In this document: piece by piece, positions 1-64,000 of the stretch | Layout of the letters: each line of letters opens with the position of its first letter | How positions within the stretch are numbered: the stretch's first letter is position 1 | From: Cyanosarcina radialis HA8281-LM2 | Lineage (GTDB): Bacteria; Cyanobacteriota; Cyanobacteriia; Cyanobacteriales; CCAP-1448 | Length of the DNA stretch: 64,000 bases | NCBI GenBank assembly: GCA_019359615.1 | Contig: JAHHHA010000012.1 | Location: forward strand, 1 to 64,000 | Reading direction: 5' to 3' | Notes under the pieces: generated by a model | Seen by the model: the letters and a program-made list of their open reading frames with translations, nothing else | The model's database searches: none | What the model was told of the DNA's origin: nothing | Position numbers and translations under genes: made by a program

Positions 1-111
1 TCGATAGAAGATTTAGAATATTTGTTGCACCAGCTTTTAAATGAAGGAGGATTGATTATTAAGTGGGGACGAAAACTCAAAAACAAGGGCAATGCTATTA
101 TCACAGTTTAA
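1..111 (+). CDS. C-terminal end of an unidentified protein (5' truncated)
   Basis: Frame 1 is open from the window edge to a TAA at 109-111, giving 36 codons. The tail reads ...LNEGGLIIKWGRKLKNKG... and is rich in Lys and hydrophobic residues. I do not recognise the family. It is co-directional with the methyltransferase that follows about 100 bases later. It could be a chance open frame, since only the end is visible. Confidence 0.4.
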   Translation, partial: SIEDLEYLLHQLLNEGGLIIKWGRKLKNKGNAIITV

Positions 112-214
112 ATGTACAACAGCTTAAGAACCTCCATGGGTAACTCGGATTAGAGCGATGAAATATCATAGAAAGATCTGAAACTCAGCTTCTTACTAAA
201 AAAAGTAACTTGAG

Positions 215-943
215 ATGATTAGAAAAGATGTAGTTTGGCAGCAAGCAGAACTCAGCCAAGTCTTTCTTGAAGGAGTGCGCGGAGCAATTCCATTAGCGAA
301 AGAGCAAATTGCCGTTATGCTCAAAATTATGCAAATGGCTCGATCGCCTATAGAAAATTTTCTAGATTTAGGCTGCGGTGATGGCATTTTAGGTAGGGCA
401 ATTCTGAGTAAATATCCTGATGCTAAAGGGATATTTTTAGATTTTTCCGAACCGATGATTGAGGCAGCTAAAAGCAAGTTAGATCGAAGCGATCGCATAG
501 AATTCATTATTGCTGACTTCGGACGGACAGAATGGGTCGAAGCACTTGCAGACAAATATCCGTTTGATGCGATCGTTTCGGGATTTGCCATTCACCACCA
601 ATCAGACGAGCGAAAGAAAGAAATCTATGCCGAAATTTATAACTTATTGAAGCCTGGAGGTATCTTTCTCAATTTAGAACACGTGGCTTCAGCATCACCA
701 TGGCTCGAAAAAGTATCGGATGAATTGTTTGTCGATTCTTTGTACGAATTTCATCAAACCAAGGGTAGCGAGCTATCTAAAGAGGCGATCGCCCATAGTT
801 ATTATCATCGTCCCGATAAAGCTGCTAATATCCTCGCCCCAGTCGAACTTCAATGCGATTGGCTTAGAGAGATCGGGTTTATTAACGTCGATTGCTATTT
901 CAAAATATTTGAATTAGCTTTATTCGGAGGAATGCGAACGTGA
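215..943 (+). CDS. Class I SAM-dependent methyltransferase
   Basis: This 242-residue protein should transfer a methyl group from S-adenosylmethionine to an unknown small substrate in the cytosol. The SAM-binding motif I, DLGCGDG, lies at residues 51-57. It is followed by an acidic motif II region (FLDFSEPMIEAAKSK), IVSGFAIHH and the post-motif LKPGGIFLNLEH, as in ubiE/tRNA-Mo5U34-like small-molecule methyltransferases. The ATG at 215 has no strong Shine-Dalgarno but gives a complete Rossmann fold. Its TGA overlaps the GTG start of the next gene (GTGA), so the two are probably translationally coupled. The substrate cannot be read from the sequence. Confidence 0.85.
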   Translation: MIRKDVVWQQAELSQVFLEGVRGAIPLAKEQIAVMLKIMQMARSPIENFLDLGCGDGILGRAILSKYPDAKGIFLDFSEPMIEAAKSKLDRSDRIEFIIADFGRTEWVEALADKYPFDAIVSGFAIHHQSDERKKEIYAEIYNLLKPGGIFLNLEHVASASPWLEKVSDELFVDSLYEFHQTKGSELSKEAIAHSYYHRPDKAANILAPVELQCDWLREIGFINVDCYFKIFELALFGGMRT

Positions 944-1377
944 AAATTCATCAAATACATAGTTGGCTCTATTTGTTAAATGCCACCATACTTTTAACAC
1001 ACCAAATAGATGCGGCTTACTGGCACGAATGGGAACTATTTCGTATGCCTGGAGGGCTTCAGCTATTCTTAATTCTCAATTTGCCAATTATGTTTTTGTT
1101 TCTCTACGGTCAGCAGGCGGTGGCATTACAGAGGAAATCCGGCATCGCTATTTCCTGGCTAGTAGTAGCCTGCGGTTTCTTCGCTATTGGCATTCACTCG
1201 TTTTTCCTGTCGCAAGGAGATGAAGCCTTCAGGCTGCCAGTTTCTTTGGGAATCCTCGTCGCTACGTTCCTTCTTTCTCTCGCGCAAGCGATCGCCCTAG
1301 TAATTCTACAGCGTACCATCCAAAGAGCGGGTTCGCTCGATCGAAATAGAGGACAATCTATCGCTAGCCCAAAGTAG
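940..1377 (+). CDS. Small integral membrane protein, DUF6713-like
   Basis: This 145-residue protein starts at GTG 940, overlapping the methyltransferase stop by four bases. It has about four hydrophobic segments: residues 8-20, 38-57, 66-88 and 98-125. The N-terminal half contains LLTHQIDAAYWHEWELF, a His/Glu/Trp-rich stretch I associate with the DUF6713 family of unknown function. That assignment is from memory and moderate. The coupling suggests it works with the upstream methyltransferase, but no function can be assigned. Confidence 0.75.
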   Translation: MKIHQIHSWLYLLNATILLTHQIDAAYWHEWELFRMPGGLQLFLILNLPIMFLFLYGQQAVALQRKSGIAISWLVVACGFFAIGIHSFFLSQGDEAFRLPVSLGILVATFLLSLAQAIALVILQRTIQRAGSLDRNRGQSIASPK

Positions 1378-1455
1378 CGCGATAAGAATTGGGGAATGCG
1401 ATCGCCTACTATTAATTTAGAGAGCGAGTCACCCGAAAAGTTAAAAAATCTTCTT

Positions 1456-2517
1456 ATGCTAGATTCTAGTTCTGTTTTAGAAGTCCTGCGGCCAGTGCAA
1501 GACCCCGAACTGCAAAAGAGTTTGGTGGAACTAAATATGATCCGTCAGGTCAAAATCGACGATGGCGTAGTTAGCTTTACCTTAGTGCTGACTACTCCCG
1601 CTTGTCCGTTACGAGAATTCATCGTCGATGACTGTCGCAAGGCCGTGCAGCAGTTGCCCGGTGTCAAGGAAGTTTTAGTCGATGTCACTGCCGAAACCCC
1701 GCAGCAGAAATCATTACCAGATCGTACTGGCATCGCTGGGGTGAAAAACATTGTCGCCGTCTCCAGCGGGAAAGGCGGTGTCGGTAAGAGTACGGTAGCC
1801 GTCAATGTCGCCGTTGCTTTAGCCCAGTTAGGTGCTAAAGTTGGTTTGCTCGATGCCGATATCTACGGCCCTAACGCCCCCAATATGTTGGGACTAGCAG
1901 ATGCCCAAATTATGGTGCAACAAGGCGAAAAGGGAGAAGTTTTAGAACCAGCATTTAACTACGGTGTCAAACTGGTATCGATGGCATTTTTAATCGATAT
2001 CGACCAGCCAGTAATTTGGCGTGGCCCGATGCTTAATGGCGTGATTCGCCAGTTTCTCTACCAAGTGCAATGGGGCGATTTAGATTATTTAATCGTCGAT
2101 CTACCGCCGGGAACTGGGGACGCTCAATTAACCTTAATTCAAGCCGTACCGATGGCTGGGGCCGTAATCGTCACTACTCCCCAAACCGTGGCTTTATTGG
2201 ATGCCCGCAAGGGATTGAGAATGTTCCAACAATTGGGAGTACCTGTTTTGGGACTAGTTGAGAACATGAGTTATTTTATTCCCCCGGATATGAGCGATCG
2301 CCAGTACGACATTTTTGGCTCTGGTGGCGGCGAAAAAGCTTCCCAAGAACTAGGCGTACCCTTAATCGGTTGCGTTCCTCTAGAAATTTCCTTAAGGCAA
2401 GGCGGCGATACCGGAGTCCCGATAGTCGCAGCCGAACCAGAATCGGCTTCTGCCCAAGCCCTAATTGCGATCGCTAAAAGCATTGCCGCTAAAGTCTCAG
2501 TCGCCGCTCTAGCCTAA
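1456..2517 (+). CDS. mrp: Mrp/NBP35-type P-loop ATPase (Fe-S cluster carrier)
   Basis: This 353-residue protein of the ApbC/Mrp/NBP35 family carries and transfers Fe-S clusters in an ATP-dependent way. Residues 1-80 form a MIP18/DUF59-like domain (VLEVLRPVQDPELQKSLVE). The deviant Walker A motif GKGGVGKS lies at 105-112, followed by LLDADIYGPN and DYLIVDLPPGTGD. I chose the ATG at 1456 because cyanobacterial homologues begin MLD..SVLEVLRPVQDPE. An in-frame ATG at 1396 would add 20 residues of low-complexity sequence. The C-terminal CxxC that binds the cluster in many Mrp proteins is missing: the segment reads VENMSYFIPPDMSDRQYDIFG. Confidence 0.93.
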   Translation: MLDSSSVLEVLRPVQDPELQKSLVELNMIRQVKIDDGVVSFTLVLTTPACPLREFIVDDCRKAVQQLPGVKEVLVDVTAETPQQKSLPDRTGIAGVKNIVAVSSGKGGVGKSTVAVNVAVALAQLGAKVGLLDADIYGPNAPNMLGLADAQIMVQQGEKGEVLEPAFNYGVKLVSMAFLIDIDQPVIWRGPMLNGVIRQFLYQVQWGDLDYLIVDLPPGTGDAQLTLIQAVPMAGAVIVTTPQTVALLDARKGLRMFQQLGVPVLGLVENMSYFIPPDMSDRQYDIFGSGGGEKASQELGVPLIGCVPLEISLRQGGDTGVPIVAAEPESASAQALIAIAKSIAAKVSVAALA

Positions 2518-2526
2518 GCTTTGGAA

Positions 2527-2610
2527 GTGTTAAGTGTTGAGTGTTGAGTGTTGAGTGTTGAGTGTTGAGTGTTGAGTGTTGAGTGTTGAGTGTTGAGTGT
2601 TGAGTGTGAA
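2527..2610. repeat. STRR-like heptamer array (GTGTTGA)10
   Basis: Ten perfect head-to-tail copies of GTGTTGA run from 2534 to 2603, with one imperfect copy on each side. Heptameric short tandemly repeated repetitive sequences are a known feature of cyanobacterial genomes. The array lies just after the mrp stop codon, and a reverse-complement relative is at 6945-6995. Apparent open frames through it on both strands are low-complexity artefacts. Confidence 0.9.
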
Positions 2611-2620
2611 GTTAATAAGG

Positions 2621-2755
2621 TTTCCCTCTCGCCCTCTCGCCCTCTCGCCCTCTCGCTCTCCCCATCTCCCCATCTCCCCATCTCCCCTGCCTCCCCTGCT
2701 CCTCATCTCCCCATCTCCCCTGCCTCCCCTGCTCCTCATCTCCCCATCTCCCGCC
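2621..2755. repeat. Pyrimidine-rich mosaic repeat (CCCTCTCG / CCCCATCT units)
   Basis: Four CCCTCTCG octamers (about 2624-2655) are followed by CCCCATCT units and a ~33-base unit present twice (about 2668-2750). Together with the heptamer array this forms a composite repeat whose reverse complement is at 6868-6990. No gene is seen between 2518 and 2888. The leader of the peroxiredoxin gene occupies about 2760-2888. Confidence 0.85.
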
Positions 2756-2888
2756 AACGCTACTCAAAATCGTTATGAGTATGATATAGTTGTAACAGAT
2801 CGTAAAGAACCGATCGCCCAGCAACAGGCTGAAAGCCCAGCTTGAGTGCAACTAAATAAAAGCCCAATCTTGGAGGAGTATCGACCCT

Positions 2889-3491
2889 ATGACTAACGCC
2901 CCAGAATGTCTGCGAGTGGGACAATCTGCCCCTGAATTTACGGCAACAGCAGTGGTAGATCAAGAATTTAAGACGATTAAATTATCTGACTACCGGGGTA
3001 AGTACGTAGTGCTATTTTTCTACCCCTTGGACTTCACCTTTGTTTGTCCCACTGAAATCACAGCCTTTAGCGATCGCCATCAAGAATTCTCAGCCATCAA
3101 CACCGAGATTCTAGGAGTGTCGGTAGATAGCGAGTTCTCTCACTTAGCTTGGATTCAAACCGATCGCAAATCAGGTGGCGTTGGCGACCTCAATTACCCT
3201 CTGGTTTCTGATATTAAGAAAGAAATCAGCAGCGCTTACAACGTGCTAGATCCAGATGCGGGTATTGCTTTAAGAGGTTTGTTTATCATCGATAAAGAAG
3301 GCATCATTCAGCACGCGACGATCAATAACTTAGCTTTTGGTCGTAACGTTGACGAAACCATGCGAACTCTCAAGGCGATTCAATACGTTCAGTCTCATCC
3401 AGACGAAGTTTGTCCCGCAGGTTGGCAACCAGGCGATCAAACCATGGTGCCCGATCCAGTTAAATCCAAAGTTTTCTTTGCGGCTGTTTAA
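2889..3491 (+). CDS. Typical 2-Cys peroxiredoxin
   Basis: This 200-residue thiol peroxidase of the AhpC/TSA family (Prx1/AhpC class) reduces hydrogen peroxide and alkyl hydroperoxides using thioredoxin. The peroxidatic Cys is C53 in [13 protein letters not shown] and the resolving Cys is C175 in EVCPAGW. The length is typical, and the C-terminal tail reads SKVFFAAV. A good Shine-Dalgarno (GGAGGA) lies at about 2872-2877. It is followed by a hairpin repeat and a second, divergent peroxiredoxin-like gene. Confidence 0.96.
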
Positions 3492-3509
3492 CCAAAAAAC
3501 AGCTAAATT

Positions 3510-3563
3510 GGTGCGTTACGACGGATTGTTGAATTAAAGACTGTCGCCGTCTAACGCACCCTA
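3510..3563. repeat. Dispersed hairpin repeat (GGTGCGTTA...TAACGCACC)
   Basis: The left arm GGTGCGTTACGACGG (3510-3524) pairs with CCGTCTAACGCACC (3547-3560), leaving one bulge. A second copy with a longer loop is at 40061-40125. The copy lies 18 bases after the peroxiredoxin stop codon, so it could also act as a transcript 3' end, although no T-run follows. Confidence 0.75.
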
Positions 3564-3596
3564 TTGGATCGACACATCCCAAGCGGTGCAATAGCT

Positions 3597-3636
3597 GTAG
3601 GTTGGGTTGACGGCAGGAAACCCAACGAACCCAACC
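3597..3636. repeat. Dispersed repeat GTAGGTTGGGTTGACG...
   Basis: GTAGGTTGGGTTGACGGCAGG is followed by AAACCCAACGAACCCAACC, so the unit can fold on itself through GGTTGGGTT/AACCCAACC. A reverse-complement copy is at 4300-4356, on the far side of the next gene. A diverged copy is at 24736-24788. Confidence 0.7.
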
Positions 3637-3713
3637 ATAAGCCCATCAAAGCGCATTCGCGCAGCGTCACGCACCACCACCTTTTGAAATTCTCAATTTT
3701 TTCGATCGCAAAC

Positions 3714-4253
3714 ATGGTTTCTACCAACTTTACTGGCTTATTCAATCAGCGCTTTTTAAATAACTTCGTACCAATTCCTGCTACCAATAATCTCAGTTTA
3801 GGCAGAATTCCTCCAGATTTTGAACTTCCAGATATAACCAGCGATCGCCTAGTTAAGCTATCTAGCTATAGAGGCGTTAAACCAGTTCTTGTGGACTTCA
3901 CTCGCATCTTTACCGAACACCAGTATTGCCCGTTGTGTTATCCTCACATTCAAGCTTTGAATGACAGCTACGAACAATTTGTGGCTAAAGGTGTAGAAGT
4001 TTTAATGATTACTAGCACCGATAAGCAGCAAAGTCAAAAAGTGGTTAAAGATTTAGGCTTAAAAATGCCATTATTGAGCGATCCTAGCTGCTTCTCGTTT
4101 CGGGCATATCATGTCGGTCAAGCATTAGGTGCGCCTCTTCCGGCTCAATTTCTCCTCGATCGAGAAGGAAAAATTCGATACAAACACTTATTTTCCTTCT
4201 TATCTCCCAACGCTGAGATTGAAACCCTGCTTAAAATTTTAGAGGAGATCTAA
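3714..4253 (+). CDS. Peroxiredoxin-like (AhpC/TSA, thioredoxin fold) protein
   Basis: This 179-residue protein is probably a thioredoxin-fold peroxidase or reductase. Residues 31-60 (LGRIPPDFELPDITSDRLVKLSSYRG) are the usual peroxiredoxin entry. The active-site region is DFTRIFTEHQYCPLCYPHIQALN, with C72 and C75 forming a CxxC. FLLDREGKIRYKH near the C-terminus is typical of the fold. I chose the ATG at 3714 because the in-frame extension to 3564 runs through dispersed-repeat DNA. It lacks the VCPTE motif of its upstream neighbour. It may be closer to PrxQ/AhpC-TSA-like proteins of unknown substrate. Confidence 0.82.
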   Translation: MVSTNFTGLFNQRFLNNFVPIPATNNLSLGRIPPDFELPDITSDRLVKLSSYRGVKPVLVDFTRIFTEHQYCPLCYPHIQALNDSYEQFVAKGVEVLMITSTDKQQSQKVVKDLGLKMPLLSDPSCFSFRAYHVGQALGAPLPAQFLLDREGKIRYKHLFSFLSPNAEIETLLKILEEI

Positions 4254-4299
4254 CTCATATCAAATCCGATCGATCGGCCATAATTAATGTAGGACCTAG

Positions 4300-4356
4300 T
4301 AACCCAACGTTCAACGTTCATGGGGTGTTGGGTTTCCTAGCGTCAACCCAACCTAC
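4300..4356. repeat. Inverted copy of the GTAGGTTGGGTTGACG repeat
   Basis: The stretch ending GGGTTTCCTAGCGTCAACCC-AACCTAC is the reverse complement of the repeat at 3597-3636 with small differences. The two copies bracket the peroxiredoxin-like gene. The region 4254-4558 holds no gene. Apart from this repeat and the hairpin at 4368-4403, I see only short unassigned sequence with HIP1 sites. Confidence 0.7.
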
Positions 4357-4367
4357 AAACTAAAAAT

Positions 4368-4403
4368 CCAGAATTTAGAAATCTGAGGGATTTTAAATTC
4401 TGG
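4368..4403. terminator. Hairpin downstream of the peroxiredoxin-like gene
   Basis: CCAGAATTTA (4368-4377) pairs with TAAATTCTGG (4394-4403), and an AT-rich stretch ATTTTAAATTG follows. This may be a transcription terminator or just another hairpin repeat. There is no long T-tract. Confidence 0.35.
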
Positions 4404-4558
4404 ATTTTAAATTGTATGGGGCGCTAGCCCTTAAGGTTGAACCTTTTAGCATCTATTTCTGTTTACCTGTAGCGGCGCATCTCTTGGGGAGACGCTGCGC
4501 GATCGCTATCGACCGAGAAATGCGGTAATATTCGCGATCGCTCTTGCCCTGGCGCTAG

Positions 4559-5023
4559 TTACGGCCATGGTTGCACTGGTTCGTCAGTACCGTCGCCACC
4601 AACGCCAATCCCAGTTTCAAAGATATCGGCGTTATTGAGTTGCAAGCCAGCCATCGAGGCCCCATAAGTATCGCTGTCGAAAATCTTGGCATTGGCTAAA
4701 TTTACGCCATCGAGATTGGTATCTCGCAGTTCGGTGTTGATCGCTAATGCTAGGGTTAGATCTGCACCTGCCATATTAGCCCCTGTCAGGTCAGCACCTT
4801 CGAGATTTGCTCCCGTGAGGTTTGCTCCTCGCAGATTGGCTTCTCGCAAGTCAGCACCGATTAAATGAGCATCGGTTAAATTGGCACCTTGGAGATCGCA
4901 TTGAGCGCATTCTCCAGTGGTCAATAGCTGTTCTAAATGTTTGGGGTTAGCACTTTGACCTGGAGCAGCCAAAAGTAGCGGAGCTAACAAAGTTAGGGCG
5001 GCTATTAGCCTCAATCTAGTCAT
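4559..5023 (-). CDS. Exported pentapeptide-repeat protein
   Basis: This 154-residue protein has a signal peptide at residues 1-25 (hydrophobic AALTLLAPLLLAAPGQSA). A short linker with a CAQC motif (LTTGECAQCDLQGANL) leads into A(D/N)Lxx pentapeptide repeats from about residue 42 to 132. The repeats predict a right-handed quadrilateral beta helix. The ...GECAQCDL(Q/S)GANL start is common in cyanobacterial lumenal or periplasmic pentapeptide proteins. The function is unknown. It is divergently transcribed from pyrR. Confidence 0.88.
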   Translation of the reverse strand: MTRLRLIAALTLLAPLLLAAPGQSANPKHLEQLLTTGECAQCDLQGANLTDAHLIGADLREANLRGANLTGANLEGADLTGANMAGADLTLALAINTELRDTNLDGVNLANAKIFDSDTYGASMAGLQLNNADIFETGIGVGGDGTDEPVQPWP

Positions 5024-5207
5024 AATTCCCTCTTTTTCTATCGAATTGTTTGCCGTTCTCTTCCTCCACCTTTAATTATGTCACTAAACTCGGTATGTAG
5101 ATGATTAAATTTTGTTAGTCAAGCAATGTTGGTGCTAGAAAGTAGGGCGACAGCACGTATAGCTCGAACCCACATCAAGTCTGCAAACAGAGTAGGTAAT
5201 AATAACT

Positions 5208-5753
5208 ATGACAGCTAATGTAGTAGAAATCCTTTCATCTGAAGAATTACGCCGCACGATCGCTCGTTTGGCCTCTCAAATAGTGGAAAAGTCGAGAAAT
5301 TTATCGCAAGTGGTGCTGTTAGGAATTTACACTAGGGGTGTAACTTTAGCAGAGTTGCTAGCTCGTCAAATTGAGAGCCTCGAGCGAGTACGAGTTCCCG
5401 TAGGGGCGCTAGATATTACCTTTTATCGCGACGACCTCGATCTCGTGGGCGTGCGGACACCAGCTAAAACCGAGATTCCCTTCGATATTACGGGAAAAAT
5501 CGTCATTTTAGTGGATGATGTAATCTACAAAGGGCGTACTATTCGGGCCGCGTTAAATGCAGTTTTGGAATATGGCAGACCGGAAGCCATCTGGTTAGCC
5601 GTACTGCTCGATCGAGGGCATCGAGAATTGCCGATTCATCCCGATTTTGTCGGCAAACAGCTACCTACGGCCAATGAAGAACAGGTTAAGGTTTATCTCC
5701 AAGATATAGACGGGCGCGACAGCGTGGAATTAATCAGAAAAACCGAAAGTTGA
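5208..5753 (+). CDS. pyrR: PyrR, bifunctional pyr regulator / uracil phosphoribosyltransferase
   Basis: This 181-residue PyrR-family protein is a UMP-sensing attenuation regulator in Firmicutes and has uracil phosphoribosyltransferase activity. The PRPP-binding loop is [10 protein letters not shown] at 102-111. The family stretches [12 protein letters not shown] (67-78) and [20 protein letters not shown] are present. The length is typical. It is not in a pyrimidine operon here; pyrE is 55 kb away in this window. A regulatory role in this organism is inference, and the UPRTase activity is the safer call. Confidence 0.95.
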
Positions 5754-5816
5754 GCTTCGACAGTTCCAGTAGGGAACTTTAGATAATAAGTTTGTGTATT
5801 AAGTTGAGAACCAAGA

Positions 5817-6866
5817 GTGAATGTATCTTCAGGGGAACAAGCAAAAACCCAAGTTCGTAAAGCCGATCACATTAGAATTTGTCTGGAGGAAGACGTTCAA
5901 TTCGATCGCACCACCAATGGCTTCGATCGCTACCGATTTACCCACTGCTGTTTGCCAGAACTCAACCTCAATGAAATCGATCTCTCCACTACATTTCTTA
6001 ACAAAACATTGGGGTCGCCGTTGTTGATTTCTTCGATGACTGGGGGGACGGAACAAGCGCAAACGATTAACTACCGTTTAGCAGAGGTCGCCCAGAATTA
6101 CCAAATCGCTATGGGTGTGGGTTCTCAGCGAGTCGTAGTGGAAAAACCAGAAGTTGCTAAGACATTTGCCGTCCGCTCTGTGGCCCCCGATATTCTCTTG
6201 TTTGCCAACCTCGGTGCCGTGCAACTCAACTACAATTACGGTTTAGGTGAATGCTTGCAAATAGTTGAATTATTAGAGGCAGATGCTTTAATTTTGCATC
6301 TCAATCCTTTGCAAGAGTGCATTCAACCGCAAGGAGATACTAACTTTCGGGGATTGCTCGATAAGATCGCCTTGTTGTGCGATCGAATGCCAGTACCAGT
6401 AATCGTCAAGGAAGTCGGTAACGGCATTTCGGCCCCGATGGCGCAGAAATTGATCGCCGCTGGCGTAGCCGCAATCGATGTGGCGGGTGCTGGCGGTACT
6501 TCTTGGGCTAAGGTAGAAAGCGAACGAGCCGAAAATCCTCAACAAAAACGCTTGGGAGAAACTTTTGCCGAGTGGGGCATCCCGACGACAGAGTGCATTA
6601 CCAGCATTCGGTCCGTCTCTCCCAGTATCCCTTTAATTGCCTCTGGAGGGCTGCGTAACGGCTTAGAAGCTGCCAAAGCGATCGCTCTAGGAGCCGATTT
6701 AGCTGGTTTGGCATGGCCGTTTCTCCAAGCTGCCAACGAATCGGAGGAGGCGCTGCACGAGTTAATGCGATCGCTCCTGGCAGAAATCGCCACAGTCTTG
6801 TTTTGCACTGGCAATGCCACCCTATTCGATTTCAAACATTCACATTGTTTGCAACGAGTAAGATAG
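5817..6866 (+). CDS. fni: Type 2 isopentenyl-diphosphate delta-isomerase (FMN-dependent)
   Basis: This 349-residue enzyme interconverts IPP and DMAPP in isoprenoid synthesis, using FMN and NAD(P)H. Family landmarks are [16 protein letters not shown] near the N-terminus, LISSMTGGT, the HLNPLQE motif, [11 protein letters not shown], and the FMN phosphate-binding [12 protein letters not shown] and [20 protein letters not shown]. It starts at GTG 5817. The stop lies directly against the composite repeat at 6868. It is co-directional with pyrR, 63 bases downstream. Confidence 0.95.
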
Positions 6867-6867
6867 G

Positions 6868-7029
6868 AGATGGGGAGATGGGGAGATGGGGAGATGGGGG
6901 GATGGGGAGAGCGAGAGGGCGAGAGGGCGAGAGGGAAACCTTATTAACTTCACACTCAACACTTCACACTCCATACTCAACACTTAACACTTCCAAAGCT
7001 TCTGAACTCCTGAACTCCTGAACTTCTCA
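6868..7029. repeat. Composite repeat, inverted relative of 2527-2755
   Basis: GGGGAGAT units are followed by GCGAGAGG units, then a shared non-repetitive joint GGAAACCTTATTAACTTC, then CACTCAACA heptamers and GAACTCCT units. Read on the minus strand, the order and the joint match 2527-2700, so the two form a large inverted pair around 2.7-6.9 kb. The end runs up to the sppA leader. Confidence 0.85.
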
Positions 7030-7052
7030 GATAACACTTAACACTATAGAAA

Positions 7053-8879
7053 ATGCGCGATTTTTTTAAACAAACTTTTGCTAGCTTAATTGGCTCTCTG
7101 GTGGGACTGTTTATTTTTTTCGGATTGGGAACTTTTGGATTGATCTTTTTGCTGATTGCCGCCACATCTAAAGATGAAGGTCCCAGAGTTAAACAATCAT
7201 CGGTACTAGTTTTCGATCTCTCGCTCAACATCGCAGATAGCAATCCTTCTTCTAGCACGGCAGAAGCAATTAGCGAGGCATTCTCAGGCGATACTAGCGA
7301 AACGATCGCTCTGCGGCAAGTGTTAGATGCTATAGATCGAGCCAGCAAAGATAATCGGATTGCAGCGATATTTTTAGATGGGACTGGAAACCAGGCAGGC
7401 CGAGGTAATGGCTTGGCAACGCTCAAGGAAGTGCGATCGGCATTAGAGAGATTTAAAGCATCTGGCAAGAAAGTTATTGCCTACGATGTTGCTTTAGAAA
7501 AACGAGAATATTATCTCAGTTCGGTAGCAGATACGATTATTATCAATCCGATGGGGGGAATGGAAATCAACGGTTTGCGCTCCGAACCGATGTTCCTTAC
7601 AGGTGCGCTACAAAAATATGGGATTGGCGTTCAAGTAATTCGAGTAGGTAAGTATAAAGCCGCCGTAGAACCATTCATCTTGGACAAATTAAGCCCGGAA
7701 AACAAACAACAAACTCAGGCATTGCTTAACGATTTGTGGAGCGAATTTAAAACTACCACAGCGAAAAGCCGCAAATTGAATCCTCAGCAAATTCAAACGT
7801 TAGCAGACCAACAAGCGGTTTTATCGGCAACTGAGGCCAAAACCAATCGCTTAGTAGATAAAGTCGCTTACTCCGACGAAGTAACAACCGAACTGCAACA
7901 GTTAAGCCGCAGTACCGATGAGGATGGTTCGTTCCCGAAAATTAGCTTGACTGAATACGCCAGTCTCGAACAACAAGATACGACCGATAGCTCTTCTCGC
8001 TCTGCTCGCCCGCAAATTGCTGTAGTCTATGCTGAAGGCGAAATCGTCGATGGCGAAGGTAGTACCAGAGAAGTAGGAGGCGATCGTTTTGCCAAAAAAT
8101 TGCGCCAGTTGCGCTTAGATCCAAATGTCAAGGCGATAGTTTTGCGAGTCAACAGTCCTGGAGGCAGTGCTTTAGCCTCAGATGTCATCCAGCGGGAAGT
8201 CAGGCTGACGCAGGAAAAGAAACCAGTCATTGTTTCGATGGGAGATGTCGCCGCTTCTGGTGGTTATTGGATTGCGACTTATAGCGATCGCATTTTTGCC
8301 GAATCTGGTACGATTACAGGTTCGATCGGAGTTTTCGGTTTGCTGTTGAACGTCCAAAAAATTGCTAATAACAATGGCATTACTTGGGATGTAGTGAAAA
8401 CTTCCCGATTTGCTGACTCGACTACTGTGACTCGCCCTAAAACTCCTCAAGAACTAGAGATTTATCAAAAGCTAGTCAACCAAACTTACGACCAATTTCT
8501 CACCAAAGTAGCCCAATCGCGAAAATTGTCGAAGCAAAAGGTAGAAGAAATCGCTCAAGGACGAGTTTGGTCCGGCCAGCAAGCCTTGAAGTTGGGATTA
8601 GTTGATGAAATTGGCGGTTTGAATCAAGCGATTCTTTATGCGGCTAAAAAGGCAGATTTGGGTAGCGATTGGCAATTAAAGGAATATCCACCCGTGCGCT
8701 CTCTAGAAGAACAAATTTTGCAACAGCTTTTAGGTGGAGAAACAGCGGCTAAACAGAAAACGCCAGATATTCTCACAGCAGAATTCCTCAAGCTTCAGCA
8801 AGATCTAGGCGCTCTCAAAACCATGAACGACCCGATGGGAATCTACGTGCGCTTGCCCTTCAATTTGCGGATCGATTAA
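7053..8879 (+). CDS. sppA: SppA, signal peptide peptidase (67K type, family S49)
   Basis: This 608-residue membrane-anchored serine protease degrades cleaved signal peptides; in cyanobacteria SppA is also linked to light acclimation. One N-terminal helix (about residues 10-36) anchors it. The tandem S49 domains each carry part of the active site: the Lys is K202 in GKYKAAVEPF and the Ser nucleophile is S402 in GDVAASGGYW. The length agrees with the long double-domain form found in E. coli. No partner gene is evident next to it. Confidence 0.94.
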   Translation: MRDFFKQTFASLIGSLVGLFIFFGLGTFGLIFLLIAATSKDEGPRVKQSSVLVFDLSLNIADSNPSSSTAEAISEAFSGDTSETIALRQVLDAIDRASKDNRIAAIFLDGTGNQAGRGNGLATLKEVRSALERFKASGKKVIAYDVALEKREYYLSSVADTIIINPMGGMEINGLRSEPMFLTGALQKYGIGVQVIRVGKYKAAVEPFILDKLSPENKQQTQALLNDLWSEFKTTTAKSRKLNPQQIQTLADQQAVLSATEAKTNRLVDKVAYSDEVTTELQQLSRSTDEDGSFPKISLTEYASLEQQDTTDSSSRSARPQIAVVYAEGEIVDGEGSTREVGGDRFAKKLRQLRLDPNVKAIVLRVNSPGGSALASDVIQREVRLTQEKKPVIVSMGDVAASGGYWIATYSDRIFAESGTITGSIGVFGLLLNVQKIANNNGITWDVVKTSRFADSTTVTRPKTPQELEIYQKLVNQTYDQFLTKVAQSRKLSKQKVEEIAQGRVWSGQQALKLGLVDEIGGLNQAILYAAKKADLGSDWQLKEYPPVRSLEEQILQQLLGGETAAKQKTPDILTAEFLKLQQDLGALKTMNDPMGIYVRLPFNLRID

Positions 8880-8905
8880 TAGAAATCTCCATCAATTAAA
8901 TGCAA

Positions 8906-8953
8906 AGGCAGGCAGGATGCCTACCTTACAAGAATCTTTGGAGATGCCTAATG
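8906..8953. repeat. Dispersed repeat GGCAGGCAGGATGCCTACC...
   Basis: GGCAGGCAGGATGCCTACC, then ACAAGAATCTTTGGAGAT, ends at CTAATG, which contains the start codon of the next gene. A second copy (21945-21990) likewise ends at CTAATG. The internal GGCAGGCAGGATGCC segment is partly palindromic. Confidence 0.7.
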
Positions 8954-9382
8954 ATTTGTAATGAACGACAGTACCTTGTTACTAAGGCTCAAATCCGAAA
9001 ATTCGAGCTAGCAATAGCCGAACTGAGCAGTAAGACACCACCAGATGATGAAAACCAAAAACTTCGCCATCAGGTACATCTAGATGCGCTCAATAGCCAA
9101 TTGGAAGAAATGCTTGAAGAGGTAGAAGAATACGAAAACCTGAAAGAGGGTAAGATAGAGCGGCTGCAATTAGATGATTTCCAACAATTGCCAGAGGCGC
9201 TAATTAAAGCGCGAATCGTTCGGGGACTAACTCAAGAACAGCTAGCCGATCGATTGGGAGTTAAGCCGCAGCAAGTTCAACGCGATGAAGCCAACAAATA
9301 TGCTAGTGCGAGTTTTAGCAAAATTTTAGAAGTTCAACGCGCTCTCAATATTGACATCAAAGAAGAAGTGATTTTCAAATGA
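8951..9382 (+). CDS. XRE-family helix-turn-helix protein with coiled coil
   Basis: This 143-residue protein has residues 1-75 predicted as a charged coiled coil (KAQIRKFELAIAEL..LEEMLEEVEEYENLKEG). The rest is a Cro/C1-type HTH (ALIKARIVRGLTQEQLADRLGVKPQQVQRDEANKYASA). The layout resembles HigA/antitoxin-like or MqsA-like regulators encoded without their toxin. I chose the ATG at 8951; an in-frame start at 8900 would be built from repeat DNA. No toxin-like partner is adjacent, so its targets are unknown. Confidence 0.8.
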   Translation: MICNERQYLVTKAQIRKFELAIAELSSKTPPDDENQKLRHQVHLDALNSQLEEMLEEVEEYENLKEGKIERLQLDDFQQLPEALIKARIVRGLTQEQLADRLGVKPQQVQRDEANKYASASFSKILEVQRALNIDIKEEVIFK

Positions 9383-9408
9383 GGCAACACATTTTGTGTA
9401 GGTACATC

Positions 9409-10251
9409 CTAAACTTCTAAAAACTTTGTTCTCGCTTGATTGTTTTTTTGCAGTTGTTGCTCGATCGCTTCCCAATCTTTTTGTTCGATGCGATCGATAA
9501 ACCAATCGAGATTTTGACGATATTGATAGAGCGATCGCAGTAATTCCGCCCGATTGTATTTGGCCATCATTGCCCCTAGTTGAGGATTTCCGCCTCCAAC
9601 TCGACTGGTATCTCTAAAACCGGAACTGGCTAATTTTTGGGCTAGTTCTAAACTTTCTCGATCGGTTTGGCAGGCAGCAATTAAACTACCGCTGACCATC
9701 ACTGGCAAATGAGAAATCCAAGCGACGGCGCGATCGTGGGCTTCTGGCGAACAACGATAGAGTTTTGCCCCTAGCGATCGCACGATTTCTTCAACTACTA
9801 AAATTGCTTCATTTGGGGTAGTTTCAACAGGAGTAATGACGTAGGGTTTATCGACAAATAGATTTCTTTCGGCTACTTCTAAACCACTTTCTGCTTTACC
9901 TGCCATCGGGTGTCCGCCGACAAAGTTACGCCAGAGTTCGGGAGCGATGCGATCGACTATTTCTTTTTTTACCGAACCGACATCGGTAATAATTACTTTT
10001 TCGGAAACGCCACATTCTTTAATTTTTTTTATTTCTGGTTCGATCTTATCGATCGGAGTACAAATAAAAATAATTTCGGCATCTTTTAAAATTTCTACAT
10101 TCACGCTCCCAGCATCGATCGTTTGTAACTCTTTAGCTCTCTGCCAGGTTTGCTCTTGCCGAGATACACCCAGGATATGATGATCGAGCGATCGCAAATC
10201 TAAACCTAGCGAACCGCCGATTAAACCTAGCCCAACAATCCCAATATTCAT
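9409..10251 (-). CDS. tyrA: Prephenate/arogenate dehydrogenase (TyrA)
   Basis: This 280-residue enzyme oxidatively decarboxylates arogenate (the usual substrate in cyanobacteria) or prephenate on the way to tyrosine. The dinucleotide motif GLGLIGG begins at residue 7 (MNIGIVGLGLIGGSLGLDLR). It is followed by DVGSVKKEIVD, FVGGHPMAGKAESG and the helical C-terminal domain with HDRAVAWISHLP. Arogenate rather than prephenate preference is inferred from phylogeny, not visible here. Confidence 0.93.
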   Translation of the reverse strand: MNIGIVGLGLIGGSLGLDLRSLDHHILGVSRQEQTWQRAKELQTIDAGSVNVEILKDAEIIFICTPIDKIEPEIKKIKECGVSEKVIITDVGSVKKEIVDRIAPELWRNFVGGHPMAGKAESGLEVAERNLFVDKPYVITPVETTPNEAILVVEEIVRSLGAKLYRCSPEAHDRAVAWISHLPVMVSGSLIAACQTDRESLELAQKLASSGFRDTSRVGGGNPQLGAMMAKYNRAELLRSLYQYRQNLDWFIDRIEQKDWEAIEQQLQKNNQARTKFLEV

Positions 10252-10474
10252 GTTTAGAGTTTCTAATAACTTGGAAACGCAAGCGATCTATAGTCGCTTG
10301 CGTCTCCTGCTCTCATCATCAGAATGATGAATTATGAATGATAAATGAAAAAGAAAATGATATATATCTCGACCATCGCAGGCAAAAACACAGCAATAAT
10401 TCCATTTTTTAGAACTATTCCTCGCTCGATATGGTCAGTTCGTAATTCATAATTCACCCTTCATCATTCATCAT

Positions 10475-10927
10475 TCATTGAGAATCTTTTCCGGCAATCT
10501 GCGATGTTAGTTTTTTGACTTCTTGTTGCAACTCTTCTCGGTTAGAAGCTTGCAGCAAATAGCGCCTTACAAACCAAATAGTGTAACCAATTCCGATTAA
10601 TTCAAAAGTTGGCGATAGTAAGGGAAGCTCGTTAATTGCCGTTAAGATTGCTAATGTGATTTTTAGGCTGACGAACCCCGCCAAAATCAAACCGACAGTA
10701 ATTAACGGACGGCGATTAGAAGAGATAAATTTACTAATGTAGTCGGGAAGTTCTGCCAGAATCTGGGAGACTAATTTACCTCGTTGCTGCCATTGTTCGG
10801 CGGTCGAATCGACAGTTGGTAGTTTGATTAAGCTGCCAGGGCTATCTGGGGGCATATCTAAAATTATCCTTTCAGGTATCGGAGAACTAATTTCATTGTA
10901 TTCAATTGGTCGAGGTGTGCCGTTCAT
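10475..10927 (-). CDS. CAAD-domain (CURT1-like) membrane protein
   Basis: This ~150-residue protein has an acidic/Pro-rich N-terminus, an amphipathic stretch (QILAELPDYISKFISSNRRP), two closely spaced membrane helices (about 75-95 and 105-125), and a basic C-terminal helix. This is the layout of the cyanobacterial aminoacyl-tRNA-synthetase-appended domain and of plant/cyanobacterial CURT1, which bends thylakoid membranes. An AGGAGG 9 bases ahead supports the second ATG (10927) over the first (10936), which abuts it. Confidence 0.85.
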   Translation of the reverse strand: MNGTPRPIEYNEISSPIPERIILDMPPDSPGSLIKLPTVDSTAEQWQQRGKLVSQILAELPDYISKFISSNRRPLITVGLILAGFVSLKITLAILTAINELPLLSPTFELIGIGYTIWFVRRYLLQASNREELQQEVKKLTSQIAGKDSQ

Positions 10928-11051
10928 TTTTTGCATCCTCCTGGGAAGCTGGCTGCATTTGACAAGAAGACGGAGTAGAGACGTAAGATCTCGCGCCTCT
11001 ACAACTCTTGCCTGTAACTTTTGCCGATTTTAGCAGACTGTTTGCTAAAGT

Positions 11052-11924
11052 CTACACCAGCATCAAAATTCCTTCGCTTTTTGGTGCTGCCGTTGAGTTG
11101 GAGGCTAATTGCTCGCTGTAGACCTCGCAGGAGTTGTTGGGGCTTTCAATCAGTTTGACTTTGTAGAGTTGAGCGCCTAGTTCCCGAATCGGCTGTTCCA
11201 AGAGATGGCAGATATGGATGGCGATGTGTTCGGCGGTAGGAATGACCTCGGCAAAGTAGGGAATGTCTTTATTGAGGAAGGTATGATCGAATGGCTCGAC
11301 GACATACTCTTCAACTGCTTGATGCAAAGTCACTAGGTTAACGATCATTCCGGTGCGGGGATCGATTTCTCCTTTGACGGTGACTTCTAAGTGGTAATTA
11401 TGTCCGTGGCCGTTGGCGCGGGCGCATTTACCATAAATCTTGAAGTTGTCCTCGTCGCTCAGTTGGGGGTGAGCCAGCCGATGGGCAGCGCTGAAGTGAG
11501 TGCCAATAGTGAGATATGCTTCCATGCCATTTCCTAAATAATCAGCCCAGAGTTCGGGATTTTCAAACAGTTGAATTTTGACTAGAGGTAAGTGGGGAGA
11601 GAGCCGCTGCCAAATGACGCGGGCAATATTTTCGGTAGTGGGCAACGTCTCTTGAAATTCCGGCCACGCATCGTTGAGATAGGAAAAATCTAGTTGGCTA
11701 GTGACTTCCCTAGAAATCGCCTGTTTGACTTCAGACAAATTCTGCACCATCCCATAATCGTCTAGTTCGCCTAGCAAAGAGACAAACAGGACGTAGTTAT
11801 GTCCGTGTCCGGGAAAACGAGCGTTCTGCCCGAACTGCCGAAAATTCTCGTCTTCGCTCCATTCTGGCAACCAGTAGCGATGGCTGGCTGCAAACTGGGC
11901 GCGACGGTTGATAACGCATTTCAT
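11052..11924 (-). CDS. Tandem 6-pyruvoyl-tetrahydropterin synthase/QueD-like protein
   Basis: This 290-residue protein has two PTPS/QueD domains in one chain, while the usual family member is ~120-150 residues. The C-terminal domain looks complete: zinc ligands H148, H173 and H175 (AAHRL, NGHGHNY), catalytic C167 (GKCARANG) and D213-H214 (FDHTFLNKD). The N-terminal domain keeps the zinc histidines (H15, H40, H42) but has N34 where the catalytic Cys should be and F80 in place of the His. Activity is therefore expected only in the second half, either in queuosine precursor or pterin synthesis. Confidence 0.9.
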   Translation of the reverse strand: MKCVINRRAQFAASHRYWLPEWSEDENFRQFGQNARFPGHGHNYVLFVSLLGELDDYGMVQNLSEVKQAISREVTSQLDFSYLNDAWPEFQETLPTTENIARVIWQRLSPHLPLVKIQLFENPELWADYLGNGMEAYLTIGTHFSAAHRLAHPQLSDEDNFKIYGKCARANGHGHNYHLEVTVKGEIDPRTGMIVNLVTLHQAVEEYVVEPFDHTFLNKDIPYFAEVIPTAEHIAIHICHLLEQPIRELGAQLYKVKLIESPNNSCEVYSEQLASNSTAAPKSEGILMLV

Positions 11925-12038
11925 GTAAAGTTACGTAAACTAACGCTGTTTCTAGGATAGATCGATCGCTGCTCGATCGCTACTCGCGGTCAATCCTCGG
12001 CCTTCGATCTGCCGAAAATTCTGAAGCCATAAATTAAA

Positions 12039-12299
12039 ATGAGGGTTAAACTTCCCATTTCGATTGTAAAATCAGCCCCAGTTTCAATATTCATCCGAAA
12101 ACTTGTGGAACCAAGCGAGGAACAATATCTCATCGTTAATGCTTTAGAAACATTGGGATTTCTCGATTATCAGTTATACGATCGAGATACAGGAAACTGG
12201 TACATAGAAACACCAAGTAGCAATTTACCTAGAGCAGCAATTACCCAAAGTGGCGAAATTTATCCCAGCGAATGGGTGCAAAACTATGACCCCAATTAA
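12039..12299 (+). CDS. Hypothetical protein (86 aa)
   Basis: I do not recognise this family. It is a compact protein with an aromatic-rich C-terminal half (LGFLDYQLYDRDTGNWYIE) that may form beta strands. Its last 14 bases overlap the start region of the next small gene, suggesting co-translation. It could be a two-gene unit of unknown role; nothing specifically marks it as toxin-antitoxin. Confidence 0.55.
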   Translation: MRVKLPISIVKSAPVSIFIRKLVEPSEEQYLIVNALETLGFLDYQLYDRDTGNWYIETPSSNLPRAAITQSGEIYPSEWVQNYDPN

Positions 12300-12564
12300 C
12301 CCTCTCAAACAACAGCAATCCCAGCGAATGGGAGAATTAGCAAAAATCGCACGCCAACGATACCTAGATGCTGGGGGCGATCCTCAGCGCTCGGCTAATG
12401 GTGATGAATGGCTGACTGACGCAGAAAAGCAAGAATATTTGACCTTAGCACGACAGATTTTTGCTGAAGAATATATTGACAATTACCTGAAAAGAAATGG
12501 GACCTGGCGAGAACGATTAGCCGCCATGAAACAGACAAATAGGCGATCGTCGGAGTCCTTTTAG
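12286..12564 (+). CDS. Hypothetical charged helical protein (92 aa)
   Basis: This small, helical and strongly charged protein (QSQRMGELAKIARQRYLDAGG...LTDAEKQEYLTLARQIFAEEYIDNYLKRNG) starts at ATG 12286, inside the end of the previous gene. An alternative start is the ATG at 12328. I do not recognise the family. The overlap with the preceding gene implies a shared transcript. Confidence 0.55.
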   Translation: MTPINPLKQQQSQRMGELAKIARQRYLDAGGDPQRSANGDEWLTDAEKQEYLTLARQIFAEEYIDNYLKRNGTWRERLAAMKQTNRRSSESF

Positions 12565-12566
12565 TC

Positions 12567-13421
12567 TCAACTATGATTGCATAGAGTAGCGGCGTGGTGG
12601 CGGATGTGATCTTCGATAAAGGTAGCGATAAAGTAATAACTATGGTCGTAACCCTCTTGCATTCGCAGGGTTAAAGGTTGTCCGACTTCGGCGCAAGCTT
12701 GCTGGAATAATTCTGGTTGTAACTGTTCTACCAAAAAGCGATCGCTCGTTCCTTGGTCGATTAAAATTGGGCGGGGAAATGGTGAGGTGCGAACTAACTC
12801 GGTAGCATCGTACAACCGCCAAGCTTCTTTGTCTGAACCTAAGTAATTACTCAAGGCTTTTTGTCCCCAAGGACAGCGCATCGGGGCGACAATGGGAGCA
12901 AAAGCAGAAACCGAGAGATAGCGATTGGGGTTTCTCAAAGCACATACTAGCGCCCCGTGTCCCCCCATGGAATGACCGAAAATACCTTGTTTCTCTGTTA
13001 CAGCGGGGAAATGTTGGGCGATTAAAGCTGGTAATTCATCCACTACGTAACTATACATCTGGTAGTGCGATCGCCAGGGTTCTGCTGTGGCATTTACATA
13101 AAAACCTGCCCCCGTACCTAAATCGCCTTCATCATCTTCACCAGGCGTTCCAGTGTTACGAGGACTTGTATCTGGTACGACTAGCATTAAGCCATACTCG
13201 GCCGCATATTTTTGGACCCCAGCCTTGATAATAAAGTTTTCTTCGGTGCAGGTTAAACCAGAGAGAAAATAGAGAACGGGAACTGGTTTGGATGCAGCTT
13301 GAGGAGGCTGGTAGACGGCGAACCGCATTTGAGCGTTACAAGTTGCCGAGAAGTGACTGTAGAAGCCTACAGTACCGTCAAAACAGCGATACTGACTAAT
13401 TGAGTTTGGGGAAACGGACAT
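12567..13421 (-). CDS. fghA: S-formylglutathione hydrolase
   Basis: This 284-residue alpha/beta hydrolase (esterase D family) hydrolyses S-formylglutathione to formate and glutathione in formaldehyde detoxification. The nucleophile elbow is GHSMGGHGAL, the acid is in LIDQGTSDRF, and the His is in EGYDHSYYF. The oxyanion region is LSGLTCTEENFI. The length is typical. The partner glutathione-dependent formaldehyde dehydrogenase is not in the window. Confidence 0.95.
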   Translation of the reverse strand: MSVSPNSISQYRCFDGTVGFYSHFSATCNAQMRFAVYQPPQAASKPVPVLYFLSGLTCTEENFIIKAGVQKYAAEYGLMLVVPDTSPRNTGTPGEDDEGDLGTGAGFYVNATAEPWRSHYQMYSYVVDELPALIAQHFPAVTEKQGIFGHSMGGHGALVCALRNPNRYLSVSAFAPIVAPMRCPWGQKALSNYLGSDKEAWRLYDATELVRTSPFPRPILIDQGTSDRFLVEQLQPELFQQACAEVGQPLTLRMQEGYDHSYYFIATFIEDHIRHHAATLCNHS

Positions 13422-13499
13422 AGTTCTTACATCGCTTGCATAATTTTTGGGGTTTGTCTCAAAAGAACATATAGACCAGATCGCGGAGGGAAATCGACC

Positions 13500-15131
13500 T
13501 TGAATCTAGATTGGTTCTATACCTTCCCCGTATTGGGGGACTATTATCGCATTCAATGGCAAATCGATGGGCAAGTACAACGCCATCTCGATCTGCTGCG
13601 ACATCGCCCAGAATTGGAGACTCCGGATCGATTATTGGAATTTTTACTCAGGAACATTATCGATCGTTCCAGCAGTAAGATCGCCAGCCAAGAGCGACTG
13701 AGTGGAGTTCGAGACTTACCCGCAGACTCTCAATGCAAGCTGTGTTACGCTTCGCCGCTTTCTAGGCAAGATAAGGGATCGCCTCCAACCGAGAACTGCG
13801 ATATATGTGGTTTTTGCATCAGTCATTTAGTGGCCTTTTTGTGCAGGTTTTGCGAGCCAGCAGCCAAGAAACTAGCGCGAGATTTGCAACTTTGGGGTCA
13901 ACTGAGCGATCCTGCTACATATTTCTCAGAACTTTTCCAGATTGCTTTGGGAATAGCCAGCCACCCTCAAGTATTTTTCCAATCCTTCAATCTTCAGCGA
14001 TTAGACTCCTTAGAGGGTTACATTCATACGCGGATGAGGGGGATAGTGCGTAAAGCCATAGCCAAAATGCCCAGCATGAGTACCTTTGGTCTGAGTAACT
14101 TGGGTTTGGCGGCTAGAAGCTCTCCCAAAGAGGTAAATGAATCGTTGGCACATTTGGCAATCGCCGAATCTCAAAGATGTGAGTTTATGGTGCTGCACCA
14201 ATGTCTTCAGGAAGTCAGACAGGCTTCTAATGTAGGGGTAAATGAATTTGAACGGCAGCATTTTCAACAGATTGCCGAGCTTTACGAACGGCGAGTGATA
14301 TCAAATCCGATTTTCATCCCACCCATTCAGCCCTCACCCCCAACCCCTCTCCCAAGCTTGGGAGAGGGGAGCCGGAAGTTCATTGAGGTCAAGAAGGTTT
14401 TGGAAACCGGATTTAGTATGGGTTCGTCTGAATCTTTGACTGCTGTGCGAGTAGAAGAACTTCTCAGAGAGATTGGTAATGCTATTAGGAAATATCGCGA
14501 TCGCTCTGTTAGCTCTATAGATAAACCCTGTTTTGATGGAGAAAATAGCGCCACCTCTTGTTTGTGGATCGATCGCCTCGAAGATCCTGGCTCTACTTTA
14601 GATACTAGTAGCCTGCAAATACAAGAATTTGATGAATATCTCGAACGAGGGGTAAACGAACTAGAGAAAACCCTGCATCAAATTCCCTTATTAATGCACG
14701 TTTGTCAGCTAAATGAAAATCAAATTGCTACAGAATTAAATTGCAGTCAATCTACCGTCAATCGTCGTTATTGGAGTATATTAAAAACCCTGATGCTTTA
14801 CTTGCAAAAGCAAAAATATTGGCAGATACAATCCCTGAAGCAGCTACTAGAAAATCTAAGTGCTGAAAACATCAAACAGATAAAAAAGATTGCAAAAGAA
14901 ATTTTAGAGTCGCACTATCAAAGAGTAATCGATCGCTTTTTTCAAGCATCGATCGAGGAGCTTGCTACTAGCATATCTATGACGGAACAGCCAGATGAAT
15001 TCAGGCGATCGCTCGTCCAACAACTGACCGAAAAAATTCAAGAATATATCGCTCTACCTTTAAAGCCTAACGGTGCAGCTTCAGACAAAATTACTTGGTT
15101 GGTTGACAGCCGATTAGAAAATTGGTCGTAA
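13500..15131 (+). CDS. Sigma-70-like / HTH regulatory protein of a CHAT-associated operon
   Basis: This 543-residue protein starts at TTG 13500, supported by GGAGG at 13486-13490. The helical C-terminal part includes a sigma region-4-like HTH (LNENQIATELNCSQSTVNRRYWSILKTL). Homologues of this kind are usually labelled sigma-factor-like and sit ahead of DUF1822 genes. Two unusual segments are seen. One is a Cys-rich stretch at about 79-120 (CKLC, CDICGFC, CRFC). The other is an in-frame repeat-derived stretch at about 267-307 (SPPTPLPSLGEG). Clear core-binding region 2 is not obvious, so true sigma activity is uncertain. Confidence 0.7.
   Translation: MNLDWFYTFPVLGDYYRIQWQIDGQVQRHLDLLRHRPELETPDRLLEFLLRNIIDRSSSKIASQERLSGVRDLPADSQCKLCYASPLSRQDKGSPPTENCDICGFCISHLVAFLCRFCEPAAKKLARDLQLWGQLSDPATYFSELFQIALGIASHPQVFFQSFNLQRLDSLEGYIHTRMRGIVRKAIAKMPSMSTFGLSNLGLAARSSPKEVNESLAHLAIAESQRCEFMVLHQCLQEVRQASNVGVNEFERQHFQQIAELYERRVISNPIFIPPIQPSPPTPLPSLGEGSRKFIEVKKVLETGFSMGSSESLTAVRVEELLREIGNAIRKYRDRSVSSIDKPCFDGENSATSCLWIDRLEDPGSTLDTSSLQIQEFDEYLERGVNELEKTLHQIPLLMHVCQLNENQIATELNCSQSTVNRRYWSILKTLMLYLQKQKYWQIQSLKQLLENLSAENIKQIKKIAKEILESHYQRVIDRFFQASIEELATSISMTEQPDEFRRSLVQQLTEKIQEYIALPLKPNGAASDKITWLVDSRLENWS
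14298..14420. repeat. Palindromic mosaic element inside a coding sequence
   Basis: The ends ATATCAAATCCG (14298) and CGGATTTAGTAT are near inverted repeats. The interior holds TCACCCCCAACCCCTCTCC paired with GGAGAGGGG around AAGCTT. The same element occurs between genes at 63219-63344 and, reversed, at 58445-58715. Here it is read in frame within the sigma-like gene. Confidence 0.8.
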
Positions 15132-15154
15132 TATTTACACTTAAGGAGAAAATC

Positions 15155-16546
15155 ATGAAATTGAGCCTGACAGCCTTAAAAAATTTGCTTTCCGAACATA
15201 TTTGGTTAGAATTTTCGGAAGCCGATCGAGAACGAGCTAAATCGGCAACCCAGAATTATTCTAATGAAACCGGACGTAACAATGCCTTTATCGATCGGTT
15301 GTGTTTGAATGCCTTGACTGCTTGGATGCAAGATAACTTGGAATTAGAAGATAGTCCAAGCGTATTTCCCGACGAGGCCAGTTTAGCCTCGATTTGGGAA
15401 GTGGTAAATGGCACGGCGATCGACTTAGGTAGCAAACGAATAGTTTTAATCCCCAGCGATGCTATCGATACAGAAGAGTTAGCCGTACCCCAAGAATGGG
15501 TGGATATTCCTAATTGGGCAGCCGATTATTATTTACCTGTGCGAGTAGATTTAGATAATCGATATCTCCATATTTGGGGATTTGTTTCGCGTCAGACATT
15601 AAAAGCTAAAAGCAATTACGAACCAATTTATCGCAGCTATCATTTAGATAGATATTACCTCATTGAAGATCTAGATGTGCTGTGGACTTCTCTGGATCTT
15701 TGCGACGAAAAAGGGAACGTAGAGAAGTTGCCAACCCTATCAAATATTGAAGCGAAAGATTTGATTGAGAAACTGAGTAAACCTTCTCCTTATTCGCCAC
15801 GTTTGGATGCGAAGTTTGAACAATGGGGGGCATTATTAAACGATCGCCGTTGGTTGCAAGAACTATACGAACGGAGACTATCTCTGGCGATTCCCACATT
15901 TTCTAATCGCTTAGTTCAACTCAGTAGTTGGTTAGATGGTGCGATCCAAACTGGTTGGCAAAATATTGAAGAGTTGTTGAGTATTAAGCCTTTAACTCCA
16001 GAATTTCGAGGTAAAACTGTAAAGGGAATCCAATTAGAAACATCAGAACAAATTCAAAAAGCGATCGCGCAGTTATACAACAGTCAAACTGAGGTAGCTT
16101 TTCCTGCAAATCTCAAAAGTGAAGAGGCTTTAGTTCATTTATTACAAAACACTAATAATGAAACTATTCGTTGGCAAGCAGCGGAATATTTGTGGGCGCT
16201 CGATCCTCATCATCCAGGAATTCCAGCTAGGAGAGTGAGGAATTTAGGGGTACAGCTTAAAGGAAACTCAGTCGCTTTAATGGTAGGAGTAATGCGTAAA
16301 CCTAATCGCCAAGTCGCGGTATTATTACGAGCATATCCCATGGGCGATCGCAATTACGTACCACCTGGGCTGCAATTGACTGGATTAGATGACAATGGGA
16401 CTCCCATTCCTAGATTGGAAGCCGTAGCTAGGAAGGAACCGCTAGATGAGTGCATTCAGTTATATTTTAGTGCTGATGTAGGCGATCGATTTGGGGTACG
16501 CGTTGCTTTAGAAAATGCGACGATCGCAGAACATTTTATGGTTTGA
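15155..16546 (+). CDS. DUF1822 family protein
   Basis: This 463-residue protein is typical of DUF1822, a cyanobacterial family of unknown function. The N-terminal half has the pattern RIVLIPSDAIDTEELAVPQEWVDIPNWAADYYLPVRVDLDNRYLHIWGF. The C-terminal quarter is a beta-rich module (VALMVGVMRKPNRQVAVLLRAYPMGDRNYVPPGLQL). The start at 15155 is set by AAGGAG 6 bases ahead. It follows the sigma-like gene by 23 bases and precedes the CHAT gene by 24 bases, so the three very likely form an operon. Confidence 0.88.
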   Translation: MKLSLTALKNLLSEHIWLEFSEADRERAKSATQNYSNETGRNNAFIDRLCLNALTAWMQDNLELEDSPSVFPDEASLASIWEVVNGTAIDLGSKRIVLIPSDAIDTEELAVPQEWVDIPNWAADYYLPVRVDLDNRYLHIWGFVSRQTLKAKSNYEPIYRSYHLDRYYLIEDLDVLWTSLDLCDEKGNVEKLPTLSNIEAKDLIEKLSKPSPYSPRLDAKFEQWGALLNDRRWLQELYERRLSLAIPTFSNRLVQLSSWLDGAIQTGWQNIEELLSIKPLTPEFRGKTVKGIQLETSEQIQKAIAQLYNSQTEVAFPANLKSEEALVHLLQNTNNETIRWQAAEYLWALDPHHPGIPARRVRNLGVQLKGNSVALMVGVMRKPNRQVAVLLRAYPMGDRNYVPPGLQLTGLDDNGTPIPRLEAVARKEPLDECIQLYFSADVGDRFGVRVALENATIAEHFMV

Positions 16547-16570
16547 ATCTTCAATCAACGGAGCATAAAC

Positions 16571-19204
16571 ATGATCGACATTAATTGGAGTAAAAATAGA
16601 CGTAAAAAAGTTATTTTTGAGATTAACGACAAAGGCAGTTTCGAGCAAGGTTTCGCAGTGAAACTCTTAATTAAAGATGAAGATAGCGGTAAGCTTCTAG
16701 CTAAAACTGAAGGTAATCTCTCTCCTACAATTGAAATTTTAGAACTCTATCAGCAATGGCAAAATCATTATCTCTCCTGGGGCAAAACATACCGATGGTG
16801 GGGAAGACAGATTGAAATTCCAGAAGAAATCATTACCAATATCTCCACTATAGATGAATGTCAAAGTGCGGCTATAGCTCTAGCAAAAGGTTTGAATAAA
16901 TGGCTCAAGCAGTCTGACTTAAACAAGATCGAACACACCTTATTAATGACAGTAAATCCTACCGATCTGGTTGCTGTTGAGTCTGTGCGTTTCATTCTCC
17001 AAACTCAAAGAATTGAATTACAGCGTCTTCCTTGGCACGAGTGGCATTTTTTACAAGAGAATTACTCAAACGCTGAAATGGCTCTAAGTATAAGCGAGAT
17101 CCCGCACAAACAACTTCCCACGCGACAAGTTAGAGTTCTAGCCATCTTGGGTAGCGATGAAAACATTGATATTGTAACTGACTTAAATTCTCTCAACAAA
17201 CACCTAAAACAAGTAGAGATCGATGTCATCAGAAACGAACATGATGCTCCATTGACTCGTAGCAAACTTAAGAATAAGTTGCGAAATTTAGTACAAAAGC
17301 AAAATTTAGATGTGATATTTTTTGCTGGACACTCTTCTTCCACTTTCTCTGAAGAATCGCTAGATATTCACCAGGTATCAACCGATTTACCCGTCAAGAT
17401 TTGGATTAGCAAGGAAGAATATTTCTCCCCTCTGGATGAAGGATTCAAAAACATTTTCAAGCAAGCAGTTAAAAAAGGCTTGAAGCTAGCGATCTTTAAT
17501 TCCTGCGATGGTTTGGGATTAGCAAGACAGCTAGCAGACTTACAGATTCCTCACATGGTTGTCTTCAAAGAACCCGTACATGACAAAGTAGCCCAAGCTT
17601 TTTTAGAGGAATTTTTGCAAAAATTTGCTACAGGTAGCCCCTTGCATTTAGCTGTTAATGAATCTCGCCAGTGGCTACAAGATGAATTAGAAGAAAATTC
17701 TCCTGGAGCCTCATATTTACCAGCCGTTTTTGTTAATCCTGAAGAACCACCATTTACCCTCAAAAGGTTTTCCATGCCTAAAATACCTCCGATAGTATAT
17801 GTAGTTTTGGGTGTTACCGCTCTAGGTTTAGGTTGGAATTTAGTAAGCCATCCTAAAAAAAATAGTGCATTACCTGGTGTTATGGTATCAGCTTGCGATC
17901 GACCAGGAGAACAAGACAATCCCTATTTTAGCTGCGGCGAAAATATACTATTAAAAGATCCCAATAAACAGCCTTTGGATGAAAAGAAAAATGGCACAGC
18001 AGCATTTGCGAGAGGCGATTACAAAGGAGCAATAAACTTTCTACAACAAGCATGGAATAAAGAGAAGGACCCCGAAACGCTTATTTACCTGAATAATGCG
18101 AGAATTGCTAATGAGAAAAATGTTAGAACTATAGCTGTAGCTATTCCTGCTTCAAACACTCCTATTTTGGTACCAACAAGTTTACTGAAAGGAGTTGCGG
18201 ATCGACAAGATAATTGGAATAATAACAAAGAAAATCCTTGGAAACTCCGCGTTACGATCGTAGACGATGGTAATGATGAAATTCAAGGACAGGAAGTAGC
18301 TCAAGAAATTGTAAAGCGTACTGAGATTCTGGTGGTTCAAGGACACTATAGCTCGCAAGTCACCATCCCAAATAAAGATATTTATCAGCAAAATAAAGTA
18401 GTGTCTATTAGTTCCACGGCGACGGCTGCTCAATTAACGTCTGGAGGAAACGATAATTTTTTCTTGAGAGTTGGATCTGTAAATCGATATGCTGGCGATG
18501 ATGTGGCAGATTATGTGGCTAAAAATCACAAGAAAATTGCTATATTTTATACTCCAGAAGATCCATTCAGTAAATCAATAACTGGAGAACTGGAAACACA
18601 TTTAAAAGGCGGAGTAGTAATAGTTAAGAAGTTTAACTTATCGCAGCATCCAGCCCAGGCAAAAAGTGAAATTGAACAGGCAAGGAAACTGGGAGCTACA
18701 GCTTTGATAGTGTTTCCTGGTGCTTACACTGCCAGGTACGAACAAGATCATGTATTAAAATTAGTCGAACAAAATAATGGTCAACAAGTAATAATTGGAA
18801 ATGAAGCTATATATGACAGCCATCTGTTAAAGCTAGGATTGCCAGCACTGAGTAAAATGGTCATTACTATTCCTTGGCATCCATTAGATAACAAGAATAA
18901 AAATCCACAATTGCTAAGCAAAGTGCCTGATTGGTGGGGATCTAAGAGTAATCTAAACTGGCGAATTATCTTATCTGCTGATGCCACAAAAGTTATTCTT
19001 ACAGCTTTATCTAACTCAGAACCAGATCGAGTTAAAATCCAGCAAGTTTTAGTTAATCCTAACTTTAAAACTGAAGGGATAACTGGCGACATTGGTTTTG
19101 ACGGAAGTAGCGATCGCCAGCAAAGAATAAACGTTCTAGTACAACCAGATTGCGATCTTGAGTCTAAGACTTGTTCTGGAGTTAAACCTATTTCCAACAA
19201 CTAA
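16571..19204 (+). CDS. CHAT protease - transmembrane - periplasmic ligand-binding fusion
   Basis: This 877-residue protein has several parts. Residues 1-~395 form a cytosolic caspase-like CHAT domain with the His-Cys dyad H254 (FFAGHSSS) and C312 (IFNSCDG). One membrane helix lies at about 405-425. A short TPR-like helical hairpin (FARGDYKGAINFLQQAW) comes next, then a type I periplasmic-binding fold (about 518-870: VQGHYSSQVTIP, VSISSTATAAQLT, IAIFYTPEDPFSKS) like the amino-acid receptor SBPs. The simplest reading is a membrane receptor that binds a small ligand outside and controls a protease inside. The ligand and the protease target are unknown. Confidence 0.88.
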   Translation: MIDINWSKNRRKKVIFEINDKGSFEQGFAVKLLIKDEDSGKLLAKTEGNLSPTIEILELYQQWQNHYLSWGKTYRWWGRQIEIPEEIITNISTIDECQSAAIALAKGLNKWLKQSDLNKIEHTLLMTVNPTDLVAVESVRFILQTQRIELQRLPWHEWHFLQENYSNAEMALSISEIPHKQLPTRQVRVLAILGSDENIDIVTDLNSLNKHLKQVEIDVIRNEHDAPLTRSKLKNKLRNLVQKQNLDVIFFAGHSSSTFSEESLDIHQVSTDLPVKIWISKEEYFSPLDEGFKNIFKQAVKKGLKLAIFNSCDGLGLARQLADLQIPHMVVFKEPVHDKVAQAFLEEFLQKFATGSPLHLAVNESRQWLQDELEENSPGASYLPAVFVNPEEPPFTLKRFSMPKIPPIVYVVLGVTALGLGWNLVSHPKKNSALPGVMVSACDRPGEQDNPYFSCGENILLKDPNKQPLDEKKNGTAAFARGDYKGAINFLQQAWNKEKDPETLIYLNNARIANEKNVRTIAVAIPASNTPILVPTSLLKGVADRQDNWNNNKENPWKLRVTIVDDGNDEIQGQEVAQEIVKRTEILVVQGHYSSQVTIPNKDIYQQNKVVSISSTATAAQLTSGGNDNFFLRVGSVNRYAGDDVADYVAKNHKKIAIFYTPEDPFSKSITGELETHLKGGVVIVKKFNLSQHPAQAKSEIEQARKLGATALIVFPGAYTARYEQDHVLKLVEQNNGQQVIIGNEAIYDSHLLKLGLPALSKMVITIPWHPLDNKNKNPQLLSKVPDWWGSKSNLNWRIILSADATKVILTALSNSEPDRVKIQQVLVNPNFKTEGITGDIGFDGSSDRQQRINVLVQPDCDLESKTCSGVKPISNN

Positions 19205-19347
19205 TAATTAATCCGGTTCATATTTAGTTTCCAAGAGAGTGGAGATTTAAGCTTTCTACAATTAACTATATATCTAGAACCAGAATAGTGCATTTTCTTT
19301 TCACTCTATCCCAATAAGATACTAAGTAGGTTAATAGGGTAAGAGAA

Positions 19348-20085
19348 ATGAAACAACTAATTCATTGGTTAATTGGTGAAGGCAAATTCAAACTCTTCAT
19401 ATATTGGTTGATTGGCGAAAAAGCTGGATTTGCCTTAGTAGGCATTTGGAATTGGTTGTGGGGAATTCCGGTAGAATCGGGTGGCAAGATTGCGGTAGAA
19501 GTGGCAGAAGAGTCTCTCGAAGCCATGCAAAGAACCGTGACACAACTAACTGAATCTGTAGCCACAGTTGTAGCAGCTTATCAGAAAGCACAACAGAAAT
19601 ATGCCGATCGATTGCAGGAGTTCAAACAGGCAGAAAATCAAGCATTATTTGCCCATCAACGAGGGAATGAAGAAGCTGCCAGATTAGCAATGAGTCGGGC
19701 AATTGCGATCGAACGCTTGCTTCCAAAAATTGCCGAACAAGTAGCTCAAGCTGAAAAAGTTGTAATTGCCTCTAAAGAAAAACTATATCGAGAACGAGAG
19801 AAATTAGAAGCTTATAAAACCGAGATGCAAAATCTCAAAGCTTTAGCAGAAATCAACGAAGCATTAGCTGCGATCGCCCAGATTGATAGTAGTTTAAACC
19901 TCGATTCAGCCCAGAATCAATTTGAGAACGCCCAATCAGCGGTTGAAGGGCGTTATCTGCAAGTCAATGCCCGTGCAGAACTTTCAGAAAGCCACGTTGA
20001 AAAGCTGCAAACCGATCTCGATCGCTTGACGCTTGACGAAGAAATTTCTCGTCGGTTGGCTCAATTGGACGTTGGAAAAAGCTAG
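19348..20085 (+). CDS. PspA/IM30-like coiled-coil membrane-associated protein
   Basis: In this 245-residue protein residues 1-50 are hydrophobic and Trp-rich (LIHWLIGE, FIYWLIGEKAGFALVGIWNWLWGIP) and should associate with membrane. Residues 50-245 are a long helical coiled coil. The segment LFAHQRGNEEAARLAMSRAIAIERLLPKIAEQVAQAEK resembles the PspA/IM30 (Vipp1) hairpin, which polymerises on stressed membranes. The match is by pattern, so family membership is moderate. It follows the CHAT gene by 143 bases in the same direction. Confidence 0.65.
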   Translation: MKQLIHWLIGEGKFKLFIYWLIGEKAGFALVGIWNWLWGIPVESGGKIAVEVAEESLEAMQRTVTQLTESVATVVAAYQKAQQKYADRLQEFKQAENQALFAHQRGNEEAARLAMSRAIAIERLLPKIAEQVAQAEKVVIASKEKLYREREKLEAYKTEMQNLKALAEINEALAAIAQIDSSLNLDSAQNQFENAQSAVEGRYLQVNARAELSESHVEKLQTDLDRLTLDEEISRRLAQLDVGKS

Positions 20086-20274
20086 AAAAGGTTATTTTTT
20101 AACGTCAAACCAACCAGAGATTTAATAAATTCATCTCTCTACATCTGTGTTTATCTGTGTACCCTTCGGGAAGCCGCTAGCGCGTCTACATCTGTGGATA
20201 AAAAACTAAAACAATTATGACTCAACACCATTCAACGAAAAAGAAAAAAAGCTAGCCTGCAAACAGTCAGGTTT
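20086..20274. other. Intergenic region with small dispersed repeats
   Basis: The region contains two ATCTGTG-rich pieces (ACATCTGTGTTTATCTGTGT and ACATCTGTGGATA) around CCCTTCGGGAAGCCGCTAGC-GCGTCTAC, a short inverted element seen widely in cyanobacterial genomes. No gene or clear terminator is visible between the convergent coiled-coil and dacB genes. Confidence 0.5.
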
Positions 20275-21813
20275 TTAACACCGACGCAAACGAGTCAATA
20301 GCAAAACAATTTCATCGATCGCTTGACGGCTAGTAGCAGCAGGTTGGTTGGATTGGTTGACAATAATGCTAAAAACTAACGGTTGATAATTAGGCGGATT
20401 CACGTAGCCAGATAAAGAGACTACACCCGTCATAGTTCCAGTTTTTGCTCGAACAATATCTTGGGCCGAAGTATTAACAAAGCGCCGTTTTAAACTACCG
20501 CTAATTCCAGCTAAGGGAAGAGATTCTCGATAAATTTTGGCATGGGGCGATCGCGTCATGGCCTTTAAAGTTTGCACCAACGCATCCGGACTGATAAAAT
20601 TGTGTCGAGATAGTCCAGAACCATCTACTAAAATGTAGCTTTGAGGATCGACACCCAATTGAGTTAATGTTTGCTTGAGATTCGCTAAACCCAAATCGAC
20701 GGTATTTTTTTGATAGGCAGTATTGGTTTTGCGATCGCTAACACCAATAGTTTTTAACAGCACTTCCGCATAGAGATTATTGCTGTTTTGATTTACTTCT
20801 TGCAATAGCTCGGATAATGGGGGAGATTCAACCGCTGCGACTTCTGGTTGGTTATAGTTCTCTTTGCTAGATACTATGCGAGCGTTTGTAACTCGAATTT
20901 GTTGCGATGAGAAAGCTAAGCGTAAGTGTTGTAAAAAATAATTAGCTGGGTCGAGAACTGCTAAAGATAAAGATTCTGGTTCGCCGTCAAGTGGGATCTG
21001 ACCTGTAATCTGCAAGGTAGATTTACCCAACACGCCAGCAGCCTCTACAGTCCTCTCTGAGCCTGCTGCGGCCGTCGTGGAATCATTTTTGACCTGTCTG
21101 GCGATCGCCTCTACAGGGTCGCCCCAAGCCAATTTAAGCGGGCTACCTACGGCTTGAGGAGATAGGGTGAGTTCGACCGCGTTTTGATTCAAAATCAAGC
21201 TGTTGACTGCCGTGCCGTAGTAGAACTGCACGTCTTCCCATTCCCAGCTAGGATCGACGACTGCACCCTGGAAATAGCCATCGTCTACGACTAACTGCTG
21301 GATCTGAGTATAGCCTTGACGCTTGAGTTGTTGGGCTAAATCGAGCAATTGAGCCTCCGTCAAACTCGGATCGCCTCTCCCTACCACCCGCAAAGATTTA
21401 ATATTGGGATCTTTACTGGTGTTATAAATCGAAGTGCGAATCCGAAAATCGGGACTTAGCTTGGTTAAGGCGGCGGCTGTCGTCAGGAGTTTGGTATTCG
21501 AGGCAGGAATAAAGTAACCGGATCGCTCTCGGCTGTAAAGGGGATTATTAGAAGATAGAGGTTCGATTAAAATCCCCCAGCGGGCGCGTTGAAACTGAGG
21601 GCGTTGGGCAATTGCATCAATGGCCGTTCCTAATTGCACCGGACAAATCGCCGCTGGAGGTGGGGCGGTAGTTGCAGGGGTAGATGACTGGGCGAAAACT
21701 GATTTGAGCGTTATTAGTGGGGTAGCGATACTCGCTAACGCGAACGCTGGCGCGAACGAAAGTAATAAACCACCAATTCCCTTACTAGTTGCCTCTATTT
21801 GTGGAAATTGCAA
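20275..21813 (-). CDS. dacB: D-alanyl-D-alanine carboxypeptidase / PBP4 (family S13)
   Basis: This 512-residue peptidoglycan DD-carboxypeptidase/endopeptidase acts in the periplasm. A signal peptide covers residues 1-42. The serine motif is S105-N-T-K108 (PASNTKLLTTAAAL), the second motif is DGSGLSRHN, and the third is RAKTGTMTGV. The large insertion between motif 1 and motif 2 is typical of PBP4. Translation starts at TTG 21813, with GGAGGA seven bases upstream. Confidence 0.93.
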   Translation of the reverse strand: MQFPQIEATSKGIGGLLLSFAPAFALASIATPLITLKSVFAQSSTPATTAPPPAAICPVQLGTAIDAIAQRPQFQRARWGILIEPLSSNNPLYSRERSGYFIPASNTKLLTTAAALTKLSPDFRIRTSIYNTSKDPNIKSLRVVGRGDPSLTEAQLLDLAQQLKRQGYTQIQQLVVDDGYFQGAVVDPSWEWEDVQFYYGTAVNSLILNQNAVELTLSPQAVGSPLKLAWGDPVEAIARQVKNDSTTAAAGSERTVEAAGVLGKSTLQITGQIPLDGEPESLSLAVLDPANYFLQHLRLAFSSQQIRVTNARIVSSKENYNQPEVAAVESPPLSELLQEVNQNSNNLYAEVLLKTIGVSDRKTNTAYQKNTVDLGLANLKQTLTQLGVDPQSYILVDGSGLSRHNFISPDALVQTLKAMTRSPHAKIYRESLPLAGISGSLKRRFVNTSAQDIVRAKTGTMTGVVSLSGYVNPPNYQPLVFSIIVNQSNQPAATSRQAIDEIVLLLTRLRRC

Positions 21814-21944
21814 AGATCGTCCTCCAAGAATACCATCTGCGATCGAGCTATTTTATGCTAGATTTGCCTGCGATCGCTATTCATCACAGGTAGCTTTCGA
21901 TCGCGATCTCTGCCAATCGCCTAAGCGGTGGCAACTTCATTCAA

Positions 21945-21990
21945 GGGCAGGCAGGATGCCTACCCGACAAGAATTGTTGGAGATCTCTAA
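21945..21990. repeat. Second copy of the GGCAGGCAGGATGCCTACC repeat
   Basis: It matches the copy at 8906-8953 with a few changes (CCGACAAGAATTGTTGGAGAT). Its edge CTAATG overlaps the stop codon (CTA on this strand, TAG on the minus strand) of the gene that ends at 21987. Confidence 0.7.
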
Positions 21991-22556
21991 TGGTAATATC
22001 CGACAATTCCTTCACCTTTAAGAGCAGCAAACTCCAGCCACTTTTGAATGGCTTTGAGTTCCTCTGTTTTCTCAGGGAATGCTGCCAAAGGCTCGACGCT
22101 AGCCGCCACTCTTTCAGCACTCCAGTAACCGTACAGAGGAAAATCATCCGGTGTAGGAAAGCTTACTGGCAAATAACAATTCAGCAGTTTAAACATCTCC
22201 ACAGTAGCTCCGGTTTCCGATAGATTAGCGCCGACCTCTTCTACCAAAAAGTCATAGCTGGCAGGATAAAACAAGTTATTATCCAGAAACTTCCCAAAGA
22301 ACTCAACGATATATTTAAAACCGTAGGCATAAAGCACGCGATCGAGATTTCTTTCATCCCCTATAATTAGATCGCGAATAGCCAAGAAGACCGAAGGCTC
22401 GCCCCTGTCGTTAGAATAACCAAGCTGTTGGTTAGTTGAAGCAATATCGTTTTTAAATCGACCTGATATAGCCCGTCTCAAGGAATCATCTCCCGAACCG
22501 CACGATTCCTTCAACTTGTCGATATTAACCGAGTAAGCCATCAATCCATAACTCAT
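21987..22556 (-). CDS. DUF7691-like protein of unknown function
   Basis: This 189-residue protein begins MSYGLMAYSVNIDKLKE. I set the start at 22556 because GGAGGG lies nine bases ahead; an upstream in-frame extension to 22643 reads through a dispersed repeat. Its N-terminus and the stretch YAYGFKYIVEFFGKFL recall DUF7691 proteins, but that label is from memory. No catalytic motif is visible. It is soluble and acidic, and its stop codon coincides with the end of a dispersed repeat. Confidence 0.7.
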   Translation of the reverse strand: MSYGLMAYSVNIDKLKESCGSGDDSLRRAISGRFKNDIASTNQQLGYSNDRGEPSVFLAIRDLIIGDERNLDRVLYAYGFKYIVEFFGKFLDNNLFYPASYDFLVEEVGANLSETGATVEMFKLLNCYLPVSFPTPDDFPLYGYWSAERVAASVEPLAAFPEKTEELKAIQKWLEFAALKGEGIVGYYH

Positions 22557-22639
22557 ACTCAGATCCCTCCTGTCAAAGCTTCTGAATTCAAAACTCCGTT
22601 CGCGCAGCGTTTCCGTAGGAAATACTCGGAATTCCGAAC

Positions 22640-23413
22640 TCAAAATCGATCTTTCATCCCTCGCAGTCTAGCAAAAGTCTGAATCGGATCTTGACTGTTA
22701 ACGGCAGCTTGGAGTTCTGGCATATCCCAACGCAGAAAAGGATTGGTTTGCTTTTCGATGCCAATTGTTGAAGGAATGGTAGATTGATGGCGATCGCGAC
22801 TGGCTTTTACTTGGGCAAAACGAGTTTTTAAATTTTGATTTTGCGGATCTACAGTCAGATCGAACTGAAGGTTTTTGAGCGTATATTCATGAGCGCACCA
22901 GACGCGAGTTGAATCTGGCAATCTTCGCAATTTACTCAGCGAATTCACCATTTGAGCGGGAGTACCTTCAAACAATCTGCCGCAGCCGCCAGCAAACAAG
23001 GTATCGCCGCAGAATAAATCTCCAGGTTCTCCCTCGGAAGCGGGCGGAAAGTAATAGGCGATATGGGCGCGAGTATGCCCTGGAATGAAGAGGATTTCGG
23101 CGGTGCGATCGCCAAAAGCAACGCGATCGCCTTCTTGTAAAAACACCCGCTGTCCTGGAATTCTACCTTCATCTTCTGCCCCACCATAAACCCAGACATC
23201 GGGAAATTCTTGGATCAGTTGCCGATTTCCACCGATATGATCGTGGTGATGATGAGTATTAAAAATTGCTACTAATTTAGCTCCAATTGCCTGAAGTTGT
23301 CGCAGCACTGGTTTAGCTTCGGCCGGATCGACGACGGCGGCAATCTTTTGACCTGAATCTGTTAGCAAAAAGATGTAGTTGTCAGAAAGGGCTGGAATTA
23401 AAGTTACTTGCAT
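22640..23413 (-). CDS. gloB: Hydroxyacylglutathione hydrolase (glyoxalase II)
   Basis: This 257-residue metallo-beta-lactamase-fold enzyme hydrolyses S-lactoylglutathione to lactate and glutathione, the second step of methylglyoxal detoxification. The metal motif [10 protein letters not shown] covers residues 53-62, with further ligands in [10 protein letters not shown] and [17 protein letters not shown]. The C-terminal HAGH domain ([18 protein letters not shown]) is present. Confidence 0.95.
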
Positions 23414-23463
23414 AAGAGTTTAAATATGGAGTTTTTCAAATATAGCCAGTCTATTTGATTGGT

Positions 23464-23560
23464 GAACAGCCCTCACCCCCAACCCCTCTCCCACCTCACC
23501 CTGCCCTCTCCTACGAGGAGAGGGAAATGGAAGTTTCTTTTTACTGGAGAGGGGAGTATG
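23464..23560. repeat. Partial CCCTCACCCCCAACCCCTCT mosaic repeat
   Basis: It contains CCCTCACCCCCAACCCCTCT, CTCTCCTACGAGGAGAGGG and a second GGAGAGGGG. It shares the interior of the palindromic element (63219-63344) but lacks its ATATCAAATCCG ends. The rest of the 23414-23729 gap holds a TTGTGGGCTAGGCTTCCAGC-like repeat (23610-23640) and the galE leader. Confidence 0.7.
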
Positions 23561-23729
23561 AAACATAGCAACTCATTTAAACTCGCTATAGATGAGCTAC
23601 AGTATTTCTCTTGTGGGCTAGGCTTCCAGCCTGTCCCAGCGAGCGGCTGTTAGCAAAAGATCGCTGATGCTTAACTAGTCTAGGCTCTATGATAGTTAAA
23701 AAGTTATAGGGAAAGGATCGGTATCGTTA

Positions 23730-24716
23730 ATGAAGCCAACTATTTTAGTTACAGGGGGTGCAGGGTATATTGGCTCCCATGCAGTGCTAGCCCTAAAGCA
23801 GGCAGGCTATCGGGTAGTCATTCTCGATAACTTGGTTTACGGGCATCAAGACTTGGTGGAGAAGGTTTTACAAGTAGAACTTATTGTAGGAGATACGATC
23901 GATCGCCCTTTACTCGATCGCCTGTTTGCCAGCCATAAAATTGATGCGGTCATGCACTTTGCCGCCTATGCTTACGTAGGCGAGTCGGTAGAGGAGCCAG
24001 CTAAGTATTACCACAACAACGTCGTCGGTACTTTAACGCTCTTAGAGGCCATGCTAGCAGCCGGAGTGAAGAAATTTGTCTTTTCTTCTACCTGCGCTAC
24101 CTATGGAGTCCCTAAAACCGTTCCCATCCCTGAAGATCATCCTCAAGAGCCGATCAATCCCTATGGTGCGACTAAGTTGATGGTAGAACGGATGTTGGCT
24201 GATTTCGATCTGGCCTACGATTTTAAGTCGGTTTGCTTTCGCTATTTCAACGCCGCTGGTGCCGATCCTCAAGGGTTGCTGGGTGAAGATCACTCGCCCG
24301 AAACTCATTTAATCCCCTTGGTGCTAATGGCAGCTTTGGGCAAACGAGATTCGGTTTCGATTTATGGCACCGACTACCCTACGCCAGATGGGACTTGCAT
24401 TCGAGACTACATCCACGTTACCGATCTGGCTGAAGCCCACATTTTAGGATTGGAGTACCTGTTGCAAGGCGGCGATACCACGATTTTCAATTTGGGTAAT
24501 GGCAATGGCTTTTCGGTGAAGGAAGTCATCGATACGGCTAGAGAGGTGACGGGTAAAGAGATAAAAGCCGTAGAAACCGATCGCCGCCCTGGAGATCCCC
24601 CAATGTTAGTTGGCAGTAGCGATCGCGCCAGACAAATCTTGGGGTGGAATCCCCAATATGCCAATTTGAAGGATATTGTTACCCACGCTTGGCATTGGCA
24701 TCAAAAACGACATTAG
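23730..24716 (+). CDS. galE: UDP-glucose 4-epimerase
   Basis: This 328-residue extended SDR enzyme interconverts UDP-glucose and UDP-galactose using bound NAD. GGAGYIGSH begins at residue 8, the catalytic Ser/Thr lies in FSSTCATYG and the YxxxK in NPYGATKLMVE. PDGTCIRDYIHVTDLAEAH and NLGNGNGFSVKEVI are GalE hallmarks. No exopolysaccharide genes are adjacent. Confidence 0.95.
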   Translation: MKPTILVTGGAGYIGSHAVLALKQAGYRVVILDNLVYGHQDLVEKVLQVELIVGDTIDRPLLDRLFASHKIDAVMHFAAYAYVGESVEEPAKYYHNNVVGTLTLLEAMLAAGVKKFVFSSTCATYGVPKTVPIPEDHPQEPINPYGATKLMVERMLADFDLAYDFKSVCFRYFNAAGADPQGLLGEDHSPETHLIPLVLMAALGKRDSVSIYGTDYPTPDGTCIRDYIHVTDLAEAHILGLEYLLQGGDTTIFNLGNGNGFSVKEVIDTAREVTGKEIKAVETDRRPGDPPMLVGSSDRARQILGWNPQYANLKDIVTHAWHWHQKRH

Positions 24717-24735
24717 GATCTCGGCGGTTGAAATC

Positions 24736-24788
24736 GTAGGTTGGGTTGTAGGCGCAGCCTTAAGGCAGGGTACGCAGTGAAACCCAAC
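24736..24788. repeat. Diverged copy of the GTAGGTTGGGTT repeat
   Basis: GTAGGTTGGGTTGTAGGCGC, a GCCTTAAGGC palindrome, then GTGAAACCCAAC. The outer arms pair as GTTGGGTT/AACCCAAC. It lies between convergent galE and the kinase gene, so it may serve as a shared transcript end. Confidence 0.6.
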
Positions 24789-24806
24789 TAAATCTCATAT
24801 AAGTTT

Positions 24807-26156
24807 CTAAGAGTAAGAAATTGGCAATCCCAATCGATCGCTCAATTCGGTAGCCAGCCAATAGAGTTCTTCCGATGTCAGCGGATGATTCATAAACAGT
24901 TCGTATTTTCCTTTTTTAGTTATAATAATTAAATTCGATCTCATTTCGAGGTGGCAAAGATCCGCTCTTGGCGACGGGCGACTATATGGCCATTTTATTC
25001 CTAGCAACTCATTAGTCACAGAAATTTTCTCGCGATCGATCTGCAATCTAATTTGCCGAAATAAACCCCATAAGATTAATCTTAGCAAGAAAGCTGCTAG
25101 GCCTAGATCTAAGAAAATTAAAATAATTTCATTATAAGTAATAGACCAGTGAATTATCCAGAACAACAGCGGGGTAACAAATGAAATCAGAGCGATCGCG
25201 CCAAATCCTAAACCTTCTGGTGGAATTAAAATTTCGAGTAAATCGGCTTTTTTGGTTAATAGGACTTCGCTACCTGCTGGTTGCTTCACCACTGGTACTA
25301 GTTGAGGTCTAGGTTGAGGATTTTGTAGGGCTTCTAATGCCTGACTAGCCGAACTCAACCGTTTCTCTAAACTCGGTTCTGTCATCCACTCTAACCAACT
25401 AATAAAATCTCGATCGATAGATCTTCCTGTCAATATTTGCCGAAATTGAATCCGAAAGTCTTGCTGGGGTAGTTCTGTCGGATGCAAGCCAGTAATTACA
25501 TAGATTAATGTGGCTCCCAAGCTATACAAATCGGAAGCCGGAGTCGTGCGTCCGCCAAATTGTTCTGGGGGCATATATCCATAAGTACCGACAACCGTAA
25601 TCGTTCCTCCTTCCTTAGCCGCTAGAGTTTGCACGGAACCGAAATCAACTAAATAAACTTGACCGATACTATTACCAGAACGCTCTGTCAGCAAGATATT
25701 ACTTGGTTTAATATCTCGGTGAATTACAGGTGGTTGTCTCCTTTGAAGATAAATCAAAATTTCTAACAACAATTTGGCTAATTCTTTAACTTCTTCATTG
25801 CTAAAAGTCCGTCCGGATTTCAGATGTTCTTCTAAAGATTTACCTGCAATATAACTTTGAACTAGAGCGAAACTTTTATGGTGAGGTTCGTCGATCTCTA
25901 GGTAATCGACATAGCAGGGAATTGCCGGGTGAGAAAGTGCTTGTAGGGTTTGAGCTTCGCGTTCAAATAACTTGAGGTGTTGCCACTCAAAATCTTCGCT
26001 CAAAAGTAGCAGCTTGACGACAACTAATTCTTGAGTTTCTAAATTGCGAGCTAGCAGCGTTTCTCTTCCTACTCTTTCTCCCAATCGTTGCAGAACTTGA
26101 TAGCGTCCTCCTATCAGTTCGGGAAATGATTCATTTAAGGCGCGATCGATCGTCAT
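24807..26156 (-). CDS. Serine/threonine protein kinase with membrane-anchored tail
   Basis: This 449-residue Hanks-type kinase has catalytic Lys K48 (VVVKLL), catalytic loop VIHRDIKPSNILL, VDFGSV, and the activation-segment end GTYGYMPPEQFGGR. The glycine loop is degenerate (LGERVGRETLLA). After ~290 residues come two membrane helices (about 318-375) and a ~75-residue cytosolic tail. It is paralogous to the next gene and lies 56 bases downstream of it, so the pair probably arose by tandem duplication. Confidence 0.92.
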   Translation of the reverse strand: MTIDRALNESFPELIGGRYQVLQRLGERVGRETLLARNLETQELVVVKLLLLSEDFEWQHLKLFEREAQTLQALSHPAIPCYVDYLEIDEPHHKSFALVQSYIAGKSLEEHLKSGRTFSNEEVKELAKLLLEILIYLQRRQPPVIHRDIKPSNILLTERSGNSIGQVYLVDFGSVQTLAAKEGGTITVVGTYGYMPPEQFGGRTTPASDLYSLGATLIYVITGLHPTELPQQDFRIQFRQILTGRSIDRDFISWLEWMTEPSLEKRLSSASQALEALQNPQPRPQLVPVVKQPAGSEVLLTKKADLLEILIPPEGLGFGAIALISFVTPLLFWIIHWSITYNEIILIFLDLGLAAFLLRLILWGLFRQIRLQIDREKISVTNELLGIKWPYSRPSPRADLCHLEMRSNLIIITKKGKYELFMNHPLTSEELYWLATELSDRLGLPISYS

Positions 26157-26212
26157 TGAACCTCTGGTAAAATCAAACTTTTATTAGATTCTATTTGCTG
26201 GATTACAGAAGT

Positions 26213-27532
26213 TTATTCTCTGGTTTGTTCTTCGTACCAGCGAGCAATATTTTTGTTAGCTAACATCATCGATAATCCAGCAATAATGGCGATCGGGGTT
26301 CCCAGTAATAAATAACTAATAAATTCCAAAAAATAAGTTACGAAGTAAGTTTTAAAGAACAAAATCATCATCATTATTTCTACGATCGCAAAACCGCAGA
26401 TAAAACCTGCAAGTTTGACGCTACGCCGATATCGACGTATATCTTTGAGAGGGAAGAAGTGCCAGTAAGTCAAAAGACCGATCGCTAAACCATTAAAGAA
26501 ACCGACGACGATCCCAGCGGCACCGCCAATTAACGCACCGCCGAAGGTTCCATAAATCGGAAAAATACTGGTACCAAAAAGCGTCCCGAATATGCCTCCA
26601 GTTAAGATTCCCATGCCGCTACTGCTGGCAATAGTATGAGAAAATAGCTTTTCTGTGGTCATTTGCTTCCACTTTACTGGCAGCGAATTGTTATGTGTTT
26701 TTCCTAAAGCTTCTAAAGCAGTTGCAGCCGACGTACAGCGTCGATCGAGAGATGGTTCTGTCAGCCATTTCAACCAATCGATGAAATCTCGATCGAGCTT
26801 GCCCTGAATTATCTCTATATCTTCAAATTGAATGCATAAATCTTTTTGGGGTAAGTCGGCAGGATGAGATTTGGTCATCAGAGCGATCAGGGTGGCTCCT
26901 AAGCTGTAAAGATCGGAAGCAGGAACGGCACGCCCGCCAAATTGTTCTGGAGGCATATAACCGTAAGTCCCGACGACGGTGACTGTCTTGCCTTCCTTGC
27001 TGGCTAGCGTCTGCACGGAACCAAAATCTACGAGGTAAACCTGACCGACGTTGTTGCCGGAGCGATCGCCCAATAAAATATTGCTGGGCTTGAGATCGCG
27101 GTGAATGACTGGGGGATGGAAACTATGCAGATAAATCAGGATTTCTAACAGGGATTTGGCTAGCTGCTCGATCTCGCCTGCGCTAAAGGTGCGTCCCTCT
27201 GTCAGATACTCCTCTAAGGATTTAGCCTCGATGTAACTTTGGACCATGGTAAATCCTTTGCCCGATCGCGTCTCGATCTCGAATGAGTCTAAGTAACGGG
27301 GAATGGCAGGATGAGAAAGAGTTTTGAGCGTTTCTATCTCCCGTTCAAATAATTTAAAGTCTTCCCACAAGCTGCCGCCAAACGTCAGCAGTTTAATAAT
27401 TACCAGTTGTTGAGTTTCTTTATCTCGCGCTAGCAGCGTTTGCCGTCCAGCCTTTTTCCCCAACCGCCGTTGGATTTCGTAGCGCCCGTGCAGCACCTCT
27501 TGAGGAACATCCGCCAATTCTCGCTCGGACAT
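26213..27532 (-). CDS. Serine/threonine protein kinase with glycine-rich membrane domain
   Basis: In this 439-residue kinase the domain matches its downstream neighbour nearly motif for motif (VIHRDLKPSNILL, VDFGSV, GTYGYMPPEQFGGR). The C-terminal part differs: a Gly-rich hairpin of helices (TGGIFGTLFGTSIFPIYGTFGG..GAAGIVVGFFNGLAIG) and two further membrane spans. I chose the ATG at 27532 because AGGAGAG lies eight bases ahead; the ATG at 27550 contains that ribosome site. The target proteins are unknown. Confidence 0.92.
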   Translation of the reverse strand: MSERELADVPQEVLHGRYEIQRRLGKKAGRQTLLARDKETQQLVIIKLLTFGGSLWEDFKLFEREIETLKTLSHPAIPRYLDSFEIETRSGKGFTMVQSYIEAKSLEEYLTEGRTFSAGEIEQLAKSLLEILIYLHSFHPPVIHRDLKPSNILLGDRSGNNVGQVYLVDFGSVQTLASKEGKTVTVVGTYGYMPPEQFGGRAVPASDLYSLGATLIALMTKSHPADLPQKDLCIQFEDIEIIQGKLDRDFIDWLKWLTEPSLDRRCTSAATALEALGKTHNNSLPVKWKQMTTEKLFSHTIASSSGMGILTGGIFGTLFGTSIFPIYGTFGGALIGGAAGIVVGFFNGLAIGLLTYWHFFPLKDIRRYRRSVKLAGFICGFAIVEIMMMILFFKTYFVTYFLEFISYLLLGTPIAIIAGLSMMLANKNIARWYEEQTRE

Positions 27533-27611
27533 GAAGATCGCTCTCCTCATCTAACCTTATTCAGTTGTAGCCGATCGAAAAAGCGATCGCTAGACCGTGG
27601 CTCTTTGCTCC

Positions 27612-29273
27612 CTATCCGTTGAGATAGCGGTGAATGAATTGCACGGCGATTGCACCTTCACCGACACCAGATGCTACCCGCTTCACCGAACCGTGGCGCA
27701 CGTCTCCGACGGCAAAAATTCCCGGAACGTTGGTTTCGAGTAAAAAGGGATCGCGATCGAGCGTCCATCCCTTGGGACGTTTGCTTTCGCGCATCAGATC
27801 GGGGCCTGTAAGGATAAAAGCATTGGCATCGCGTTCTACTACGCCATCGAGCCAATCGGTGCGGGGACTGGCACCGATAAAGATAAACAGCGATGTTGCT
27901 GGAACTGTTTCTGTTTCCCCCGTTTTAATATCCGATAAGGCGATCGCTTCTAAGTTTTTCTCGCCTTTGACTTCAACAACTTGAGTATAGGGACGCACTG
28001 CAATATTCGGCGTAGATTCAATTTGATCGATCAAGTATTGCGACATACTTTTAGTCAGGGATTCTCCGCGAACCAGCATCGTCACTTGCCGAGCGTATTT
28101 CGAGAAATACATCGCAGCTTGTCCGGCTGAGTTTGCCCCTCCAACCAGATAGACATCCTCATCCTTACATGAAAGGGCTTCGGTCATGGCCGCCCCGTAG
28201 TACACCCCAGCCCCAGATAATCTTTCCATTCCTGGGACATCGAGTTGACGATAGGAAACCCCCGTGGCAATTAACAATACGTGACAGCTAATTTCGCTGC
28301 CATCTGCTAATCGCACCATATGATAGGGAGGTTGCGGTCTTATGCCTACAACTTCTTGGGGCGACAAAATTTCCACGCCAAATCTTCGAGCTTGGGTGAC
28401 GGCGCGGCGGGCTAAGTCAACGCCGCTCAAACCTACTGGAAAGCCGAGATAGTTCTCAATTCGCGAACTCGAACCAGCCTGTCCGCCCGGTGCTTCGCGT
28501 TCGATCGCTACGGTACTGAGTCCTTCAGAAGCCCCATAAACTGCTGCGGCTAATCCAGCGGGGCCGCTACCGACGATCGCTAAGTCATAAAATTGCTGTT
28601 GGGCCCGTGTAGTCAGTCCGATTTTTTCAGCTATCTGAAGATTTGATGGTTTGCTCAGTTGAGATCCATCGGGAAATAGCACCAACGGCAAATCCTGGCG
28701 ACAATTTAACTGGGCATACGACACCAGCTTTTGCGCTTCAGGATTGAGTTCGATATCGAGCCACTGATACGGTAATTGATTGCGGGCTAGAAAATCTTTG
28801 ACTTGATGGGATAATGGCGACCAACGACTGCCAATAACCCGAATTCCTTCAAATGGGGGCCGAAATGAGGCCAGCCAGTCATCGAGCAGATCGTCTAAAA
28901 CCGGATACAATCGTTCTTCTGGCGGATTCCAGGGTTTGAGCAGGTAGTAATCGATTTGGGTGGTGTTAATCGCCTGAATTGCTGCCTCCGTGTCGGCATA
29001 AGCGGTCAGCAGCGCCCGTTTGGCTTGCGGGAAAATTCCCAACGCTTGCTCTAAAAACTCCACGCCGCTCATGTTGGGCATTCGCTGATCGACGAGGAAC
29101 AGCGCCACCGATTCGTTACGCAACTTGAGTTGCTCGATCGCTTCGATCGCACTGGTTCCAGAATCAGCCCGCACGATCCGAAAGCGATCGCCATACTGCT
29201 GTCGCAAGTCCCGCGCGATCGCTTGCAAGACTTCTGGATCGTCGTCAACCGTGAGGATCGCAGGTTTCGCCAT
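27612..29273 (-). CDS. Response regulator fused to a thioredoxin-reductase-like flavoprotein
   Basis: This 553-residue protein has three domains. They are a CheY receiver (1-125; D62 phospho-acceptor, K113), a glutaredoxin/thioredoxin-like fold (about 143-215) and an FAD/NAD(P)-binding TrxR-like domain (228-553; GSGPAGLAAA at 235-244). The places normally holding redox cysteines do not: WSPLS (151-155) replaces WCxxC, and YGAAMT (359-364) replaces YCATCD. It should bind FAD and NADPH but cannot run the usual dithiol chemistry. It may be a redox or NADPH sensor whose output is set by phosphorylation. Confidence 0.9.
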   Translation of the reverse strand: MAKPAILTVDDDPEVLQAIARDLRQQYGDRFRIVRADSGTSAIEAIEQLKLRNESVALFLVDQRMPNMSGVEFLEQALGIFPQAKRALLTAYADTEAAIQAINTTQIDYYLLKPWNPPEERLYPVLDDLLDDWLASFRPPFEGIRVIGSRWSPLSHQVKDFLARNQLPYQWLDIELNPEAQKLVSYAQLNCRQDLPLVLFPDGSQLSKPSNLQIAEKIGLTTRAQQQFYDLAIVGSGPAGLAAAVYGASEGLSTVAIEREAPGGQAGSSSRIENYLGFPVGLSGVDLARRAVTQARRFGVEILSPQEVVGIRPQPPYHMVRLADGSEISCHVLLIATGVSYRQLDVPGMERLSGAGVYYGAAMTEALSCKDEDVYLVGGANSAGQAAMYFSKYARQVTMLVRGESLTKSMSQYLIDQIESTPNIAVRPYTQVVEVKGEKNLEAIALSDIKTGETETVPATSLFIFIGASPRTDWLDGVVERDANAFILTGPDLMRESKRPKGWTLDRDPFLLETNVPGIFAVGDVRHGSVKRVASGVGEGAIAVQFIHRYLNG

Positions 29274-29359
29274 AAGGAAAGATTAGCTCGAATGCTATAG
29301 TTTACTTTAACTTTTTCAAGAAAAAACCTGTCATCAGTGAGGTTCTGCAAGGACTTATC

Positions 29360-29432
29360 TTGCCCTCACCCCCTCAATCCCCCTCTCCCGACCTCACCCC
29401 CAGCCCCTCTCCTGCAAGGAGAGGGGAGAGAG
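29360..29432. repeat. CCCTCACCCCC / GGAGAGGGG mosaic repeat
   Basis: CCCTCACCCCCTCAATCCCC is followed by CCTCACCCCCAGCCCCTCTC, then CTGCAAGGAGAGGGGAGAG. It is a partial copy of the palindromic element family, lying between the divergent-to-convergent ends of the flavoprotein leader and queA. Confidence 0.65.
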
Positions 29433-29451
29433 GCGATTGAAAAAATTGGAA

Positions 29452-30501
29452 TTACAGAATTAGATTTAAATCCCCAAATTCATGCCACAAATAGCCGTCT
29501 CGTACAGCCCGATCGTAGCTATCTCTAATTACATCTGCTGGTAAGAAAGCGGTAAGCAAATCTAAGTGACTGGCTTCTGGTTCGTGCAGTCCGGTTAGCA
29601 ACCCATCGACAGCCCTAAGTCGATAATTAGCGTTAACGTGCAGCCGAGTATAGCCGTGTCCCGCTCGTATTCTACCTCGATCGTCAACACTCGACTCTAA
29701 CGCTCGAACTACAGTTGTCCCAACAGCGATCGCTCGTCCTCCGGCGGCATGGGTGCGGTCGATCTTTTCAGCCGCTGCTTCACTAATCGAGTATTCCTCT
29801 TCCGAGGCAGGATGTTGGGCATCGAGTTTGTCATCTAGGTAAGAAGAAAGCCCGGTATGCAGGACGATTTGAGTAGTTTCGATGCCCCGTCGCTTTAAAT
29901 CGAATAACCGCTGCCAAGTAAAAGCCCGACCCGCCGACGGCATCTCGGCCGATCCTGGTTCTTTAGCATAAACGGTTTGGTAAGCATCTAATTCCCACTC
30001 TGCCGATACGTACTCATAGCGGATCGGCTGTCCCAAGCGATACAGCGAGTCTAAAAATTCGGTCCCAGATTGAGAAAAGCGAAGTTGCCAGAGCCTGGGA
30101 ATAAGAGGATCGCGATCGCCTACTACTGCTGTCAAACCCGATCCGAATTGCAGTTGCATTCCACTTTGCAACCCGCAGGCAAACAATTCTCCTTGCTGGC
30201 ACAACAGCAATGCCAACCAAAGATCGTCTGGTAAGTGGTGCGCCAACCGGATTTGCAACTGAGTTCCGGTTAACACCTCAGTTGCAGCCAGCACTGCTGG
30301 TAGAGTCCGGCTGGAATTGAACACCAATAGATCTCCAGGACGGAGAAAATCGCCCAAGCGATCGAACCGAGTATGTTTGACCTCAAACGTGTGGCGATCG
30401 ATCGCCATCAACCGCACGCGATCGCGAGCAATACCCCGATATTCCGGCGGTTCTTTGGCAGAAAGTTCTTCGGGCAATGTAAAAGAAAATGGTGCAGACA
30501 T
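29452..30501 (-). CDS. queA: S-adenosylmethionine:tRNA ribosyltransferase-isomerase (QueA)
   Basis: This 349-residue enzyme transfers and isomerises the ribose of SAM onto 7-aminomethyl-7-deazaguanine tRNA to make epoxyqueuosine. Family stretches present are RLMAIDRHTFEVKHTRFDRLGDFLRPGDLLVFN, PSAGRAFTWQRLFDLKRRGI, VLHTGLSSY, and GRAIAVGTTVVRALES. With the QueD-like gene at 11 kb it suggests a queuosine pathway in this organism. Confidence 0.95.
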   Translation of the reverse strand: MSAPFSFTLPEELSAKEPPEYRGIARDRVRLMAIDRHTFEVKHTRFDRLGDFLRPGDLLVFNSSRTLPAVLAATEVLTGTQLQIRLAHHLPDDLWLALLLCQQGELFACGLQSGMQLQFGSGLTAVVGDRDPLIPRLWQLRFSQSGTEFLDSLYRLGQPIRYEYVSAEWELDAYQTVYAKEPGSAEMPSAGRAFTWQRLFDLKRRGIETTQIVLHTGLSSYLDDKLDAQHPASEEEYSISEAAAEKIDRTHAAGGRAIAVGTTVVRALESSVDDRGRIRAGHGYTRLHVNANYRLRAVDGLLTGLHEPEASHLDLLTAFLPADVIRDSYDRAVRDGYLWHEFGDLNLIL

Positions 30502-30551
30502 TTGGGAAGAATATAGGAGTTCAGGAGTTCAGAATGTAGATTTGCATAAAT

Positions 30552-30589
30552 CTTGTGGGATAGCCCTCTGGGCTGTCCCCGTGAGACAG
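30552..30589. repeat. Dispersed repeat TTGTGGGATAGCCCTCTGGG
   Basis: CTTGTGGGATAGCCCTCTGG then GCTGTCCCCGTGAGACAG. A close copy is at 54095-54127 and an inverted relative at 59401-59460. The internal CAGCCCAGAGGGCT-type palindrome is shared by all. Confidence 0.65.
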
Positions 30590-30604
30590 TTTTTAGGAAA
30601 TAGA

Positions 30605-31372
30605 TTAGGCGATCGCTGCCTCGGCTGCTTCAACGTCATCGACCTCCTCCGGCTGTGCTTGAAAACGTTGTCCGTTTACTGCCTGAGATTCATCCGATGC
30701 TAAGTAAATGAAGATCTCAGTTACGTCTTGCGGATCTGCCCATTGGCTCGGATCTTCATCTGGTTCGGCGGCCCGGTGCATAGCGGTGTTCATATTTCCT
30801 GGATCGACCCAGTTCACTCGCACGTTGCTGCCTTCCAGTTCCGCCGCCCAGGTTTGAGACAGTCCTTCTAACCCAAACTTGGAGATGCCATATGCTCCCC
30901 AACCTGGATAGCCAGTAACGCCCGCATCGCTGGTAACGTTGATTATCGAACCGCCGCGATCGACTATTGCAGGTAAGAACTTTTTAATCAGCAAAAACGG
31001 CGCAATCAAATTGGTGTTGAGAACTCTGTGAAATTCTGCTAACGGGTAATCGAGCAAGAAGGGCATCGGCGACAAACCGATGGTTGAAGCGTTGTTGACC
31101 AAAATATCGAGGCGACCTTGGAAGGCATCAAGGGTGGTAGCAACTACTCGCTCGATTTTTTGAGGTTGGGAAACATCTGCCGCGATCGCTAAGACTTGAG
31201 TTTGAGGTGCTGCTGCTTGGATGAGTTCGCGGGCTGCTTGCAATTGCTCTCGATGACGGGCGACGATCGCAATTCCTGCCGTTCCCTGTCGGGCGAAGAC
31301 CAGTGCCAGTTGCAAGCCCAGTCCTTGAGATCCCCCAGTGATTAAGGCATATTTTCCGTCTAGTCGGCTCAT
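30605..31372 (-). CDS. Short-chain dehydrogenase/reductase
   Basis: This 255-residue classical SDR has the cofactor motif ITGGSQGLG, NNAS, and catalytic YGISK (Y-x3-K). GYPGWGAYGISKFGLEGLSQTWAAEL is the usual helix alpha-F. The C-terminal extension is acidic (PEEVDDVEAAEAAIA). The substrate cannot be inferred. Confidence 0.9.
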   Translation of the reverse strand: MSRLDGKYALITGGSQGLGLQLALVFARQGTAGIAIVARHREQLQAARELIQAAAPQTQVLAIAADVSQPQKIERVVATTLDAFQGRLDILVNNASTIGLSPMPFLLDYPLAEFHRVLNTNLIAPFLLIKKFLPAIVDRGGSIINVTSDAGVTGYPGWGAYGISKFGLEGLSQTWAAELEGSNVRVNWVDPGNMNTAMHRAAEPDEDPSQWADPQDVTEIFIYLASDESQAVNGQRFQAQPEEVDDVEAAEAAIA

Positions 31373-31554
31373 AGACTAACTCCTAGACCGATCGATTTTA
31401 GGCGATCGAGTTCATAGCTTTTTTCTAAATCATAGTCGTTATGATTATGAGTTGTCAATTTTGCTATCTTAGGATTTATAGTGATTCTCAAATTGAATGG
31501 TGATTTCATAAACATTGCGAATTGCGAATTGATAATTGTTTTGGTCATTTAGCC

Positions 31555-32958
31555 GTGTTGTGCGTCAACGATTTACTCGAACTGGAATTATTTCAAAAAC
31601 TGCCTAGAGCTAGATTAGAGTGGGTGTGCGATCGCGCCGAAGAAATCGAGCTAGCCAATAGCGAAATTTTGGTGCGAGAGGGAGATCTCGGTCGGGGGTT
31701 TTTTATTTTATCTTCCGGTCGCATGAGCATTACTCGTCTCAGCGAAGGGGTGGAAATGCCTATCGGGCAGCACGAAGCCCCCACCTTTTTTGGCGAAGTT
31801 CAAGTGCTGACCGACGAACCAGTGCCAGTCACGTTGCACGCCCTCAGCCCTTGTCGGTTGCATTTAATCTCTGGCGATGACTTCATCGAGTTGTTGCACG
31901 GGTGTCGCGAGTTCGAGCGAGCGATCTTTCAGGTCGTCGAGCGGCGATTGCGGGGGTTGGAATCTTTCATCCGCCAGCGGGAGAAGATGGCATCGCTGGG
32001 AACCTTGAGTGCGGGTTTGGCTCACGAATTGAACAATCCGGCCGCAGCGGTGGTTCGATCGCTGCAAAATGTCGTTCCTGCCTTGCTGGAACTGCAACGG
32101 ATGAACCTAGTAGCCGGACGACACCAAGTTGATGAAGAACACACCCAGGAATGGCTGAAGGCACGGGATGATGGCTGCGATGCGATCGTGCGTCATCAGA
32201 TCGATCCTCTAACTTTAAGCGATCGCGAAGAAGAATTGCTGGAATGGTTGGAAGATTACGGTGTCAAAGAAGCCTGGAAGCTGGCCGAGCCGCTGGCGGC
32301 TGCGGGCATCAAAATCGATACGCTAAACCAATTGATAGCTCGTTGGCGCGACGACACTACTGAAATGCGAGATCTAGGACTGCGTTGGCTAGCGCTTTCC
32401 TTTGATGTCATGTCGATGATTACCAGCGGGTTAAAAGGGGCCGAACGGATTTCCGATTTGGTGCGATCGATGAAATCCTACTCTTACATGGATCGAGGCG
32501 CTCAACAACTAATCGACATCCATGAAGGATTAGAAGATACCCTGCGGTTGTTTGCCTACAAGCTCAAACAGGGAATTGAAGTGCGACGTTCTTATTGCTG
32601 CGATCTGCCTAAGATTATGGCTTACGGCAGCGAACTCAATCAGGTGTGGACGAATTTAATCGATAACGCCATCGATGCGATCGCGACTTCAGGTGTAATT
32701 GAAATTGCGACCACTTGCGATCGCGACAATATTCGAGTTCAAATTACTGACTCTGGTGCGGGCATTCCGACTGAAATTCAATCTCGAATCTTCGAGGCGT
32801 TCTTTACTACCAAACCAGTCGGCAAAGGTTCGGGATTGGGTTTAGAAATGGTGCGGCGGATCGTCGAAAACCGCCATCGCGGAACTATATCGTTTACCTC
32901 AAACCCTGGAAAGACTACCTTCGTTGTTTGCTTGCCCTTCTCAGAACCAGAAGGATGA
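31555..32958 (+). CDS. Cyclic-nucleotide-binding-domain sensor histidine kinase
   Basis: This ~467-residue protein begins with a cNMP-binding/CRP-like domain (about 1-125: ILVREGDLGRGFFILSSGRMSI). A HisKA-like H-box with H157 (LGTLSAGLAHELNNPAAA) and a C-terminal HATPase (NQVWTNLIDNAIDAI, DSGAGIP, GSGLGLEMVRRIVE) follow. The GTG at 31555 is my start because the sequence before it is GCGAATTGCGAATTG repeat; an upstream TTG at 31522 is possible. No response regulator is adjacent. Cytosolic signalling is predicted, as no membrane helix is present. Confidence 0.88.
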   Translation: MLCVNDLLELELFQKLPRARLEWVCDRAEEIELANSEILVREGDLGRGFFILSSGRMSITRLSEGVEMPIGQHEAPTFFGEVQVLTDEPVPVTLHALSPCRLHLISGDDFIELLHGCREFERAIFQVVERRLRGLESFIRQREKMASLGTLSAGLAHELNNPAAAVVRSLQNVVPALLELQRMNLVAGRHQVDEEHTQEWLKARDDGCDAIVRHQIDPLTLSDREEELLEWLEDYGVKEAWKLAEPLAAAGIKIDTLNQLIARWRDDTTEMRDLGLRWLALSFDVMSMITSGLKGAERISDLVRSMKSYSYMDRGAQQLIDIHEGLEDTLRLFAYKLKQGIEVRRSYCCDLPKIMAYGSELNQVWTNLIDNAIDAIATSGVIEIATTCDRDNIRVQITDSGAGIPTEIQSRIFEAFFTTKPVGKGSGLGLEMVRRIVENRHRGTISFTSNPGKTTFVVCLPFSEPEG

Positions 32959-33061
32959 CCCCAAAATTGGGTTGCTTTCCGTTAATTTACGATTGTTATA
33001 GTTGAGTATGGATCTTAAATAACGTGCAACGAATCGAAATCAAAAACTAGCGGAGAGGATT

Positions 33062-34048
33062 ATGAAGACGCGCAAACTAGGCGATCGAGGACTGCTGGTT
33101 TCGGAATTGGGACTCGGCTGTATGGGGATGTCTGAGTTTTACGGTGCTAGAGACGAACGGGAATCGATCGAGACGATTCACCGGGCGCTGGATTTGGGCG
33201 TGACGTTGCTCGATACAGCAGATATGTACGGTCCGTTCGAGAACGAGCGGTTGGTAGGTCGGGCAATTCGAGATCGCCGCGCTAGCGTCGTTGTTGCCAC
33301 CAAGTTTGGTAACGTGCGGGGCGAAGATGGCAGTTTTTTAGGAGTCAGCGGCAAACCAGATTACGTGCGGCAAGCCTGCGATGCTTCCCTCCAGCGTTTG
33401 GGCGTGGAGGTTATCGATCTCTACTATCAGCATCGGGTCGATCCTACAGTACCGATCGAAGAGACGATCGGGGCGATGGCAGAGTTAGTAAAACAGGGAA
33501 AAGTGCTGCATCTGGGGATGTCGGAGGCGAACCCCACCACCATTCGCCGCGCTCACAAGATTCATCCGATCGCAGCTTTACAGACAGAATATTCGCTGTG
33601 GAGTCGCGACCCAGAAGACGAGATTTTAGCTACCACCAGAGAGTTAGGCATTGGATTTGTGCCCTACAGTCCCCTCGGACGGGGCTTTCTCTCCGGCCAG
33701 ATTACCAGCCCCAAAGATTTGGCTGAAGATGATTACCGCCGCCACTCGCCTCGATTTCAGGGCGAGAATTTCTCGAAAAATTTACAACTGGTAGAACGAG
33801 TAAAAGCGATCGCCGCCCAGAAAAATGTTACTCCCAGCCAACTCGCTTTAGCTTGGCTGCTAGCGCAGGGCGACGATATCGTGCCGATTCCAGGAACCCG
33901 ACGGCAGAAAAACTTAGAAGAAAACATCGCTGCCACTGAAATTACTCTCACCCCCACCGAACTAGAGCAAATCGAAGCCATTGCCCCCAAAGGAGTTGCT
34001 AGCGGCGATCGCTACCCAGCCGCTCATATGAGCGCCGTCAACCGCTAA
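33062..34048 (+). CDS. Aldo/keto reductase
   Basis: This 328-residue NADPH-dependent AKR (AKR13/YhdN-like) has the catalytic tetrad visible as D and Y in [15 protein letters not shown] in VVATKFGN and H in DLYYQHRVD. The start is [12 protein letters not shown], and the cofactor tail is [15 protein letters not shown]. The ATG at 33062 follows GGAGAGG by five bases. The physiological substrate is unknown. Confidence 0.94.
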
Positions 34049-34244
34049 AACGTGAAGGATAAAACTAACATTAGCGTAACAAGGAATGACTCAAAAACTT
34101 CGATCGAGTGCTAGAATGACACCAGAGAATTAAAGATCGGTAGCAGCCTTTGTTTCTAGTATTAACGAGTTTTCGCGTTTTTCCTTTGACAGACTTCTCT
34201 CCGAAATTTCCCTCTCCACCTTCCTGAATTTTTGGAGATAATTT

Positions 34245-34547
34245 ATGTCAATCTATGTAGGCAATCTGTCCTATGAAGTTACAGAAGCCGATTTAACTAC
34301 TGTGTTTGCAGAGTATGGATCGGTCAAGCGAGTTCAGCTTCCCAGCGATCGCGAAACTGGTCGGCTGCGGGGGTTTGGTTTTGTCGAGATGGGTGCCGAA
34401 TCGGAAGAAACAGCCGCCATTGAAGCCCTTGATGGTGCAGAGTGGATGGGTCGCGATCTCAAGGTCAATAAAGCCAAGCCTCGTGAGGAACGCGGTGGAT
34501 CATCTGGTGGTGGACGCAGAAGTAACAACTTCGATCGTCGCTACTAA
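34245..34547 (+). CDS. RRM-type RNA-binding protein (Rbp)
   Basis: This 100-residue protein has a single RNA-recognition motif with RNP2 IYVGNL (3-8) and RNP1 RGFGFVEM. It ends in a short Gly/Arg/Ser tail (GGSSGGGRRSNNFDRRY). Cyanobacterial Rbp proteins of this type bind mRNA, and several are cold-induced; the Gly-rich tail marks the cold-regulated subclass. The long upstream gap (34049-34244) fits a regulatory 5' leader. A strong terminator follows. Confidence 0.95.
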   Translation: MSIYVGNLSYEVTEADLTTVFAEYGSVKRVQLPSDRETGRLRGFGFVEMGAESEETAAIEALDGAEWMGRDLKVNKAKPREERGGSSGGGRRSNNFDRRY

Positions 34548-34631
34548 ATAGTTTTCGCTCTCAAATTAAGGATGGCAGACCAGCAGTTTGCAGTCGGTCA
34601 GTCATCCGAGCGTTGAGTCTAGACCAGATTC

Positions 34632-34666
34632 AAAAAGGTTCAGGCAGAAATGTCTGAACCTTTTTT
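34632..34666. terminator. Rho-independent terminator after the RNA-binding protein gene
   Basis: AAAAAGGTTCAG pairs perfectly with CTGAACCTTTTTT around a short GCAGAAATGT loop. The A-tract on one side and the T-tract on the other make it usable in both directions, for rbp on the plus strand and the DUF2283 gene on the minus strand. Confidence 0.85.
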
Positions 34667-34684
34667 CGATCCCAGACATAAGGC

Positions 34685-34882
34685 TCAACCCGTGACAATG
34701 TGTTCTAGCGATCGTGGATCTTTCACTCGGATAGAAGCACTAAGAACTTCTAAACCTATTACGTTTCCGGCTTTGTCATAGTCCAAAATAATTCCCGATG
34801 AATCTTCATTGCTCTCCTCAATTGGGGCATCGTTCAGCACGATTCGTAGAATATCAGTTTCAGCGTCATACATTACTTTCAT
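34685..34882 (-). CDS. DUF2283 protein, probable antitoxin
   Basis: This 65-residue protein begins MKVMYDAETDILRIVL, the pattern of DUF2283. The ATG at 34882 is set by GGAGAG four bases ahead. It lies 72 bases downstream of a DUF4258 gene in the same direction. DUF4258/DUF2283 pairs are widespread and usually regarded as toxin-antitoxin-like, with the DUF2283 member the antitoxin. Confidence 0.85.
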   Translation of the reverse strand: MKVMYDAETDILRIVLNDAPIEESNEDSSGIILDYDKAGNVIGLEVLSASIRVKDPRSLEHIVTG

Positions 34883-34954
34883 ATATCTCTCCAATATCGG
34901 GCAATCTGGCTAGTTCGATTGAAGTGTACCCAATTGTCTAGACAAAAAATGTAA

Positions 34955-35188
34955 CTAATTAAGATAGAAAGCTGTAAGCACAATTGCAGGACTCGTATTA
35001 TCGGCTACGATCGCCCGTACCAAATATGTTTTACCATTCTCAAACAGAAATTGTGACTGATATGCCCTCTTGCCATCGCGATCCTCAACAATCTGCTGCG
35101 GATCGGACAAAACAGAGTCCAAAAATTCTCTCTGAATCCCCCGACGCTCTAGCTCTTCCTCAGCATGACGTGAAATATAAAAGCTCAT
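34955..35188 (-). CDS. DUF4258 protein, probable RelE-like toxin
   Basis: This 77-residue protein begins MSFYISRHAEEELERRGI and ends VRAIVADNTSPAIVLTAFYL. This is the DUF4258 pattern, distantly related to RelE/HigB-type mRNA-cleaving toxins. A GTG three codons earlier (35197) is an alternative start. It is paired with the DUF2283 gene downstream. Confidence 0.82.
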   Translation of the reverse strand: MSFYISRHAEEELERRGIQREFLDSVLSDPQQIVEDRDGKRAYQSQFLFENGKTYLVRAIVADNTSPAIVLTAFYLN

Positions 35189-35260
35189 GAATTGCACGCT
35201 CAGTCTATACTCAATTCTACGATGGCGACTTACAACGCAACTTCACGCTGGAAAGATAGG

Positions 35261-36028
35261 CTAAACCATACTTGCTGACATCAACTCGTCAGACATTTCA
35301 AAGTTAGCGGTGACGTTTTGCACGTCATCTAAGTTTTCTAAAGCATCGATGAGTTTGAGGAGCGATCGCGCTTGTTCTGGATCTGTCACTTCAACTGTAT
35401 TTCCAGGGAGCCAACGCAGTTCTGACTCAGTAACTTTAAACCCTTTTGCCTGTAATGTTTGGCTGAGATTTTCTAGATTTACTACTTCAGTAAATACCTC
35501 AAACCCCTGAAAATCTTCTTCTGCGATCGGATCGTAATACTCAGTTTCACTTTCCACCGCCGCCTCTAACAGCTTGTCTTCATCTACTGCACCTTGCAGC
35601 CGACAAACGCCTTTTTGCTCGAACATCCAGCTAACGCAGCCAGTTTCGCCTAAATTGCCACCATTTTTACTAAAAGCTACTCGCAAATCGGCAGCGGTGC
35701 GGTTCCGATTGTCTGTCAGGGCTTCGATTAAAACGGCTACACCTCCAGGGCCGTAACCTTCATAGCGAATTGCTTCTAAGTTGGCGCTGTCGCCTTCGAG
35801 TTTGCCAGCACCTTTAGCTATAGCCCGTTCGATATTCTCATTGGGAATCCCCGCTGCTTTGGCCTTTTCGATCGCCGTGCGTAGCTGAAAATTCCCTTCT
35901 GGATCTGGTATACCGCTTCTAGCTGCAACAATAATTGCTCGCGAAATCTGAGTAAAAGCCTTACCTTTAACCGCATCTACTCTAGCTTTTTGGCGTTTAA
36001 TATTAGCCCATTTACTATGTCCGGCCAT
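35261..36028 (-). CDS. yebC: YebC/PmpR-family protein
   Basis: This 255-residue protein has the diagnostic [27 protein letters not shown] start and [18 protein letters not shown]. YebC proteins act as DNA-binding regulators in some bacteria and, in recent work, as ribosome-associated factors that relieve stalling. The length is typical, and the neighbours give no operon link. Confidence 0.96.
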
Positions 36029-36038
36029 ACTGAAGAAT

Positions 36039-36101
36039 ACAGAAGTTCAGGAGTTCAGAAGTTTAGGAAGTGTTAAGTGTGGAGTGTTGAGTGTTGAGTG
36101 A
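36039..36101. repeat. Tandem repeat tract (AGTTCAGG and GTGTTGA units)
   Basis: AGAAGTTCAGGAGTTCAGAAG is followed by TTTAGGAAGTGTTAAGTG and three GTGTTGA heptamers. It is the same unit family as the array at 2527, lying between the yebC leader and the REC-GGDEF-EAL gene. Confidence 0.8.
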
Positions 36102-36131
36102 AAAATTCTCCCCTGCCTCCCCATCTCTCTC

Positions 36132-37868
36132 TCATTTTACCGGGCATTTGGGCAAATCTTTACCGCCAGTTAGCAATTTCCCAAATTCGGTAGCTGTTAG
36201 GGGCTTACTAAATAAATATCCCTGCATGATATCGCTTTTATATTCGCAAACAAAAGCCAATTCCTCTTCCGTCTCTACCCCTTCACATACTACTTTTAAA
36301 TTCAGGCTGTGCGCCATTTGAATTACCGACTTTGTGATCGTAGCATTCTTTTCATCTTGACTGATATTGCGCACGAAACTTTGGTCGATTTTTAAAATAT
36401 CGAACGGTAATTGCTGAAGATAAGTCAAAGAAGAATATCCAGTGCCAAAATCATCAATAGAAATTTGAATGCCTAACTCTTTAAGCTCGTTAAATATCAC
36501 CTTTGTCATTTTAGGATTTTGAACGATTATACTTTCAGTTAGCTCTAATTCTAAAAGTCGAGGGTCAAAATCAACCTCACTAATAATCTGCCTGATTTTT
36601 TCGCAGAGATTCGGTTGATTGAATTGATATCCCGATAAATTAACTGCTATTTGTAAATTGTCAAAACCTAATTGATGCCAGACCTTTGTTTGCAGGCAAG
36701 CAGTACGCAATACCCATTCACCAATCGGAACGATCAAACCAATTGATTCTGCTAAAGGTATAAAAGTGGCTGGAGAAATCGAACCTGCTTGAGGGTGATG
36801 CCAGCGCAATAAAGCTTCTGCACCCACGATTTTACCATTTTGCAAATCGACTTGAGGGTGGTAGTATACTTGCAATTCTTCTTGTTCCACTGCCGATCGC
36901 AAATCTGCTTCTAAGACTAAGGGATCGTAGTCAAGAACTTTCATTTCATAATTATAAAACTGATAGTTATTTCCGCCCTGATTTTTGGCCGCATACATAG
37001 CCGCATCGGCTTGTTTGATGAGGCTATTGATATTGTTGCTATTGGGCAGAGATAAAGCAATACCAATGCTAGCGTTAACAAAGATTTGATAGCCTTCGAT
37101 CGCAAACGGTTGTCTGATAATATCTAAAAGCAGGTTAGCAAACTTAGCTACATCTTGATGGCGATCGATAGTTGTTAGTACCATCGCAAAGCGATCGCCG
37201 TTCAAGCGAGCAATTATGTCATTGTCGCAGACGCAATCTTTTAACCTTTCTGCTACAGCTTTAAGTAACAAATCGCCGAACGAAGCTCCCATGTTACTAT
37301 TAATGCGGCTAAAACCGTCTAAGCCGATACATAATAGCGGCACTTGTTGGTGAGCCTGCCTTGACAAATCTAATACTTGTCGAAGCTGTTCTCTTAAGAA
37401 ACTGAGATTTGGTAAGTTAGTTAAACTATCGTAGTTAATTAAAAAATTTAGAGTTTTTTGTGCTTGACCGATCGCCGTAATATAGTGTTCTTGAATCGAG
37501 GCTCGTTTGCGAATTTGAGTGGCGATCGCTTGCAGTAACTCGGTTTTAGTAAATGGTTTAGTTAAATAATCATCTGCTCCTAAATTCATCCCTTTACGAA
37601 TATCTGCTTTAGTCGCTTTACTAGTAAGAAAAATAAAGGGAATTGTGGCAGTTAACGGCTCTCTTCTTAATTCCTTAAGTACCTGATATCCATCTAATTC
37701 AGGCATCATTACATCGCAAATAATTAGATCGGGCAGTCGCTCTTTAGCTAACTGCAAACCTATCTGTCCATTTTCGGCATCAATTACATCAAAGTCTTCA
37801 TTGTTCAACAGTTTTATTAAGCTAGTGCGAATAATATTATCGTCTTCAATTACTAAAACTTTTTTCAT
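36132..37868 (-). CDS. Response regulator with GGDEF and EAL domains
   Basis: This 578-residue protein has a CheY receiver with D52 (ICDVMMPELDG). A GGDEF domain (about 140-300) follows, with the active-site loop degenerate (RLNGDRFAMVL instead of GGDEF). The EAL domain (about 320-565) is intact: EALLRWHHP, ELTESIIV, IDDFGTGYSSL, KIDQSFV, CEGVETEEEL, QGYLFSKP. A c-di-GMP phosphodiesterase controlled by phosphorylation is the best prediction; the GGDEF part may bind GTP as a regulator. No cognate kinase is adjacent. Confidence 0.93.
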   Translation of the reverse strand: MKKVLVIEDDNIIRTSLIKLLNNEDFDVIDAENGQIGLQLAKERLPDLIICDVMMPELDGYQVLKELRREPLTATIPFIFLTSKATKADIRKGMNLGADDYLTKPFTKTELLQAIATQIRKRASIQEHYITAIGQAQKTLNFLINYDSLTNLPNLSFLREQLRQVLDLSRQAHQQVPLLCIGLDGFSRINSNMGASFGDLLLKAVAERLKDCVCDNDIIARLNGDRFAMVLTTIDRHQDVAKFANLLLDIIRQPFAIEGYQIFVNASIGIALSLPNSNNINSLIKQADAAMYAAKNQGGNNYQFYNYEMKVLDYDPLVLEADLRSAVEQEELQVYYHPQVDLQNGKIVGAEALLRWHHPQAGSISPATFIPLAESIGLIVPIGEWVLRTACLQTKVWHQLGFDNLQIAVNLSGYQFNQPNLCEKIRQIISEVDFDPRLLELELTESIIVQNPKMTKVIFNELKELGIQISIDDFGTGYSSLTYLQQLPFDILKIDQSFVRNISQDEKNATITKSVIQMAHSLNLKVVCEGVETEEELAFVCEYKSDIMQGYLFSKPLTATEFGKLLTGGKDLPKCPVK

Positions 37869-38205
37869 TTGATTGGCTTGTAAAAATTTTAATAAAGCTG
37901 CTAATCGTTAAGGCGATCGCTAGCTTTAATACGAGATAATTGTTCAGGCTGTGGATGTTGCTAGATAGCGTTTAGTAAATTTCTATACTATTTCGCAATT
38001 TTGGCTATACTATAGCGATATTATGAAGTCATAAAGAGTCTTAGTGTTATATTATAAAAGTTTAGGTTTAATTTCATCAGCAATTATACTGAAACTTTGA
38101 CTAGCTCCAGCGATCGCTTACGTTAAAATACTGAGCGATCGAATTCACCTGCAATTCTTAATCAAAGATTGCGAACTGCGAATTGCGAATTGTAAATTGT
38201 TTTGA
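37869..38205. other. Intergenic region without a gene
   Basis: About 340 AT-rich bases lie between two minus-strand genes. A GCGAACTGCGAATTGCGAATT tract at about 38170-38195 belongs to the same small repeat family found before the kinase gene at 31510 and at about 57455. I see no convincing reading frame. The upstream control region of the REC-GGDEF-EAL gene must lie here. Confidence 0.5.
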
Positions 38206-39039
38206 CTACTTACTGCCTGTAAAAGTAATACCTCGAATAAAATAGCGATTGAAAAAGGCATAAATGGCTAGCGGTGGTAAAGTAAACACCATAGATGCAG
38301 CCATAATATAATTCCAATACGTGATGTATTGTCCCTTGAATTTATTTAAACCCAGAGGAAGAGTAAACAGTTCTTCATCAAAAGAGATTACTAAGGGAGT
38401 TAAGAAGTTATTCCAAGAAGCCATAAAAATAAAGATTGCTTGCGCGGCTAAAGCAGGTTTAGCTAAAGGTAAAACTACTTGCCAAAAAGTTTCCCTCGAA
38501 TTCAATCCATCTAAGGCGGCAGCTTCTTCTAATTCTTTAGGGAAATTCAGGAAAAATTGTCGCATCATAAAAATAAAGGTAGCATTTACTACGTTGGGTA
38601 TAATTAAACCCTGATAAGAATTTAACCATCCCAGAGATTTCAAGATTAAAAAATTAGGAATTAAGGTAATTTGTCCGGGAATCATTAAAACTGCCAAAAT
38701 TATCAAAAACCAAAATTTATTACCTGGAAATCGCATTCTAGCTAAAGCGTAACCAGCCATAGAATTAAATAAGATATTAAAGCCCGTAACGAAAATAGCC
38801 ACCACGATACTATTGAGCAACCATCGACCGAACAAAGGCTCTTTAAAAAAAATTTCTTTGTAGTTATCTAAAGTAAAACTGTGTGGAATAAAATTTAAGC
38901 CAGTAGCAGAAATTTCTGCTAAAGATTTAAAAGAAGCAGATAATGCCCACAAAAAAGGAATAACTGTAACGATCGCATACAAGCAGAGAATGATATAGAG
39001 AATTATTTTGAGGTTAAAAGATTTTCGTATGTAGTTCAT
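38206..39039 (-). CDS. Sugar ABC transporter permease, MalG type
   Basis: This 277-residue protein has six predicted membrane helices. The EAA loop that docks the ATPase reads ELEEAAALDGLNSRETFWQVVLPLAKPAL, and VIPFLWALSASFKS is typical of MalG/UgpE permeases. It is encoded 27 bases after its MalF-type partner. Neither the ATPase nor the binding protein is in the window, so the sugar is unknown. Confidence 0.92.
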   Translation of the reverse strand: MNYIRKSFNLKIILYIILCLYAIVTVIPFLWALSASFKSLAEISATGLNFIPHSFTLDNYKEIFFKEPLFGRWLLNSIVVAIFVTGFNILFNSMAGYALARMRFPGNKFWFLIILAVLMIPGQITLIPNFLILKSLGWLNSYQGLIIPNVVNATFIFMMRQFFLNFPKELEEAAALDGLNSRETFWQVVLPLAKPALAAQAIFIFMASWNNFLTPLVISFDEELFTLPLGLNKFKGQYITYWNYIMAASMVFTLPPLAIYAFFNRYFIRGITFTGSK

Positions 39040-39066
39040 GACCCATAAACTAAAGTCGCTAACAAT

Positions 39067-40020
39067 CTAATCTAAACTATTAGTCTGAAAAAGTTGACGT
39101 TGAATGAGAGTAAAGATCGTAATGGCGATCGCCAACATCAACGCTAGCGCAGCCGCATATCCTAAATCTAAACTTTTAAATACGTATTGATATATTAAGA
39201 GAACCACTGTTAAAGTTGAATTGTTAGGTCCTCCAGAACCGGATGAGAATATATAAGATTGATCGAATAATTGAAACGTGCCGATCGTCCCCATCACTGC
39301 AATAAAGAAAGTCACGGGTTTGAGCAAAGGCAAGGTGATATGAGTAAATTGCTTCCATTTGCTAATGCCATCAATGGTAGCAGCTTCATACAAACTTACA
39401 GGAATATCTTGCAATGCTGCCAAATAAACCACCATGAAAAATGGTGCTGTTGACCAAATATTCATTAACATAATCGATTTGAGAGCCACTGCCGGATCTC
39501 CAATCCAATTATAAGTAGGTAGTCCAATTCGAGACAGAATGCCGTTGAGCAAACCGTTGGAATTGTAAATCCACATAAAAATTAAAGTTAATACGGCTGA
39601 AGAAGTCACAGTTGGCAAAAAGAAGATAACTCGAAACCAGTTTTTGCCTCTAATTTGTGAATTTAAAATAACGGCTAAACTTAAAGCTAAGATAGTTTGA
39701 GCGGGAACTACAATTGCCACGTATTCTACTGTATTTTTCAGAGCGATCCATACGCGATCGTCCCTAGCTATGCGCAGGAAATTTCTGAAGCCAGTAAATT
39801 CATAGCTAATTTCACCTAAAATTTGAACTCGATGAAAAGCTAGAAAAATAGCATAACCCAGCGGCAAAATTAGAAAAGTACCTATAACCAAAATGGCAGG
39901 CATCATAAAATAGTATGCCGATCCGGCTTCTCTCACATCGCGGCGCTGCAAAAATTGTTTGGCGATCGAGCATAAATATTCTCTACCATTTAATAGCCAT
40001 TTATATTGCTCTGCGTCCAT
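39067..40020 (-). CDS. Sugar ABC transporter permease, MalF type
   Basis: This 317-residue protein has six membrane helices after a cytosolic N-terminus. The EAA motif is SLYEAATIDGISKWKQFTHITLPLLKPV. It forms the inner-membrane channel with the MalG-type protein encoded directly downstream. The operon seems to begin here, since the upstream region holds only a dispersed repeat. Confidence 0.92.
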   Translation of the reverse strand: MDAEQYKWLLNGREYLCSIAKQFLQRRDVREAGSAYYFMMPAILVIGTFLILPLGYAIFLAFHRVQILGEISYEFTGFRNFLRIARDDRVWIALKNTVEYVAIVVPAQTILALSLAVILNSQIRGKNWFRVIFFLPTVTSSAVLTLIFMWIYNSNGLLNGILSRIGLPTYNWIGDPAVALKSIMLMNIWSTAPFFMVVYLAALQDIPVSLYEAATIDGISKWKQFTHITLPLLKPVTFFIAVMGTIGTFQLFDQSYIFSSGSGGPNNSTLTVVLLIYQYVFKSLDLGYAAALALMLAIAITIFTLIQRQLFQTNSLD

Positions 40021-40060
40021 CTGTTTGAATGATGAATAATAAATTTAGCAAGCCTAAAGC

Positions 40061-40125
40061 GGTGCGTGACGACGGATTGTTGAACTAAAGTTATAGCAAG
40101 GTCTATCGCCGTCTAACGCACCCTA
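40061..40125. repeat. Second copy of the GGTGCGT...ACGCACC hairpin repeat
   Basis: GGTGCGTGACGACGG (40061-40075) and CCGTCTAACGCACC (40109-40122) flank a loop that shares ATTGTTGAA(C/T)TAAAG with the copy at 3510 but is 11 bases longer. The arms are well conserved and the loop is variable, as expected for a mobile hairpin element. Confidence 0.75.
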
Positions 40126-40190
40126 CTTTAATGCTTCATTTTAGGTTGCTTGCTCCTTTTTGTGTTAACTGGGCATAAGTCTCGATCGCA

Positions 40191-40877
40191 TTAGCTACGA
40201 GTAGCTTCTAGAAGGCGAGAGAAGTAAAATTTAGTTCCGATCGTCGTTTGCCTTTGAACTTTCAAACCATGACTTTCGAGAATTTTGATGATATCTTTAG
40301 CGCGATGTTGATAAGCGCGAGTCGCTTTACTGGCACCAGGGAAGAAACTACCGATTTTCTTGAGAATCGTTAACATACAGGTTTTGGGCGCAAAACTCAA
40401 AATCAACCGCGATTCGGCTAGAGAAGCGAGGTGAGCGATCATCTCGGCCGCTTGTTCTTGGGGGTAATGAATCAGTACGTCCAGGCAAATAACCGTATGA
40501 GCGCGATCGCTCAAACTCTCTAAATCTTGTACCGTAAAGTTGGGGTTCTCGTTGTTGCCTAAAGCGGCTGCGGCTCTTTGCTTGGCTTCCGACACCATTT
40601 TTTCGGAAATATCGCTAGCTCTAACCTTAGCACCTGCTTTGGCCAGCGGGATGCTCAGACTGCCCACCCCGCAGCCAGCATCGCAGATGGTTAAATCAGC
40701 CAAGTTGCCATCGGCTGTCAACCAACTAATAACCGTATCGACCGTTTGCTGATGTCCCGTGCGGATATCTAACTGCACTTTGTTGACTTCGCCATCGCCA
40801 TAAATCCGCTGCCAGCGGTCAAATCCCGTGGAATTAAAATAGTCTTGAACTATGGCTTTATCGTCTGTAGCATTCAT
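40191..40877 (-). CDS. chlM: Magnesium protoporphyrin IX methyltransferase (ChlM)
   Basis: This 228-residue enzyme methylates the 13-propionate of Mg-protoporphyrin IX with SAM, an early step of chlorophyll synthesis. Family stretches are VQDYFNSTGFDRWQRIYGDGEVNKVQLDIRTGH at the N-terminus, motif I DAGCGVG at 66-72, FVQDLESL-like TVQDLESL, and LILSFAPKTC. No other chlorophyll gene is nearby. Confidence 0.96.
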   Translation of the reverse strand: MNATDDKAIVQDYFNSTGFDRWQRIYGDGEVNKVQLDIRTGHQQTVDTVISWLTADGNLADLTICDAGCGVGSLSIPLAKAGAKVRASDISEKMVSEAKQRAAAALGNNENPNFTVQDLESLSDRAHTVICLDVLIHYPQEQAAEMIAHLASLAESRLILSFAPKTCMLTILKKIGSFFPGASKATRAYQHRAKDIIKILESHGLKVQRQTTIGTKFYFSRLLEATRS

Positions 40878-40958
40878 AAATTTGCTTGAATTCCCAATTG
40901 CTGACCACCTTTATCACAATATCAGTAAGCCGTGCGGCGTTTAACTTGCAGATTCAGC

Positions 40959-41423
40959 TTAAGGGTAATTATTTGGGTGTTCAATTGGTAATCCCTCACT
41001 TGCTGCGGCTGCGTTCAACTCGTTATCTGCCGACACCAACGTTAGAGGAGGTAAGTTGTTAGATATGCAAATGGCGTTGACTGCACAAGCTGCCGATAGT
41101 TGAATCGCGTCATAACCTCTTAAGCCATAGGTTTCAGCCAAAATTATCCCACGGCTGATTACGTTTTCTGTAATTTGAACTATTCGATAGTCTGTTTGCA
41201 AATCGTTTTTAAGTTGACTGCATACCAGCATTGCATCTGCGGTGCTGATACTTCCACCACGGGATCGTCGGACGATCGCTGCTACAATTTCAACGCTAGC
41301 AATGGCGGCAATAAACACTTCATTGTTTAAAGCTAAGTCGAATAGTCCCAACACCCATGCCGCTCCAGTTTCGCTGATGTAACGTTTGACTAAGGCACTA
41401 CTATCTAAAAAGTAGACTGCCAT
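40959..41423 (-). CDS. PIN-domain protein, VapC-like toxin
   Basis: This 154-residue protein begins MAVYFLDSSALVKRYISETGA, with the first PIN acidic residue D7. Other acidic sites are E45 in IASVEIVAA and the D in LRGYDAIQLSAA. PIN toxins are Mg-dependent RNases that cut tRNA or rRNA. The ATG follows the stop of the putative antitoxin with no gap, which supports coupling. Confidence 0.88.
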   Translation of the reverse strand: MAVYFLDSSALVKRYISETGAAWVLGLFDLALNNEVFIAAIASVEIVAAIVRRSRGGSISTADAMLVCSQLKNDLQTDYRIVQITENVISRGIILAETYGLRGYDAIQLSAACAVNAICISNNLPPLTLVSADNELNAAAASEGLPIEHPNNYP

Positions 41424-41687
41424 CTAGCGTCGTTCCTCTATCAGTGTTTCAGATACAGGTTTTCCCTCGACCTGAATCAACCGTCGTTCGGTTAGTCGAT
41501 CCTCGGTAGATCGCTCGATCTTTCTGACCAAGCCAGAATTTAGCAGCGATCTATGAAACGCTGTTCTTTCGGGATCTTCTTCTTGGCTAATCAGATATTT
41601 CTGAATAACTTGGTTAAGCTGCTGTAGTTCATTTAATTCAAGTGTTTTAATCCGATCGAGTATTTCGTTAAGAATTGCTTGAGCCAT
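41424..41687 (-). CDS. Putative antitoxin paired with the PIN toxin
   Basis: This ~87-residue helical protein (MAQAILNEILDRIKTLELNELQQLNQVIQKYL) ends in a basic/charged tail (LIQVEGKPVSETLIEERR). I chose ATG 41687, but an ATG at 41735 is in frame. It has no classic ribbon-helix-helix or AbrB fold that I recognise. The antitoxin role is inferred from its size and its abutting PIN partner. Confidence 0.7.
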   Translation of the reverse strand: MAQAILNEILDRIKTLELNELQQLNQVIQKYLISQEEDPERTAFHRSLLNSGLVRKIERSTEDRLTERRLIQVEGKPVSETLIEERR

Positions 41688-41737
41688 AAATTGCTGATTT
41701 AGATAGGGAATAGCTGCTTGAAGCCGAAGAGACATTT

Positions 41738-41763
41738 GGAGGTAGAGCGATCGCTCTACCTCC
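41738..41763. other. 26-base perfect palindrome centred on a HIP1-type site
   Basis: GGAGGTAGAGCGA is followed directly by its reverse complement, with no loop. It lies between the htpG stop and the antitoxin gene. It could be a transcript end, an operator for the toxin-antitoxin pair, or a repeat. No T-run follows on the minus strand. Confidence 0.6.
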
Positions 41764-41802
41764 CATTTTAAATGACAGCTATTGCTTGTAGATGCGATCG
41801 AA

Positions 41803-43818
41803 TTAAGATCTTTCTGTCAGCCGAGTCAGCACTTGATTCGATCGCTCGACGAAAGATTTCATGCCTTCCGCATCAAACCCTTTTTGATTCATCAGCGCCA
41901 GATCGTAGACGTGCTGGCAAATCAGGTTAACCAGTTGCCCGCTGGGAGATTCGCCTTCACCTTGAATGATGCTTCCCTGACTCAAGTTGGCCAAATTTTG
42001 AATCAATGGGTGGGCCGTATTTACTACTAAGATATGATCTTCAGGAAACTCGGCCATTTGCTGTTGCATCATAGCAGTCATATCCCGCATCCGCCGGACA
42101 AACTCCGGCAGTAGTACCATAGCAGGCGGCGTTCCTTGGGGATCTTCAGATTTTAACGCTTCCGTGCGCACGTTTACCCTCGGTTTGTTGAGGGCTTTTT
42201 CAAATATCTCTTTGATTTGTTCGCTGCGAGTTTTATTAGTTTGAGGATCGACGATTTCCCCAGCTTTATCTTTGTCGAGGAGAGTTTCATCTAAATCGGC
42301 ATCGACACGAGCAAACTTAACATCAGGATATTCTTGTTCCAAAAAGTTGATGAAGTGAGTATCGATAAAGGAGTCCATAAATAGGACTTCCAAATCCTGA
42401 CTTTTGTGCAGTTGCACGTAGGGCGCTTGAGTACCTTCATCAGTACAGTAGAACACCCGATTTTCGTGTTTCTCTTTATTGCGTTCTAGGTATTCTTTTA
42501 AAGTGGTGTAATTGGTCTTATTGTTTGAGCTTTCCTCGTCAGATTTCGCTCCATCAGCAGGGGTAACATCTTGCCAAACATCGTCATTTTCAGCTTTTAC
42601 CTGAACCTCTGGAGTTTCAGAACCCTCTACTTCTTTGCTCTTTTGCGCCCCTATTTCTAACTCTTTGGTGGTGCGATAAATAACGATGTCTTCAACTTGC
42701 TTTTTAAACTTCTCGTCGTTCAAAGCGCCAAATTTAACAAAGGTGCTGATATCTTGCCAGCAGTTGATATATGCTTCGCGACTGTCGTTATAAAGTTCTT
42801 TGAGTCGATCGCCTACTTTTTTGGCAATATAATCGGCAATCCGGCGCACCGTGCGATTATTCGTTAAGGAACTGCGAGAGACGTTTAGCGGAATATCAGT
42901 GCTGTCAATTACTCCCCGCAATGGTAAAAGAAACTTGGGAATAATTTCTTCGCAGCGATCGCTCACAAATACCTGATTGCAAAACAGTTTTGCTTGTCCT
43001 TTAGTAACATCAACGTCGGGTCTTAATTTAGGAAAAAACAGAATGCCGTTGAGGATAAAAGGATAATCTGTATTCAAATGCACCCACAACAGCGGTTCTT
43101 CTTGGAAGGGATAAAGGTAGCGGTAAAACTCTAGATAATCTTCTTTCTTCAAGTTTTGCGGCGATTCCTTCCAAAGAGCCTTTTGTTGGTTGATGACTTC
43201 CCCTTCTAATTTGATGGGGAAGGGCATGAAATCGCAGTAAGTTTTGATTAACTGCCGCACCCTGGCTGATTCTATGTATTCTAATTCTTCTTCTTGAAGG
43301 GTGAGAGTAACTGTAGTACCGCGCTGAGTTCTTGCAGATTCTTCCAAATTAAATTCTGGCGAACCATCGCACGACCAATGAACTGCTTCTGCTCCTTCTT
43401 GATATGAAAGAGTATCTATTTCTACTTTGGTAGCTACCATAAAGGTAGAATAGAAACCCAAACCAAAATGTCCGATAATTTCGCGATCGCTTTCGGTTTT
43501 ATATTTCTGAATAAACTCTTCGGCACTGGAGAAAGCCACTTGGTTGATGTATTTTTTTACCTCATCGGCAGTCATGCCGATGCCGTTATCGGAAATTGAA
43601 AGAGTTTTGAGGTTTTTGTCGATCGAAATGTTAATTTCTGGCTCACCAATCTCGCCAGTATTTTCTCCAGACAAAGACACCATTTTGAGTTTTTGAATGG
43701 CATCTACGCCGTTAGAAATTAATTCCCGCAAAAAGATTTCGTGATCGGTGTAGAGAGACTTTTTGATGATGGGAAAGATATTTTCGGTGTGGATGGTAAT
43801 CGTGCCTTGTTCTCGCAT
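41803..43818 (-). CDS. htpG: Hsp90 chaperone HtpG
   Basis: This 671-residue protein shows the GHKL ATPase start TENIFPIIKKSLYTDHEIFLRELISNGVDAI, ISDNGIGM, and HFGLGFYSTFMVA, then the middle domain with NVSRSSL. Cyanobacterial HtpG is important under heat and cold and aids phycobilisome and tetrapyrrole proteins. I chose ATG 43818; a 29-residue N-terminal extension in frame is not family-like. An acidic linker (about 465-500) interrupts the middle domain region. Confidence 0.95.
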   Translation of the reverse strand: MREQGTITIHTENIFPIIKKSLYTDHEIFLRELISNGVDAIQKLKMVSLSGENTGEIGEPEINISIDKNLKTLSISDNGIGMTADEVKKYINQVAFSSAEEFIQKYKTESDREIIGHFGLGFYSTFMVATKVEIDTLSYQEGAEAVHWSCDGSPEFNLEESARTQRGTTVTLTLQEEELEYIESARVRQLIKTYCDFMPFPIKLEGEVINQQKALWKESPQNLKKEDYLEFYRYLYPFQEEPLLWVHLNTDYPFILNGILFFPKLRPDVDVTKGQAKLFCNQVFVSDRCEEIIPKFLLPLRGVIDSTDIPLNVSRSSLTNNRTVRRIADYIAKKVGDRLKELYNDSREAYINCWQDISTFVKFGALNDEKFKKQVEDIVIYRTTKELEIGAQKSKEVEGSETPEVQVKAENDDVWQDVTPADGAKSDEESSNNKTNYTTLKEYLERNKEKHENRVFYCTDEGTQAPYVQLHKSQDLEVLFMDSFIDTHFINFLEQEYPDVKFARVDADLDETLLDKDKAGEIVDPQTNKTRSEQIKEIFEKALNKPRVNVRTEALKSEDPQGTPPAMVLLPEFVRRMRDMTAMMQQQMAEFPEDHILVVNTAHPLIQNLANLSQGSIIQGEGESPSGQLVNLICQHVYDLALMNQKGFDAEGMKSFVERSNQVLTRLTERS

Positions 43819-44059
43819 ATGTCCTTGTGGTTGAATCGTTAAAAGTGTAGAGTAACTCGACCATAATATCCCTACTATTATCGAGTTTTTACCGGAATAT
43901 TTCAACTAATGCACCGCCAGACGCAACCGGAAGCTTACCTGTGGGCGATCGCTCCCCACAAGAGGCAAAATACCTGCCCCACAATAAATTTTATATTTGC
44001 GCGAGAAGCGATCGCGTTGGGCGATAACATAATCTAGATCTTCTAACTCCACAAATAGG

Positions 44060-44347
44060 ATGTCGCCAATAACCCTAAATCAAAAGATTTCAGTTCCCGA
44101 AGACGTGCTGGTACAAGTGCTTGATGGGGAATCAGTGCTGCTGAACCTGCAAAACGAGCAGTATTATGGCTTGGATGATATCGGCACCAGAATGTGGGAA
44201 GTGCTGGCAGAAAGCCAATCGATCGAGGAAGCATATCGAGTATTATTAGCTGAATATCAGGTGGAACCAGAGCAGTTACGCCAAGATTTACAGGTCTTGC
44301 TCGAAAAATTGGTAGAACATGGGTTGGTCGAACTTAGTAATCCGTAA
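44060..44347 (+). CDS. Lasso peptide biosynthesis B1 protein (PqqD-like leader recognition)
   Basis: This 95-residue PqqD/RRE-fold protein (VLVQVLDGESVLLNLQNEQYYGLDDIGTRMWEVL...VLLEKLVEHGLVEL) binds the leader of a ribosomally made precursor peptide and presents it to the processing enzymes. It overlaps the B2 gene by 29 bases. Split B1/B2 proteins are typical of lasso clusters outside the microcin J25 group. It opens the cluster, which has no other gene in the 240 bases upstream. Confidence 0.92.
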   Translation: MSPITLNQKISVPEDVLVQVLDGESVLLNLQNEQYYGLDDIGTRMWEVLAESQSIEEAYRVLLAEYQVEPEQLRQDLQVLLEKLVEHGLVELSNP

Positions 44348-44846
44348 AGGATATAGCTTTTGGCAATTGCCGGGGAGCGATCGCCTATTATTGGTCCAAG
44401 CTTTGCTATTAATCCCCTTAGTAGCTATATCCCTCAAAGTTTTGGGATTTCAACGCACCCAAAGCCTTCTAACTCGCCTTGCCCCTCCATCGATCGCCGC
44501 TAGCCCAGATGTCGAGCGCTTTCCTCAAATTCGGACGACAGCCCGCATGGTGAAGATCGCCGTGCGGTATAACTCCCCGTGGAACAACTGCCTGAAACAG
44601 TCTTTGGTGCTGTGGTGGCTGTTGCGCCGCCAAGGAATCGATAGCGAATTGCGGATCGGTGTCAAACAAGCAGGGGGCAAGTTGGAAGCCCATGCTTGGG
44701 TAGAATACGACGGCCAGGTGTTGAACGATTCTTCAGACGTGCGATCGCGGTTTACCATGTTCGATCGAGCGATCGAGGTCATTAACAAGTCAAAAGTCAA
44801 CGCTTCGACAAGCTCAGCGTCCAGTCAAAAGTCAAAAGCTGTTTAA
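44319..44846 (+). CDS. Lasso peptide biosynthesis B2 protein (transglutaminase-like protease)
   Basis: This 175-residue enzyme cleaves the leader from the lasso precursor. The catalytic triad matches McjB: C91 (NNCLKQSLVLWWLLRRQGI), H125 (AHAWVEYDG) and D137 (12 residues after the His, as in McjB). An N-terminal hydrophobic segment at about 22-42 is usual. The last ~18 residues (from about 157) are encoded by small repeats (GTCAAAA and CGCTTCGACAAGCTCAGCG), so the C-terminal tail is probably a late addition. Confidence 0.92.
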   Translation: MGWSNLVIRKGYSFWQLPGSDRLLLVQALLLIPLVAISLKVLGFQRTQSLLTRLAPPSIAASPDVERFPQIRTTARMVKIAVRYNSPWNNCLKQSLVLWWLLRRQGIDSELRIGVKQAGGKLEAHAWVEYDGQVLNDSSDVRSRFTMFDRAIEVINKSKVNASTSSASSQKSKAV

Positions 44847-44920
44847 AAGGAGGAAGCTTGCACTCCCACCGAAAACTTTTCCCTTAAACAGGGAGGTTTG
44901 TACCAACTTGGCTTCGATTT

Positions 44921-46909
44921 ATGAGTGGAATTGTCGGCATTATTAACTTAGACGGAAGACCTGTCGATCGCGAATTATTGGCGCGGTTGACCGCTTTTAT
45001 GACTTTTCGCGGCCCCGATGCCCAAAGCATTTGGATCGATGGCGATCGCGGCGCTAGTGGTTTGACCTCACCCCCAGCCGACCTCTCCCCCTTCGGCAAG
45101 CTCAGGGCAGCGCCCGGCCCCTCTCCTTGCACGAGAGGGGAGAGTCTTGTCCCCCCCTTCCCTTGCAGGGAAGGGGGGCTAGGGGGGTTAGGTCATATCG
45201 GCTTCGGTCATACCCTACTGGAAACAACTTTTGAATCGGCTTGGGAACATCAACCCTGTAGTCTAGATGGTGAGGTCTGGATTACTGCTGATGCCCGCAT
45301 AGACGGACGTGCCGACTTAATTGCCAAATTGTCGATCGCCGGGGATGCGTCAGAGAAAGTCACAGATGTAGAACTGATTCTCCATGCTTATCGGGTTTGG
45401 GGCGCAGACTGCGTAGAACATCTCATTGGAGATTTTGCTTTTGCGATTTGGGACGGACGCAAACAACAGTTATTTTGCGCCCGCGACCAACTTGGCATCA
45501 AGCAGTTTTACTACGCCCAAGTCGGCAATACTCTGTTATTTAGCAATACCCTAAACTGCTTGCGACTGCATCCAGCGGTGTCCGATCGACTCAACGATCG
45601 CGCCATCGCCGATTTTCTCTTATTTGACTACAATTACCACCTCGATACCACTTTTGCCGATATTAAGCGTTTGCCTGCGGGGCACACTCTCATCTATTCC
45701 GATGCCGGCGTGCGCTGTCAGCGTTACTGGACTTTACCCGTTAAAGAACCCATTCGCTACCAAAAGGCAGAAGACTATGTAGAAAACTTCAAAGAGATCT
45801 TCTCTTTGGCAGTAAGCGATCGCTTGCGTCAAGAAAAAGTTGCCATCTGGATGAGTGGCGGGCTAGATTCCACTAGTATTGCAGCTACAGCCCTAGAGTT
45901 AAAAGCGCAAAAATCTCTGCCTTTAGATCTGCAAGCTTTCTGCACCGTCTACGATCGCCTGATTCCCGATCGAGAACGCTATTACTCAGGCATAGCGGCT
46001 GAAGCTTTAGGCATTCCGATTCACTACACCGTAGGAGACGACTATCAACTCTTCGAGCGCTGGGATACACCAGAACTGCGTCGTCCCGAACCCACTCACA
46101 ATCCGATATTAGCTACTGCTGTCGATAAATCCCAGCAGGTAGCAGCCCACAGTCGGGTGGTGCTATACGGGCAAGGAGCAGATGAAGTCTTATATCCGTC
46201 TAAAATTGCGGACATCTGCAAAACTATGCCCTTCAACTACCTAATCGCCGATATCGGCGATTGTCTCTTTACCCATCGGATACGCCCTCCCATTGGAATT
46301 GGAGTGAAAGCGCTTTGGCAAAGATGGCTCGATCGGATGCGCCAAGAGACTAATTTACCTTTACTCCCAGCTTGGCTGAATGAATCCTTTGCCCAGCGGC
46401 TGAATTTACGCGAACGCTGGCAACAGATAATGGAAGACGAACCACCTTTAATTCATCCTTCTCATCCCAAAGGCTATGAAAGAGCGATCGCTCCAATCTG
46501 GGCATCGGTTTTTGAACGCTCAGATCCAGGCGTGACCGGGATGCCCCAGGAAGTAAGACTGCCATTTCTCGACCTGCGCTTAATCGATTACGTGCTGGCT
46601 ATTCCTCCCTGGCCTTGGTGCATCCAAAAAGAAATGTTACGAACAGCCATGGAGGGGAAGTTACCAGAAGTTATCTGCCGTCGTCCTAAGACTCCGTTGG
46701 CGGGCGATCCTGTCAGTGTCTTGCTATCTCAAAGCAGTAGTAAGTGGCAAGAATTAGCGGCTACTCCAGAATTATGCGAGTATGTGACGCTCGACTCAGC
46801 TTGGAGAGATGCGATCGCCTGTAAGGGTCGATCTTGGGCGGCTTGGTCGGCTTTGCGCCCCCACAGTCTCAATTACTGGTTAAAATCGGCTCGAAATCTT
46901 TCCTGTTAG
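44921..46909 (+). CDS. Lasso cyclase (asparagine synthase-like, C protein)
   Basis: This 662-residue enzyme activates an Asp or Glu side chain with ATP and joins it to the N-terminus of the core peptide. The N-terminal amidotransferase domain starts MSGIVGI, so the catalytic Cys2 of asparagine synthetase is Ser and no glutaminase is expected. The PPi loop is SGGLDST at 312-318. Residues 48-91 (Pro/Gly-rich, LTSPPADLSPFG...) are an in-frame repeat insert absent from normal members of the family. The context (B1, B2, precursor, exporter) argues for cyclase and against a housekeeping asparagine synthetase. Confidence 0.9.
   Translation: MSGIVGIINLDGRPVDRELLARLTAFMTFRGPDAQSIWIDGDRGASGLTSPPADLSPFGKLRAAPGPSPCTRGESLVPPFPCREGGLGGLGHIGFGHTLLETTFESAWEHQPCSLDGEVWITADARIDGRADLIAKLSIAGDASEKVTDVELILHAYRVWGADCVEHLIGDFAFAIWDGRKQQLFCARDQLGIKQFYYAQVGNTLLFSNTLNCLRLHPAVSDRLNDRAIADFLLFDYNYHLDTTFADIKRLPAGHTLIYSDAGVRCQRYWTLPVKEPIRYQKAEDYVENFKEIFSLAVSDRLRQEKVAIWMSGGLDSTSIAATALELKAQKSLPLDLQAFCTVYDRLIPDRERYYSGIAAEALGIPIHYTVGDDYQLFERWDTPELRRPEPTHNPILATAVDKSQQVAAHSRVVLYGQGADEVLYPSKIADICKTMPFNYLIADIGDCLFTHRIRPPIGIGVKALWQRWLDRMRQETNLPLLPAWLNESFAQRLNLRERWQQIMEDEPPLIHPSHPKGYERAIAPIWASVFERSDPGVTGMPQEVRLPFLDLRLIDYVLAIPPWPWCIQKEMLRTAMEGKLPEVICRRPKTPLAGDPVSVLLSQSSSKWQELAATPELCEYVTLDSAWRDAIACKGRSWAAWSALRPHSLNYWLKSARNLSC
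45062..45193. repeat. Mosaic repeat inserted in frame in the cyclase gene
   Basis: CCTCACCCCCAGCCGACCTC, CCCTTCGGCAAGCTCAGGG, CCCCTCTCC...GGAGAGG around TTGCACGA and CCTTCCCTTGCAGGGAAGG are stacked hairpin-forming units that occur between genes elsewhere in the window (23464, 29360, 63219). Here they encode residues 48-91 with no stop codon. Confidence 0.85.
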
Positions 46910-46983
46910 ATAAACTCGCTCTCTGCTGACATAATTCTATAAGTAAGCTATAATCCTGTAGTTGCTCTATGAGGAGTAGAATC

Positions 46984-47133
46984 ATGTCCGACAATATACC
47001 AAAGCCTACAAGCAAGCCATATCATGCGCCAAATTTTACCGTCTACGGTAGCGTTAGCGAACTCACTAATAACATAGGTGCGGCGGGTAAGGTTGCTGAT
47101 GGCGGCGTAGCACCTACCGACAAAACAGCTTAA
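46984..47133 (+). CDS. Lasso precursor peptide (49 aa)
   Basis: ATG 46984 follows GAGGAG by seven bases. The leader region YHAPNFTVYGSVSELT (residues 13-28) fits the lasso leader rule Y-x2-P-x-(L/F)-x3-G-x5-T recognised by B1 proteins, with Y13, P16, F18, G22 and T28. The segment NNIGAAGKVADGG and tail VAPTDKTA follow. If the core starts at G32, D39 is at position 8, a normal ring size; a cut right after T28-N29 would place D39 at position 10, which is unusual. The gene sits between the cyclase and the kinase genes. Its small size explains why it is easily missed. Confidence 0.85.
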   Translation: MSDNIPKPTSKPYHAPNFTVYGSVSELTNNIGAAGKVADGGVAPTDKTA

Positions 47134-47594
47134 TAATCTAGGTACTTTTAGACGATCGGCGATCGCTTAAGCTGTCTAAACCACCGACGGCGATCGCTTA
47201 CCCTAACATTAGTTCGAGATAAGGCAATTAATGGCAGCGTTCGGAGTTCGGCTTGTCCCAAACTCGGTTTGCGCTGGCTAAAAAAGTTAATCTCATCGCT
47301 AGAGCCTTGCATCGATCGAAAATTACGTCGAAACCCCACCTATAGCGATCGCCGTTCCTTACTCTTGGCTAACGCAATTGCCTTAGCTGTAACTTCAATT
47401 CAACCATCTCTTGCAGGAACAACATTTTAGGCTAGACGCGCCACGTCTGAGTCGCGTTAGTCATAACAAATCGATCGAAGCAAAACTTATCAGTTTTTAA
47501 CGATCGGGAATCTAGTGGCAGCGGACAAAGTGCGATATATCTGATAAGTGTTTTGCGATACGTGCTACGCACTAGTCAACGCGCCACCATTTTT
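47134..47594. other. Gap between precursor and kinase genes
   Basis: About 460 bases. TTTAGAC (47147) can pair with GTCTAAA (47174) around a HIP1-containing loop, a possible attenuator after the precursor gene. A frame open from 47152 to TAG 47428-47430 lacks an ATG. From TTG 47269 it would encode 53 residues with a basic start and a hydrophobic stretch (RRSLLLANAIALAVTSI). I regard it as a possible remnant or small gene, not a confirmed one. Confidence 0.4.
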
Positions 47595-48590
47595 ATGTCA
47601 TTTACTTATTCAGTTTTTGGGTTAAGGCTAGATTCTAACTGCGCCATTCCAGGATTAGTCGGGTTAGCAACTACAACTAGCCCAGAGGTAAAAGTTTGGT
47701 TCGATGTCGTTCCCCCGTGGCTGGAAAAACTGCTGAACGCACCCCAGGAAAGCTGGTATGATAGCCCATTCCGAGGGGAGTATGGCGAACCGCTCCTGCG
47801 AACTTGGAAACTAGCTGACGATCGGCACTTGCGACTGTTGTATCGCGATGGTACTCAATTCGTCGTCGATCTACAAGGTACTGAAATTTGGGCTACTTGG
47901 CCGGATAATCTCACCTTAGAAGATACTGCCACTTATCTTCTGGGCCCGGTTTTAGGATTTGTGTTGCGCTTGCGGGGAGTGACGTGCTTGCACGCCAGCG
48001 CGGTGGTAGTAGAAAATCGGGCGATCGCTTTATTAGGCGTGGCTGGTGCGGGGAAATCTACGACAGCGGCGGCTTTTGCCAAAATGGGCGATCCGGTACT
48101 ATCTGACGATGTAGTGGCGCTAGTAGATGAAGGCAATAGCTTTCTCGTACAGCCTGCTTACCCTCGTATCCGCCTGTGGTCGAAGTCAGTAGATACTCTG
48201 TATAATGCCCCAGATGCCCTACCTCGCATCGTTCCGACTCATCCAACTTGGGATAAGCGCTATCTCGATTTAACTCAAAAAGGATATTATTTCCAACAGC
48301 AGCCTCTACCCCTAGCTGCGATTTACGTTTTGTCAGAACGGTGCGATCGCCCAGATGCACCTTTAGTAGAGCAGATGACAGCCCATACTAAGTTAATGAC
48401 TTTAGTAGCTAACACTTACACCAACTATTTATTAGATAAATCTAGGCGGGCGCAGGAATTTGAGGTCTTGCAACGGCTTTTGCTTCGCGTTCCCATTCAA
48501 CGGCTGATTCCTCATAGCGATCCAGTTTATTTACCCAAGCTTTGCGAGACAATTATTACCGATTTTCAGAGTTTGAATTTTTGTTATTAG
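47595..48590 (+). CDS. HPr-kinase-like protein of the lasso cluster
   Basis: In this 331-residue protein the C-terminal half is a HprK/P-like P-loop kinase fold: LHASAVVVENRAIALLG, then G148-V-A-G-A-G-K-S-T156, and the acidic DDVVAL. The N-terminal half is less conserved. Similar kinases in Bacillus/Paenibacillus lasso clusters phosphorylate a residue at the C-terminus of the peptide. Here the precursor ends TDKTA, so T45 or T48 would be the candidates; this is inference. I chose ATG 47595 over a TTG at 47553. It is 11 bases from the methyltransferase gene. Confidence 0.87.
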   Translation: MSFTYSVFGLRLDSNCAIPGLVGLATTTSPEVKVWFDVVPPWLEKLLNAPQESWYDSPFRGEYGEPLLRTWKLADDRHLRLLYRDGTQFVVDLQGTEIWATWPDNLTLEDTATYLLGPVLGFVLRLRGVTCLHASAVVVENRAIALLGVAGAGKSTTAAAFAKMGDPVLSDDVVALVDEGNSFLVQPAYPRIRLWSKSVDTLYNAPDALPRIVPTHPTWDKRYLDLTQKGYYFQQQPLPLAAIYVLSERCDRPDAPLVEQMTAHTKLMTLVANTYTNYLLDKSRRAQEFEVLQRLLLRVPIQRLIPHSDPVYLPKLCETIITDFQSLNFCY

Positions 48591-48601
48591 AACGATCGAA
48601 G

Positions 48602-49573
48602 ATGACAAAGACCTATAGTATCTCTGGTTATGGCAAAATGATTGCCGATCGCGATCGCATGGATGCTTACGTTCGGGCGTTGCAGCAAGCCGTAAAACCT
48701 GGTTGTGTAGTTTTAGATATCGGTACGGGGACGGGAATTTTTGCCCTGCTAGCCTGCAAATTTGGAGCTAGGAGAGTATACGCGATCGAGCCTAGCGATG
48801 CAATCCAGGTGGGGAAAGAAACGGCGGCGGCTAACGGTTATAGCGATCGCATTGAGTTTATTCAAGACTTATCTACCAAAATTAGCCTTCCAGAACTGGC
48901 TGATGTCATTATCTCGGATCTGCGGGGCATTCTGCCGTGCTTTCAACACCATATCCCCGCCATTAAAGATGCCCGATGTCGTCTCTTAGCGCCCGGTGGA
49001 GTACCGATCCCTCAAAGCGATACCTTATGGGCCACAGTAGTCTCAGCCCCAGAGTTGTATGCCAAACACAGCAGCATTTGGGATAGCAAGCCCTATGGTT
49101 TCGATATGCAGGCTGCCAAGCAGCGAGAAATTAATACTTGGGGTAAGGGCAATGTCACGCCAGAGCAATTCCTCACCGAACCGCGATCGTGGGCAACTTT
49201 AGATTACACCACGATCGAAAATCCTAATATCAAAGCCGAGTTAACTTGGAATGTCGATCGAACTGGCATCGCCCACGGCATTAGCGTCTGGTTTGATGCT
49301 ACTCTAGCTCCTGGTATTTACTTTTCTAATGCTCCTGGAAAACCCGAATTAGTCTATGGTAGAGCCTTTTTTCCCTTATCCGATCCGATCGACTTAGAAC
49401 CTGGCGATACGATATCTATTACCTTGCAAGCAAACCTGGTAGTTGATGACTACGTTTGGAGTTGGAAAACCCGCGCGATCGATAAGTCAGGAAAAATCAA
49501 AGCCAACTTCCGGCAATCTACCTTTTTCGGTACGCCCATCTCGCCAGAGCATTTGCGGAAATTAGTGGCTTAA
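48602..49573 (+). CDS. PRMT-like class I methyltransferase of the lasso cluster
   Basis: This 323-residue protein opens MTKTYSISGYGKMIADRDRMDAYVRAL, the dimer/helix start seen in protein arginine methyltransferases. SAM motif I is DIGTGTG at 39-45, and the acidic loop is YAIEPSD. VIISDLRGILPCFQHHIPAIKDARCRLLAPGGVPIPQ lacks the double-E loop of true PRMTs, so the acceptor may not be arginine. Only nine bases separate it from the exporter gene. Methylation of the lasso peptide is the natural hypothesis, but an unrelated substrate is possible. Confidence 0.87.
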   Translation: MTKTYSISGYGKMIADRDRMDAYVRALQQAVKPGCVVLDIGTGTGIFALLACKFGARRVYAIEPSDAIQVGKETAAANGYSDRIEFIQDLSTKISLPELADVIISDLRGILPCFQHHIPAIKDARCRLLAPGGVPIPQSDTLWATVVSAPELYAKHSSIWDSKPYGFDMQAAKQREINTWGKGNVTPEQFLTEPRSWATLDYTTIENPNIKAELTWNVDRTGIAHGISVWFDATLAPGIYFSNAPGKPELVYGRAFFPLSDPIDLEPGDTISITLQANLVVDDYVWSWKTRAIDKSGKIKANFRQSTFFGTPISPEHLRKLVA

Positions 49574-49582
49574 GGTGCTGGT

Positions 49583-51382
49583 TTGAAACATCGAGTCCAG
49601 ATCTGGCAAAATTTGCGACGGGCGATAGAATTAGTCTGGCGCAGCGCCCCTGGGTGGACTGTTATCAGTTTGCTGCTGTTGATAGTTCAAGGTTTTTTGC
49701 CTCTGGTATCTCTCTATCTGATGAAACTGCTAGTCGATGGCGTGACAGCCGGGATAGCAGCCACCGACAAAGCCGCAGCTTTCAGAGAGGTATTTTGGCT
49801 GGTGATTATAGCTGGAGGAGTTACCTTATTAGGCGATTTATGTCGCGCTTGGGCGACATTTGCTAGCACCGCTCAATCGGAACTAGTGAAAGATTACGTT
49901 CACGATCTACTACACGCCAAGTCAATTGAAGTCGATCTTGAATATTACGAAAACGCCCAATATTACAACTCCCTGCACCTCGCTCAACAAGAAGCCTCCT
50001 ATCGTCCTCCCCAAATTCTTTTGAGTTTGGTGCAAGTGGCGCAAAACGGAATTTCCTTGTTAGCCATAGCGGGACTACTGTTTGCACTTCACTGGGCGAT
50101 TGCTTCGATCTTATTTGTGGCTGTAATTCCTGGGTTGTTAGCGCGACTGAAATATACGGGTAAATTCTTCCACCGTCAAAGAGGTTGGACTCACAAAGAG
50201 CGCATTGCTTATTACTTTCATGGGTTGCTAACCCACGACACTTATGCCAAAGAATTGCGATTGTTTGACTTAGGTTCGCTATTTCGATCGCGGTTTCAAA
50301 ATTTACGCGGGCAAATCCGCCAAGAAAAACTCTCTTTAGCCAAGCAACGTTCGATTACCGAGTTAATCGGTCAAGCTAGCGGTACGATCGCGGTATTTGT
50401 CGCTTGTGGGTTTATTTCTTTCCAAACCTTGGCAGGAGCCATCACCTTGGGAGGGTTGGTAATGTATTATCAAGCCTTTCAACGCGGCCAGGGATTTTTG
50501 CGAGAACTGCTGCTGAATGTGGTGACTCTGTATGAAAATAGCTTATTTCTGTCTAATCTCTACGAATTTCTGGATTTAGAACCTGCCGTTCCCGAACCTT
50601 TACACCCTCAAGCCGTTCCCCAACCTGTAAAATTTGGCATTGAGTTCCACCAAGTCGAGTTTCGCTACCCCAAGAGCGAACGGGAACTGCTCTCAGACAT
50701 CAACTTGACGATTAAAGCTGGCGAAACTGTCGCTTTAGTAGGGGAAAATGGGGCAGGAAAAACCACTTTGATCAAACTTTTGTGTCGGCTTTACGACCCT
50801 TCTAGCGGCAAAATTACTATAGATGGCATCGATCTACGCCACTTCAAGACTACAGACTGGCGGCGAGAAATTAGCGTCGTCTTTCAAGATTACGTGCGCT
50901 ACAATCTGACAGCGCAGGAGAATATTGGTTTGGGCAATCTTGAGATGTTGACCGATCGCGATCGCATTATAGCCGCAGCCGAACAAGCTGGAGCCGATCG
51001 AGCGATTTCCAAGCTTCCCTACCGCTATGACACCACTTTGGGGAAGCAGTTTGAACAGGGTGAAGAACTAAGCATCGGGGAATGGCAAAAGGTAGCTATA
51101 GCCAGAGCCTTTTTACGCCAAGCTCAAATTATTATCTTAGACGAGCCAACTAGTGCTTTAGATGCCAAATCTGAATACGAAGTGTTCGATCGATTTCGTC
51201 AACTGACGCAAGGGCGAACTGCAATTTTAATTAGCCATCGGCTGTCAACAGTCAGGTTAGCCGATCGCATTTTGGTGTTAAAAAATGGCAAGATCGTTGA
51301 AAATGGCTCTCACGATGAACTATTAAAGCAAGGTGGTACTTATGCTCGCTTATTTAAAATTCAGGCTCAATATTACGAATGA
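49583..51382 (+). CDS. ABC exporter, fused permease-ATPase (lasso D protein)
   Basis: This 599-residue half-transporter has six membrane helices (about 20-300), then an ATPase with Walker A GENGAGKTT, signature LSIGEWQ and Walker B IIILDEPTSALD. McjD-type exporters have this layout and confer export and self-protection. The start is TTG 49583 with AAGGTG ahead; I found no ATG nearby in frame. It is in a tight row with the kinase and methyltransferase genes. Confidence 0.92.
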   Translation: MKHRVQIWQNLRRAIELVWRSAPGWTVISLLLLIVQGFLPLVSLYLMKLLVDGVTAGIAATDKAAAFREVFWLVIIAGGVTLLGDLCRAWATFASTAQSELVKDYVHDLLHAKSIEVDLEYYENAQYYNSLHLAQQEASYRPPQILLSLVQVAQNGISLLAIAGLLFALHWAIASILFVAVIPGLLARLKYTGKFFHRQRGWTHKERIAYYFHGLLTHDTYAKELRLFDLGSLFRSRFQNLRGQIRQEKLSLAKQRSITELIGQASGTIAVFVACGFISFQTLAGAITLGGLVMYYQAFQRGQGFLRELLLNVVTLYENSLFLSNLYEFLDLEPAVPEPLHPQAVPQPVKFGIEFHQVEFRYPKSERELLSDINLTIKAGETVALVGENGAGKTTLIKLLCRLYDPSSGKITIDGIDLRHFKTTDWRREISVVFQDYVRYNLTAQENIGLGNLEMLTDRDRIIAAAEQAGADRAISKLPYRYDTTLGKQFEQGEELSIGEWQKVAIARAFLRQAQIIILDEPTSALDAKSEYEVFDRFRQLTQGRTAILISHRLSTVRLADRILVLKNGKIVENGSHDELLKQGGTYARLFKIQAQYYE

Positions 51383-51417
51383 GGAGTTCAGAATGCAGGA
51401 GTTCAGGAGTTCAGAAT
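51383..51417. repeat. AGGAGTTCAG tandem repeat supplying the ribosome site of the next gene
   Basis: GAGGAGTTCAGAATGCAGGAG is followed by TTCAGGAGTTCAGA, directly against the ATG at 51416. The same AGGAGTTCAG unit occurs at 6999-7029, 30515 and 36045. Here it appears to provide the Shine-Dalgarno sequence. Confidence 0.7.
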
Positions 51418-52594
51418 GACTGAAATTGCCGCTGAGAAACATCAGCTAGAAATGGAATTGCTGCTGTGTTGCGCCCGCACTGAAATCGATCGTCAATGCC
51501 GCGATCGCATTCAGCATATAGCGCAGCAAAATATTGATTGGGATTACTTGTTAAAACTTACTGCATGGCATCAAGTTACTCCTTTGTTATTCTGGCAATT
51601 GCAAAACACTCGTGCAGAAATTATTCCTCAAAAGGTGCTAGAAGAACTTCGCAGTGCCTCTAAGGCTAATGCCAAGAGAAATTTTGGGCTGACTGGGGAA
51701 TTGCTAAATCTTCTCCGGCTTTTCGACAAAAATGCTATTCCGATAATGCCGTTTAAAGGACCGGCTCTAGCAGAAGTCGCTTACAAAAACTCAACGCTGA
51801 GAGAATTCTTGGATTTAGATATTTTAATTCCAGCAGAATTCGTTCCTCAAGCTAGGAAACTACTAATTTCTCAAGGATATGAACCTCAGTTCGATCTAGC
51901 AGATACTCAGGAATTGATTTATACTAAACTGCGTCACGAGCATATGTTTTGGCACGAAGGCAAACAAATTGCGCTCGACGTTCATTGGTCTTTATTTCCT
52001 TTAAACTTCTCTTTTTCTGACGATCAAAATCTCACCTGGAAACACCAAACTAAAATTCAATTGAGTGGCAAATCGGTTGAAACTCTATCGGCTGAGAGTT
52101 TACTTTTATTTCTTTGTTTTCACGGTTGCAAGCATAATTGGTCGCGGTTAAAGTCGATTTGCGACTTAGCCGAACTGATTCGCAGCCAACCAGAAATCGA
52201 TTGGAATTGGATTTTATCGGAAGCCCAGAGACTAGGAATCGAGCGGATGCTGCTGCTAGGTCTTTATTTATGCCAGCATCTGCTCGACACACCACTTCCA
52301 GATCTACTCGATCGACAAGTAGAATCTAATTTACCAATTAAATCTTTGGCATCTGAAGTAGAACGACTGCTTTTTATAGTGCCAGAGCGAGCCGATAGCT
52401 TGCCAAAAAACAATATTTACTTAAAAACTATGGAATCTGGCAAAGACAAAATTTGGTATTATTTCAATCTCATATTTACTCCCACCCCTTTGGAATGGCA
52501 AATAATTCCTCTGCCAAAGTGGTTATTTCCCCTGTATTATCTGATTCGACCGATTCGCCTGACAATTAAACACAGTCTAGGACATGAGTTATAG
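51416..52594 (+). CDS. Nucleotidyltransferase family protein (PF14907 type)
   Basis: This 392-residue protein has the core pattern MPFKGPALAEVAYKNSTLREFLDLDILIP, in which the LDLDI acidic pair would bind metal-nucleotide. It is followed by HEHMFWHEGKQIALDVHWSL and FLCFHGCKHNWSRLKSICDLAELI. This matches the uncharacterised nucleotidyltransferase family found beside lasso and other peptide clusters. Its reaction is not known. It is 33 bases from the exporter gene and overlaps the convergent flavoprotein gene by six bases. Confidence 0.85.
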   Translation: MTEIAAEKHQLEMELLLCCARTEIDRQCRDRIQHIAQQNIDWDYLLKLTAWHQVTPLLFWQLQNTRAEIIPQKVLEELRSASKANAKRNFGLTGELLNLLRLFDKNAIPIMPFKGPALAEVAYKNSTLREFLDLDILIPAEFVPQARKLLISQGYEPQFDLADTQELIYTKLRHEHMFWHEGKQIALDVHWSLFPLNFSFSDDQNLTWKHQTKIQLSGKSVETLSAESLLLFLCFHGCKHNWSRLKSICDLAELIRSQPEIDWNWILSEAQRLGIERMLLLGLYLCQHLLDTPLPDLLDRQVESNLPIKSLASEVERLLFIVPERADSLPKNNIYLKTMESGKDKIWYYFNLIFTPTPLEWQIIPLPKWLFPLYYLIRPIRLTIKHSLGHEL

Positions 52595-53950
52595 CGAGAC
52601 GATCGCCGATCGATCGGATTCTATCTCTAAATCTTGTAAGAATTTATAGCGATCGAACGCGCAATCTTGCCCTAAGAAATACACGATCTTTTCCGCATCG
52701 CATTCAGCATTTTGCAAGCAGGTGGAAGCACCTGGAGAAGGAGTGATATTAAATAAGATACGATCTCCAATAATTTTGGCTTCTCCTAAATCGAGAGTTT
52801 TGGTTTTTAAATTAACTATTTGAGGTCTAATGCCTCCATAGCCTTTAGCAAATTTTAGCTGCTTAAATTTGATGCTAGGAACAATTTTTCGCACTTCTTG
52901 CAGAAATAAGGCTTTCCCGATCGCCGGAATATCGTAAACTAAATTTCTTAACATATATCTCCAGATAGCTGGATCGGAAAGGATTTTAAAGAAGCTTTGA
53001 AAGGCTGCTAAACTCAAGCCAGCAGTTTGAAAATATTCCGCAACAGTAGCGTAATTACCTCTCTCTAGCATCAAGATGGCTTTAGCTGTAGGACCGAATC
53101 TAGTTTGAGAGCGATCGCGAACTTCCGGATCGCCATGAATAGCGGCAAAAGGTATTTTTTTGAGTTGCATGGTATAAACTTTACCGTTTAAAACTCCAGG
53201 TGCCAGATAAAAGTTGCCAGCAACGCTCAACAAGGCAAAATCTTTTCCGTATCCCAAAGATTTTGCTAGCAATAAACTATGAGCGCCAGCCATAACTGCC
53301 ACTACCTTAGCTGCGATCGCTTCTCCTTCGGTTTCAATGTGGTATATATCTCCATCTTTTTCGATCTTCTTGACCTTTGTGCCCATCATCAAGTCAATAG
53401 TTTTTTCTGGCTGCGATCGCGATTGCTCCAAAAATAATTCTGAAAGCTTCTGAAAGTCGATCGTATAACCTTCATCGGTGAATAAGGCATTCACATCTTC
53501 ACCCGGATCTCTGCCTGTTAAAATATTGGGTTCGATCGCTTGAATTTCTTCTCTTTCGATTAACTTTAACTTAGGAAATAGTTGTTTGAATTGTTGATAT
53601 CTATTTCTTAATTCTTCAGTTTCTTCTCGACCTACAGCCAACACCATTTTATTGTATTTGCTGTAGCTCTGCTGTTGCAGGTCATTTTTCAATAAAAAGT
53701 TTCGCACCATAGAGGCAGCCCGATCGACCTTCTCAGCTTTTTCTAAAGTGTAGTTAGTTTCTATATCGCCAAAATGAAGGGTTTGGCTATTGCTATTTTT
53801 ATGAGAATTAACCAGCGCTACTTCTCGATTTTTTTCAATTAAAACTATTTTATTGATATTGGTATAATTGCTCAATGTATATAATAAACTAGTGCCAGAA
53901 ATCCCCGCTCCGACAATCGCCACATCGTATTTTTTTATTTCTGATGACAT
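52589..53950 (-). CDS. FAD-dependent oxidoreductase, malate:quinone oxidoreductase-like
   Basis: In this 453-residue protein the FAD-binding motif GAGISG lies at 14-19 (YDVAIVGAGISGTSLLYTL). The C-terminal NITPSPGASTCLQNAE stretch is characteristic of Mqo. True Mqo is slightly longer, and some core segments here are diverged, so it may oxidise a different hydroxyacid. It converges with the lasso nucleotidyltransferase gene; a functional link to the cluster is not implied. Confidence 0.82.
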   Translation of the reverse strand: MSSEIKKYDVAIVGAGISGTSLLYTLSNYTNINKIVLIEKNREVALVNSHKNSNSQTLHFGDIETNYTLEKAEKVDRAASMVRNFLLKNDLQQQSYSKYNKMVLAVGREETEELRNRYQQFKQLFPKLKLIEREEIQAIEPNILTGRDPGEDVNALFTDEGYTIDFQKLSELFLEQSRSQPEKTIDLMMGTKVKKIEKDGDIYHIETEGEAIAAKVVAVMAGAHSLLLAKSLGYGKDFALLSVAGNFYLAPGVLNGKVYTMQLKKIPFAAIHGDPEVRDRSQTRFGPTAKAILMLERGNYATVAEYFQTAGLSLAAFQSFFKILSDPAIWRYMLRNLVYDIPAIGKALFLQEVRKIVPSIKFKQLKFAKGYGGIRPQIVNLKTKTLDLGEAKIIGDRILFNITPSPGASTCLQNAECDAEKIVYFLGQDCAFDRYKFLQDLEIESDRSAIVSL

Positions 53951-54390
53951 AGGATCTCCAAAATCTAAACGATCGCCCGTTGCTATGTTTAAATTCTAGC
54001 TTTTAGAAATATCTTATGTGGTAGCGATCGATTTTTCTGTAAATATAGCTCCCATCCATCGGCAATCGGCTTATAGGATTGCTCTCCAGGCTGACTTGTG
54101 GGATAGCTCTCTGGGCTGTCCCTAAGAATGTAGTTCGATAATGGCTACGAAAAGCAATTGAAGGCGATCGCTCGTCGATCCGATGTTAGGCTGGATGCTG
54201 AGAGAAATTTTCTTGCCAAGCACCACAGACATCAAACTCGTTAAGAACAATAGATATCTTAAGTAAATCCGCGAAATCGGGAACATCTGGCAGATCGAGG
54301 CTGTCAGTAAGCTAGCTAGACTCGATTTCAGTTTTATTGGAAAATGGTATAAATTGCTACATTTAGCTCTACACTTCCATTGCGATCCCT
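53951..54390. other. Intergenic region with repeat and possible gene remnant
   Basis: The dispersed repeat CTTGTGGGATAGCTCTCTGG lies at 54095-54127. On the minus strand, 54186-54311 is open for 41 codons and ends in a stop. It reads like a protein end (DLPDVPDFADLLKIS..., DVCGAWQENF) but has no start codon. The remainder should hold the divergent promoters of the flavoprotein and the ECF sigma gene. Confidence 0.45.
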
Positions 54391-54930
54391 ATGCTTTCTG
54401 ATTTAGAGTTATTTCAAGCACTGGTCGCCAAAGATCCCTCTGCGTTAGCGGCACTTTACGATTGCTATGGAGATTTGATGTATAGTTTAGCCTTGAGAAT
54501 CTTGGGAAATCGGCAAGAAGCAGAGGATCTAATCCAAGAGATATTTTTAAGCATATGGAAGCAGTGTAATTACAACCCAGCGCGGGGATCTTTGAGGAGC
54601 TTTTTAATGATTCTAGTGCGATCGCGGGCGATCGATCGATTGAGAGCGCAAAAAACCGTCTCGAAGACTATACAGCAGCAACAAAAAGAAAGCGATCGAT
54701 TTGCCTCTAATTCTTTAGAGGAAGCAGCGACAGACGAGATCTCAGAGCGAGTGCGAAATGCTTTAGCGCAATTGCCCGAAAAACAGCGTCGAGCGCTAGA
54801 ATTGGCTTATTATGAAGGGCTGAGTCAGTCGGAAATCTCTCAACGCTTGGATGCACCATTAGGTACGGTTAAAAGCTGGTTTCGTTTGAGCTTTGCCAAG
54901 ATGAGGCAAACTTTGCAAGATTTGATTTAA
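54391..54930 (+). CDS. ECF-type RNA polymerase sigma factor
   Basis: This 179-residue protein has sigma region 2 at about 18-85 (LYDCYGDLMYSLALRILGNRQEAEDLIQEIFLSIWKQ). Region 4 lies at about 125-175 (LPEKQRRALELAYYEGLSQSEISQRLDAPLGTVKSWFRLSFAKMRQ). It is encoded with an RskA-like anti-sigma, the arrangement of SigK/ECF19-type systems. About 270 bases without a gene separate the two. Confidence 0.94.
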   Translation: MLSDLELFQALVAKDPSALAALYDCYGDLMYSLALRILGNRQEAEDLIQEIFLSIWKQCNYNPARGSLRSFLMILVRSRAIDRLRAQKTVSKTIQQQQKESDRFASNSLEEAATDEISERVRNALAQLPEKQRRALELAYYEGLSQSEISQRLDAPLGTVKSWFRLSFAKMRQTLQDLI

Positions 54931-55204
54931 GTATTGAAAAAGCCTGCTGGAAAATGCCAATCTCAAAAGTCCATAACTTCCTTACTGCATAATAATTTGG
55001 TGATCCAAATTCAGTCTGGTTGCGTACTTAATATAGCGACTCTAGCAGCTACCCCGCTTCTCGTGCGAGAATTAAGTCGATCGAGTAGCGATCGCCCCGC
55101 CAGCCATCGTTTGCCACCTAACAGGCAGACTCTATACTTCATATTGCCATTAAGCTCTATTTTCAAAAAATTCTTATGCTAAAAGATCTCAGCGGATAAA
55201 TCTT

Positions 55205-55936
55205 ATGTCTGAACCTACAGTTCCCGATCGAATAGAAGAATTAATGGCAGGCTACGTCCTCAATCTCCTTTCTCCAGAAGAGGCTGAGGAATTAAAGCAA
55301 TATCTACAGCAAAACCCCCAACTGGTTCGGCAAATCGCTCGGTCGCAGGAACTGATGGCCCTCATCGGGTATGCACCTGCCAGGGTAGCGGCTCCCGCAA
55401 GTCTGCGTTCCAAGATTCTGGCAGAGGCTCGATCTGTAGCTCCCGCACCTAACCTAAGAAAAATATTCATTTTCCCTTTTTCCTGGCAGCAAGTAGCAAT
55501 GGGTGCAATCGCCGTGTTAGCTCTGGCTTTGGGCATCAATAATTACTACCTGCAACAAAAACTGGCAACTACTCAGGAAAGGCTTCAGGCTTTACAAGGA
55601 CCGGACACGCAACTGTTTGCACTTAAAGGAACTGCGGTTGCCCCTAATGCTTCTGGTAGCATCGTGCTAGATTTAGAAGCAGGTAGAGCCGTGTTAGCCC
55701 TGCAAAATCTCCCTCGCTTACCCGCAGGACAGCACTATCATATGTGGGCGATGGTAGGCGATAAGCAAATTCGATGTGGCAGATTCAACAGCAATGAAGA
55801 CAAGCGAGTTGTCGAGGCCATTCCGATTCCGATAGATGAATATACTGCTCCCGTTTCGACTTTGCTCGTCACCAAAGAATCTGCCGACAACCCTAGCCAT
55901 CCCAGTCAAGATGTAGTCATGCAAGTAATTTCTTGA
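55205..55936 (+). CDS. RskA-like membrane anti-sigma factor
   Basis: In this 243-residue protein the N-terminal cytosolic part (EELMAGYVLNLLSPEEAEELKQYLQQNPQL) is the anti-sigma helical domain without the zinc HxxxCxxC. A membrane helix at about 97-116 and a C-terminal extracytoplasmic RskA domain (LPAGQHYHMWAMVGDKQIRCGRF) follow. It should hold the preceding sigma factor inactive until an envelope signal leads to its cleavage. Confidence 0.92.
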   Translation: MSEPTVPDRIEELMAGYVLNLLSPEEAEELKQYLQQNPQLVRQIARSQELMALIGYAPARVAAPASLRSKILAEARSVAPAPNLRKIFIFPFSWQQVAMGAIAVLALALGINNYYLQQKLATTQERLQALQGPDTQLFALKGTAVAPNASGSIVLDLEAGRAVLALQNLPRLPAGQHYHMWAMVGDKQIRCGRFNSNEDKRVVEAIPIPIDEYTAPVSTLLVTKESADNPSHPSQDVVMQVIS

Positions 55937-56078
55937 AGGAGAGGGCGGAGATGGGGAGATGGGGAGCAGGAGAGAGGGAGCAGGAGAGAGGGAGCAGGAG
56001 AGAGGGAGCAGGGGAGCGTTCTTCACTCAACACTCAACACTCAACACTCAACACTTCCTACAACACTCAACACTTCTT
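55936..56078. repeat. Composite repeat (GGAGATGG, GGAGCAGGAGAGA, CACTCAA units)
   Basis: The units GGGGAGAT, then three AGGAGAGAGGGAGC copies, then CACTCAA heptamers make a mosaic like those at 2527 and 6868. The right-hand part encodes the C-terminus and stop codon of the thioesterase gene on the minus strand. Confidence 0.85.
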
Positions 56079-56484
56079 GAAGGATTGGGGGTAATTGCCG
56101 CAAAATTTTACCTTGGGCGCGATCGACTGCGACTAATGTTACTTTAGCCGTAAGGTAGAGGCGATCGCCCTCTGGAGATTGAATTTGGTAATCCCAATTG
56201 AGTCGCACTCCTTTCGTTTGCACCATCCGCGTTCTCACTACTGCTGACATTCCCATGCTCAGGGCGCGATGGTAGCGGATTGAAAGTTCGACTACAGGCA
56301 ATTCGCACCCCAAAGCTACTAATCGGGCATAATCGAGTCCTAGAGAGCGCAAGTATTCTACTCGCGCTTCTTCCATCCAGACAATATAGGAACCATGCCA
56401 AACGTAGCCAGCGTAATCGGTATGGTTCGGATGAACCCTGATATGGTATTCAAACCAGTTTTCTGGTGTTAATGGGGTAGACAT
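56041..56484 (-). CDS. Acyl-CoA thioesterase, 4HBT hot-dog fold
   Basis: This ~147-residue hot-dog thioesterase has the active-site segment HPNHTDYAGYVWHGSYIVWMEEARVEYLRSLG, with the catalytic Asp in TDYAGYV. Its acyl-CoA substrate is unknown. The start ATG 56484 excludes seven codons made of AGTCAAA repeat. The final ~12 residues (EVLSVVGSVEC) and the stop are encoded by CACTCAACA repeat DNA, so the original C-terminus has been replaced. Confidence 0.86.
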   Translation of the reverse strand: MSTPLTPENWFEYHIRVHPNHTDYAGYVWHGSYIVWMEEARVEYLRSLGLDYARLVALGCELPVVELSIRYHRALSMGMSAVVRTRMVQTKGVRLNWDYQIQSPEGDRLYLTAKVTLVAVDRAQGKILRQLPPILQEVLSVVGSVEC

Positions 56485-56492
56485 AATAAGCA

Positions 56493-56527
56493 AGTCAAAA
56501 GTCAAAAGTCAAAAGTCAAAAGTCAAA
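56493..56527. repeat. Heptamer array (AGTCAAA)5
   Basis: Five perfect copies lie just before the thioesterase start codon. The same unit occurs in the tail of the lasso B2 gene (about 44790-44843). Confidence 0.9.
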
Positions 56528-56635
56528 ATGAGTCACTGCTGGCTTTTCCCTTACCTTCTGCTCCTGTTCGATCGCAGTCGAAACTGAGAGAAGTGTTATA
56601 ACCAAGTAGAAGTGGATGAGGTGGGCAGCTTGCAT

Positions 56636-57430
56636 ATGAAATTTAACTATCGATTACCAGCGGCGCTGCTAGGAATATCTATCGTCATCGGACAAATATC
56701 AGTAGCTGCGGCTTTTTCATCTCCAAGGACAAACCAAATCGATCGAGAACTTACCAGTTCGATCCCCACTGAAAATCTAAAAAACCTGAGTTCTCCAGAA
56801 ATTATTCAGCCCGAAAGTAACTATACCTCGATCGATTCGCTAGTTGCTCAAGCCTCTAAAGCCGATGAATTTTTACGTCAAGGGACGCAGAAGCTAGATC
56901 GACAAGATTATCGAGGAGCGATCGCCGATTTTACCCAAGCCATTAAAGTCGATCCCAATAATGCTTTAGCTTACACCGCTAGAGGGATTTCGCGTTTGAG
57001 GATTAAAGACGATCGAGGCGCGATCGAAGATTTTACAGAGGCGGTGCGACTAAATCCTAACGATGCTTTAGCATACACCGTTCGAGGAGAAGCTTATTCT
57101 AACCTAGAACAACACGCGACCGCGCTGGAAGACTACAACCGAGCTATTAGTCTCGATCCTAAATACGGCTATGCTTACTATCGGCGCGGAGTGACCCATC
57201 TAGAATTAAAAAACGATCGAGGGGCGCTAGAAGATTTGAATGAAGCGATTCGTCTGGAACCTGATTATGCTAAAGCCTACCTTTTTCGAGGGCTGACCCG
57301 TTATATCCTCAAAGACAGAGAAGGCGGATTGGCCGATTTGCGACAAGCTGCAACTTTAGCTGAAAAACAAGGACTTACGGATATATATCAAGAAGCCCAA
57401 AATGCCATCTCTCAGTTAGAAGGGAAGTGA
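56636..57430 (+). CDS. Exported TPR-repeat protein
   Basis: In this 264-residue protein residues 1-26 form a signal peptide (LPAALLGISIVIGQISVAAAFS). A ~55-residue linker and four TPR units follow: DYRGAIADFTQAIKVDPNNALAY, DRGAIEDFTEAVRLNPNDALAY, HATALEDYNRAISLDPKYGYAY and DRGALEDLNEAIRLEPDYAKAY. It is a scaffold for protein contacts in the periplasm or on membranes. The first ATG in frame is eight codons earlier (56612), but 56636 puts the basic signal-peptide start at the N-terminus. Confidence 0.88.
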   Translation: MKFNYRLPAALLGISIVIGQISVAAAFSSPRTNQIDRELTSSIPTENLKNLSSPEIIQPESNYTSIDSLVAQASKADEFLRQGTQKLDRQDYRGAIADFTQAIKVDPNNALAYTARGISRLRIKDDRGAIEDFTEAVRLNPNDALAYTVRGEAYSNLEQHATALEDYNRAISLDPKYGYAYYRRGVTHLELKNDRGALEDLNEAIRLEPDYAKAYLFRGLTRYILKDREGGLADLRQAATLAEKQGLTDIYQEAQNAISQLEGK

Positions 57431-57550
57431 GTAAAGCAATTGTTCAGTTGTCAATTCGCAATTCGCAATTATTACATGAAATCTGCTTAGCAAAAGCTGG
57501 TTTGCTCTCAGCACTCCGAATTCTAAACTCCAAACTCCGAGTTCTTGCCT

Positions 57551-58444
57551 ATGCTATTTTTCCAGATCGGTCAACTGTGCGCTTTGTCGTTGGGGATTGT
57601 TTTACTTTGCTCTTCATCTGTAGGCGTTCAAAGTCTACCTAACTCTGCTCCATTAGCAGAAAGAGAGAATATTGCCTCTGTGGAGCGATCGCAGATCTTA
57701 TCTGAACTAGTCAAAGCCGATGTCGTTTACTTAGGAGAAATTCACGATCGCGCTGAAGACCATCAGGCGCAACTAGAAATTATTCAGCACCTCCATCGCC
57801 GTCGCGGTCGGGTAGCTATTGCTATGGAGATGTTTCAACGCCCCTATCAAGATAGTCTCAACCGCTATTTAGCAGGAGAAATAACCGAAGAGCAACTGTT
57901 GGAGGAAACTGAATACCAAAAACGCTGGGGCTTTCCTTGGGAATATTATGCTCCTATTCTCCGGTATGCTAAAGAGAATCGATTACCAGTGCTAGCCCTC
58001 AATACTCCAACCGAAGTCTCGCGCCAGGTGACTCGTGGAGGTTTAGAAAGCCTGACACCCGACCAGCGGCGGTTCATTCCCCCAGATAATGAGATCGATA
58101 CAGATAACGCTGAGTATCGAAAAATCGTTTTGGAAGCCTTTAAGCAACATCAAGCCGGATCTCATGGTTCTAGCCCTAACTTAGAGCGATTTTTCTTAGT
58201 TCAAGTGCTTTGGGACGAAACCATGGCAGAAGCGATCGCTAACTTTATTAAAACTCAACCCGACTATCAGGTAGTCGTTTTAGCCGGATCGGGTCATATC
58301 ATTTATGGATACGGTATTCCCAGTCGGGTAGCGCGGCGTTTGAGCGATCGCAAATTGTTGCAGCGATCGGTTTTGCTCAGTCCGAATTCAGATACATTCG
58401 ATCGCGATGGTAAAGTCGCAGATTTCCTGTGGAACTATAAATAA
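57551..58444 (+). CDS. ChaN-family (heme-binding) exported protein
   Basis: This 297-residue protein has a signal peptide at about 1-28. The ChaN/PF04187 core is DVVYLGEIHDRAEDHQAQLEIIQ, then VAIAMEMFQRPYQDSLNRYLAGEI, and VVVLAGSGHIIYGYGIPSRVARR. Campylobacter ChaN binds heme; the role in cyanobacteria is unknown. No canonical lipobox is seen (VLLCSS). It is 120 bases after the TPR gene, and the gap includes a CAATTCGCAATTCGCAATT repeat. Confidence 0.88.
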   Translation: MLFFQIGQLCALSLGIVLLCSSSVGVQSLPNSAPLAERENIASVERSQILSELVKADVVYLGEIHDRAEDHQAQLEIIQHLHRRRGRVAIAMEMFQRPYQDSLNRYLAGEITEEQLLEETEYQKRWGFPWEYYAPILRYAKENRLPVLALNTPTEVSRQVTRGGLESLTPDQRRFIPPDNEIDTDNAEYRKIVLEAFKQHQAGSHGSSPNLERFFLVQVLWDETMAEAIANFIKTQPDYQVVVLAGSGHIIYGYGIPSRVARRLSDRKLLQRSVLLSPNSDTFDRDGKVADFLWNYK

Positions 58445-58715
58445 TACCAAATCCGGTTTCCAAGACCCTCTTGACCTCTCCCCGACTCCGGCTCTCCTCC
58501 TTACAGATGTATGTTTTTTAAAATTGGCTCTGTGAGCGATGAGTAGACGACGAAAACCATGGCTTTTCTTCCCCTGCTCCCCCTGCATCCCCGGCTCCAG
58601 AACCACCCCAAATCTCAAAAACATACCCTTGAAAGCGGCTCCCCTCTCCCTTGGGAGAGGGGTTGGGGGTGAGGGCAGCAATGGATGGCATGAGAACCGG
58701 ATTCGATATCACAGA
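58445..58715. repeat. Longest copy of the palindromic mosaic element (reverse orientation)
   Basis: ATACCAAATCCGGTTTCCAA (58445) is the reverse complement of the right end of the copy at 14298-14420. The far end is CCGGATTCGATATCAC at about 58698-58713. Between them lie CTCTCCC/GGGAGAGGGG hairpins and ~130 extra bases. The right edge overlaps the stop codon of the membrane protein gene on the minus strand. Confidence 0.8.
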
Positions 58716-59323
58716 TTTATCTGCGATCGCAGGGCTTCAAACCAGCTAAAGTGCAAGTGTCCTATGGCGACAAAATCCATGACGGCGTGCATCGCCACGA
58801 TCGCCCAAACGGCTCGATATCTCCACAGCAGCCACATCCACGCTAGAGAGGCAACGGCTAGTAATGGCACGATTACGGGGGCGACAAATTTATGGGGAGG
58901 CAAGACAGCCAGCCAAAAGAAACGATGAATTAATCCTGAAAAAATGAAGATAGTAATATATCCAGTAATAAAAATTATTTTCAAATTTTTAGGAGCATAT
59001 AGACTGCCCAGATAGCAACCTAGCAAGAACCAAAATATAAACATCAATTGTTCTAAAATACCATTTAAAAAAACAAACAATATTAGGTCTGAAATTTGGT
59101 AAGAGCCAGCGGCAAATTTATCTGTAAATAAAATATAGGCGATAGCTGCTAAGAGAGTTAGCAACCACCCCAGAATTAAAGAGATAGTGTATCCTTTTCT
59201 TCGACCGACTAAAGCTGAATGATGATGGAGCAATCCATCGATCAAACTCCAATTAGTAATGACGGCAATACCAGCGATCGCGCAAAACAGCCAATAAATC
59301 CAAATACCAGTCTCAACAGTCAT
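58709..59323 (-). CDS. Membrane protein, CPBP/CAAX-protease-like
   Basis: This 204-residue protein has about six membrane helices. Three polar sites sit as in the CPBP (type II CAAX protease) family: NGILEQLMFIFWF (in place of EExxxR), SGLIHRFFW, and VAMHAVMDFVAI (HxxxD/N). The first motif is degenerate, so activity is doubtful and the assignment is tentative. Its stop lies inside a repeat element. Confidence 0.7.
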   Translation of the reverse strand: MTVETGIWIYWLFCAIAGIAVITNWSLIDGLLHHHSALVGRRKGYTISLILGWLLTLLAAIAYILFTDKFAAGSYQISDLILFVFLNGILEQLMFIFWFLLGCYLGSLYAPKNLKIIFITGYITIFIFSGLIHRFFWLAVLPPHKFVAPVIVPLLAVASLAWMWLLWRYRAVWAIVAMHAVMDFVAIGHLHFSWFEALRSQINL

Positions 59324-59728
59324 CGAAAACTCCTGGGAAGGAACTAATTTTTCCCAAGGTCATTGATTCCTCTTATGAAGGTTAAGAATTAAATCCGGTA
59401 ATTGTGGGGTGGGATCTTGCCCACCATTTTGCGGGGCAGCCCAGAGGGCTACAGTTCGACAAGACTTCGGCGTGACACTTCGACCCTTCGGCAGAGCTTC
59501 AGGGCAGCGCAAGCTCAGTGCGGAGACGCTCAGTCGAACGCTCACCGCAAGTCCCACAAGAATTACCCAATTATTTTTTTAACTTCCATTAGAGAACTGT
59601 AACTTTGAGACAGGGGTTTTGAACCCCTGTCGGGGCGAAGCTCTAGACCTTTAAGTTGAGGCGCATGAATGCTGTTCCGTAGCTCTGCCGAAGGATTGCG
59701 CCCTTACCCATGTATCTAAATCCCTGAT
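59324..59728. other. Repeat-filled intergenic region
   Basis: It holds GGGGCAGCCCAGAGGGCTAC (inverted relative of 30552), CTTCGACCCTTCGGCAGAGC and CGCAAGCTCAGTGCGGAGAC-type units shared with 44805 and 45090, and the hairpin at 59609-59631. No gene is apparent. Confidence 0.6.
59609..59631. terminator. Perfect 10-bp hairpin, possible transcript end
   Basis: GACAGGGGTT pairs with AACCCCTGTC around a TTG loop. There is no T-run, so it may be a hairpin repeat or a protein-assisted terminator for the secreted protein gene on the minus strand. Confidence 0.45.
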
Positions 59729-60211
59729 TTAATAAAGCCCGCGAGGGATTTCTGGCACTTCTGGAACTGGTGGCTCTACCACAGGAGGTGGTTCTGGTAC
59801 GGGCGCGGGAGGGATGGGAGCCGTATAAGCTGGGGTGGGGATACCGCTGTTGAGCAATAACGAACTGTTGTAAGGGTTCGCCAAATCGGGAGTGCGAAGG
59901 TATGGATCGCTAATCGCCTGCTGATTGAAAAATTCTCGGTACAGAATCTCAGTGGTTTTGGCATCTCTTTCGATTTCGCCATCGGGGAAACCACGGAAAT
60001 TCAAGATAAACTCGATCTGCCTGCCTATAGAGGAGTTTTCGTAAAGATCTCCAGATCGATTGAAGAAAGCCCGATCGAACGCTTCAGGAATAGTCTCGAT
60101 CGCATCGTTGGAGGTCCGCCGAGGCACTGTCTGAGCCATTACCCCAGAAGCCAGTACGCTAGAAGCGGTAGCTGCCAGAACTATTGCATGAATCAAGTTT
60201 TTCAGAACCAT
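59729..60211 (-). CDS. Secreted protein with proline-rich tail, unknown function
   Basis: This 160-residue protein has a signal peptide at residues 1-27 (IVLAATASSVLASGVMAQ). Residues 40-115 are a small conserved-looking domain (AIETIPEAFDRAFFNRSGDLYENSSIGRQIEFILNFRGFPDGEIERDAK). The last 40 residues are a Pro/Val/Glu-rich tail (PAPVPEPPPVVEPPVPEVP). I do not know the family. Confidence 0.8.
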   Translation of the reverse strand: MVLKNLIHAIVLAATASSVLASGVMAQTVPRRTSNDAIETIPEAFDRAFFNRSGDLYENSSIGRQIEFILNFRGFPDGEIERDAKTTEILYREFFNQQAISDPYLRTPDLANPYNSSLLLNSGIPTPAYTAPIPPAPVPEPPPVVEPPVPEVPEIPRGLY

Positions 60212-60295
60212 ATTCGATCGCTCCTCACATCAACTTCTTCTTAAGATAGTTCCCATACTATCTGATATTTTAACTAGAGTTATTATTTTGCTCCC

Positions 60296-60925
60296 ATGAC
60301 GATCGACGAAAGTACAACTCAAGCGAAATCGACAGTTCCAATTGCTACGGCCGATTTAACCGACTTGCGAGCGATGCTCTTAGATTTATTTGCCGCGATC
60401 GCATATCGAGAAGGAGAATTCGTGCTTTCTTCAGGGCAGCGCAGTTCTTATTACATTAACGGCAAACCAGTAACGCTTCATCCCCAAGGAGCCTTAGCCG
60501 TGGGACGCTTGCTGTTATCTAAACTACCACCAGATACCCAAGCAGTAGCCGGATTGACTTTAGGAGCCGATCCGATCGTCACGGCGGTTAGCGTCGTCTC
60601 TGCTTATGAAAATCGACCTGTAATGGCGCTAATTATTCGCAAAGAAGCTAAAGGACACGGAACCAGGGCATACATCGAAGGCCCGAATCTGCCTGAAGGA
60701 GCCAAAGTAGTGGTTTTAGAAGACGTGGTAACAACCGGACAGTCAGCGATGAAAGCAGTAGATCGTCTCAGAGCCGCAGGCTATCGCGTTGAAGAGGTAA
60801 TCGCCTTAGTAGACAGACAGCAAGGCGGGGCAGAACTTTACCATGCAGCAGGGTTAAAGTTTCAGGCAGTATTTGCGATCGAGGAGATCCAAAACCGTTG
60901 GGGGGAGATGGGAGAAAGAGGATGA
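60296..60925 (+). CDS. pyrE: Orotate phosphoribosyltransferase
   Basis: This 209-residue enzyme makes OMP from orotate and PRPP. FVLSSGQRSSYYINGKPVTLHPQGA and the PRPP loop VVVLEDVVTTGQSAMKA are diagnostic. The final residues (NRWGEMGERG) are encoded by a GGGGAGATGG-type repeat, so the native end is probably just before. It lies divergently from the secreted protein gene. Confidence 0.95.
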   Translation: MTIDESTTQAKSTVPIATADLTDLRAMLLDLFAAIAYREGEFVLSSGQRSSYYINGKPVTLHPQGALAVGRLLLSKLPPDTQAVAGLTLGADPIVTAVSVVSAYENRPVMALIIRKEAKGHGTRAYIEGPNLPEGAKVVVLEDVVTTGQSAMKAVDRLRAAGYRVEEVIALVDRQQGGAELYHAAGLKFQAVFAIEEIQNRWGEMGERG

Positions 60926-60953
60926 GAGGGGGAGATGGGGAGAAAACTAACTC

Positions 60954-60988
60954 CTGACTTCTGACTTCTGACTTCTGACTTCTGACTT
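60954..60988. repeat. Heptamer array (CTGACTT)5
   Basis: Five perfect copies, followed by CTGAACTCC, lie directly before the dipeptidase gene. With the GGGGAGAT tract at 60925-60945 they fill the pyrE-dipeptidase gap. Confidence 0.9.
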
Positions 60989-61004
60989 CTGAACTCCTTC
61001 ATAA

Positions 61005-61694
61005 ATGAAGCCTTATCAAAAGATTCCTATAGTCGAATGCGGCGAACCGCTGGTGTCAATTCCGGTGGAACGCTTCGCTATTGCTTCTCCCCATCCCTAT
61101 CAAAAGTTAGGAGCGCCCTATGGGGAGCGATCGCCTTATTATCTCCGCCAAAGCGTCCTCAATAGTTTGCTCGAAGTGCAATCTAATCTAGAACTGCATC
61201 GCCCAAGGTGGCGGATTCAAATCTTTGATGCTTATCGTCCGGTGTCAGTTCAGGAATTTATGGTGGAATATACTTTTGCCGAATTGCTTCAGACTCAAGG
61301 CTTAAACCCAGATCGATTAACGGATGCTCGACGACAAGAAATTTGGGAACGGGTTTATCAATTTTGGGCCCCGCCTTCCCTCGATCCTGCCACTCCGCCC
61401 CCCCACAGTACCGGGGCGGCTGTAGATATCACCTTGGTAGATGAAACCGGGCAAGCACTAGATATGGGGACGGCCATCGACGAAATCTCGCCTGCTTCGC
61501 ACCCCGATTACTTTGCCAATGTTACCTCACCCTTAGAACGGCAATATCGCGATCGACGGCAGTTATTGCAAGACATCATGTTTGCGGCTGGATTCGGTCA
61601 GCATCCAAATGAATGGTGGCATTTCTGCCTGGGAGATCAAATGTGGGCTTGGCTGAGCGATCGAGATGTCGCCCGCTACGGTAGAGTCGTTTAG
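61005..61694 (+). CDS. D-Ala-D-Ala dipeptidase, VanX/DdpX type (M15D)
   Basis: This 229-residue zinc dipeptidase has the ligand site HSTGAAVDITL (His and Asp), the second zinc motif EWWHF, and the substrate Arg in DAYRPVSVQEFM. Without vanA/vanH neighbours it most likely serves D-Ala-D-Ala turnover in cell-wall metabolism, not resistance. There is no signal peptide, so it is cytosolic. Confidence 0.92.
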   Translation: MKPYQKIPIVECGEPLVSIPVERFAIASPHPYQKLGAPYGERSPYYLRQSVLNSLLEVQSNLELHRPRWRIQIFDAYRPVSVQEFMVEYTFAELLQTQGLNPDRLTDARRQEIWERVYQFWAPPSLDPATPPPHSTGAAVDITLVDETGQALDMGTAIDEISPASHPDYFANVTSPLERQYRDRRQLLQDIMFAAGFGQHPNEWWHFCLGDQMWAWLSDRDVARYGRVV

Positions 61695-61751
61695 CTTCTA
61701 GGACGGTAAATCTCACGTTGTTTTCTCTAAATCCTTTGTGTTAATCTTAGT

Positions 61752-61767
61752 CAGACCGATCGGTTTG
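61752..61767. promoter_or_regulatory. Putative TetR operator upstream of its own gene
   Basis: CAGACCGATCGGTTTG is a 16-base near-palindrome with one mismatch, nine bases before the tetR start codon. It matches the operator at 62393-62408 at 15 of 16 positions, which predicts autoregulation. Confidence 0.8.
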
Positions 61768-61775
61768 TAACGTAG

Positions 61776-62375
61776 ATGTCGAGAGCTACAGAAACCAAAA
61801 CGCGGATTATCGAGCAAGCGGCGACCTTGTTTAACCAGAAAGGCTATGCAGGGTCTTCGATGTCAGATTTAATGCGCGTTACCGGGTTGCAAAAAGGCGG
61901 CATCTACAACCACTTCCAAAGCAAAGACGAAATCGCTTTAGAAGCATTCGATTTTGCGGTCAATTGTATGCAGCAAAAATTTATGGGTGCTTTAAAAGGA
62001 AAACGTCATGCCGTAGAGCGATTGATGGCGATCTTTAGCGTCTACGAACAAATGGCTGACGATCCGCTGCTTCAGGGTGGTTGTCCCATTCTCAATACCG
62101 CCGTAGAGAGCGATGACACTCATCCTGCCTTGCGCCAACGAGCGCAACTAGCGATGGATGGGTGGCGAAGTGTAATCCAACGCATTGTCAATAAGGGCAT
62201 CCAGCGGGGAGAATTGCACTCAACAGTCGATCCCGATACTGTAGCAACGATTTCGATCGCTACGATTGAAGGTGCAGTCATGCTCGGCAAACTTTATGGC
62301 GATCCTATCTATGTAGAGAGAGCGTTAAATCATCTCAAAAATTACGTTCAAAACCAACTAGCAACCCCAAGTTAA
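61776..62375 (+). CDS. TetR/AcrR-family transcriptional repressor
   Basis: In this 199-residue protein the HTH at about 25-50 is GSSMSDLMRVTGLQKGGIYNHFQSKDEI. The C-terminal ligand domain resembles TetR_C_11-type regulators (GGCPILNTAVESDDTHPALR). CPILN and C-terminal residues resemble electrophile-responsive NemR/YxaF-like repressors. The two flanking operators suggest that it controls itself and the GST gene. Confidence 0.93.
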   Translation: MSRATETKTRIIEQAATLFNQKGYAGSSMSDLMRVTGLQKGGIYNHFQSKDEIALEAFDFAVNCMQQKFMGALKGKRHAVERLMAIFSVYEQMADDPLLQGGCPILNTAVESDDTHPALRQRAQLAMDGWRSVIQRIVNKGIQRGELHSTVDPDTVATISIATIEGAVMLGKLYGDPIYVERALNHLKNYVQNQLATPS

Positions 62376-62392
62376 ATTTTTTTGCTCTTTGA

Positions 62393-62408
62393 CAGACCGA
62401 TCGGTCTG
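62393..62408. promoter_or_regulatory. Putative TetR operator upstream of the GST gene
   Basis: CAGACCGATCGGTCTG is a perfect 16-base palindrome between the tetR stop (62375) and the GST start (62435). The general form AGACC-N4-GGTCT is that of NemR-like operators. Confidence 0.85.
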
Positions 62409-62434
62409 CTGTCGTTATTTGGTAGAAAATTCCC

Positions 62435-63118
62435 ATGTTAAAACTTTACTACGCCCGTCCTTCAGCTTATGCCCGTCCCGTATGGCTAGCCTTGGTAGAA
62501 AAGCAACTTAATTTTGAGTTGGTTCCAGTCGATCTCAGTGGCGAACAATTTGAACCGGAATATTTGGCCGTCAATCCCTTCAGTCACGTCCCAGTTTTGT
62601 TTGATGGCGATTTCCGAGTCATCGAATCTCTGGCCATTCTCGATTATCTCGAAGCACGCTACCCGGAGCGCTCCTTGCTGCCAAAAGATGCGATCGCTTT
62701 GGCTAAAGTGAGAATGGTACAACTAGTGACGCTCAATGAGTTACTGTCAGCCGTGTTCAAACTGCTCGTTAGCCAAGAGAACTCGATCGAGTTAGAATAC
62801 GGTCGGCTGCGAGCGACGAATGCATTGAATTTTTTAGAAAATCTGTTGGGCGATTCGCCCTACTTTGCTGGCGAGACGCTGACGCTGGCAGAGATCGTGG
62901 CTGGAACGCTGGTTTATCGAATGCCGGATCTGGGAATCGATCTAACCGATTATCCCAGATTAAACGTTTGGTCTGAGAAATTATTGTCGCGTCCAACCTG
63001 GCAGCAGATCGAACTCAGTTCGGAAGAGTGGGGTAAGTACAAACGGGCGATTCGAGTCTTTCCCAAAATTTGGGATCGTCGTCGCCGTCAGCGCATTGAG
63101 GCTCTATCTGAGAAATAA
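62435..63118 (+). CDS. Glutathione S-transferase family protein
   Basis: In this 227-residue protein the N-terminal thioredoxin-like domain (LKLYYARPSAYARPVWLALVEKQLNFELVPVDLS...VNPFSHVPVLFDGDFRVIESLAILDYLEARYP) carries the usual cis-Pro and ES glutathione site. The helical C-terminal domain (DSPYFAGETLTLAEIVAGT) follows. With the TetR gene it forms a likely electrophile-inducible detoxification unit. Confidence 0.93.
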   Translation: MLKLYYARPSAYARPVWLALVEKQLNFELVPVDLSGEQFEPEYLAVNPFSHVPVLFDGDFRVIESLAILDYLEARYPERSLLPKDAIALAKVRMVQLVTLNELLSAVFKLLVSQENSIELEYGRLRATNALNFLENLLGDSPYFAGETLTLAEIVAGTLVYRMPDLGIDLTDYPRLNVWSEKLLSRPTWQQIELSSEEWGKYKRAIRVFPKIWDRRRRQRIEALSEK

Positions 63119-63218
63119 ACGCACGAAAATCCTTACAAAACGGTCTATAGGCGAACTATCTGAAGCTACCTAAATGCTTTAAACTGCTGTAGACGATCGA
63201 GCAACCAGCCCTAGAGAT

Positions 63219-63344
63219 GATATCAAATCCGCTTAACAAAGGTTGGGAAAGCCCTCACCCCCAACCCCTCTCCCTTGGGAGAGGGGAGCCGGAGGCGGGG
63301 TGAGGGGTGGGTTCATGGTTTTAAAAACCGGATTTTGTATGATT
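63219..63344. repeat. Palindromic mosaic element, intergenic reference copy
   Basis: ATATCAAATCCG (63220) and CCGGATTTTGTAT (63328-63342) form the ends. TCACCCCCAACCCCTCTCC pairs with GGGAGAGGGG in the middle. This ~125-base copy matches the one inside the sigma-like gene and lies between the GST and argB genes. Confidence 0.8.
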
Positions 63345-63390
63345 TCCAACTGTCTCGATCGCAAACCTCTACTCGTTCTTTCAGTTACCT

Positions 63391-64000
63391 ATGGTCAACG
63401 ATAGCGAATACTTTCGACAAACTGAAGCCACTCGCGTCAGGATACTAAGCGAAGCACTTCCTTACATCCAGCAATTTGCGGGTCGTACTGTAGTCGTAAA
63501 ATACGGCGGTGCGGCGATGAAAGAAAGCAATTTGAAAGATAAAGTCATCCGCGATATCGTCTTTCTCTCTTGTGTGGGGATTAGACCTGTAGTGGTACAC
63601 GGCGGCGGCCCAGAAATTAACAGTTGGCTGGATAAATTAGGAATCGAACCTCAATTTAAGAATGGCTTGCGAGTCACCGATGCCGCCACCATGGATGTAG
63701 TCGAAATGGTGCTGGTCGGTCGAGTGAATAAAGAAATCGTCTCTTTAATCAACCAAGCTGGAGGTGCAGCGGTAGGACTGTGCGGCAAGGATGGCAATTT
63801 GATTAAAGCGCGTCCAGAGGGTAGGGAAGGAATCGGTTTTGTGGGTGAAGTCAATAGCGTTGATATCAAGCTGTTGAAATCTTTAGTCAATAATGGCTAC
63901 ATTCCGGTAGTATCGAGCGTGGCTGCCGACGATACAGGTCAAGCATATAACATCAATGCCGATACAGTTGCCGGAGAACTAGCAGCAGCTTTGGAAGCCG
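63391..64000 (+). CDS. argB: Acetylglutamate kinase, 3' truncated by the window
   Basis: Open from ATG 63391 to the window edge, 203 codons. The enzyme phosphorylates N-acetylglutamate, the committed step of arginine synthesis, and in cyanobacteria it is activated by the PII protein. [10 protein letters not shown] near residue 32, [11 protein letters not shown] and [25 protein letters not shown] are diagnostic. The N-terminal helix ([23 protein letters not shown]) is of the arginine-sensitive, PII-binding type. Confidence 0.96.

Follow-up and report, generated by a model that had tools for sequence, protein, structure and literature searches.

Genes and Features of the Locus

The stretch of DNA analyzed here (the window) comprises 64,000 nucleotides from Cyanosarcina radialis HA8281-LM2 and carries four adjacent genes that code for a sigma-like protein, a DUF1822 protein, a CHAT protease, and a PspA-like coiled-coil protein (Table 1). 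Their coordinates and common strand, together with gaps of 23, 24, and 143 bases between successive genes, confirm the description in the initial annotation of four co-directional genes of which the first three are tightly spaced.

Table 1. Coordinates of genes, protein domains, and predicted sites at the locus (window positions)
Feature	Position	Strand	Basis
Predicted sigma-operon promoter, TGCATAATTTTTGGGGTTTGTCTCAAA	13437..13463	+	Best PWM hit in 64 kb; pattern match
Sigma-like gene (543 aa, TTG start)	13500..15131	+	ORF; TIGR02937 family alignment; PDB region-4 matches
In-frame dispersed repeat (CCCTCACCCCCAACCCCTCTCCC...) in sigma-gene linker	14330..14369	+	Genome copies; alignment insertion
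DUF1822 gene (463 aa)	15155..16546	+	ORF; PF08852, 278 bits; AlphaFold2 pLDDT 85
DUF1822 disordered linker, residues 276-290, candidate cleavage site	15980..16024	+	pLDDT <50 at 276-290
CHAT protease gene	16571..19204	+	ORF
N-terminal alpha+beta domain of CHAT protein, residues 1-141	16571..16993	+	AlphaFold2 model; alignment
CHAT protease domain, residues 142-375	16994..17695	+	PF12770
Predicted transmembrane helix, ~residues 407-425	17789..17845	+	Hydrophobic stretch
Outer ligand-binding domain, type-1 periplasmic binding protein, LivK/LivJ- and mGluR-like	18116..19201	+	PF13458; structure alignment
Predicted pspA-like promoter, TGCATTTTCTTTTCACTCTATCCCAAT	19289..19315	+	Third-best PWM hit in window
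pspA-like gene (245 aa)	19348..20085	+	ORF; PF04012; clade SH-aLRT 99

The sigma-like protein consists of a divergent region 2 (~residues 150-190), a long linker that is variable in the family alignment, region 4 at residues 380-430, and a C-terminal extension. Its match to the sigma70-ECF model TIGR02937 lies slightly below the cut-off (E 5.6e-10, with region 4 at residues 380-423), and the same model matches all 33 members of the long-sigma family alignment (best 4.3e-32). Region 4, the DNA-binding helix-turn-helix, has PDB matches to region 4 of FliA, SigF, and RpoE. Signals for region 2 are weak and include a Sigma70_r2 match below the cut-off in the relative L266 (E 9.6e-4) and a profile match to the sigma region-2 chain 8b3z (E 0.016). 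Versions of ~220 aa from other loci match TIGR02937 in 8 of 25 cases, in at least one of them over both regions. Over 30 genomic sites match residues ~250-313 of the linker, where the dispersed repeat lies; relatives lack this repeat, which appears as an insertion in the family alignment. The cysteine-rich insert of the same protein (13742-13810) has no second copy anywhere in the genome.

Recurrence of the Gene Trio

The initial annotation treated all four genes as one module and anticipated their co-occurrence in other cyanobacteria. For the first three genes this expectation holds, and the order is the same. A sigma gene lies immediately upstream of 52 of the 63 sampled DUF1822 genes and of 77 of the 81 long-type DUF1822 genes, and an EACC2-CHAT gene lies immediately downstream of 28/63 and 58/81, respectively. 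When the sample is centered on CHAT genes, DUF1822 is immediately upstream in 26 of 34 loci, and the median gaps within the trio across relatives are 19 and 32 nt. This recurrent adjacency in cyanobacterial loci rules out a chance neighborhood, and we regard it as nearly certain that the sigma-like protein, the DUF1822 protein, and the CHAT protease form a single functional unit. The PspA-like gene is not a general member of this unit, and is restricted to loci with a receptor-type CHAT protein (5 of 23, versus 0 of 107 others; Fisher p 1.2e-4). Loci with sigma and DUF1822 genes that lack CHAT are common, and the C. radialis genome has five DUF1822 genes.

The same annotation considered the system not to have been described. 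For the trio this is incorrect, because Kaur et al. 2021 (eLife 10:e70394, PMC8195603) had predicted it, in the passages on this family, under the description “EACC2-caspase + ECF sigma + DUF1822”, to be a conflict system activated by proteolysis. As outlined there, it resembles the present locus in combining an ECF sigma factor and DUF1822 with a caspase-like protease that has a constant N-terminal alpha+beta domain and a variable C-terminal sensor, and it shares the logic of sensing, then proteolysis, then transcription. The features present here are the intact protease dyad, the neighboring ECF sigma and DUF1822 genes, and the variable C-terminal sensor. Those passages name no PspA-like partner, promoter motif, target genes, or cut site. 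So far as our literature search reached, the link of a PspA-like protein to the receptor-type version, the promoter motif, and the candidate DUF1822 cut site are new.

A CHAT Protease Joined to a Predicted Outer Sensor

The CHAT protein begins with a conserved domain that we liken, by position and type, to the published EACC2 domain. The catalytic pair of the protease domain is His254 (codon 17330-17332) and Cys312 (codon 17504-17506), and both residues are intact in 129/129 relatives. At the predicted membrane span, the AlphaFold2 model has a helix at residues 407-420 within a low-confidence region. A TPR-like helical linker precedes the outer domain, in which Peripla_BP_6 is matched at residues 540-849 and which aligns with LivK (3td9) over 330 residues (VIA-align Z 33.8, rmsd 2.8). 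The LivK/mGluR-type fold and the intact His/Cys dyad bear out the earlier view of this protein as a protease receptor with an outside ligand-binding domain.

The C-terminal sensors of 68 CHAT proteins are led by CHASE2 (28), Peripla_BP_6 (16), and nSTAND1 (9), followed by TPR, NACHT, and Macro. Because these sensors vary, we take the sensor end to be the input and the trio to be the common output. Frequent swapping of sensors was considered and rejected. Just three changes on the CHAT tree suffice for the receptor-type label, and the receptor-type sensor therefore represents a stable lineage.

A Promoter Motif and Its Predicted Regulon

In relatives as well as in the window, an ECF-type motif, TGCATA-N15-CYCAAT, is located upstream of both the pspA-like gene and the sigma operon. 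At the sigma operon, a −35-like TGCATA and a −10-like CTCAAA are separated by 15 nt, and the site is located 36 nt upstream of the start codon. The pspA-like site is 32 nt upstream of the ATG, and the same site is found at the same distance in L169, L170, and L171. The motif was spotted by eye before a PWM was built from five orthologous sigma-gene promoters, with the window sequence left out; the relatives are not independent. Both sites are among the top three PWM hits in the window, and the pspA sites of L169, L193, L170, and L171 rank 6-10 of 1,854 gene upstream regions, while the remaining PspA-like genes score <10. We regard another hit, at window position 38480 within a gene on the opposite strand, as chance. 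Across the 6.5 Mb genome the consensus has exactly three matches, whereas the reversed control has 0. Among relatives, the motif is also found upstream of genes for a Ser/Thr kinase, a GRDP-like protein, and a subtilase-like protein. In the genome G435, the orthologous kinase gene is not on the contig with the sigma cluster, yet the motif is present 47 nt upstream of it.

On the basis of these sequence patterns, we consider it highly probable that the sigma factor reads TGCATA-N15-CYCAAT promoters. Conservation of the motif before the sigma gene in the window and in close relatives suggests autoregulation. The PspA-like protein (PF04012, PspA_IM30; 43.2 bits against a cut-off of 33.9) had been placed in the same circuit by the initial annotation, and the predicted promoter shared with the sigma operon lends support to this placement. 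It is conceivable that the pspA-like gene is an unrelated neighbor trailing the operon, given that 143 bases precede it, that most trio loci are without such a gene, and that the PspA family is found elsewhere too, for example beside PstS-like genes. We judge this highly improbable, however, as the gene is confined to receptor-type loci, where its copies form a single clade (SH-aLRT 99), and the common motif stands at a constant 32-nt distance in four species. Membership of the pspA-like gene in the predicted sigma regulon is a reading in which we place strong confidence.

Of the 77 family sigma genes with CHAT in the locus, 5 reach a PWM score of at least 10. Because most other family sigma genes fail this PWM, promoter specificity appears to differ among clades. 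Upstream alignments of the other sigma clades revealed no clear shared motif, save for a few CCCAAT-type sites, and TGCATA-N15-CYCAAT is absent upstream of the pspA-like gene in the three class-B loci that carry one. The class-B pspA-like genes (L072, L136, and L178) have a common upstream motif, AAAGTTTTGTAA, which resembles a common cyanobacterial light-response motif. It was not found in the same form upstream of class-B sigma genes, and on both grounds was set aside as evidence for the circuit.

Proposed Control of the Sigma Factor through DUF1822

Kaur et al. 2021 (PMC8195603), where they treat this family, refer to DUF1822 as a TPR protein, whereas the AlphaFold2 model contains, from N to C terminus, an alpha/beta domain, a flexible linker, HEAT-like helices, and an immunoglobulin-like beta-sandwich. 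Matches of the beta-sandwich to PDB folds are middling at most (Z 7.8). The linker carries the hydrophobic-Arg-Gly motif F284-R285-G286 (Arg285 codon, 16007-16009), and a hydrophobic-Arg-Ser/Gly motif is present in 82% of 92 CHAT-linked DUF1822 linkers versus 30% after shuffling. Linkers from loci without CHAT often carry Arg-Ser/Gly too, and thus the motif could have another purpose. As a sequence feature, it favors DUF1822 as the partner that would be cut, and we put the odds that CHAT cleaves this linker at about even. It is somewhat more likely than not that DUF1822 is an anti-sigma factor. The PDB matches listed for the model include no sequence or fold match to anti-sigma factors, and none to Csx30, although DUF1822 might still be Csx30-like.

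Alternatively, the protease might cut the sigma protein, or itself, and DUF1822 might be an adaptor or scaffold that joins the two. The long, variable linker and C-terminal extension of the sigma protein could be auto-inhibitory, activation through autopeptidase activity is proposed in the passages of Kaur et al. on this family (PMC8195603), and the HEAT-like helices and beta-sandwich of DUF1822 are interaction-type modules. However, the disordered linker with the conserved hydrophobic-Arg-Ser/Gly motif belongs to DUF1822, and sigma-DUF1822 pairs occur without CHAT, as expected of a sigma/anti-sigma pair. We consider this alternative rather unlikely.

Our preferred reading, to which we assign a probability of roughly 55%, is that a membrane-spanning receptor-protease controls the sigma factor via DUF1822. 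The outer LivK/mGluR-like domain would, judging from its fold, bind a small ligand that is probably an amino acid or a related compound, and binding would act through the single transmembrane helix to activate the inner CHAT protease. DUF1822 would keep the sigma factor inactive until CHAT cuts the flexible linker after the conserved Arg (Arg285 here). The released sigma factor would then read its predicted promoters, including that of its own operon (positive feedback) and that of the pspA-like gene, whose product may guard or remodel the membrane. The complete chain, in which an extracellular amino-acid-like ligand acts on a one-protein receptor-protease and cleavage of DUF1822 after the conserved Arg leads to a sigma regulon with a PspA-type membrane guardian, is a tentative proposal that we hold at somewhat less than even odds. 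A literature search found no description of such a proteolytic envelope- or neighbor-sensing route in any bacterium.

Among the unexplained genes that cyanobacteria have in many copies are DUF1822 and the CHAT-sigma operons. If the model is true, this family gains a promoter and a list of targets as its concrete output, along with a cut site that can be mutated and a ligand class that can be screened, and bacterial caspase-like proteases become tied to envelope care, beyond cell death alone. The promoter and the linker Arg open the entire pathway to reporter and cleavage assays.

Comparison with Known Systems

The system could instead be mainly an anti-phage or abortive-infection system whose sigma factor switches on defense genes. 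The family is predicted to be a counter-invader conflict system in the relevant passages of PMC8195603, CHAT proteases work in Craspase defense (PMC10028731), and other family members bear STAND, NACHT, TPR, and Macro sensors. In contrast, the member in the window appears to sense the outside by an amino-acid-type receptor, and its sigma factor is predicted to act on genes for a membrane protein, a kinase, and secreted-looking proteins, with nucleases not among them. A phage-defense island was rejected for this locus, given that PADLOC returned no match for the four proteins and that the genes around them look housekeeping, with no defense-island context seen. A mainly anti-phage role is unlikely in our judgment.

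The proposed receptor-protease route has likenesses to several characterized pathways. In regulated proteolysis of RseA/DegS and RsiW (PMC10028731), an envelope-side signal likewise leads to proteolysis of an inhibitor and release of an ECF sigma factor, but the substrate proposed here is soluble and the protease itself is the receptor. The Psp envelope-stress response (PMC11237479) also pairs a PspA-family protein with a dedicated regulator, whereas induction here is predicted to occur via the CHAT-linked sigma factor. A term search of that survey of PspA partners (PMC11237479) found no CHAT domain or caspase partner. In the Craspase/DiCASP system, the CHAT protease Csx29 (TPR-CHAT) has been shown to cut Csx30, an inhibitor of the sigma factor CASP-sigma (PMC10028731). 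Both systems thus comprise a CHAT protease, an inhibitor protein (proposed in our case), and an ECF sigma factor. The trigger for Craspase is target RNA via Cas7-11 (PMC10028731), whereas here the signal would come from a membrane receptor in the same polypeptide as the protease. Three relatives with a long sigma protein and one with a short version score weakly with NF041236, the type III-E sigma model.

A conserved gene set of a predicted signaling system

The four genes lie where the initial annotation placed them, separated by gaps of 23, 24 and 143 bases. Profile searches identified DUF1822 in the second product (278 bits), a CHAT domain (residues 142-375) and a Peripla_BP_6 domain (residues 540-849) in the third, and a PspA/IM30 match above cut-off in the fourth. 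The first protein gives a sigma70-ECF match just below the model cut-off that places region 4 at residues 380-430. It also carries a Cys-rich insert that is single-copy in the genome and missing from relatives. The linker between its regions 2 and 4 includes, in frame, a dispersed repeat to which more than 30 sites across the genome are related.

Coordinates of features in the window
Feature	Position	Strand	Remark
Sigma-like gene	13500-15131	+	
Cys-rich insert	13742-13810		within sigma-like gene
Dispersed repeat	14330-14369		within sigma-like gene
DUF1822 gene	15155-16546	+	
CHAT protein gene	16571-19204	+	
PspA-like gene	19348-20085	+	
Ser/Thr kinase gene	24807-26156	-	
Motif match	13437		36 nt before sigma-like gene
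Motif match	19289		32 nt before pspA-like gene
Motif match	38480		within gene on other strand

Passages of Kaur et al. 2021 (PMC8195603) describe proteins with a constant “EACC2” domain, a caspase domain and variable C termini, report ECF sigma factor and DUF1822 genes in most neighborhoods without TRADD-N, and propose stimulus sensing, autopeptidase activation and a transcriptional step. Because the trio of sigma-like, DUF1822 and CHAT genes already appears in those passages as a predicted system, the window carries a member of a described, predicted-only system, and the initial annotation's statement that it is not described does not hold. Its interpretation is partly supported, as the trio co-occurs in order and the protease dyad is intact. 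Beyond the predicted family, our analysis adds a link to PspA, a promoter-defined regulon and a candidate cleavage site.

DUF1822 is present in 240 of 386 sampled cyanobacterial genomes, a count to which one small-genome group (f32) contributes many weak single matches. Across 60 sampled loci centered on DUF1822, a sigma gene lies directly upstream of 52 of 63 DUF1822 genes, and a CHAT gene of the EACC2 type lies directly downstream of 28. For long-type DUF1822 (81 genes in 80 named loci), these counts are 77 and 58. Likewise, DUF1822 is directly upstream in 26 of 34 CHAT-centered loci. The 6.5-Mb window genome itself has five DUF1822 genes and four EACC2-CHAT-type genes, each of the latter sharing a region with one DUF1822 gene. 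The trio is a real, widespread unit.

Three classes of gene set were distinguished: sigma and DUF1822 alone; a ~220-aa sigma and a ~330-aa DUF1822 with CHAT; and a 390-630-aa sigma and a ~400-500-aa DUF1822 with CHAT, to which the window belongs. Against the sigma70-ECF model, eight of 25 ~220-aa sigma genes reach E <= 0.01. Three loci (L073, L078 and L138) pair a short DUF1822-like gene with a ~230-aa protein that has no match to sigma profiles. Four others (L207, L204, L237 and L240) share a recurring extension, in which the CHAT gene is followed by a gene of ~240 aa whose start is signal-like and by a long convergent gene that encodes CHAT at its C-terminal end.

A PspA-like gene and a shared promoter motif

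In a set of 130 loci that carry an EACC2-CHAT gene and were picked independently of PspA, window-type PspA is present in 5 of the 23 receptor-type loci and in none of the other 107 (Fisher p 1.2e-4, kinship ignored). Searching from the PspA side yielded further linked loci (L169, L170, L171 and L178). All module-linked PspA-like proteins included in the tree form one clade (SH-aLRT 99), and the protein of L188, whose neighbors are binding proteins only, falls outside it. Cousins of the linked proteins sit elsewhere, and the two examined (L174 and L176) adjoin a PstS-like binding protein, in L174 after fabH- and fabD-like genes; other loci have a similar layout, judged by gene length only. Relatives' clusters also contain a standalone binding protein, a Ser/Thr kinase and a GRDP-like protein.

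The motif TGCATA-N15-CYCAAT precedes the sigma genes of the window, L171 and L189-L192. With equal spacing, it also precedes the pspA-like genes of the window, L169, L170 and L171. It was first spotted by eye, and a weight matrix was then built from five relatives' sigma promoters only. In the 64-kb window, the best match is the one before the sigma gene (13437), followed by 38480 within a gene on the other strand and, third, the one before the pspA-like gene (19289); the fourth scores 5 bits lower. Among 1,854 gene upstreams of sampled loci, of which ~1% score at least 17, the pspA-like genes of L169, L193, L170 and L171 rank 6, 7, 9 and 10, the window's two sites rank 16 and 18, and the L169 GRDP-like gene and the L169 and L171 kinases are also near the top. 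The motif lies 32 nt from the pspA-like ATG in four species. Remaining PspA-like genes score below 10, with L077 carrying a weaker TGCATT site, also at 32 nt. The L193 copy (Iningainema tapete) is decaying: its CHAT-receptor and pspA-like frames are both split, and both promoter sites are kept.

The exact consensus occurs three times in the whole window genome (sigma, pspA and C54:1920) and its reversed control never, although two of these sites are true by construction because the window sites were known when the consensus was drawn up. The third (locus L276) lies beside a GRDP-like gene and ahead of a protein of 122 aa whose start is signal-like. In two other genomes, 3 of 3 (G475) and 3 of 4 (G416) exact sites fall within the cluster. 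In a further genome (G435), one exact site precedes the orthologous kinase by 47 nt although this kinase and the sigma cluster are on separate contigs, an arrangement that is difficult to account for unless the two share a regulator. Only 5 of 77 of the family's other sigma genes, counting the window's own among the five, score at least 10 (Mann-Whitney p 0.02); because such genes score only occasionally, promoter specificity seems to differ between clades. The window's kinase is 44% identical to the relatives' motif-bearing kinase, and no site upstream of it is among the matches listed for the window.

Protease, candidate cleavage site and sensor

His254 and Cys312 of the CHAT protein are conserved in all relatives compared (129 of 129). 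For the window DUF1822, AlphaFold2 predicts a structure (pLDDT 85) with a break at residues 276-290, between an N-terminal part and helical and beta-sandwich parts. This otherwise variable linker contains a hydrophobic-Arg-small motif in 82% of 92 CHAT-linked DUF1822 proteins, compared with 30% of shuffled linkers (maximum 42%). The most frequent forms are FR-S or FR-G, and FR alone occurs in 67% versus 13% after shuffling. Arg is common at P1 for clan CD proteases such as separase, metacaspases and MALT1. The motif, F284-R285-G286 in the window, is a candidate cleavage site, but it is not exclusive to CHAT-linked proteins because 55% of 22 DUF1822 genes not adjacent to CHAT also have it.

The C-terminal part of CHAT proteins is variable (68 scanned): CHASE2 in 28, Peripla_BP_6 in 16 and nSTAND1 in 9, then TPR, NACHT, Macro, HEAT and WD40. 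The window protein's AlphaFold2 model (pLDDT 81) comprises an N-terminal alpha+beta domain, a candidate EACC2 by position and type, followed by CHAT, a low-confidence region with a helix at ~407-420, a helical linker and a predicted type-1 binding-protein fold. Best solved matches of this outer domain are the leucine-binding proteins LivK/LivJ (Z 33.8, rmsd 2.8, 330 residues), and metabotropic glutamate receptors are likewise among them, which points to a receptor fold. Many relatives share two pairs of Cys in their outer part (ACD...SCGE and DC...C close to the C terminus), which would fit an oxidizing outer compartment.

We infer the ligand class of the outer domain, whose signal would pass to the protease. 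The protease would then cut DUF1822, which may serve as an inhibitor, and the PspA-like protein would protect the membrane.

In a tree built from 100 CHAT domains, as few as three changes account for the receptor-type label, versus ~27 after shuffling, and receptor-type CHAT proteins are thus a coherent lineage. Four loci (L189, L190, L191 and L192) place a tandem of two or three CHAT-receptor genes behind a single sigma-DUF1822 pair, apparently a receptor array serving one output. The same receptor cassette also occurs in L127-L130 and L140, fused there to other N-terminal parts of ~350 residues without CHAT.

Follow-up and report, generated by a model that had tools for sequence, protein, structure and literature searches.

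The window analysed here, a 64,000-nucleotide stretch of DNA from Cyanosarcina radialis HA8281-LM2, almost certainly carries a lasso peptide biosynthetic gene cluster, which appears from its genes to be complete and of a class II type (positions 44060-52594). The cluster is real and ordinary in its gene order, and a PRMT-like tailoring enzyme together with a conserved motif near the end of the precursor suggests a new form of tail decoration. Sequence comparisons support the gene identities, the leader register of the precursor, the catalytic motif of the kinase, the PRMT fold without arginine-binding motifs, and the K-T/S tail.

Eight genes, designated B1, B2, C, A, K, M, D and N, are all located on the plus strand. 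B1 (44060..44347) codes for a PqqD-type RiPP recognition element predicted to bind the leader (PF05402, E=1.6e-16), although its score of 66 bits against the lasso PqqD model NF033536 is below the cut-off of 80. B2 (44319..44846) codes for a transglutaminase-like leader peptidase that matches NF033537 (lasso_biosyn_B2) with 100.5 bits, above the cut-off of 33. Its only cysteine is C91, its only histidine is H125, and the Asp-137 region is present. C (44921..46909) codes for an Asn-synthetase-like macrolactam cyclase that matches NF033535 (lass_lactam_cya) with E=1e-107, yet falls under the strict cut-off of the model. Its Ser2 and SGGLDST ATP loop are both conserved in relatives, with which it shares at most 56% identity. 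The nearest relatives of the cyclase, along with a search within the phylum, indicate a cyanobacterial origin. Next is A (46984..47133), which codes for a 49-residue precursor weakly matched by NF033528 (lasso_cyano; E=6.7e-5, 22.8 bits, below the cut-off of 33). K (47595..48590) appears to code for an HPr-kinase-like precursor kinase and M (48602..49573) for a PRMT-fold methyltransferase with altered substrate-binding motifs, whereas D (49583..51382) codes for an MsbA-like ABC exporter (PF00005, E=4e-37). The product of N (51416..52594) resembles nucleotidyltransferases (NTP_transf_5; PF14907, E=4e-71) and is likened to PsmN and BsfN by its functional label. Thus, gene calls and family matches bear out the proposal of an earlier note that eight genes run in one direction over this interval, and the motifs it named in B1, B2 and C are indeed present. 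Downstream, a gene for a FAD-dependent oxidoreductase (Mqo/L-2-hydroxyglutarate oxidase-like) is found on the minus strand at 52592-53950, convergent with N and slightly overlapping its end.

Because B1, C and A all score below strict cut-offs, the precursor needed independent support. Related loci were collected from the surroundings of 80 related cyclases and from searches with M and C in cyanobacteria, acidobacteria, Rokubacteria and Chloroflexi. Nearly all of these loci carry, in a short ORF between C and K, the leader pattern Y..P.L...G.(aliphatic)..(L/I)T. A short ORF by itself would make a weak call, but 44 precursors, including that of the window, have a single leader register and are nearly always sited between C and K, which secures the assignment. 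The window leader is of the YxxPxL type and retains Y-17, P-14 and T-2, with F-12 replacing L-12. The experimentally studied leader of BsfA has Tyr at -17, Pro at -14, a variable residue at -12 and Ile at -2 (PMC10368454), and its Y(-17)/P(-14)/x(-12) spacing is the same as that in the window and its relatives, where Thr rather than Ile occupies -2. This equal spacing leads us to read the precursor as leader MSDNIPKPTSKPYHAPNFTVYGSVSELTN followed by the predicted core NIGAAGKVADGGVAPTDKTA. The claim that the cluster is a complete one is thus supported by family matches, related precursors and conserved synteny. The same note had considered that homologues of B1, B2 and C might always accompany another precursor type, which is not what was found among the relatives.

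A sigma-70-like promoter sequence, CTGACA-17-TATAAT, lies directly upstream of A (46926..46954, plus strand) and matches 11 of 12 positions of the consensus, by which match alone it is recognized. We rejected a dedicated promoter as a conserved feature, since the related loci showed no such sequence ahead of A. A search downstream of A for a terminator or structured RNA gave nothing beyond chance, and plasmid copies of A or M were not found.

The pseudomycoidin (psm) and Bradymonas bsf clusters resemble the window cluster in C, K, N, the precursor and its YxxPxL leader, and bsf also in its split B1 and B2 genes. However, no PRMT-like methyltransferase is mentioned for either system (PMC9266682, PMC10368454), whereas the window cluster includes M.

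Library matches to the K protein are weak and HprK-related (TIGR04352, E=3.5e-9, below cut-off), but it contains a catalytic motif of H-21aa-K-17aa-DD plus GxxGxGKS whose spacing is identical to that of BsfK. The catalytic residues of BsfK are H148, K169 and D186-D187, and the same motif is listed for other lasso kinases (PMC10368454). PadeK, ThcoK, SyanK and PsmK phosphorylate a C-terminal Ser (PMC9266682), BsfK phosphorylates Ser3 (PMC10368454), and tail phosphorylation or glycosylation has been reported for PadeK, PsmK and PsmN (PMC9266682). K is likened by sequence to the HPr-kinase homologues of the paeninodin, ThcoK and SyanK systems, which act on the precursor tail. The acceptor in those systems is the C-terminal Ser, whereas the window core ends in K18-T19-A20, so that the penultimate Thr19 is followed by Ala20 and no acceptor of the PadeK type is present.

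Related cores point to the K-T/S pair instead, in contrast with the C-terminal Ser used by PsmK and the Ser3 used by BsfK. Among 23 cores assigned to clusters with M (M+), two of them indirectly (for L134, M is elsewhere in the genome; for L136, the cluster probably spans more than one contig), 21 have K-T/S followed by zero to four residues at the end, and eight terminate in K-T, K-S or R-T. Among the eight C-terminal residues, the broader pattern [KR][TS] is present in 22/23 M+ cores and in 15/21 cores from clusters without M (M-), compared with 5.1 and 4.6, respectively, expected from shuffled tails. The motif is also found without M and is therefore tied more to K than to M. Thus, the K-T/S motif is likely the kinase site and possibly the site of M as well, and T19 is the likely phosphorylation site in the window core. 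That known lasso kinases, with their C-terminal Ser or Ser3 acceptors, do not act on a penultimate Thr counts against this scheme. With this conserved tail, two tailoring enzymes could be tested directly at a single site.

The M protein is matched by PRMT_C and PrmA in profile libraries, and the match to PRMT2 covers the greater part of it (E=6.6e-28). The AlphaFold structure predicted for M (mean pLDDT 89.7) aligns with PRMTs at a TM score of about 0.8 (Foldseek), so that M has the same whole-length fold as the eukaryotic enzymes PRMT2, PRMT1 and CARM1. In contrast to those enzymes, the double-E loop (SEWMG...E) is changed throughout the M family to SD[LI]RGxLP...Q/other, which places Asp and Gln or another residue at the two Glu positions, and the THW loop is lost, with [LI]YG in its place. 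The Met and Arg of the PRMT N-terminal helix motif are retained in most members. The window precursor contains no Arg, nor do 19/23 M+ cores. With both the double-E and THW motifs and a substrate arginine absent, we rejected M as an ordinary arginine methyltransferase. In the literature searched, no description of a PRMT-type methyltransferase from lasso clusters was found, and viral contigs yielded a single match to M, partial and weak. A PRMT fold whose arginine-binding motifs have been replaced, and whose substrates are mostly free of Arg, is a lead to new peptide methylation chemistry.

Since the precursor has no arginine to methylate, we favour Lys18 of the tail, which M perhaps methylates. 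Clusters with M prefer Lys, the ratio of Lys to Arg before T/S being 21:1 with M and 8:7 without it (Fisher p=0.004), but correcting for relatedness removes the significance (p=0.25 in a sign test on 3 independent pairs). The nearest sisters differ in the same direction: L034 (no M) has NRT where L134 has NKT, and L033 (no M) has NRT where L026 and L029 have NKS and GKT. With only three independent pairs, we regard the association as a lead and not as proof. L134 itself has an NKTN tail and a lasso cluster without M; an orphan M gene is located between unrelated genes in the same genome (L133:5796-6737), and its product might act in trans on the L134 peptide.

There is a nearly even chance, if slightly the lesser one, that M acts elsewhere, on the C-terminal carboxylate, an Asp of the ring or tail, the phosphate, or the Thr. 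Lassomycin/StspM and lihuanodin/LihM likewise pair a lasso cluster with a SAM-dependent methyltransferase, and these enzymes use the C-terminal carboxylate (StspM) or Asp (LihM) (PMC9266682, PMC13352647). StspM is an O-methyltransferase and LihM belongs to the PIMT family, whereas M has a PRMT fold. Moreover, its active-site loop differs from those of PRMTs, so homology does not reveal the acceptor. However, the C-terminal residue varies among M+ cores (A, Q, T, G, D or N) while K-T/S is near-constant, which, together with the preference for Lys, argues for Lys18.

The tails of M+ cores also carry few bulky residues. F, W, Y, H and R are all absent from 16/23 M+ tails but from 0/16 tails in similar clusters without M. 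This contrast is partly circular, since the M- group was selected by its tail motif and R-T tails are among its members, and independent pairs are uninformative and not significant. The scarcity of bulky residues hints that the plug might be the modified K-T pair. Because the window tail has no aromatic residue, the modified K18 and T19 may serve as the steric plug that holds the thread.

Under the T(-2) register, the first residue of the window core is Asn and the Asp falls at position 10. A ring of ten residues starting with Asn is outside the natural range of 7-9 residues reported to date (PMC9266682, PMC10368454), which counts against the main scheme. A plausible, though rather doubtful, alternative is that B2 cuts one residue later, leaving Thr at -3 and giving a nine-residue Ile2-Asp10 ring, or that the core starts at Gly3 with an eight-residue ring. 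The reported natural sizes favour this later cleavage, as does the presence of Asp at position 9 in most cores of the related set; the window Asp would take position 9 only after cleavage one residue downstream. However, the relatives' precursors follow a common Y(-17)/T(-2) register, whose Y(-17)/P(-14) part matches the characterised BsfA leader. In this register, 7/23 M+ cores (the window and six others) have Asp at 10 and begin with a small or polar residue; in the wider set, position 1 is highly mixed (G, A, T, I, N, S, Q, V, K, R and others). In addition, fusilassin enzymes accept engineered rings of 7-10 residues (PMC13352647). We retain Asn1 and Asp10 as the predicted ring partners, and such a core would test the accepted limit of 7-9.

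In the pathway we propose, B1 would bind the leader via Y-17, P-14 and F-12, and K would phosphorylate T19 in the tail sequence K18-T19-A20. N may then attach a sugar to the phosphate, as PsmN reportedly does, and M would methylate the tail, with Lys18 the most likely acceptor. B2 is predicted to cleave after Thr(-2)-Asn(-1), C to link Asn1 to Asp10, and D to export the product. Judged from the sequences, the most likely product is NIGAAGKVADGGVAPTDKTA with an N1-D10 ring, phosphorylated and perhaps glycosylated at T19, and perhaps methylated at K18. Those parts of the chemistry that we infer are the two modification sites (of the kinase and of the methyltransferase), the attached sugar, the ring of ten residues and the role of the tail as a plug. 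Taken whole, the lasso cluster with tail modification by K, N and M and the Asn1-Asp10 ring is somewhat favoured, and the tail-modification scheme is graded below the assignment as a lasso cluster. It is unlikely, but worth considering, that the cluster represents a widespread undescribed branch in which a repurposed PRMT-fold enzyme methylates Lys beside phosphothreonine, modifications rather than bulky side chains form the plug, and some natural rings, that of the window included, have ten residues and start with Asn.

Repeats within the cluster raise the question of decay. The C gene contains 150 bp of dispersed repeat in frame (45047..45196, plus strand), coding for about 50 residues (about 43-92, with boundaries uncertain by a few residues) that are absent from all 13 aligned relatives. 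The 6.5-Mb genome has 43 full or partial copies, including the one in C, and another copy (L004/L153) likewise lies within a long open frame. Also, the C-terminal 16 or so residues of B2 (VNASTSSASSQKSKAV) derive from repeat-like DNA at 44790-44846 (TCAAAAG repeats, CTTCGACAAGCTCAGCG). A cyclase with such an insertion could be impaired, but it is quite improbable that the repeat has inactivated the pathway, because no reading frame is interrupted. The inserted residues keep the frame and are predicted to form a disordered stretch where a hairpin of the glutaminase-like domain turns (pLDDT<50 for residues 43-89, flanked by strands 34-39 and 92-99), while most of the catalytic domain and of the rest of the protein is confidently modelled. 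C probably keeps its function.

Textbook lasso clusters place the precursor gene first. The precursor-first order of those clusters differs from the order here, from which the earlier note had concluded that the arrangement is unusual, but a new architecture marked by this order is scarcely credible and is ruled out by conserved synteny, as B1-B2-C-A-K(-M)(-D)(-N) is the common layout of the related loci in several phyla and the precursor follows the cyclase in nearly all of them.

Two other Asn-synthetase loci in the host genome were examined for a second lasso cluster, and neither B1/B2 nor a precursor was found. One Asn-synthetase-like gene, at L181:5733-8438 (G000:C32), adjoins an HprK-like gene, with no B1, B2 or precursor detected. 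Among the related cyanobacterial loci, L063-L075 and similar loci encode lasso precursors with long tails whose cores begin with Val, Ile, Gln, Phe or Tyr, and clusters in Moorena carry up to five or more lasso precursors each.

Follow-up and report, generated by a model that had tools for sequence, protein, structure and literature searches.

A palindromic repeat element inserted in frame in a lasso peptide cyclase gene of Cyanosarcina radialis and in other protein-coding genes

The gene for a lasso peptide cyclase in the cyanobacterium Cyanosarcina radialis HA8281-LM2 carries within its open reading frame a 131-bp copy of a palindromic repeat element that recurs throughout the genome. We consider it likely, with a probability of roughly 0.8, that this is a mobile palindromic element of the kind represented by the Rickettsia RPEs and by intragenic REPs, whose sequence is read through in translation and accommodated as a floppy loop on the protein surface. 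Insertion is not peculiar to cyclases or to a non-catalytic domain, as the family has many further copies lying in frame in other genes.

Results

Host gene and lasso peptide cluster

The DNA analysed here (from here: the window) is a stretch of 64,000 nt, positions 1 to 64,000 of contig JAHHHA010000012.1, from a draft assembly of 65 contigs totalling 6.5 Mb. It contains a lasso peptide cluster at 44060-47133, composed of the following genes:

44060..44347, + strand: B1, PqqD-like lasso leader-binding protein (PF05402; NF033536 under cut-off)
44319..44846, + strand: B2, lasso transglutaminase-like protease (NF033537 above cut-off; PF13471)
44921..46909, + strand: lasso peptide cyclase, AsnB-like, 662 aa, carrying the insert (ORF list; Pfam and NCBIfam)
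46984..47133, + strand: likely lasso precursor peptide, 49 aa, adjoining the cyclase (NF033528 lasso_cyano, E 6.7e-5, under cut-off)

The cyclase contains the Pfam domains PF13537, PF13522 and PF00733 (GATase_7/GATase_6 and Asn_synthase) and matches the NCBIfam lasso cyclase model NF033535 with an E-value of 1.1e-107, under the curated cut-off. The protein is AsnB-like and located beside B1, B2 and a likely precursor, as expected of a lasso peptide cyclase; the NCBIfam matches of both cyclase and precursor lie below their cut-offs. The nearest cyclases in the searched genome collection were cyanobacterial. Downstream of the cluster, profile matches point to a protein with weak similarity to HprK-related kinases, a methyltransferase and an ABC transporter.

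Glutaminase amidotransferase domains usually possess Cys2 as the catalytic residue. In the window cyclase residue 2 is a serine, which is invariant across the 29-sequence alignment, and the amidotransferase-like domain of these cyclases is therefore presumably no glutaminase.

The C-terminal codons of the neighbouring B2 gene (KSKVNASTSSASSQKSKAV, 44789-44846) are made of (TCAAAAG)-type repeats plus CTTCGACAAGCTCAG; hence, the original end of this gene, too, has apparently given way to a repeat.

Boundaries and parts of the insert

The insert and the features related to it are located as follows:

45047..45196, + strand: 50 codons (residues 43-92) without counterpart in the orthologues (orthologue alignments)
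45064..45194, + strand: palindromic element, 131 bp (genome-copy alignments, terminus search and fold)
45050..45184, + strand: disordered loop in the structural model, codons 44-88 (AlphaFold2 pLDDT <50)
14328..14372, + strand: related hairpin repeat (CCCCTCTCCC-type), in frame in a 543-aa ORF at 13500-15131 (ORF list)

The initial annotation, made from the sequence alone, had reported hairpin repeats in frame in the cyclase and free of stops. This was borne out: the ORF of 662 codons remains open through the stacked repeats at 45062-45193, and the repeat stretch has a fold energy of −80.3 kcal/mol compared to a mean of −60.3 kcal/mol for shuffled sequences (z −5.06), with none of the 200 shuffles equalling it. 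The insert had been given as 44 codons (residues 48-91) between DGDRGAS and GHIGFGHTLL. An in-frame insert stood up to the analysis but its size and exact limits did not, because the orthologues run directly from WIDGN to VGFGH, so that RGASGLT and GH are extra as well. The 150 nt at 45047-45196 consist of the element plus 17 nt on its left and 2 nt on its right side. These 19 nt fall outside the element, which we count against our preferred explanation. They look vaguely as if the right flank had been duplicated and then degraded (RGASGLT / IGFGHT).

The element starts with the left terminus GACCTCACCCCC, followed by a sub-repeat containing CCTTCGGCAAGCTCAGGGC, a first hairpin (CCCCTCTCC/GAGAGGGG), a second hairpin (CCCCCCTTCCCT/AGGGAAGGGGGG) and the right terminus GGGGGGTTAGGTC. 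In the single-strand fold it is closed by the pairs GACCU/AGGUC. A palindrome of 131 bp with inverted ends agrees in size and in the inversion of its ends with elements of the RPE type. An Rfam scan returned four matches, none of them close to the gathering score, and searching the literature for strings of the insert peptide yielded unrelated matches only.

A special openness of the element was considered and rejected. The window copy is open in three of the six frames, compared to 1.3 for random genomic 131-mers and 2.5 for shuffles of the same letters, so that composition accounts for most of it. Within 40-nt cores, copies in ORFs and intergenic copies did not differ in the number of open frames (3.5 versus 3.3).

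Elsewhere in the window the repeats had been described as intergenic. According to the ORF list this is correct for the four sites at 23467, 29388-29430, 58636 and 63249 but not for the repeat at 14328-14372, whose host ORF has a weak sigma-70-like match downstream of the repeat. The window also contains two long heptamer/octamer arrays (GTGTTGA; CTCCCCAT) at 2516-2763 and 6860-7001, which are inverted to each other and 92% complementary over 120 nt.

The cyclase compared to its orthologues

Two sets of orthologues were used. The first comprised the best 28 of 80 loci from the genome-collection search, aligned with the window cyclase; all 28 lack the insert and join WIDGN to VGFGH, or a similar sequence, directly. 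For the second set, 195 genomes of the order were searched, 30 of which, including the own genome, matched at E ≤ 1e-60. Among these 29 orthologue loci, 27 had no extra residue, one had a single extra residue and one lacked the N-terminus; the 50 codons are thus absent from 28/28 informative orthologues of the order. The sets overlap, with at least two genomes apparently common to both (Argonema antarcticum A004/B2 and isolate PMM_0008 are suggested). Orthologues with a comparable insert at this position, which would have spoken against an insertion, numbered 0/28 in the first set and 0/28 among the informative ones of the order.

An AlphaFold2 model of the insert-bearing cyclase, built with the 28 orthologues, reached a mean pLDDT of 86.1 and a pTM of 0.88. 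The sole stretch of at least three residues with a pLDDT <50 spans residues 44-88, which the model places in the turn that links strand 34-39 to strand 92-99. The nearest solved structures are distant, the best match being a hydroxyamidotransferase (E 3.4e-22). The Pro/Gly-rich loop that had been proposed for the amidotransferase-like domain is hence supported by the in-frame position of the element and by the predicted disorder of these residues.

Whether such a loop is tolerated or has damaged the enzyme had initially been left undecided. In the latter case the ORF would be open by chance and the cluster decaying. This is compatible with the fact that a GC-rich sequence would have three of its six frames open in any case, and with the change of the near-invariant P195, a proline in 28/28 orthologues, to glutamine. 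However, among the columns that are conserved to at least 93% in the other sequences, P195Q is the only departure of the window cyclase, as few as in orthologues of the better half of the set. Moreover, the fold is kept in the model, B1, B2 and the likely precursor are intact beside the cyclase, and similar inserts occur in proteins that are the sole copies of essential-type genes (see below). We therefore regard damage as improbable, albeit as the most serious of the alternatives. The predicted fold, the single near-invariant departure and the Ser2 domain together favour a tolerated loop, and the insert most likely leaves a working cyclase. Residue 195 (45503-45505) belongs to the segment RD-LG-KP-FYY of the amidotransferase domain.

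The element family in the genome

Searching the own genome with the insert yielded at least 43 matches at E ≤ 1e-3, with 40 of 221 first-look candidates scored. In alignments the termini are conserved as GACCT[A/C]ACCCCC on the left and GGGGGGTTAGGTC on the right side. Between them lie one CCCCTCTCC-type and one CCCCCTTCCCT-type GC-rich hairpin, to which the window copy adds its sub-repeat. The exact 13-base right end occurs 24 times in the genome, compared to once per strand for a reversed-letter control. The ends GACCT[A/C]ACCCCC / GGGGGTTAGGTC form imperfect inverted repeats, as in elements of the MITE type. By eye, a longer palindrome, TTGATGCGATACA...TGTATTCCACTAATTTGAG, encloses several of the intergenic copies or has one arm in common with them (loci L164, L165, L174, L177, L181, L183 and L186); coding copies do not show it.

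No constant direct repeat indicative of a target duplication was seen by eye in the flanks of 18 coding and 24 terminus copies, nor did an unoccupied site in a close strain come to light, and it is by inference that we consider the element to move. As mobilizing enzymes, RAYT (Y1) transposases were considered and rejected. The genome contains five matches to the Y1 transposase family PF01797; ends of the element were found at 0/5 of these loci, two of which are flanked by a different hairpin, CAGGGGTT..AACCCCTG. Among the PF01797 transposases of the own genome, there was thus none associated with the ends of the element.

The family differs from GC-rich hairpins in general. Across 40 evenly spaced 20-kb stretches (800 kb in all), we counted 57 perfect GC-rich hairpins of this broader kind versus one in a Markov control. 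Only 13 of the 57 lay within ORFs of at least 150 aa, which make up 76% of the sample; the other 44 lay outside, which we count as a point against our preferred explanation. Some of those in ORFs are located near the N-terminus (e.g. 15-52 codons in) and may belong to mis-started genes, and seven of the 13 fall on a single 20-kb stretch with ORFs of the PKS/NRPS type. The broader class is depleted in genes, as expected, whereas the GACC...GGTC family is more often found inside them (11/24). On the PKS/NRPS-type stretch (L189, C21:60001-80000) the seven in-frame hairpin repeats are of several kinds and encode peptides such as PLPSLGEG, PLSQAWERG and PLKKGG.

Copies inside other genes

Counted over 36 genome stretches and the window, 18 of 43 element clusters lie wholly within ORFs of at least 240 aa. 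They are spread over 16 ORFs, i.e. the element is in frame in several unrelated protein genes, as are RPEs. Exact terminus copies are inside ORFs of at least 432 aa in 11 of 24 cases, the length of some of these ORFs being limited by the ends of the loci. No clear frame-broken gene was detected around the other 13 terminus copies when flanking ORFs of at least 100 aa were scanned. At one of them (L168), same-strand ORFs of 239 and 469 aa stand on either side, which we read as two genes with an AT-rich spacer between them. Because random insertion would keep the frame in about one case in three, 11 open frames out of 11 are unlikely by chance and point to selection for the host gene rather than for the element.

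In the host ORFs, Pfam domains were recognized across the insert or on both its sides. Products of the host genes include a CheA-like kinase, a metallophosphatase, an RPE65-like oxygenase, NirA with a ferredoxin domain, CoaBC (with the insert within the DFP domain), an epimerase-P450 fusion, a prolyl oligopeptidase, a PKS, a DUF4135/LanC (LanM-like) protein, a radical SAM/DUF512 protein and DNA polymerase I. When searched for further copies, the own genome gave a single match for DNA polymerase I and, at full length, a single one for CoaBC; as the sole copies found, the insert-bearing ones are presumably the working ones. A carotenoid-oxygenase-like host gene bears two insertions, and there the element seems to be inserted in the loop of another element's hairpin (L125 on C49, 6290-6400). 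Enzymes of RiPP biosynthesis recur as hosts, with LanM-like and YcaO proteins (L129, L321) besides the lasso cyclase at 44921-46909 of the window.

Orthologues of the DUF512 protein, CoaBC and DNA polymerase I were sought in 40 genomes, including the own, and 29 were aligned per gene. The DUF512 gene has a clean insert of 53 codons that is absent in 29/29 orthologues. In CoaBC the full length of the insert is likewise absent in 29/29, in a loop that is length-variable and where some orthologues have shorter inserts. The repeat of DNA polymerase I falls within a length-variable linker, for which the orthologue comparison was not clean.

The frames of these copies bear on two further explanations. 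The hairpin might be skipped or removed at the level of RNA or the ribosome, in a bypass-like manner, yielding a protein without the loop. The hairpins are very stable, and bypassed hairpin elements have a precedent in yeast mitochondria. However, open frames in 11/11 intragenic terminus copies would be unneeded if the hairpins were skipped, in a search for broken genes that saw flanking ORFs of at least 100 aa. Alternatively, the repeat might have been misjoined into the gene during assembly, as is conceivable for a draft genome of 65 contigs. Against such an artefact speak the element's length of 131 bp, which is shorter than usual sequencing reads, the frame kept in 11/11 intragenic copies and like insertions in independent genomes. 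Skipping and misassembly both appear very improbable to us.

Distribution across the order

With the 131-bp element as query, 40/195 genomes of the order, including the own, matched at E ≤ 1e-8, as a rule with the best four or fewer candidates scored per genome. The one other searched genome of the host's family gave no match at this threshold. The best copy per genome was in an ORF of at least 300 aa in 19 of the 29 genomes for which it was retrieved, a proportion that may be raised by the query, a coding copy whose best match may favour coding forms. Seven of 19 genomes with named records matched, and 12/24 of their copies are in ORFs of at least 250 aa, one of them (L395) near the N-terminus and another (L379) in a locus that ends at the contig end. 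At the level of the order, hosts include an Orn/Lys/Arg decarboxylase, a YcaO cyclodehydratase and CHAT-domain and AAA proteins. Nine hosts were scanned with Pfam, and two of them had no match. In CHAT-type proteins of several genomes (L182, L336, L340, L345, L381 and L385, with CHAT recognized by Pfam in L336 only), the element occupies one or the other of two loops, which precede the strand LVIVADG and follow YIPFAAL, respectively. These two loops are possible hot spots of tolerated insertion.

In three pairs of orthologues with 81, 87 and 88% amino acid identity, the insert is common to both members, at the same place and in frame; one pair contains a further copy in tandem. We also considered purifying selection on the sequence of the insert itself but dropped it, as in-insert synonymous/nonsynonymous codon counts of 1/4, 2/1 and 2/2 in the three pairs are too few. 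One could imagine that the cyclase loop was recruited, e.g. for contact with the leader, B1 or the transporter, and that its own sequence is under selection. It would fit that inserts in three other genes have outlasted speciation with little amino acid change. However, the same peptide occurs in unrelated proteins, the model gives no confident structure for the loop and the cyclase insert is present in one species only, which makes recruitment very unlikely.

Discussion

Palindromic elements in frame within genes are known as a kind. RPE and WPE elements occur in frame inside genes of Rickettsia and Wolbachia (PMC10969869, PMC2229807, PMC3767692), and an insert-bearing guanylate kinase was found to be translated and active (PMC2229807). 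As described there, these elements resemble the family reported here in being palindromes with inverted ends, roughly 100-150 bp long and spread over the genome, and in residing in frame in unrelated genes, at exposed sites and in common with the orthologues of related species (PMC10969869, PMC2229807, PMC3767692). They differ in phylum, sequence and termini, the elements studied here having two GC-rich hairpins and GACC...GGTC ends. Compared by description, membership in the RPE family is therefore not indicated, given the cyanobacterial host and the ends GACC/GGTC instead of the CGTC tag that is reported for R. conorii RPEs (PMC3733652).

The same source describes GTAG/CGTC REPs located wholly inside ORFs of several bacteria, DNA polymerase I included (PMC3733652). 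Like our family, these are short palindromes, single or as dimers, inside ORFs that include DNA polymerase I, and the nesting of intergenic copies in a longer palindrome resembles the GTAG-15 dimers of the cyanobacterium Anabaena variabilis, which are nested in longer palindromes (PMC3733652). In contrast, our element is a longer two-hairpin unit, without a GTAG/CGTC end tag and away from the Y1 genes of the genome. The features of RAYT-associated REPs or REPINs were thus missing on both counts: the conserved ends are GACCT.../...GGTTAGGTC rather than GTAG-type, and none of the five Y1 loci is flanked by them.

Similarities exist with cyanobacterial MITEs such as Nezha (named in PMC10969869), which are non-autonomous, short and with inverted ends. 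Different from these, no target duplication was seen by eye for our element and the PF01797 search gave no parent transposon. The PARCEL repeats share with our element that palindromic DNA encodes protein, but they are tandem amphipathic domains of 25 residues, while the element mostly encodes a single disordered Pro/Gly-rich loop (PMC2996958). No cyanobacterial family of protein-coding palindromes of this sort was found in the literature searched. As far as this search extends, the cyanobacterial family is new, and it is unusually widespread.

We propose that the element, a short palindrome with two GC-rich hairpins and imperfectly inverted ends, is non-autonomous and spreads through the host genome and those of other members of the order. 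It may insert anywhere, and copies that disrupt needed genes would be lost. Being rich in C and G, the element would have few stops, and an insertion would survive if its net length is a multiple of three and the frame stays open. The surviving inserts would then form Pro/Gly-rich disordered loops in surface turns or linkers. In the cyclase, the insertion would have opened a turn that connects two strands in the amidotransferase-like domain, which is non-catalytic, and the insert would be translated through.

More tentatively, as a view we hold well short of conviction, the order might host a long-lived family of protein-coding palindromes acting as natural linker-insertion mutagenesis. The element would be open in multiple frames, with about half of its close copies genic and inherited through speciation, and many enzymes, the lasso cyclase, LanM-like and YcaO proteins among them, would carry loops able to evolve roles.

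The best-known mobile palindromes in working genes are those of Rickettsia and related bacteria. Their occurrence in a free-living cyanobacterial order, with single-copy essential-type genes as hosts and inserts shared between species, could help to learn where in proteins loops can accept an insertion, for how long the inserted loops persist and whether any gain function. For annotators and enzyme engineers, it is also a warning that repeats are the source of some of the loops found in biosynthetic enzymes of cyanobacteria.

Follow-up and report, generated by a model that had tools for sequence, protein, structure and literature searches.

RESULTS

Gene content of the locus

The window analyzed here, the whole 64,000-nucleotide stretch of Cyanosarcina radialis HA8281-LM2, carries a cluster whose genes all lie on the plus strand in the order B1, B2, C, precursor, HprK kinase, PRMT-like methyltransferase, ABC exporter, and nucleotidyltransferase (Table 1). 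The cluster is intact and of the lasso type, and its product is predicted to be a ring-expanded variant. Dedicated B1, B2, and C genes stand directly upstream of the precursor gene, and the NCBIfam and Pfam matches bear out this neighborhood as it had been read in a preliminary description of the precursor.

Table 1. Features of the lasso-type cluster, with positions counted from the first nucleotide of the window
Feature	Position	Strand	Basis
B1, PqqD-type leader-binding protein (RRE)	44060..44347	+	Pfam PqqD, 1.6e-16
B2, leader peptidase	44319..44846	+	NCBIfam lasso_biosyn_B2, 100.5 bits, cut-off of 33 passed
C, lasso cyclase, asparagine synthetase fold	44921..46909	+	NCBIfam lass_lactam_cya, 1.1e-107, under its cut-off
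In-frame insert of ~50 residues in C, interspersed repeat	45044..45193	+	Missing in 13 aligned relatives
Promoter-like CTGACA-17-TATAAT before the precursor	46926..46954	+	Consensus match only, 11/12 bases
Precursor gene, 49-residue ORF, MSDNIPKPTSKPYHAPNFTVYGSVSELTNNIGAAGKVADGGVAPTDKTA	46984..47133	+	ORF, motif, and NCBIfam
Leader M1-N29 (Y13 = -17, P16 = -14, F18 = -12, T28 = -2)	46984..47070	+	
Predicted ten-residue ring N30-D39 (NIGAAGKVAD)	47071..47100	+	Register test and relatives
Tail GGVAPTDKTA with conserved K47-T48	47101..47130	+	[KR][TS] in 28/30 relatives with the same kinase type
HprK-type kinase	47598..48590	+	H132, G147, G150, G152, K153, S154, D170, and D171 kept
PRMT-fold methyltransferase without the double-Glu loop	48602..49573	+	
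ABC exporter	49583..51382	+	
Nucleotidyltransferase NTP_transf_5	51416..52594	+	Pfam, 4e-71

B1 scored 66 bits against the NCBIfam model lasso_PqqD_Bac, under its cut-off of 80. The Cys-His-Asp triad of B2 (Cys91, His125, and Asp137) is invariant among 10 aligned sequences, and C keeps the ATP-binding motif S-G-G-x-D-S as SGGLDS, with Ser in place of the glutaminase Cys2. The folds matched by an AlphaFold model of C were those of asparagine synthetase and beta-lactam synthetase. The adjacent HprK-type kinase has the full H-G-G-G-K-S-DD motif given for BsfK, a proven lasso kinase (PMC10368454). The nucleotidyltransferase gave no sequence match to solved structures. The methyltransferase matches PRMT2 (6.6e-28) across most of its length, but the double-Glu loop, SEWMG...FE in PRMT2, reads SDLRG...FQ in the window protein, and its relatives carry S/A/C-D-[LIV]-RG there. 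Since both loop Glu residues are missing and the core has no Arg, Arg methylation is unlikely. The window protein lacks a C-terminal extension of some 60 residues that 12 aligned relatives of the methyltransferase carry and that matches no Pfam family.

The shortened methyltransferase and the repeat insert in C could mean that the cluster is decaying in this strain and inactive, all the more as the insert, whose repeat has 42 further partial matches elsewhere in the genome, is unique among the 14 aligned cyclases. However, the insert is in frame and is modeled as a loose, low-confidence loop joining two confident strands, and all ORFs are intact, as are the B2 triad and the precursor. We therefore regard decay as quite improbable, although activity in the C. 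radialis strain, with its C insert and shorter methyltransferase, is not assured.

The precursor gene is real. An AGGAG at positions 46972 to 46976 lies 7 nt 5' of its ATG, and a second in-frame ATG is found at 46969, 15 nt 5' of 46984; the start at 46984 is preferred because the AGGAG stands between the two. The promoter-like sequence is weak, with 2 such sites found versus 1.4 expected, no terminator was detected 3' of the precursor, and an Rfam search of the cluster gave no matches. A single copy of the strict 16-residue leader motif is found in the 64-kb window, versus 0.03 expected from triplet-block shuffles. The leader had been read correctly in the preliminary description, as a canonical lasso leader. 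The precursor scored below the cut-offs of two NCBIfam models, with 22.8 bits (E of 6.7e-5) for lasso_cyano NF033528, where 33 is needed, and 16.3 bits for lasso_leader_L3, where 19 is needed. The rest of the genome held one weak second precursor match (E of 1.45).

Core start and ring register

In published precursors, the YxxPxL motif occupies positions -17 to -12, and Thr has been the penultimate leader residue in all those previously reported (PMC10368454). The window leader agrees on both counts, the last motif residue being Phe18 and not Leu, and with Y13 at -17 and T28 at -2, these rules predict cleavage after N29 and N30 as residue 1. The preliminary description had numbered Thr28 correctly, and it had rightly counted D39 as position 10, 9, or 8 from starts at N30, I31, or G32, respectively. 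Its three candidate starts were well chosen, but the ambiguity that it saw among them is largely removed by the comparison with homologues that it had proposed, as the Tyr and the Thr both give N30. Counted from N30, D39 at position 10 is the sole Asp or Glu within ring range in the core (N30-A49), with none at positions 7 to 9, where a lasso acceptor is looked for.

Precursors were gathered next to lasso genes in cyanobacterial genomes and in metagenome-assembled genomes (MAGs) of Acidobacteriota and Gemmatimonadota. The span from the leader Tyr to the Thr was 16 residues in all 114 distinct cluster-linked precursors, with a search pattern that permitted 15 and 17 residues as well. With Thr as 0, the acceptor stood at +10 in 59 linked precursors, at +11 in 21, at +9 in 11, and at +12 in 7, where +10 and then +11 took precedence if one precursor had several acidic residues. 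Loss of the Asp or a clearly different precursor in close relatives had been named beforehand as evidence that would speak against the preliminary reading; neither was found, as all 30 precursors grouped with this kinase type keep their Asp within +9 to +12 of the Thr.

Anchoring at the Thr or at the Asp gave very different results when Asp+10 and Asp+11 precursors were compared. In the group whose kinase is at least 43% identical to that of the window (14 versus 14), the mean alignment score was 0.1 when anchored at Thr and -3.9 when anchored at Asp (shuffle standard deviation of the difference, 0.63; P = 0.0005), and the corresponding values among the other relatives (45 versus 7) were -0.2 and -6.0 (standard deviation, 0.55; P = 0.0005), both P values being approximate since the sequences share kinship. 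Had leader cleavage tracked the Asp, the best alignment of Asp+10 with Asp+11 relatives would be expected from that residue; they align best from the Thr, and the extra residue would therefore lie inside the ring. If +2 is taken as the start, Asp+11 becomes core position 10. The comparison that shows this most clearly is with the acidobacterial precursor L172, T-HAVGQSGK-KDGGGGKIQKTA (T-HAVGQSGKKDGGGGKIQKTA), which has its Asp at +10 and runs in step with the T-NNIGAAGKVADGGVAPTDKTA of the window, where the Asp is at +11, from the Thr through G(+4), G(+7), and K(+8). Within NF033528, too, the Asp moves from +10 in L152 (T-QLFGKADKNDFLFF) to +11 in L032 (T-QMFGNSKTRNDFLFF), and each of these precursors lies far above the cut-off of that model when scored from a hand-set leader start.

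Gly is the most frequent first residue in known lasso peptides, which would favor a core that begins at G32, with an eight-residue ring and the Thr at -4. However, G32 matches a Gly at +4 that many relatives share (36/45 in the Asp+10 set that lies outside the kinase-type group) and therefore acts as part of the ring, not as a start, and siamycin and other known nine-residue rings have Gly at position 3. This start also violates both leader rules, and we consider it highly improbable. Alternatively, a B2 cut shifted by one residue, after N30, would put the Thr at -3 and close an ordinary nine-residue ring from I31 to D39. Nine-residue rings are known while natural ten-residue ones are not (PMC13352647), and +3 is Ser, a plausible residue 1, in 9 of the 14 Asp+11 members of the kinase-type group. 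The others at this position include Ile, Phe, and Leu, though, so that the shifted cut would need Ile1 here, Leu1 in L075, Phe1 in L068 and L009, and Lys1 in L181. At +2, by contrast, all 14 Asp+11 members of the group have a small residue (Asn, Ala, Ser, or Thr). The fixed Tyr-Thr span, the published rule of Thr at -2 (PMC10368454), and the alignment of Asp+10 and Asp+11 relatives from the Thr likewise argue against it, and we find the shifted cut unlikely. Both starts were thus judged less likely than N30 on the leader rules and the register of the relatives, and position 10 is the best reading for D39, over 8 or 9.

Recurrence of Asp+11 among relatives

Several cyanobacterial families have Asp+11, and so do Gemmatimonadota (L176 and L181). 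The Asp+11 label required seven changes on a tree built from 31 C proteins, at least six of them forced by well-supported branches, and the cyclases of L069 (Asp+10) and L076 (Asp+11) are sisters (support of 100/99). In Nostocales L067, three precursors (+10, +11, and +10) lie next to a single detected cyclase. The occurrence of related clusters in several bacterial groups suggests that the ten-residue ring arose repeatedly. We put it at slightly better than even that ten-residue-ring lasso-type peptides are a natural recurrent class in Cyanobacteria and Gemmatimonadota, in which nine- and ten-residue rings would interconvert through single-residue insertions beside the acceptor Asp, and in which closely related cyclases, perhaps a single one in L067, would accept both.

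L067 offers a natural setting in which to see whether one enzyme makes rings of two sizes. L176 was set aside as proof of this kind, since its Asp+10 and Asp+11 precursors come with two cyclase matches. We do not claim a link between the methyltransferase and Asp+11, as the independent pairs were too few (4 on starred branches; median P of 1). In L063, L066, and L116, an Asp at +12 from the Thr would give eleven-residue rings if the start is fixed, and L116 also has an Asp at +9. The kinases of L172 to L177 and L179, from MAGs of Acidobacteriota and Gemmatimonadota, are 44 to 52% identical to that of the window, and their precursors are similar; the Nostocales kinases found fall below these, with about 37% identity or less. 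In L155, four precursors have lasso-type leaders, and a PVDVSSGMPP segment precedes their long (RGG)n tails.

Tail, stopper, and phosphorylation

A [KR][TS] pair within the last six residues was found in 28/30 precursors beside a window-type kinase versus 3/80 that adjoin a more distant kinase (Fisher's exact test, 1.7e-20, a value inflated by shared ancestry). This pair probably offers a Lys or Arg stopper together with a phosphorylation site. The core has no aromatic residue, as had been pointed out earlier, but the accompanying suggestion that the knot would have to be held differently from known lassos is weakened by the position of K47 in the conserved pair, Lys being the stopper in one state of benenodin-1, which has an eight-residue ring (PMC13352647).

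PadeK and PsmK place a phosphate on a C-terminal Ser, to which PsmN adds a hexose (PMC9266682). The window peptide has no such paeninodin-type acceptor and ends in K-T-A with Thr as the penultimate residue. Because BsfK modifies Ser3 (PMC10368454), the phosphorylation site proposed here is only a prediction.

It could also be that the peptide is cut and modified but stays unthreaded or uncyclized, as a branched-cyclic or linear phosphopeptide. The lack of an aromatic stopper would fit such a product, as would a group of Nostocales relatives whose leader, kinase, B1, and B2 are of the same type but in which no cyclase was detected and no acidic residue lies within ring range. The window, however, encodes a complete cyclase in which the ATP-binding motif is kept, and its precursor has an acceptor Asp that is conserved, which makes an unthreaded or uncyclized product rather unlikely. 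These relatives (L178, L180, and L230 to L233) combine a lasso-type leader (YSEPELKAHGKISGLT) with HprK, and with B1, B2, and ABC genes where the flanks reach; L178 also has one group-1 and two family-2 glycosyltransferases and one epimerase. The products of these clusters are possibly linear peptides, glycosylated or phosphorylated, that stem from lasso machinery.

DISCUSSION

The gene set with its catalytic motifs, the leader register, the conserved Asp, and the association of [KR][TS] with the kinase are seen in the sequences and are the basis of the scheme that we propose, in which cleavage, ring closure, threading, and all tailoring are predicted steps. The YHAPNF of the leader would be bound by B1, and B2 would remove the leader after N29. 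C would then activate the side chain of D39 and couple it to the N30 amino group, which would close the ten-residue ring N-I-G-A-A-G-K-V-A-D around the tail, where K47, near the C terminus, is the likeliest stopper. Thr48 of the [KR][TS] pair would probably be phosphorylated on the precursor by the adjacent HprK-type kinase, its phosphate may be extended by the nucleotidyltransferase, and the product would be exported by the ABC protein. We hold this scheme as a whole, from the cut after N29 to export, to be moderately probable. The points against it are the lack of a bulky aromatic stopper and the Ser at +3, a possible first residue, in 9 of the 14 Asp+11 relatives, and further the repeat insert in C and a methyltransferase shorter than its relatives.

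The rings of structurally characterized natural lasso peptides have 7 to 9 residues, and a change of ring size by one residue usually cuts the yield in engineered systems (PMC13352647). According to the citation of DiCaprio 2019 in PMC8498205, an engineered fusilassin/fuscanodin analogue with ten residues in its ring was made in vitro with the fusilassin/fuscanodin enzymes, and by that account such a ring is chemically possible. In the open-license literature searched, we found no natural lasso ring of more than nine residues, and only the engineered fusilassin analogue was relevant; this absence is not proof that none is known. A natural ten-residue ring, if our reading is true, would show how far the ring-size tolerance of the cyclases extends, raise the question of how so wide a ring locks without an aromatic stopper, and provide natural enzymes for the engineering of ring-expanded lassos. 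Searches that demand an Asp or Glu at position 7 to 9 would miss or mis-cut precursors of this kind. The close pair of L069 (nine) and L076 (ten) makes the ring-size question directly testable.

With the class II lasso peptides, which have no disulfide (capistruin, caulosegnin II, and metanodin), the window shares the B1/B2/C logic, the Thr at -2, an Asp acceptor, and a Cys-free core, and metanodin, whose core also starts with Asn, is the one precedent for this residue at position 1 (PMC12670498). The window differs from them in having its Asp at core position 10 and not 9 and in its lack of an aromatic residue in the core. The engineered fusilassin/fuscanodin analogue, as cited, has the same ring size as predicted here but was made in vitro from an engineered substrate, whereas the substrate here is naturally encoded. 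Like the clusters of the phosphorylated lasso peptides paeninodin, pseudomycoidin, and BsfA, that of the window includes an HprK-type kinase, and it shares a nucleotidyltransferase gene with the pseudomycoidin and bsf clusters (PMC9266682, PMC10368454); the known phosphosites are a C-terminal Ser, or Ser3 in BsfA, while the predicted site here is the [KR]-[TS] near the C terminus. Compared with the lasso_cyano family NF033528, the window precursor has a different core and a score below the cut-off, but its leader pattern is the same, and the top scorer that we found in that family, L032, also has its Asp at +11.
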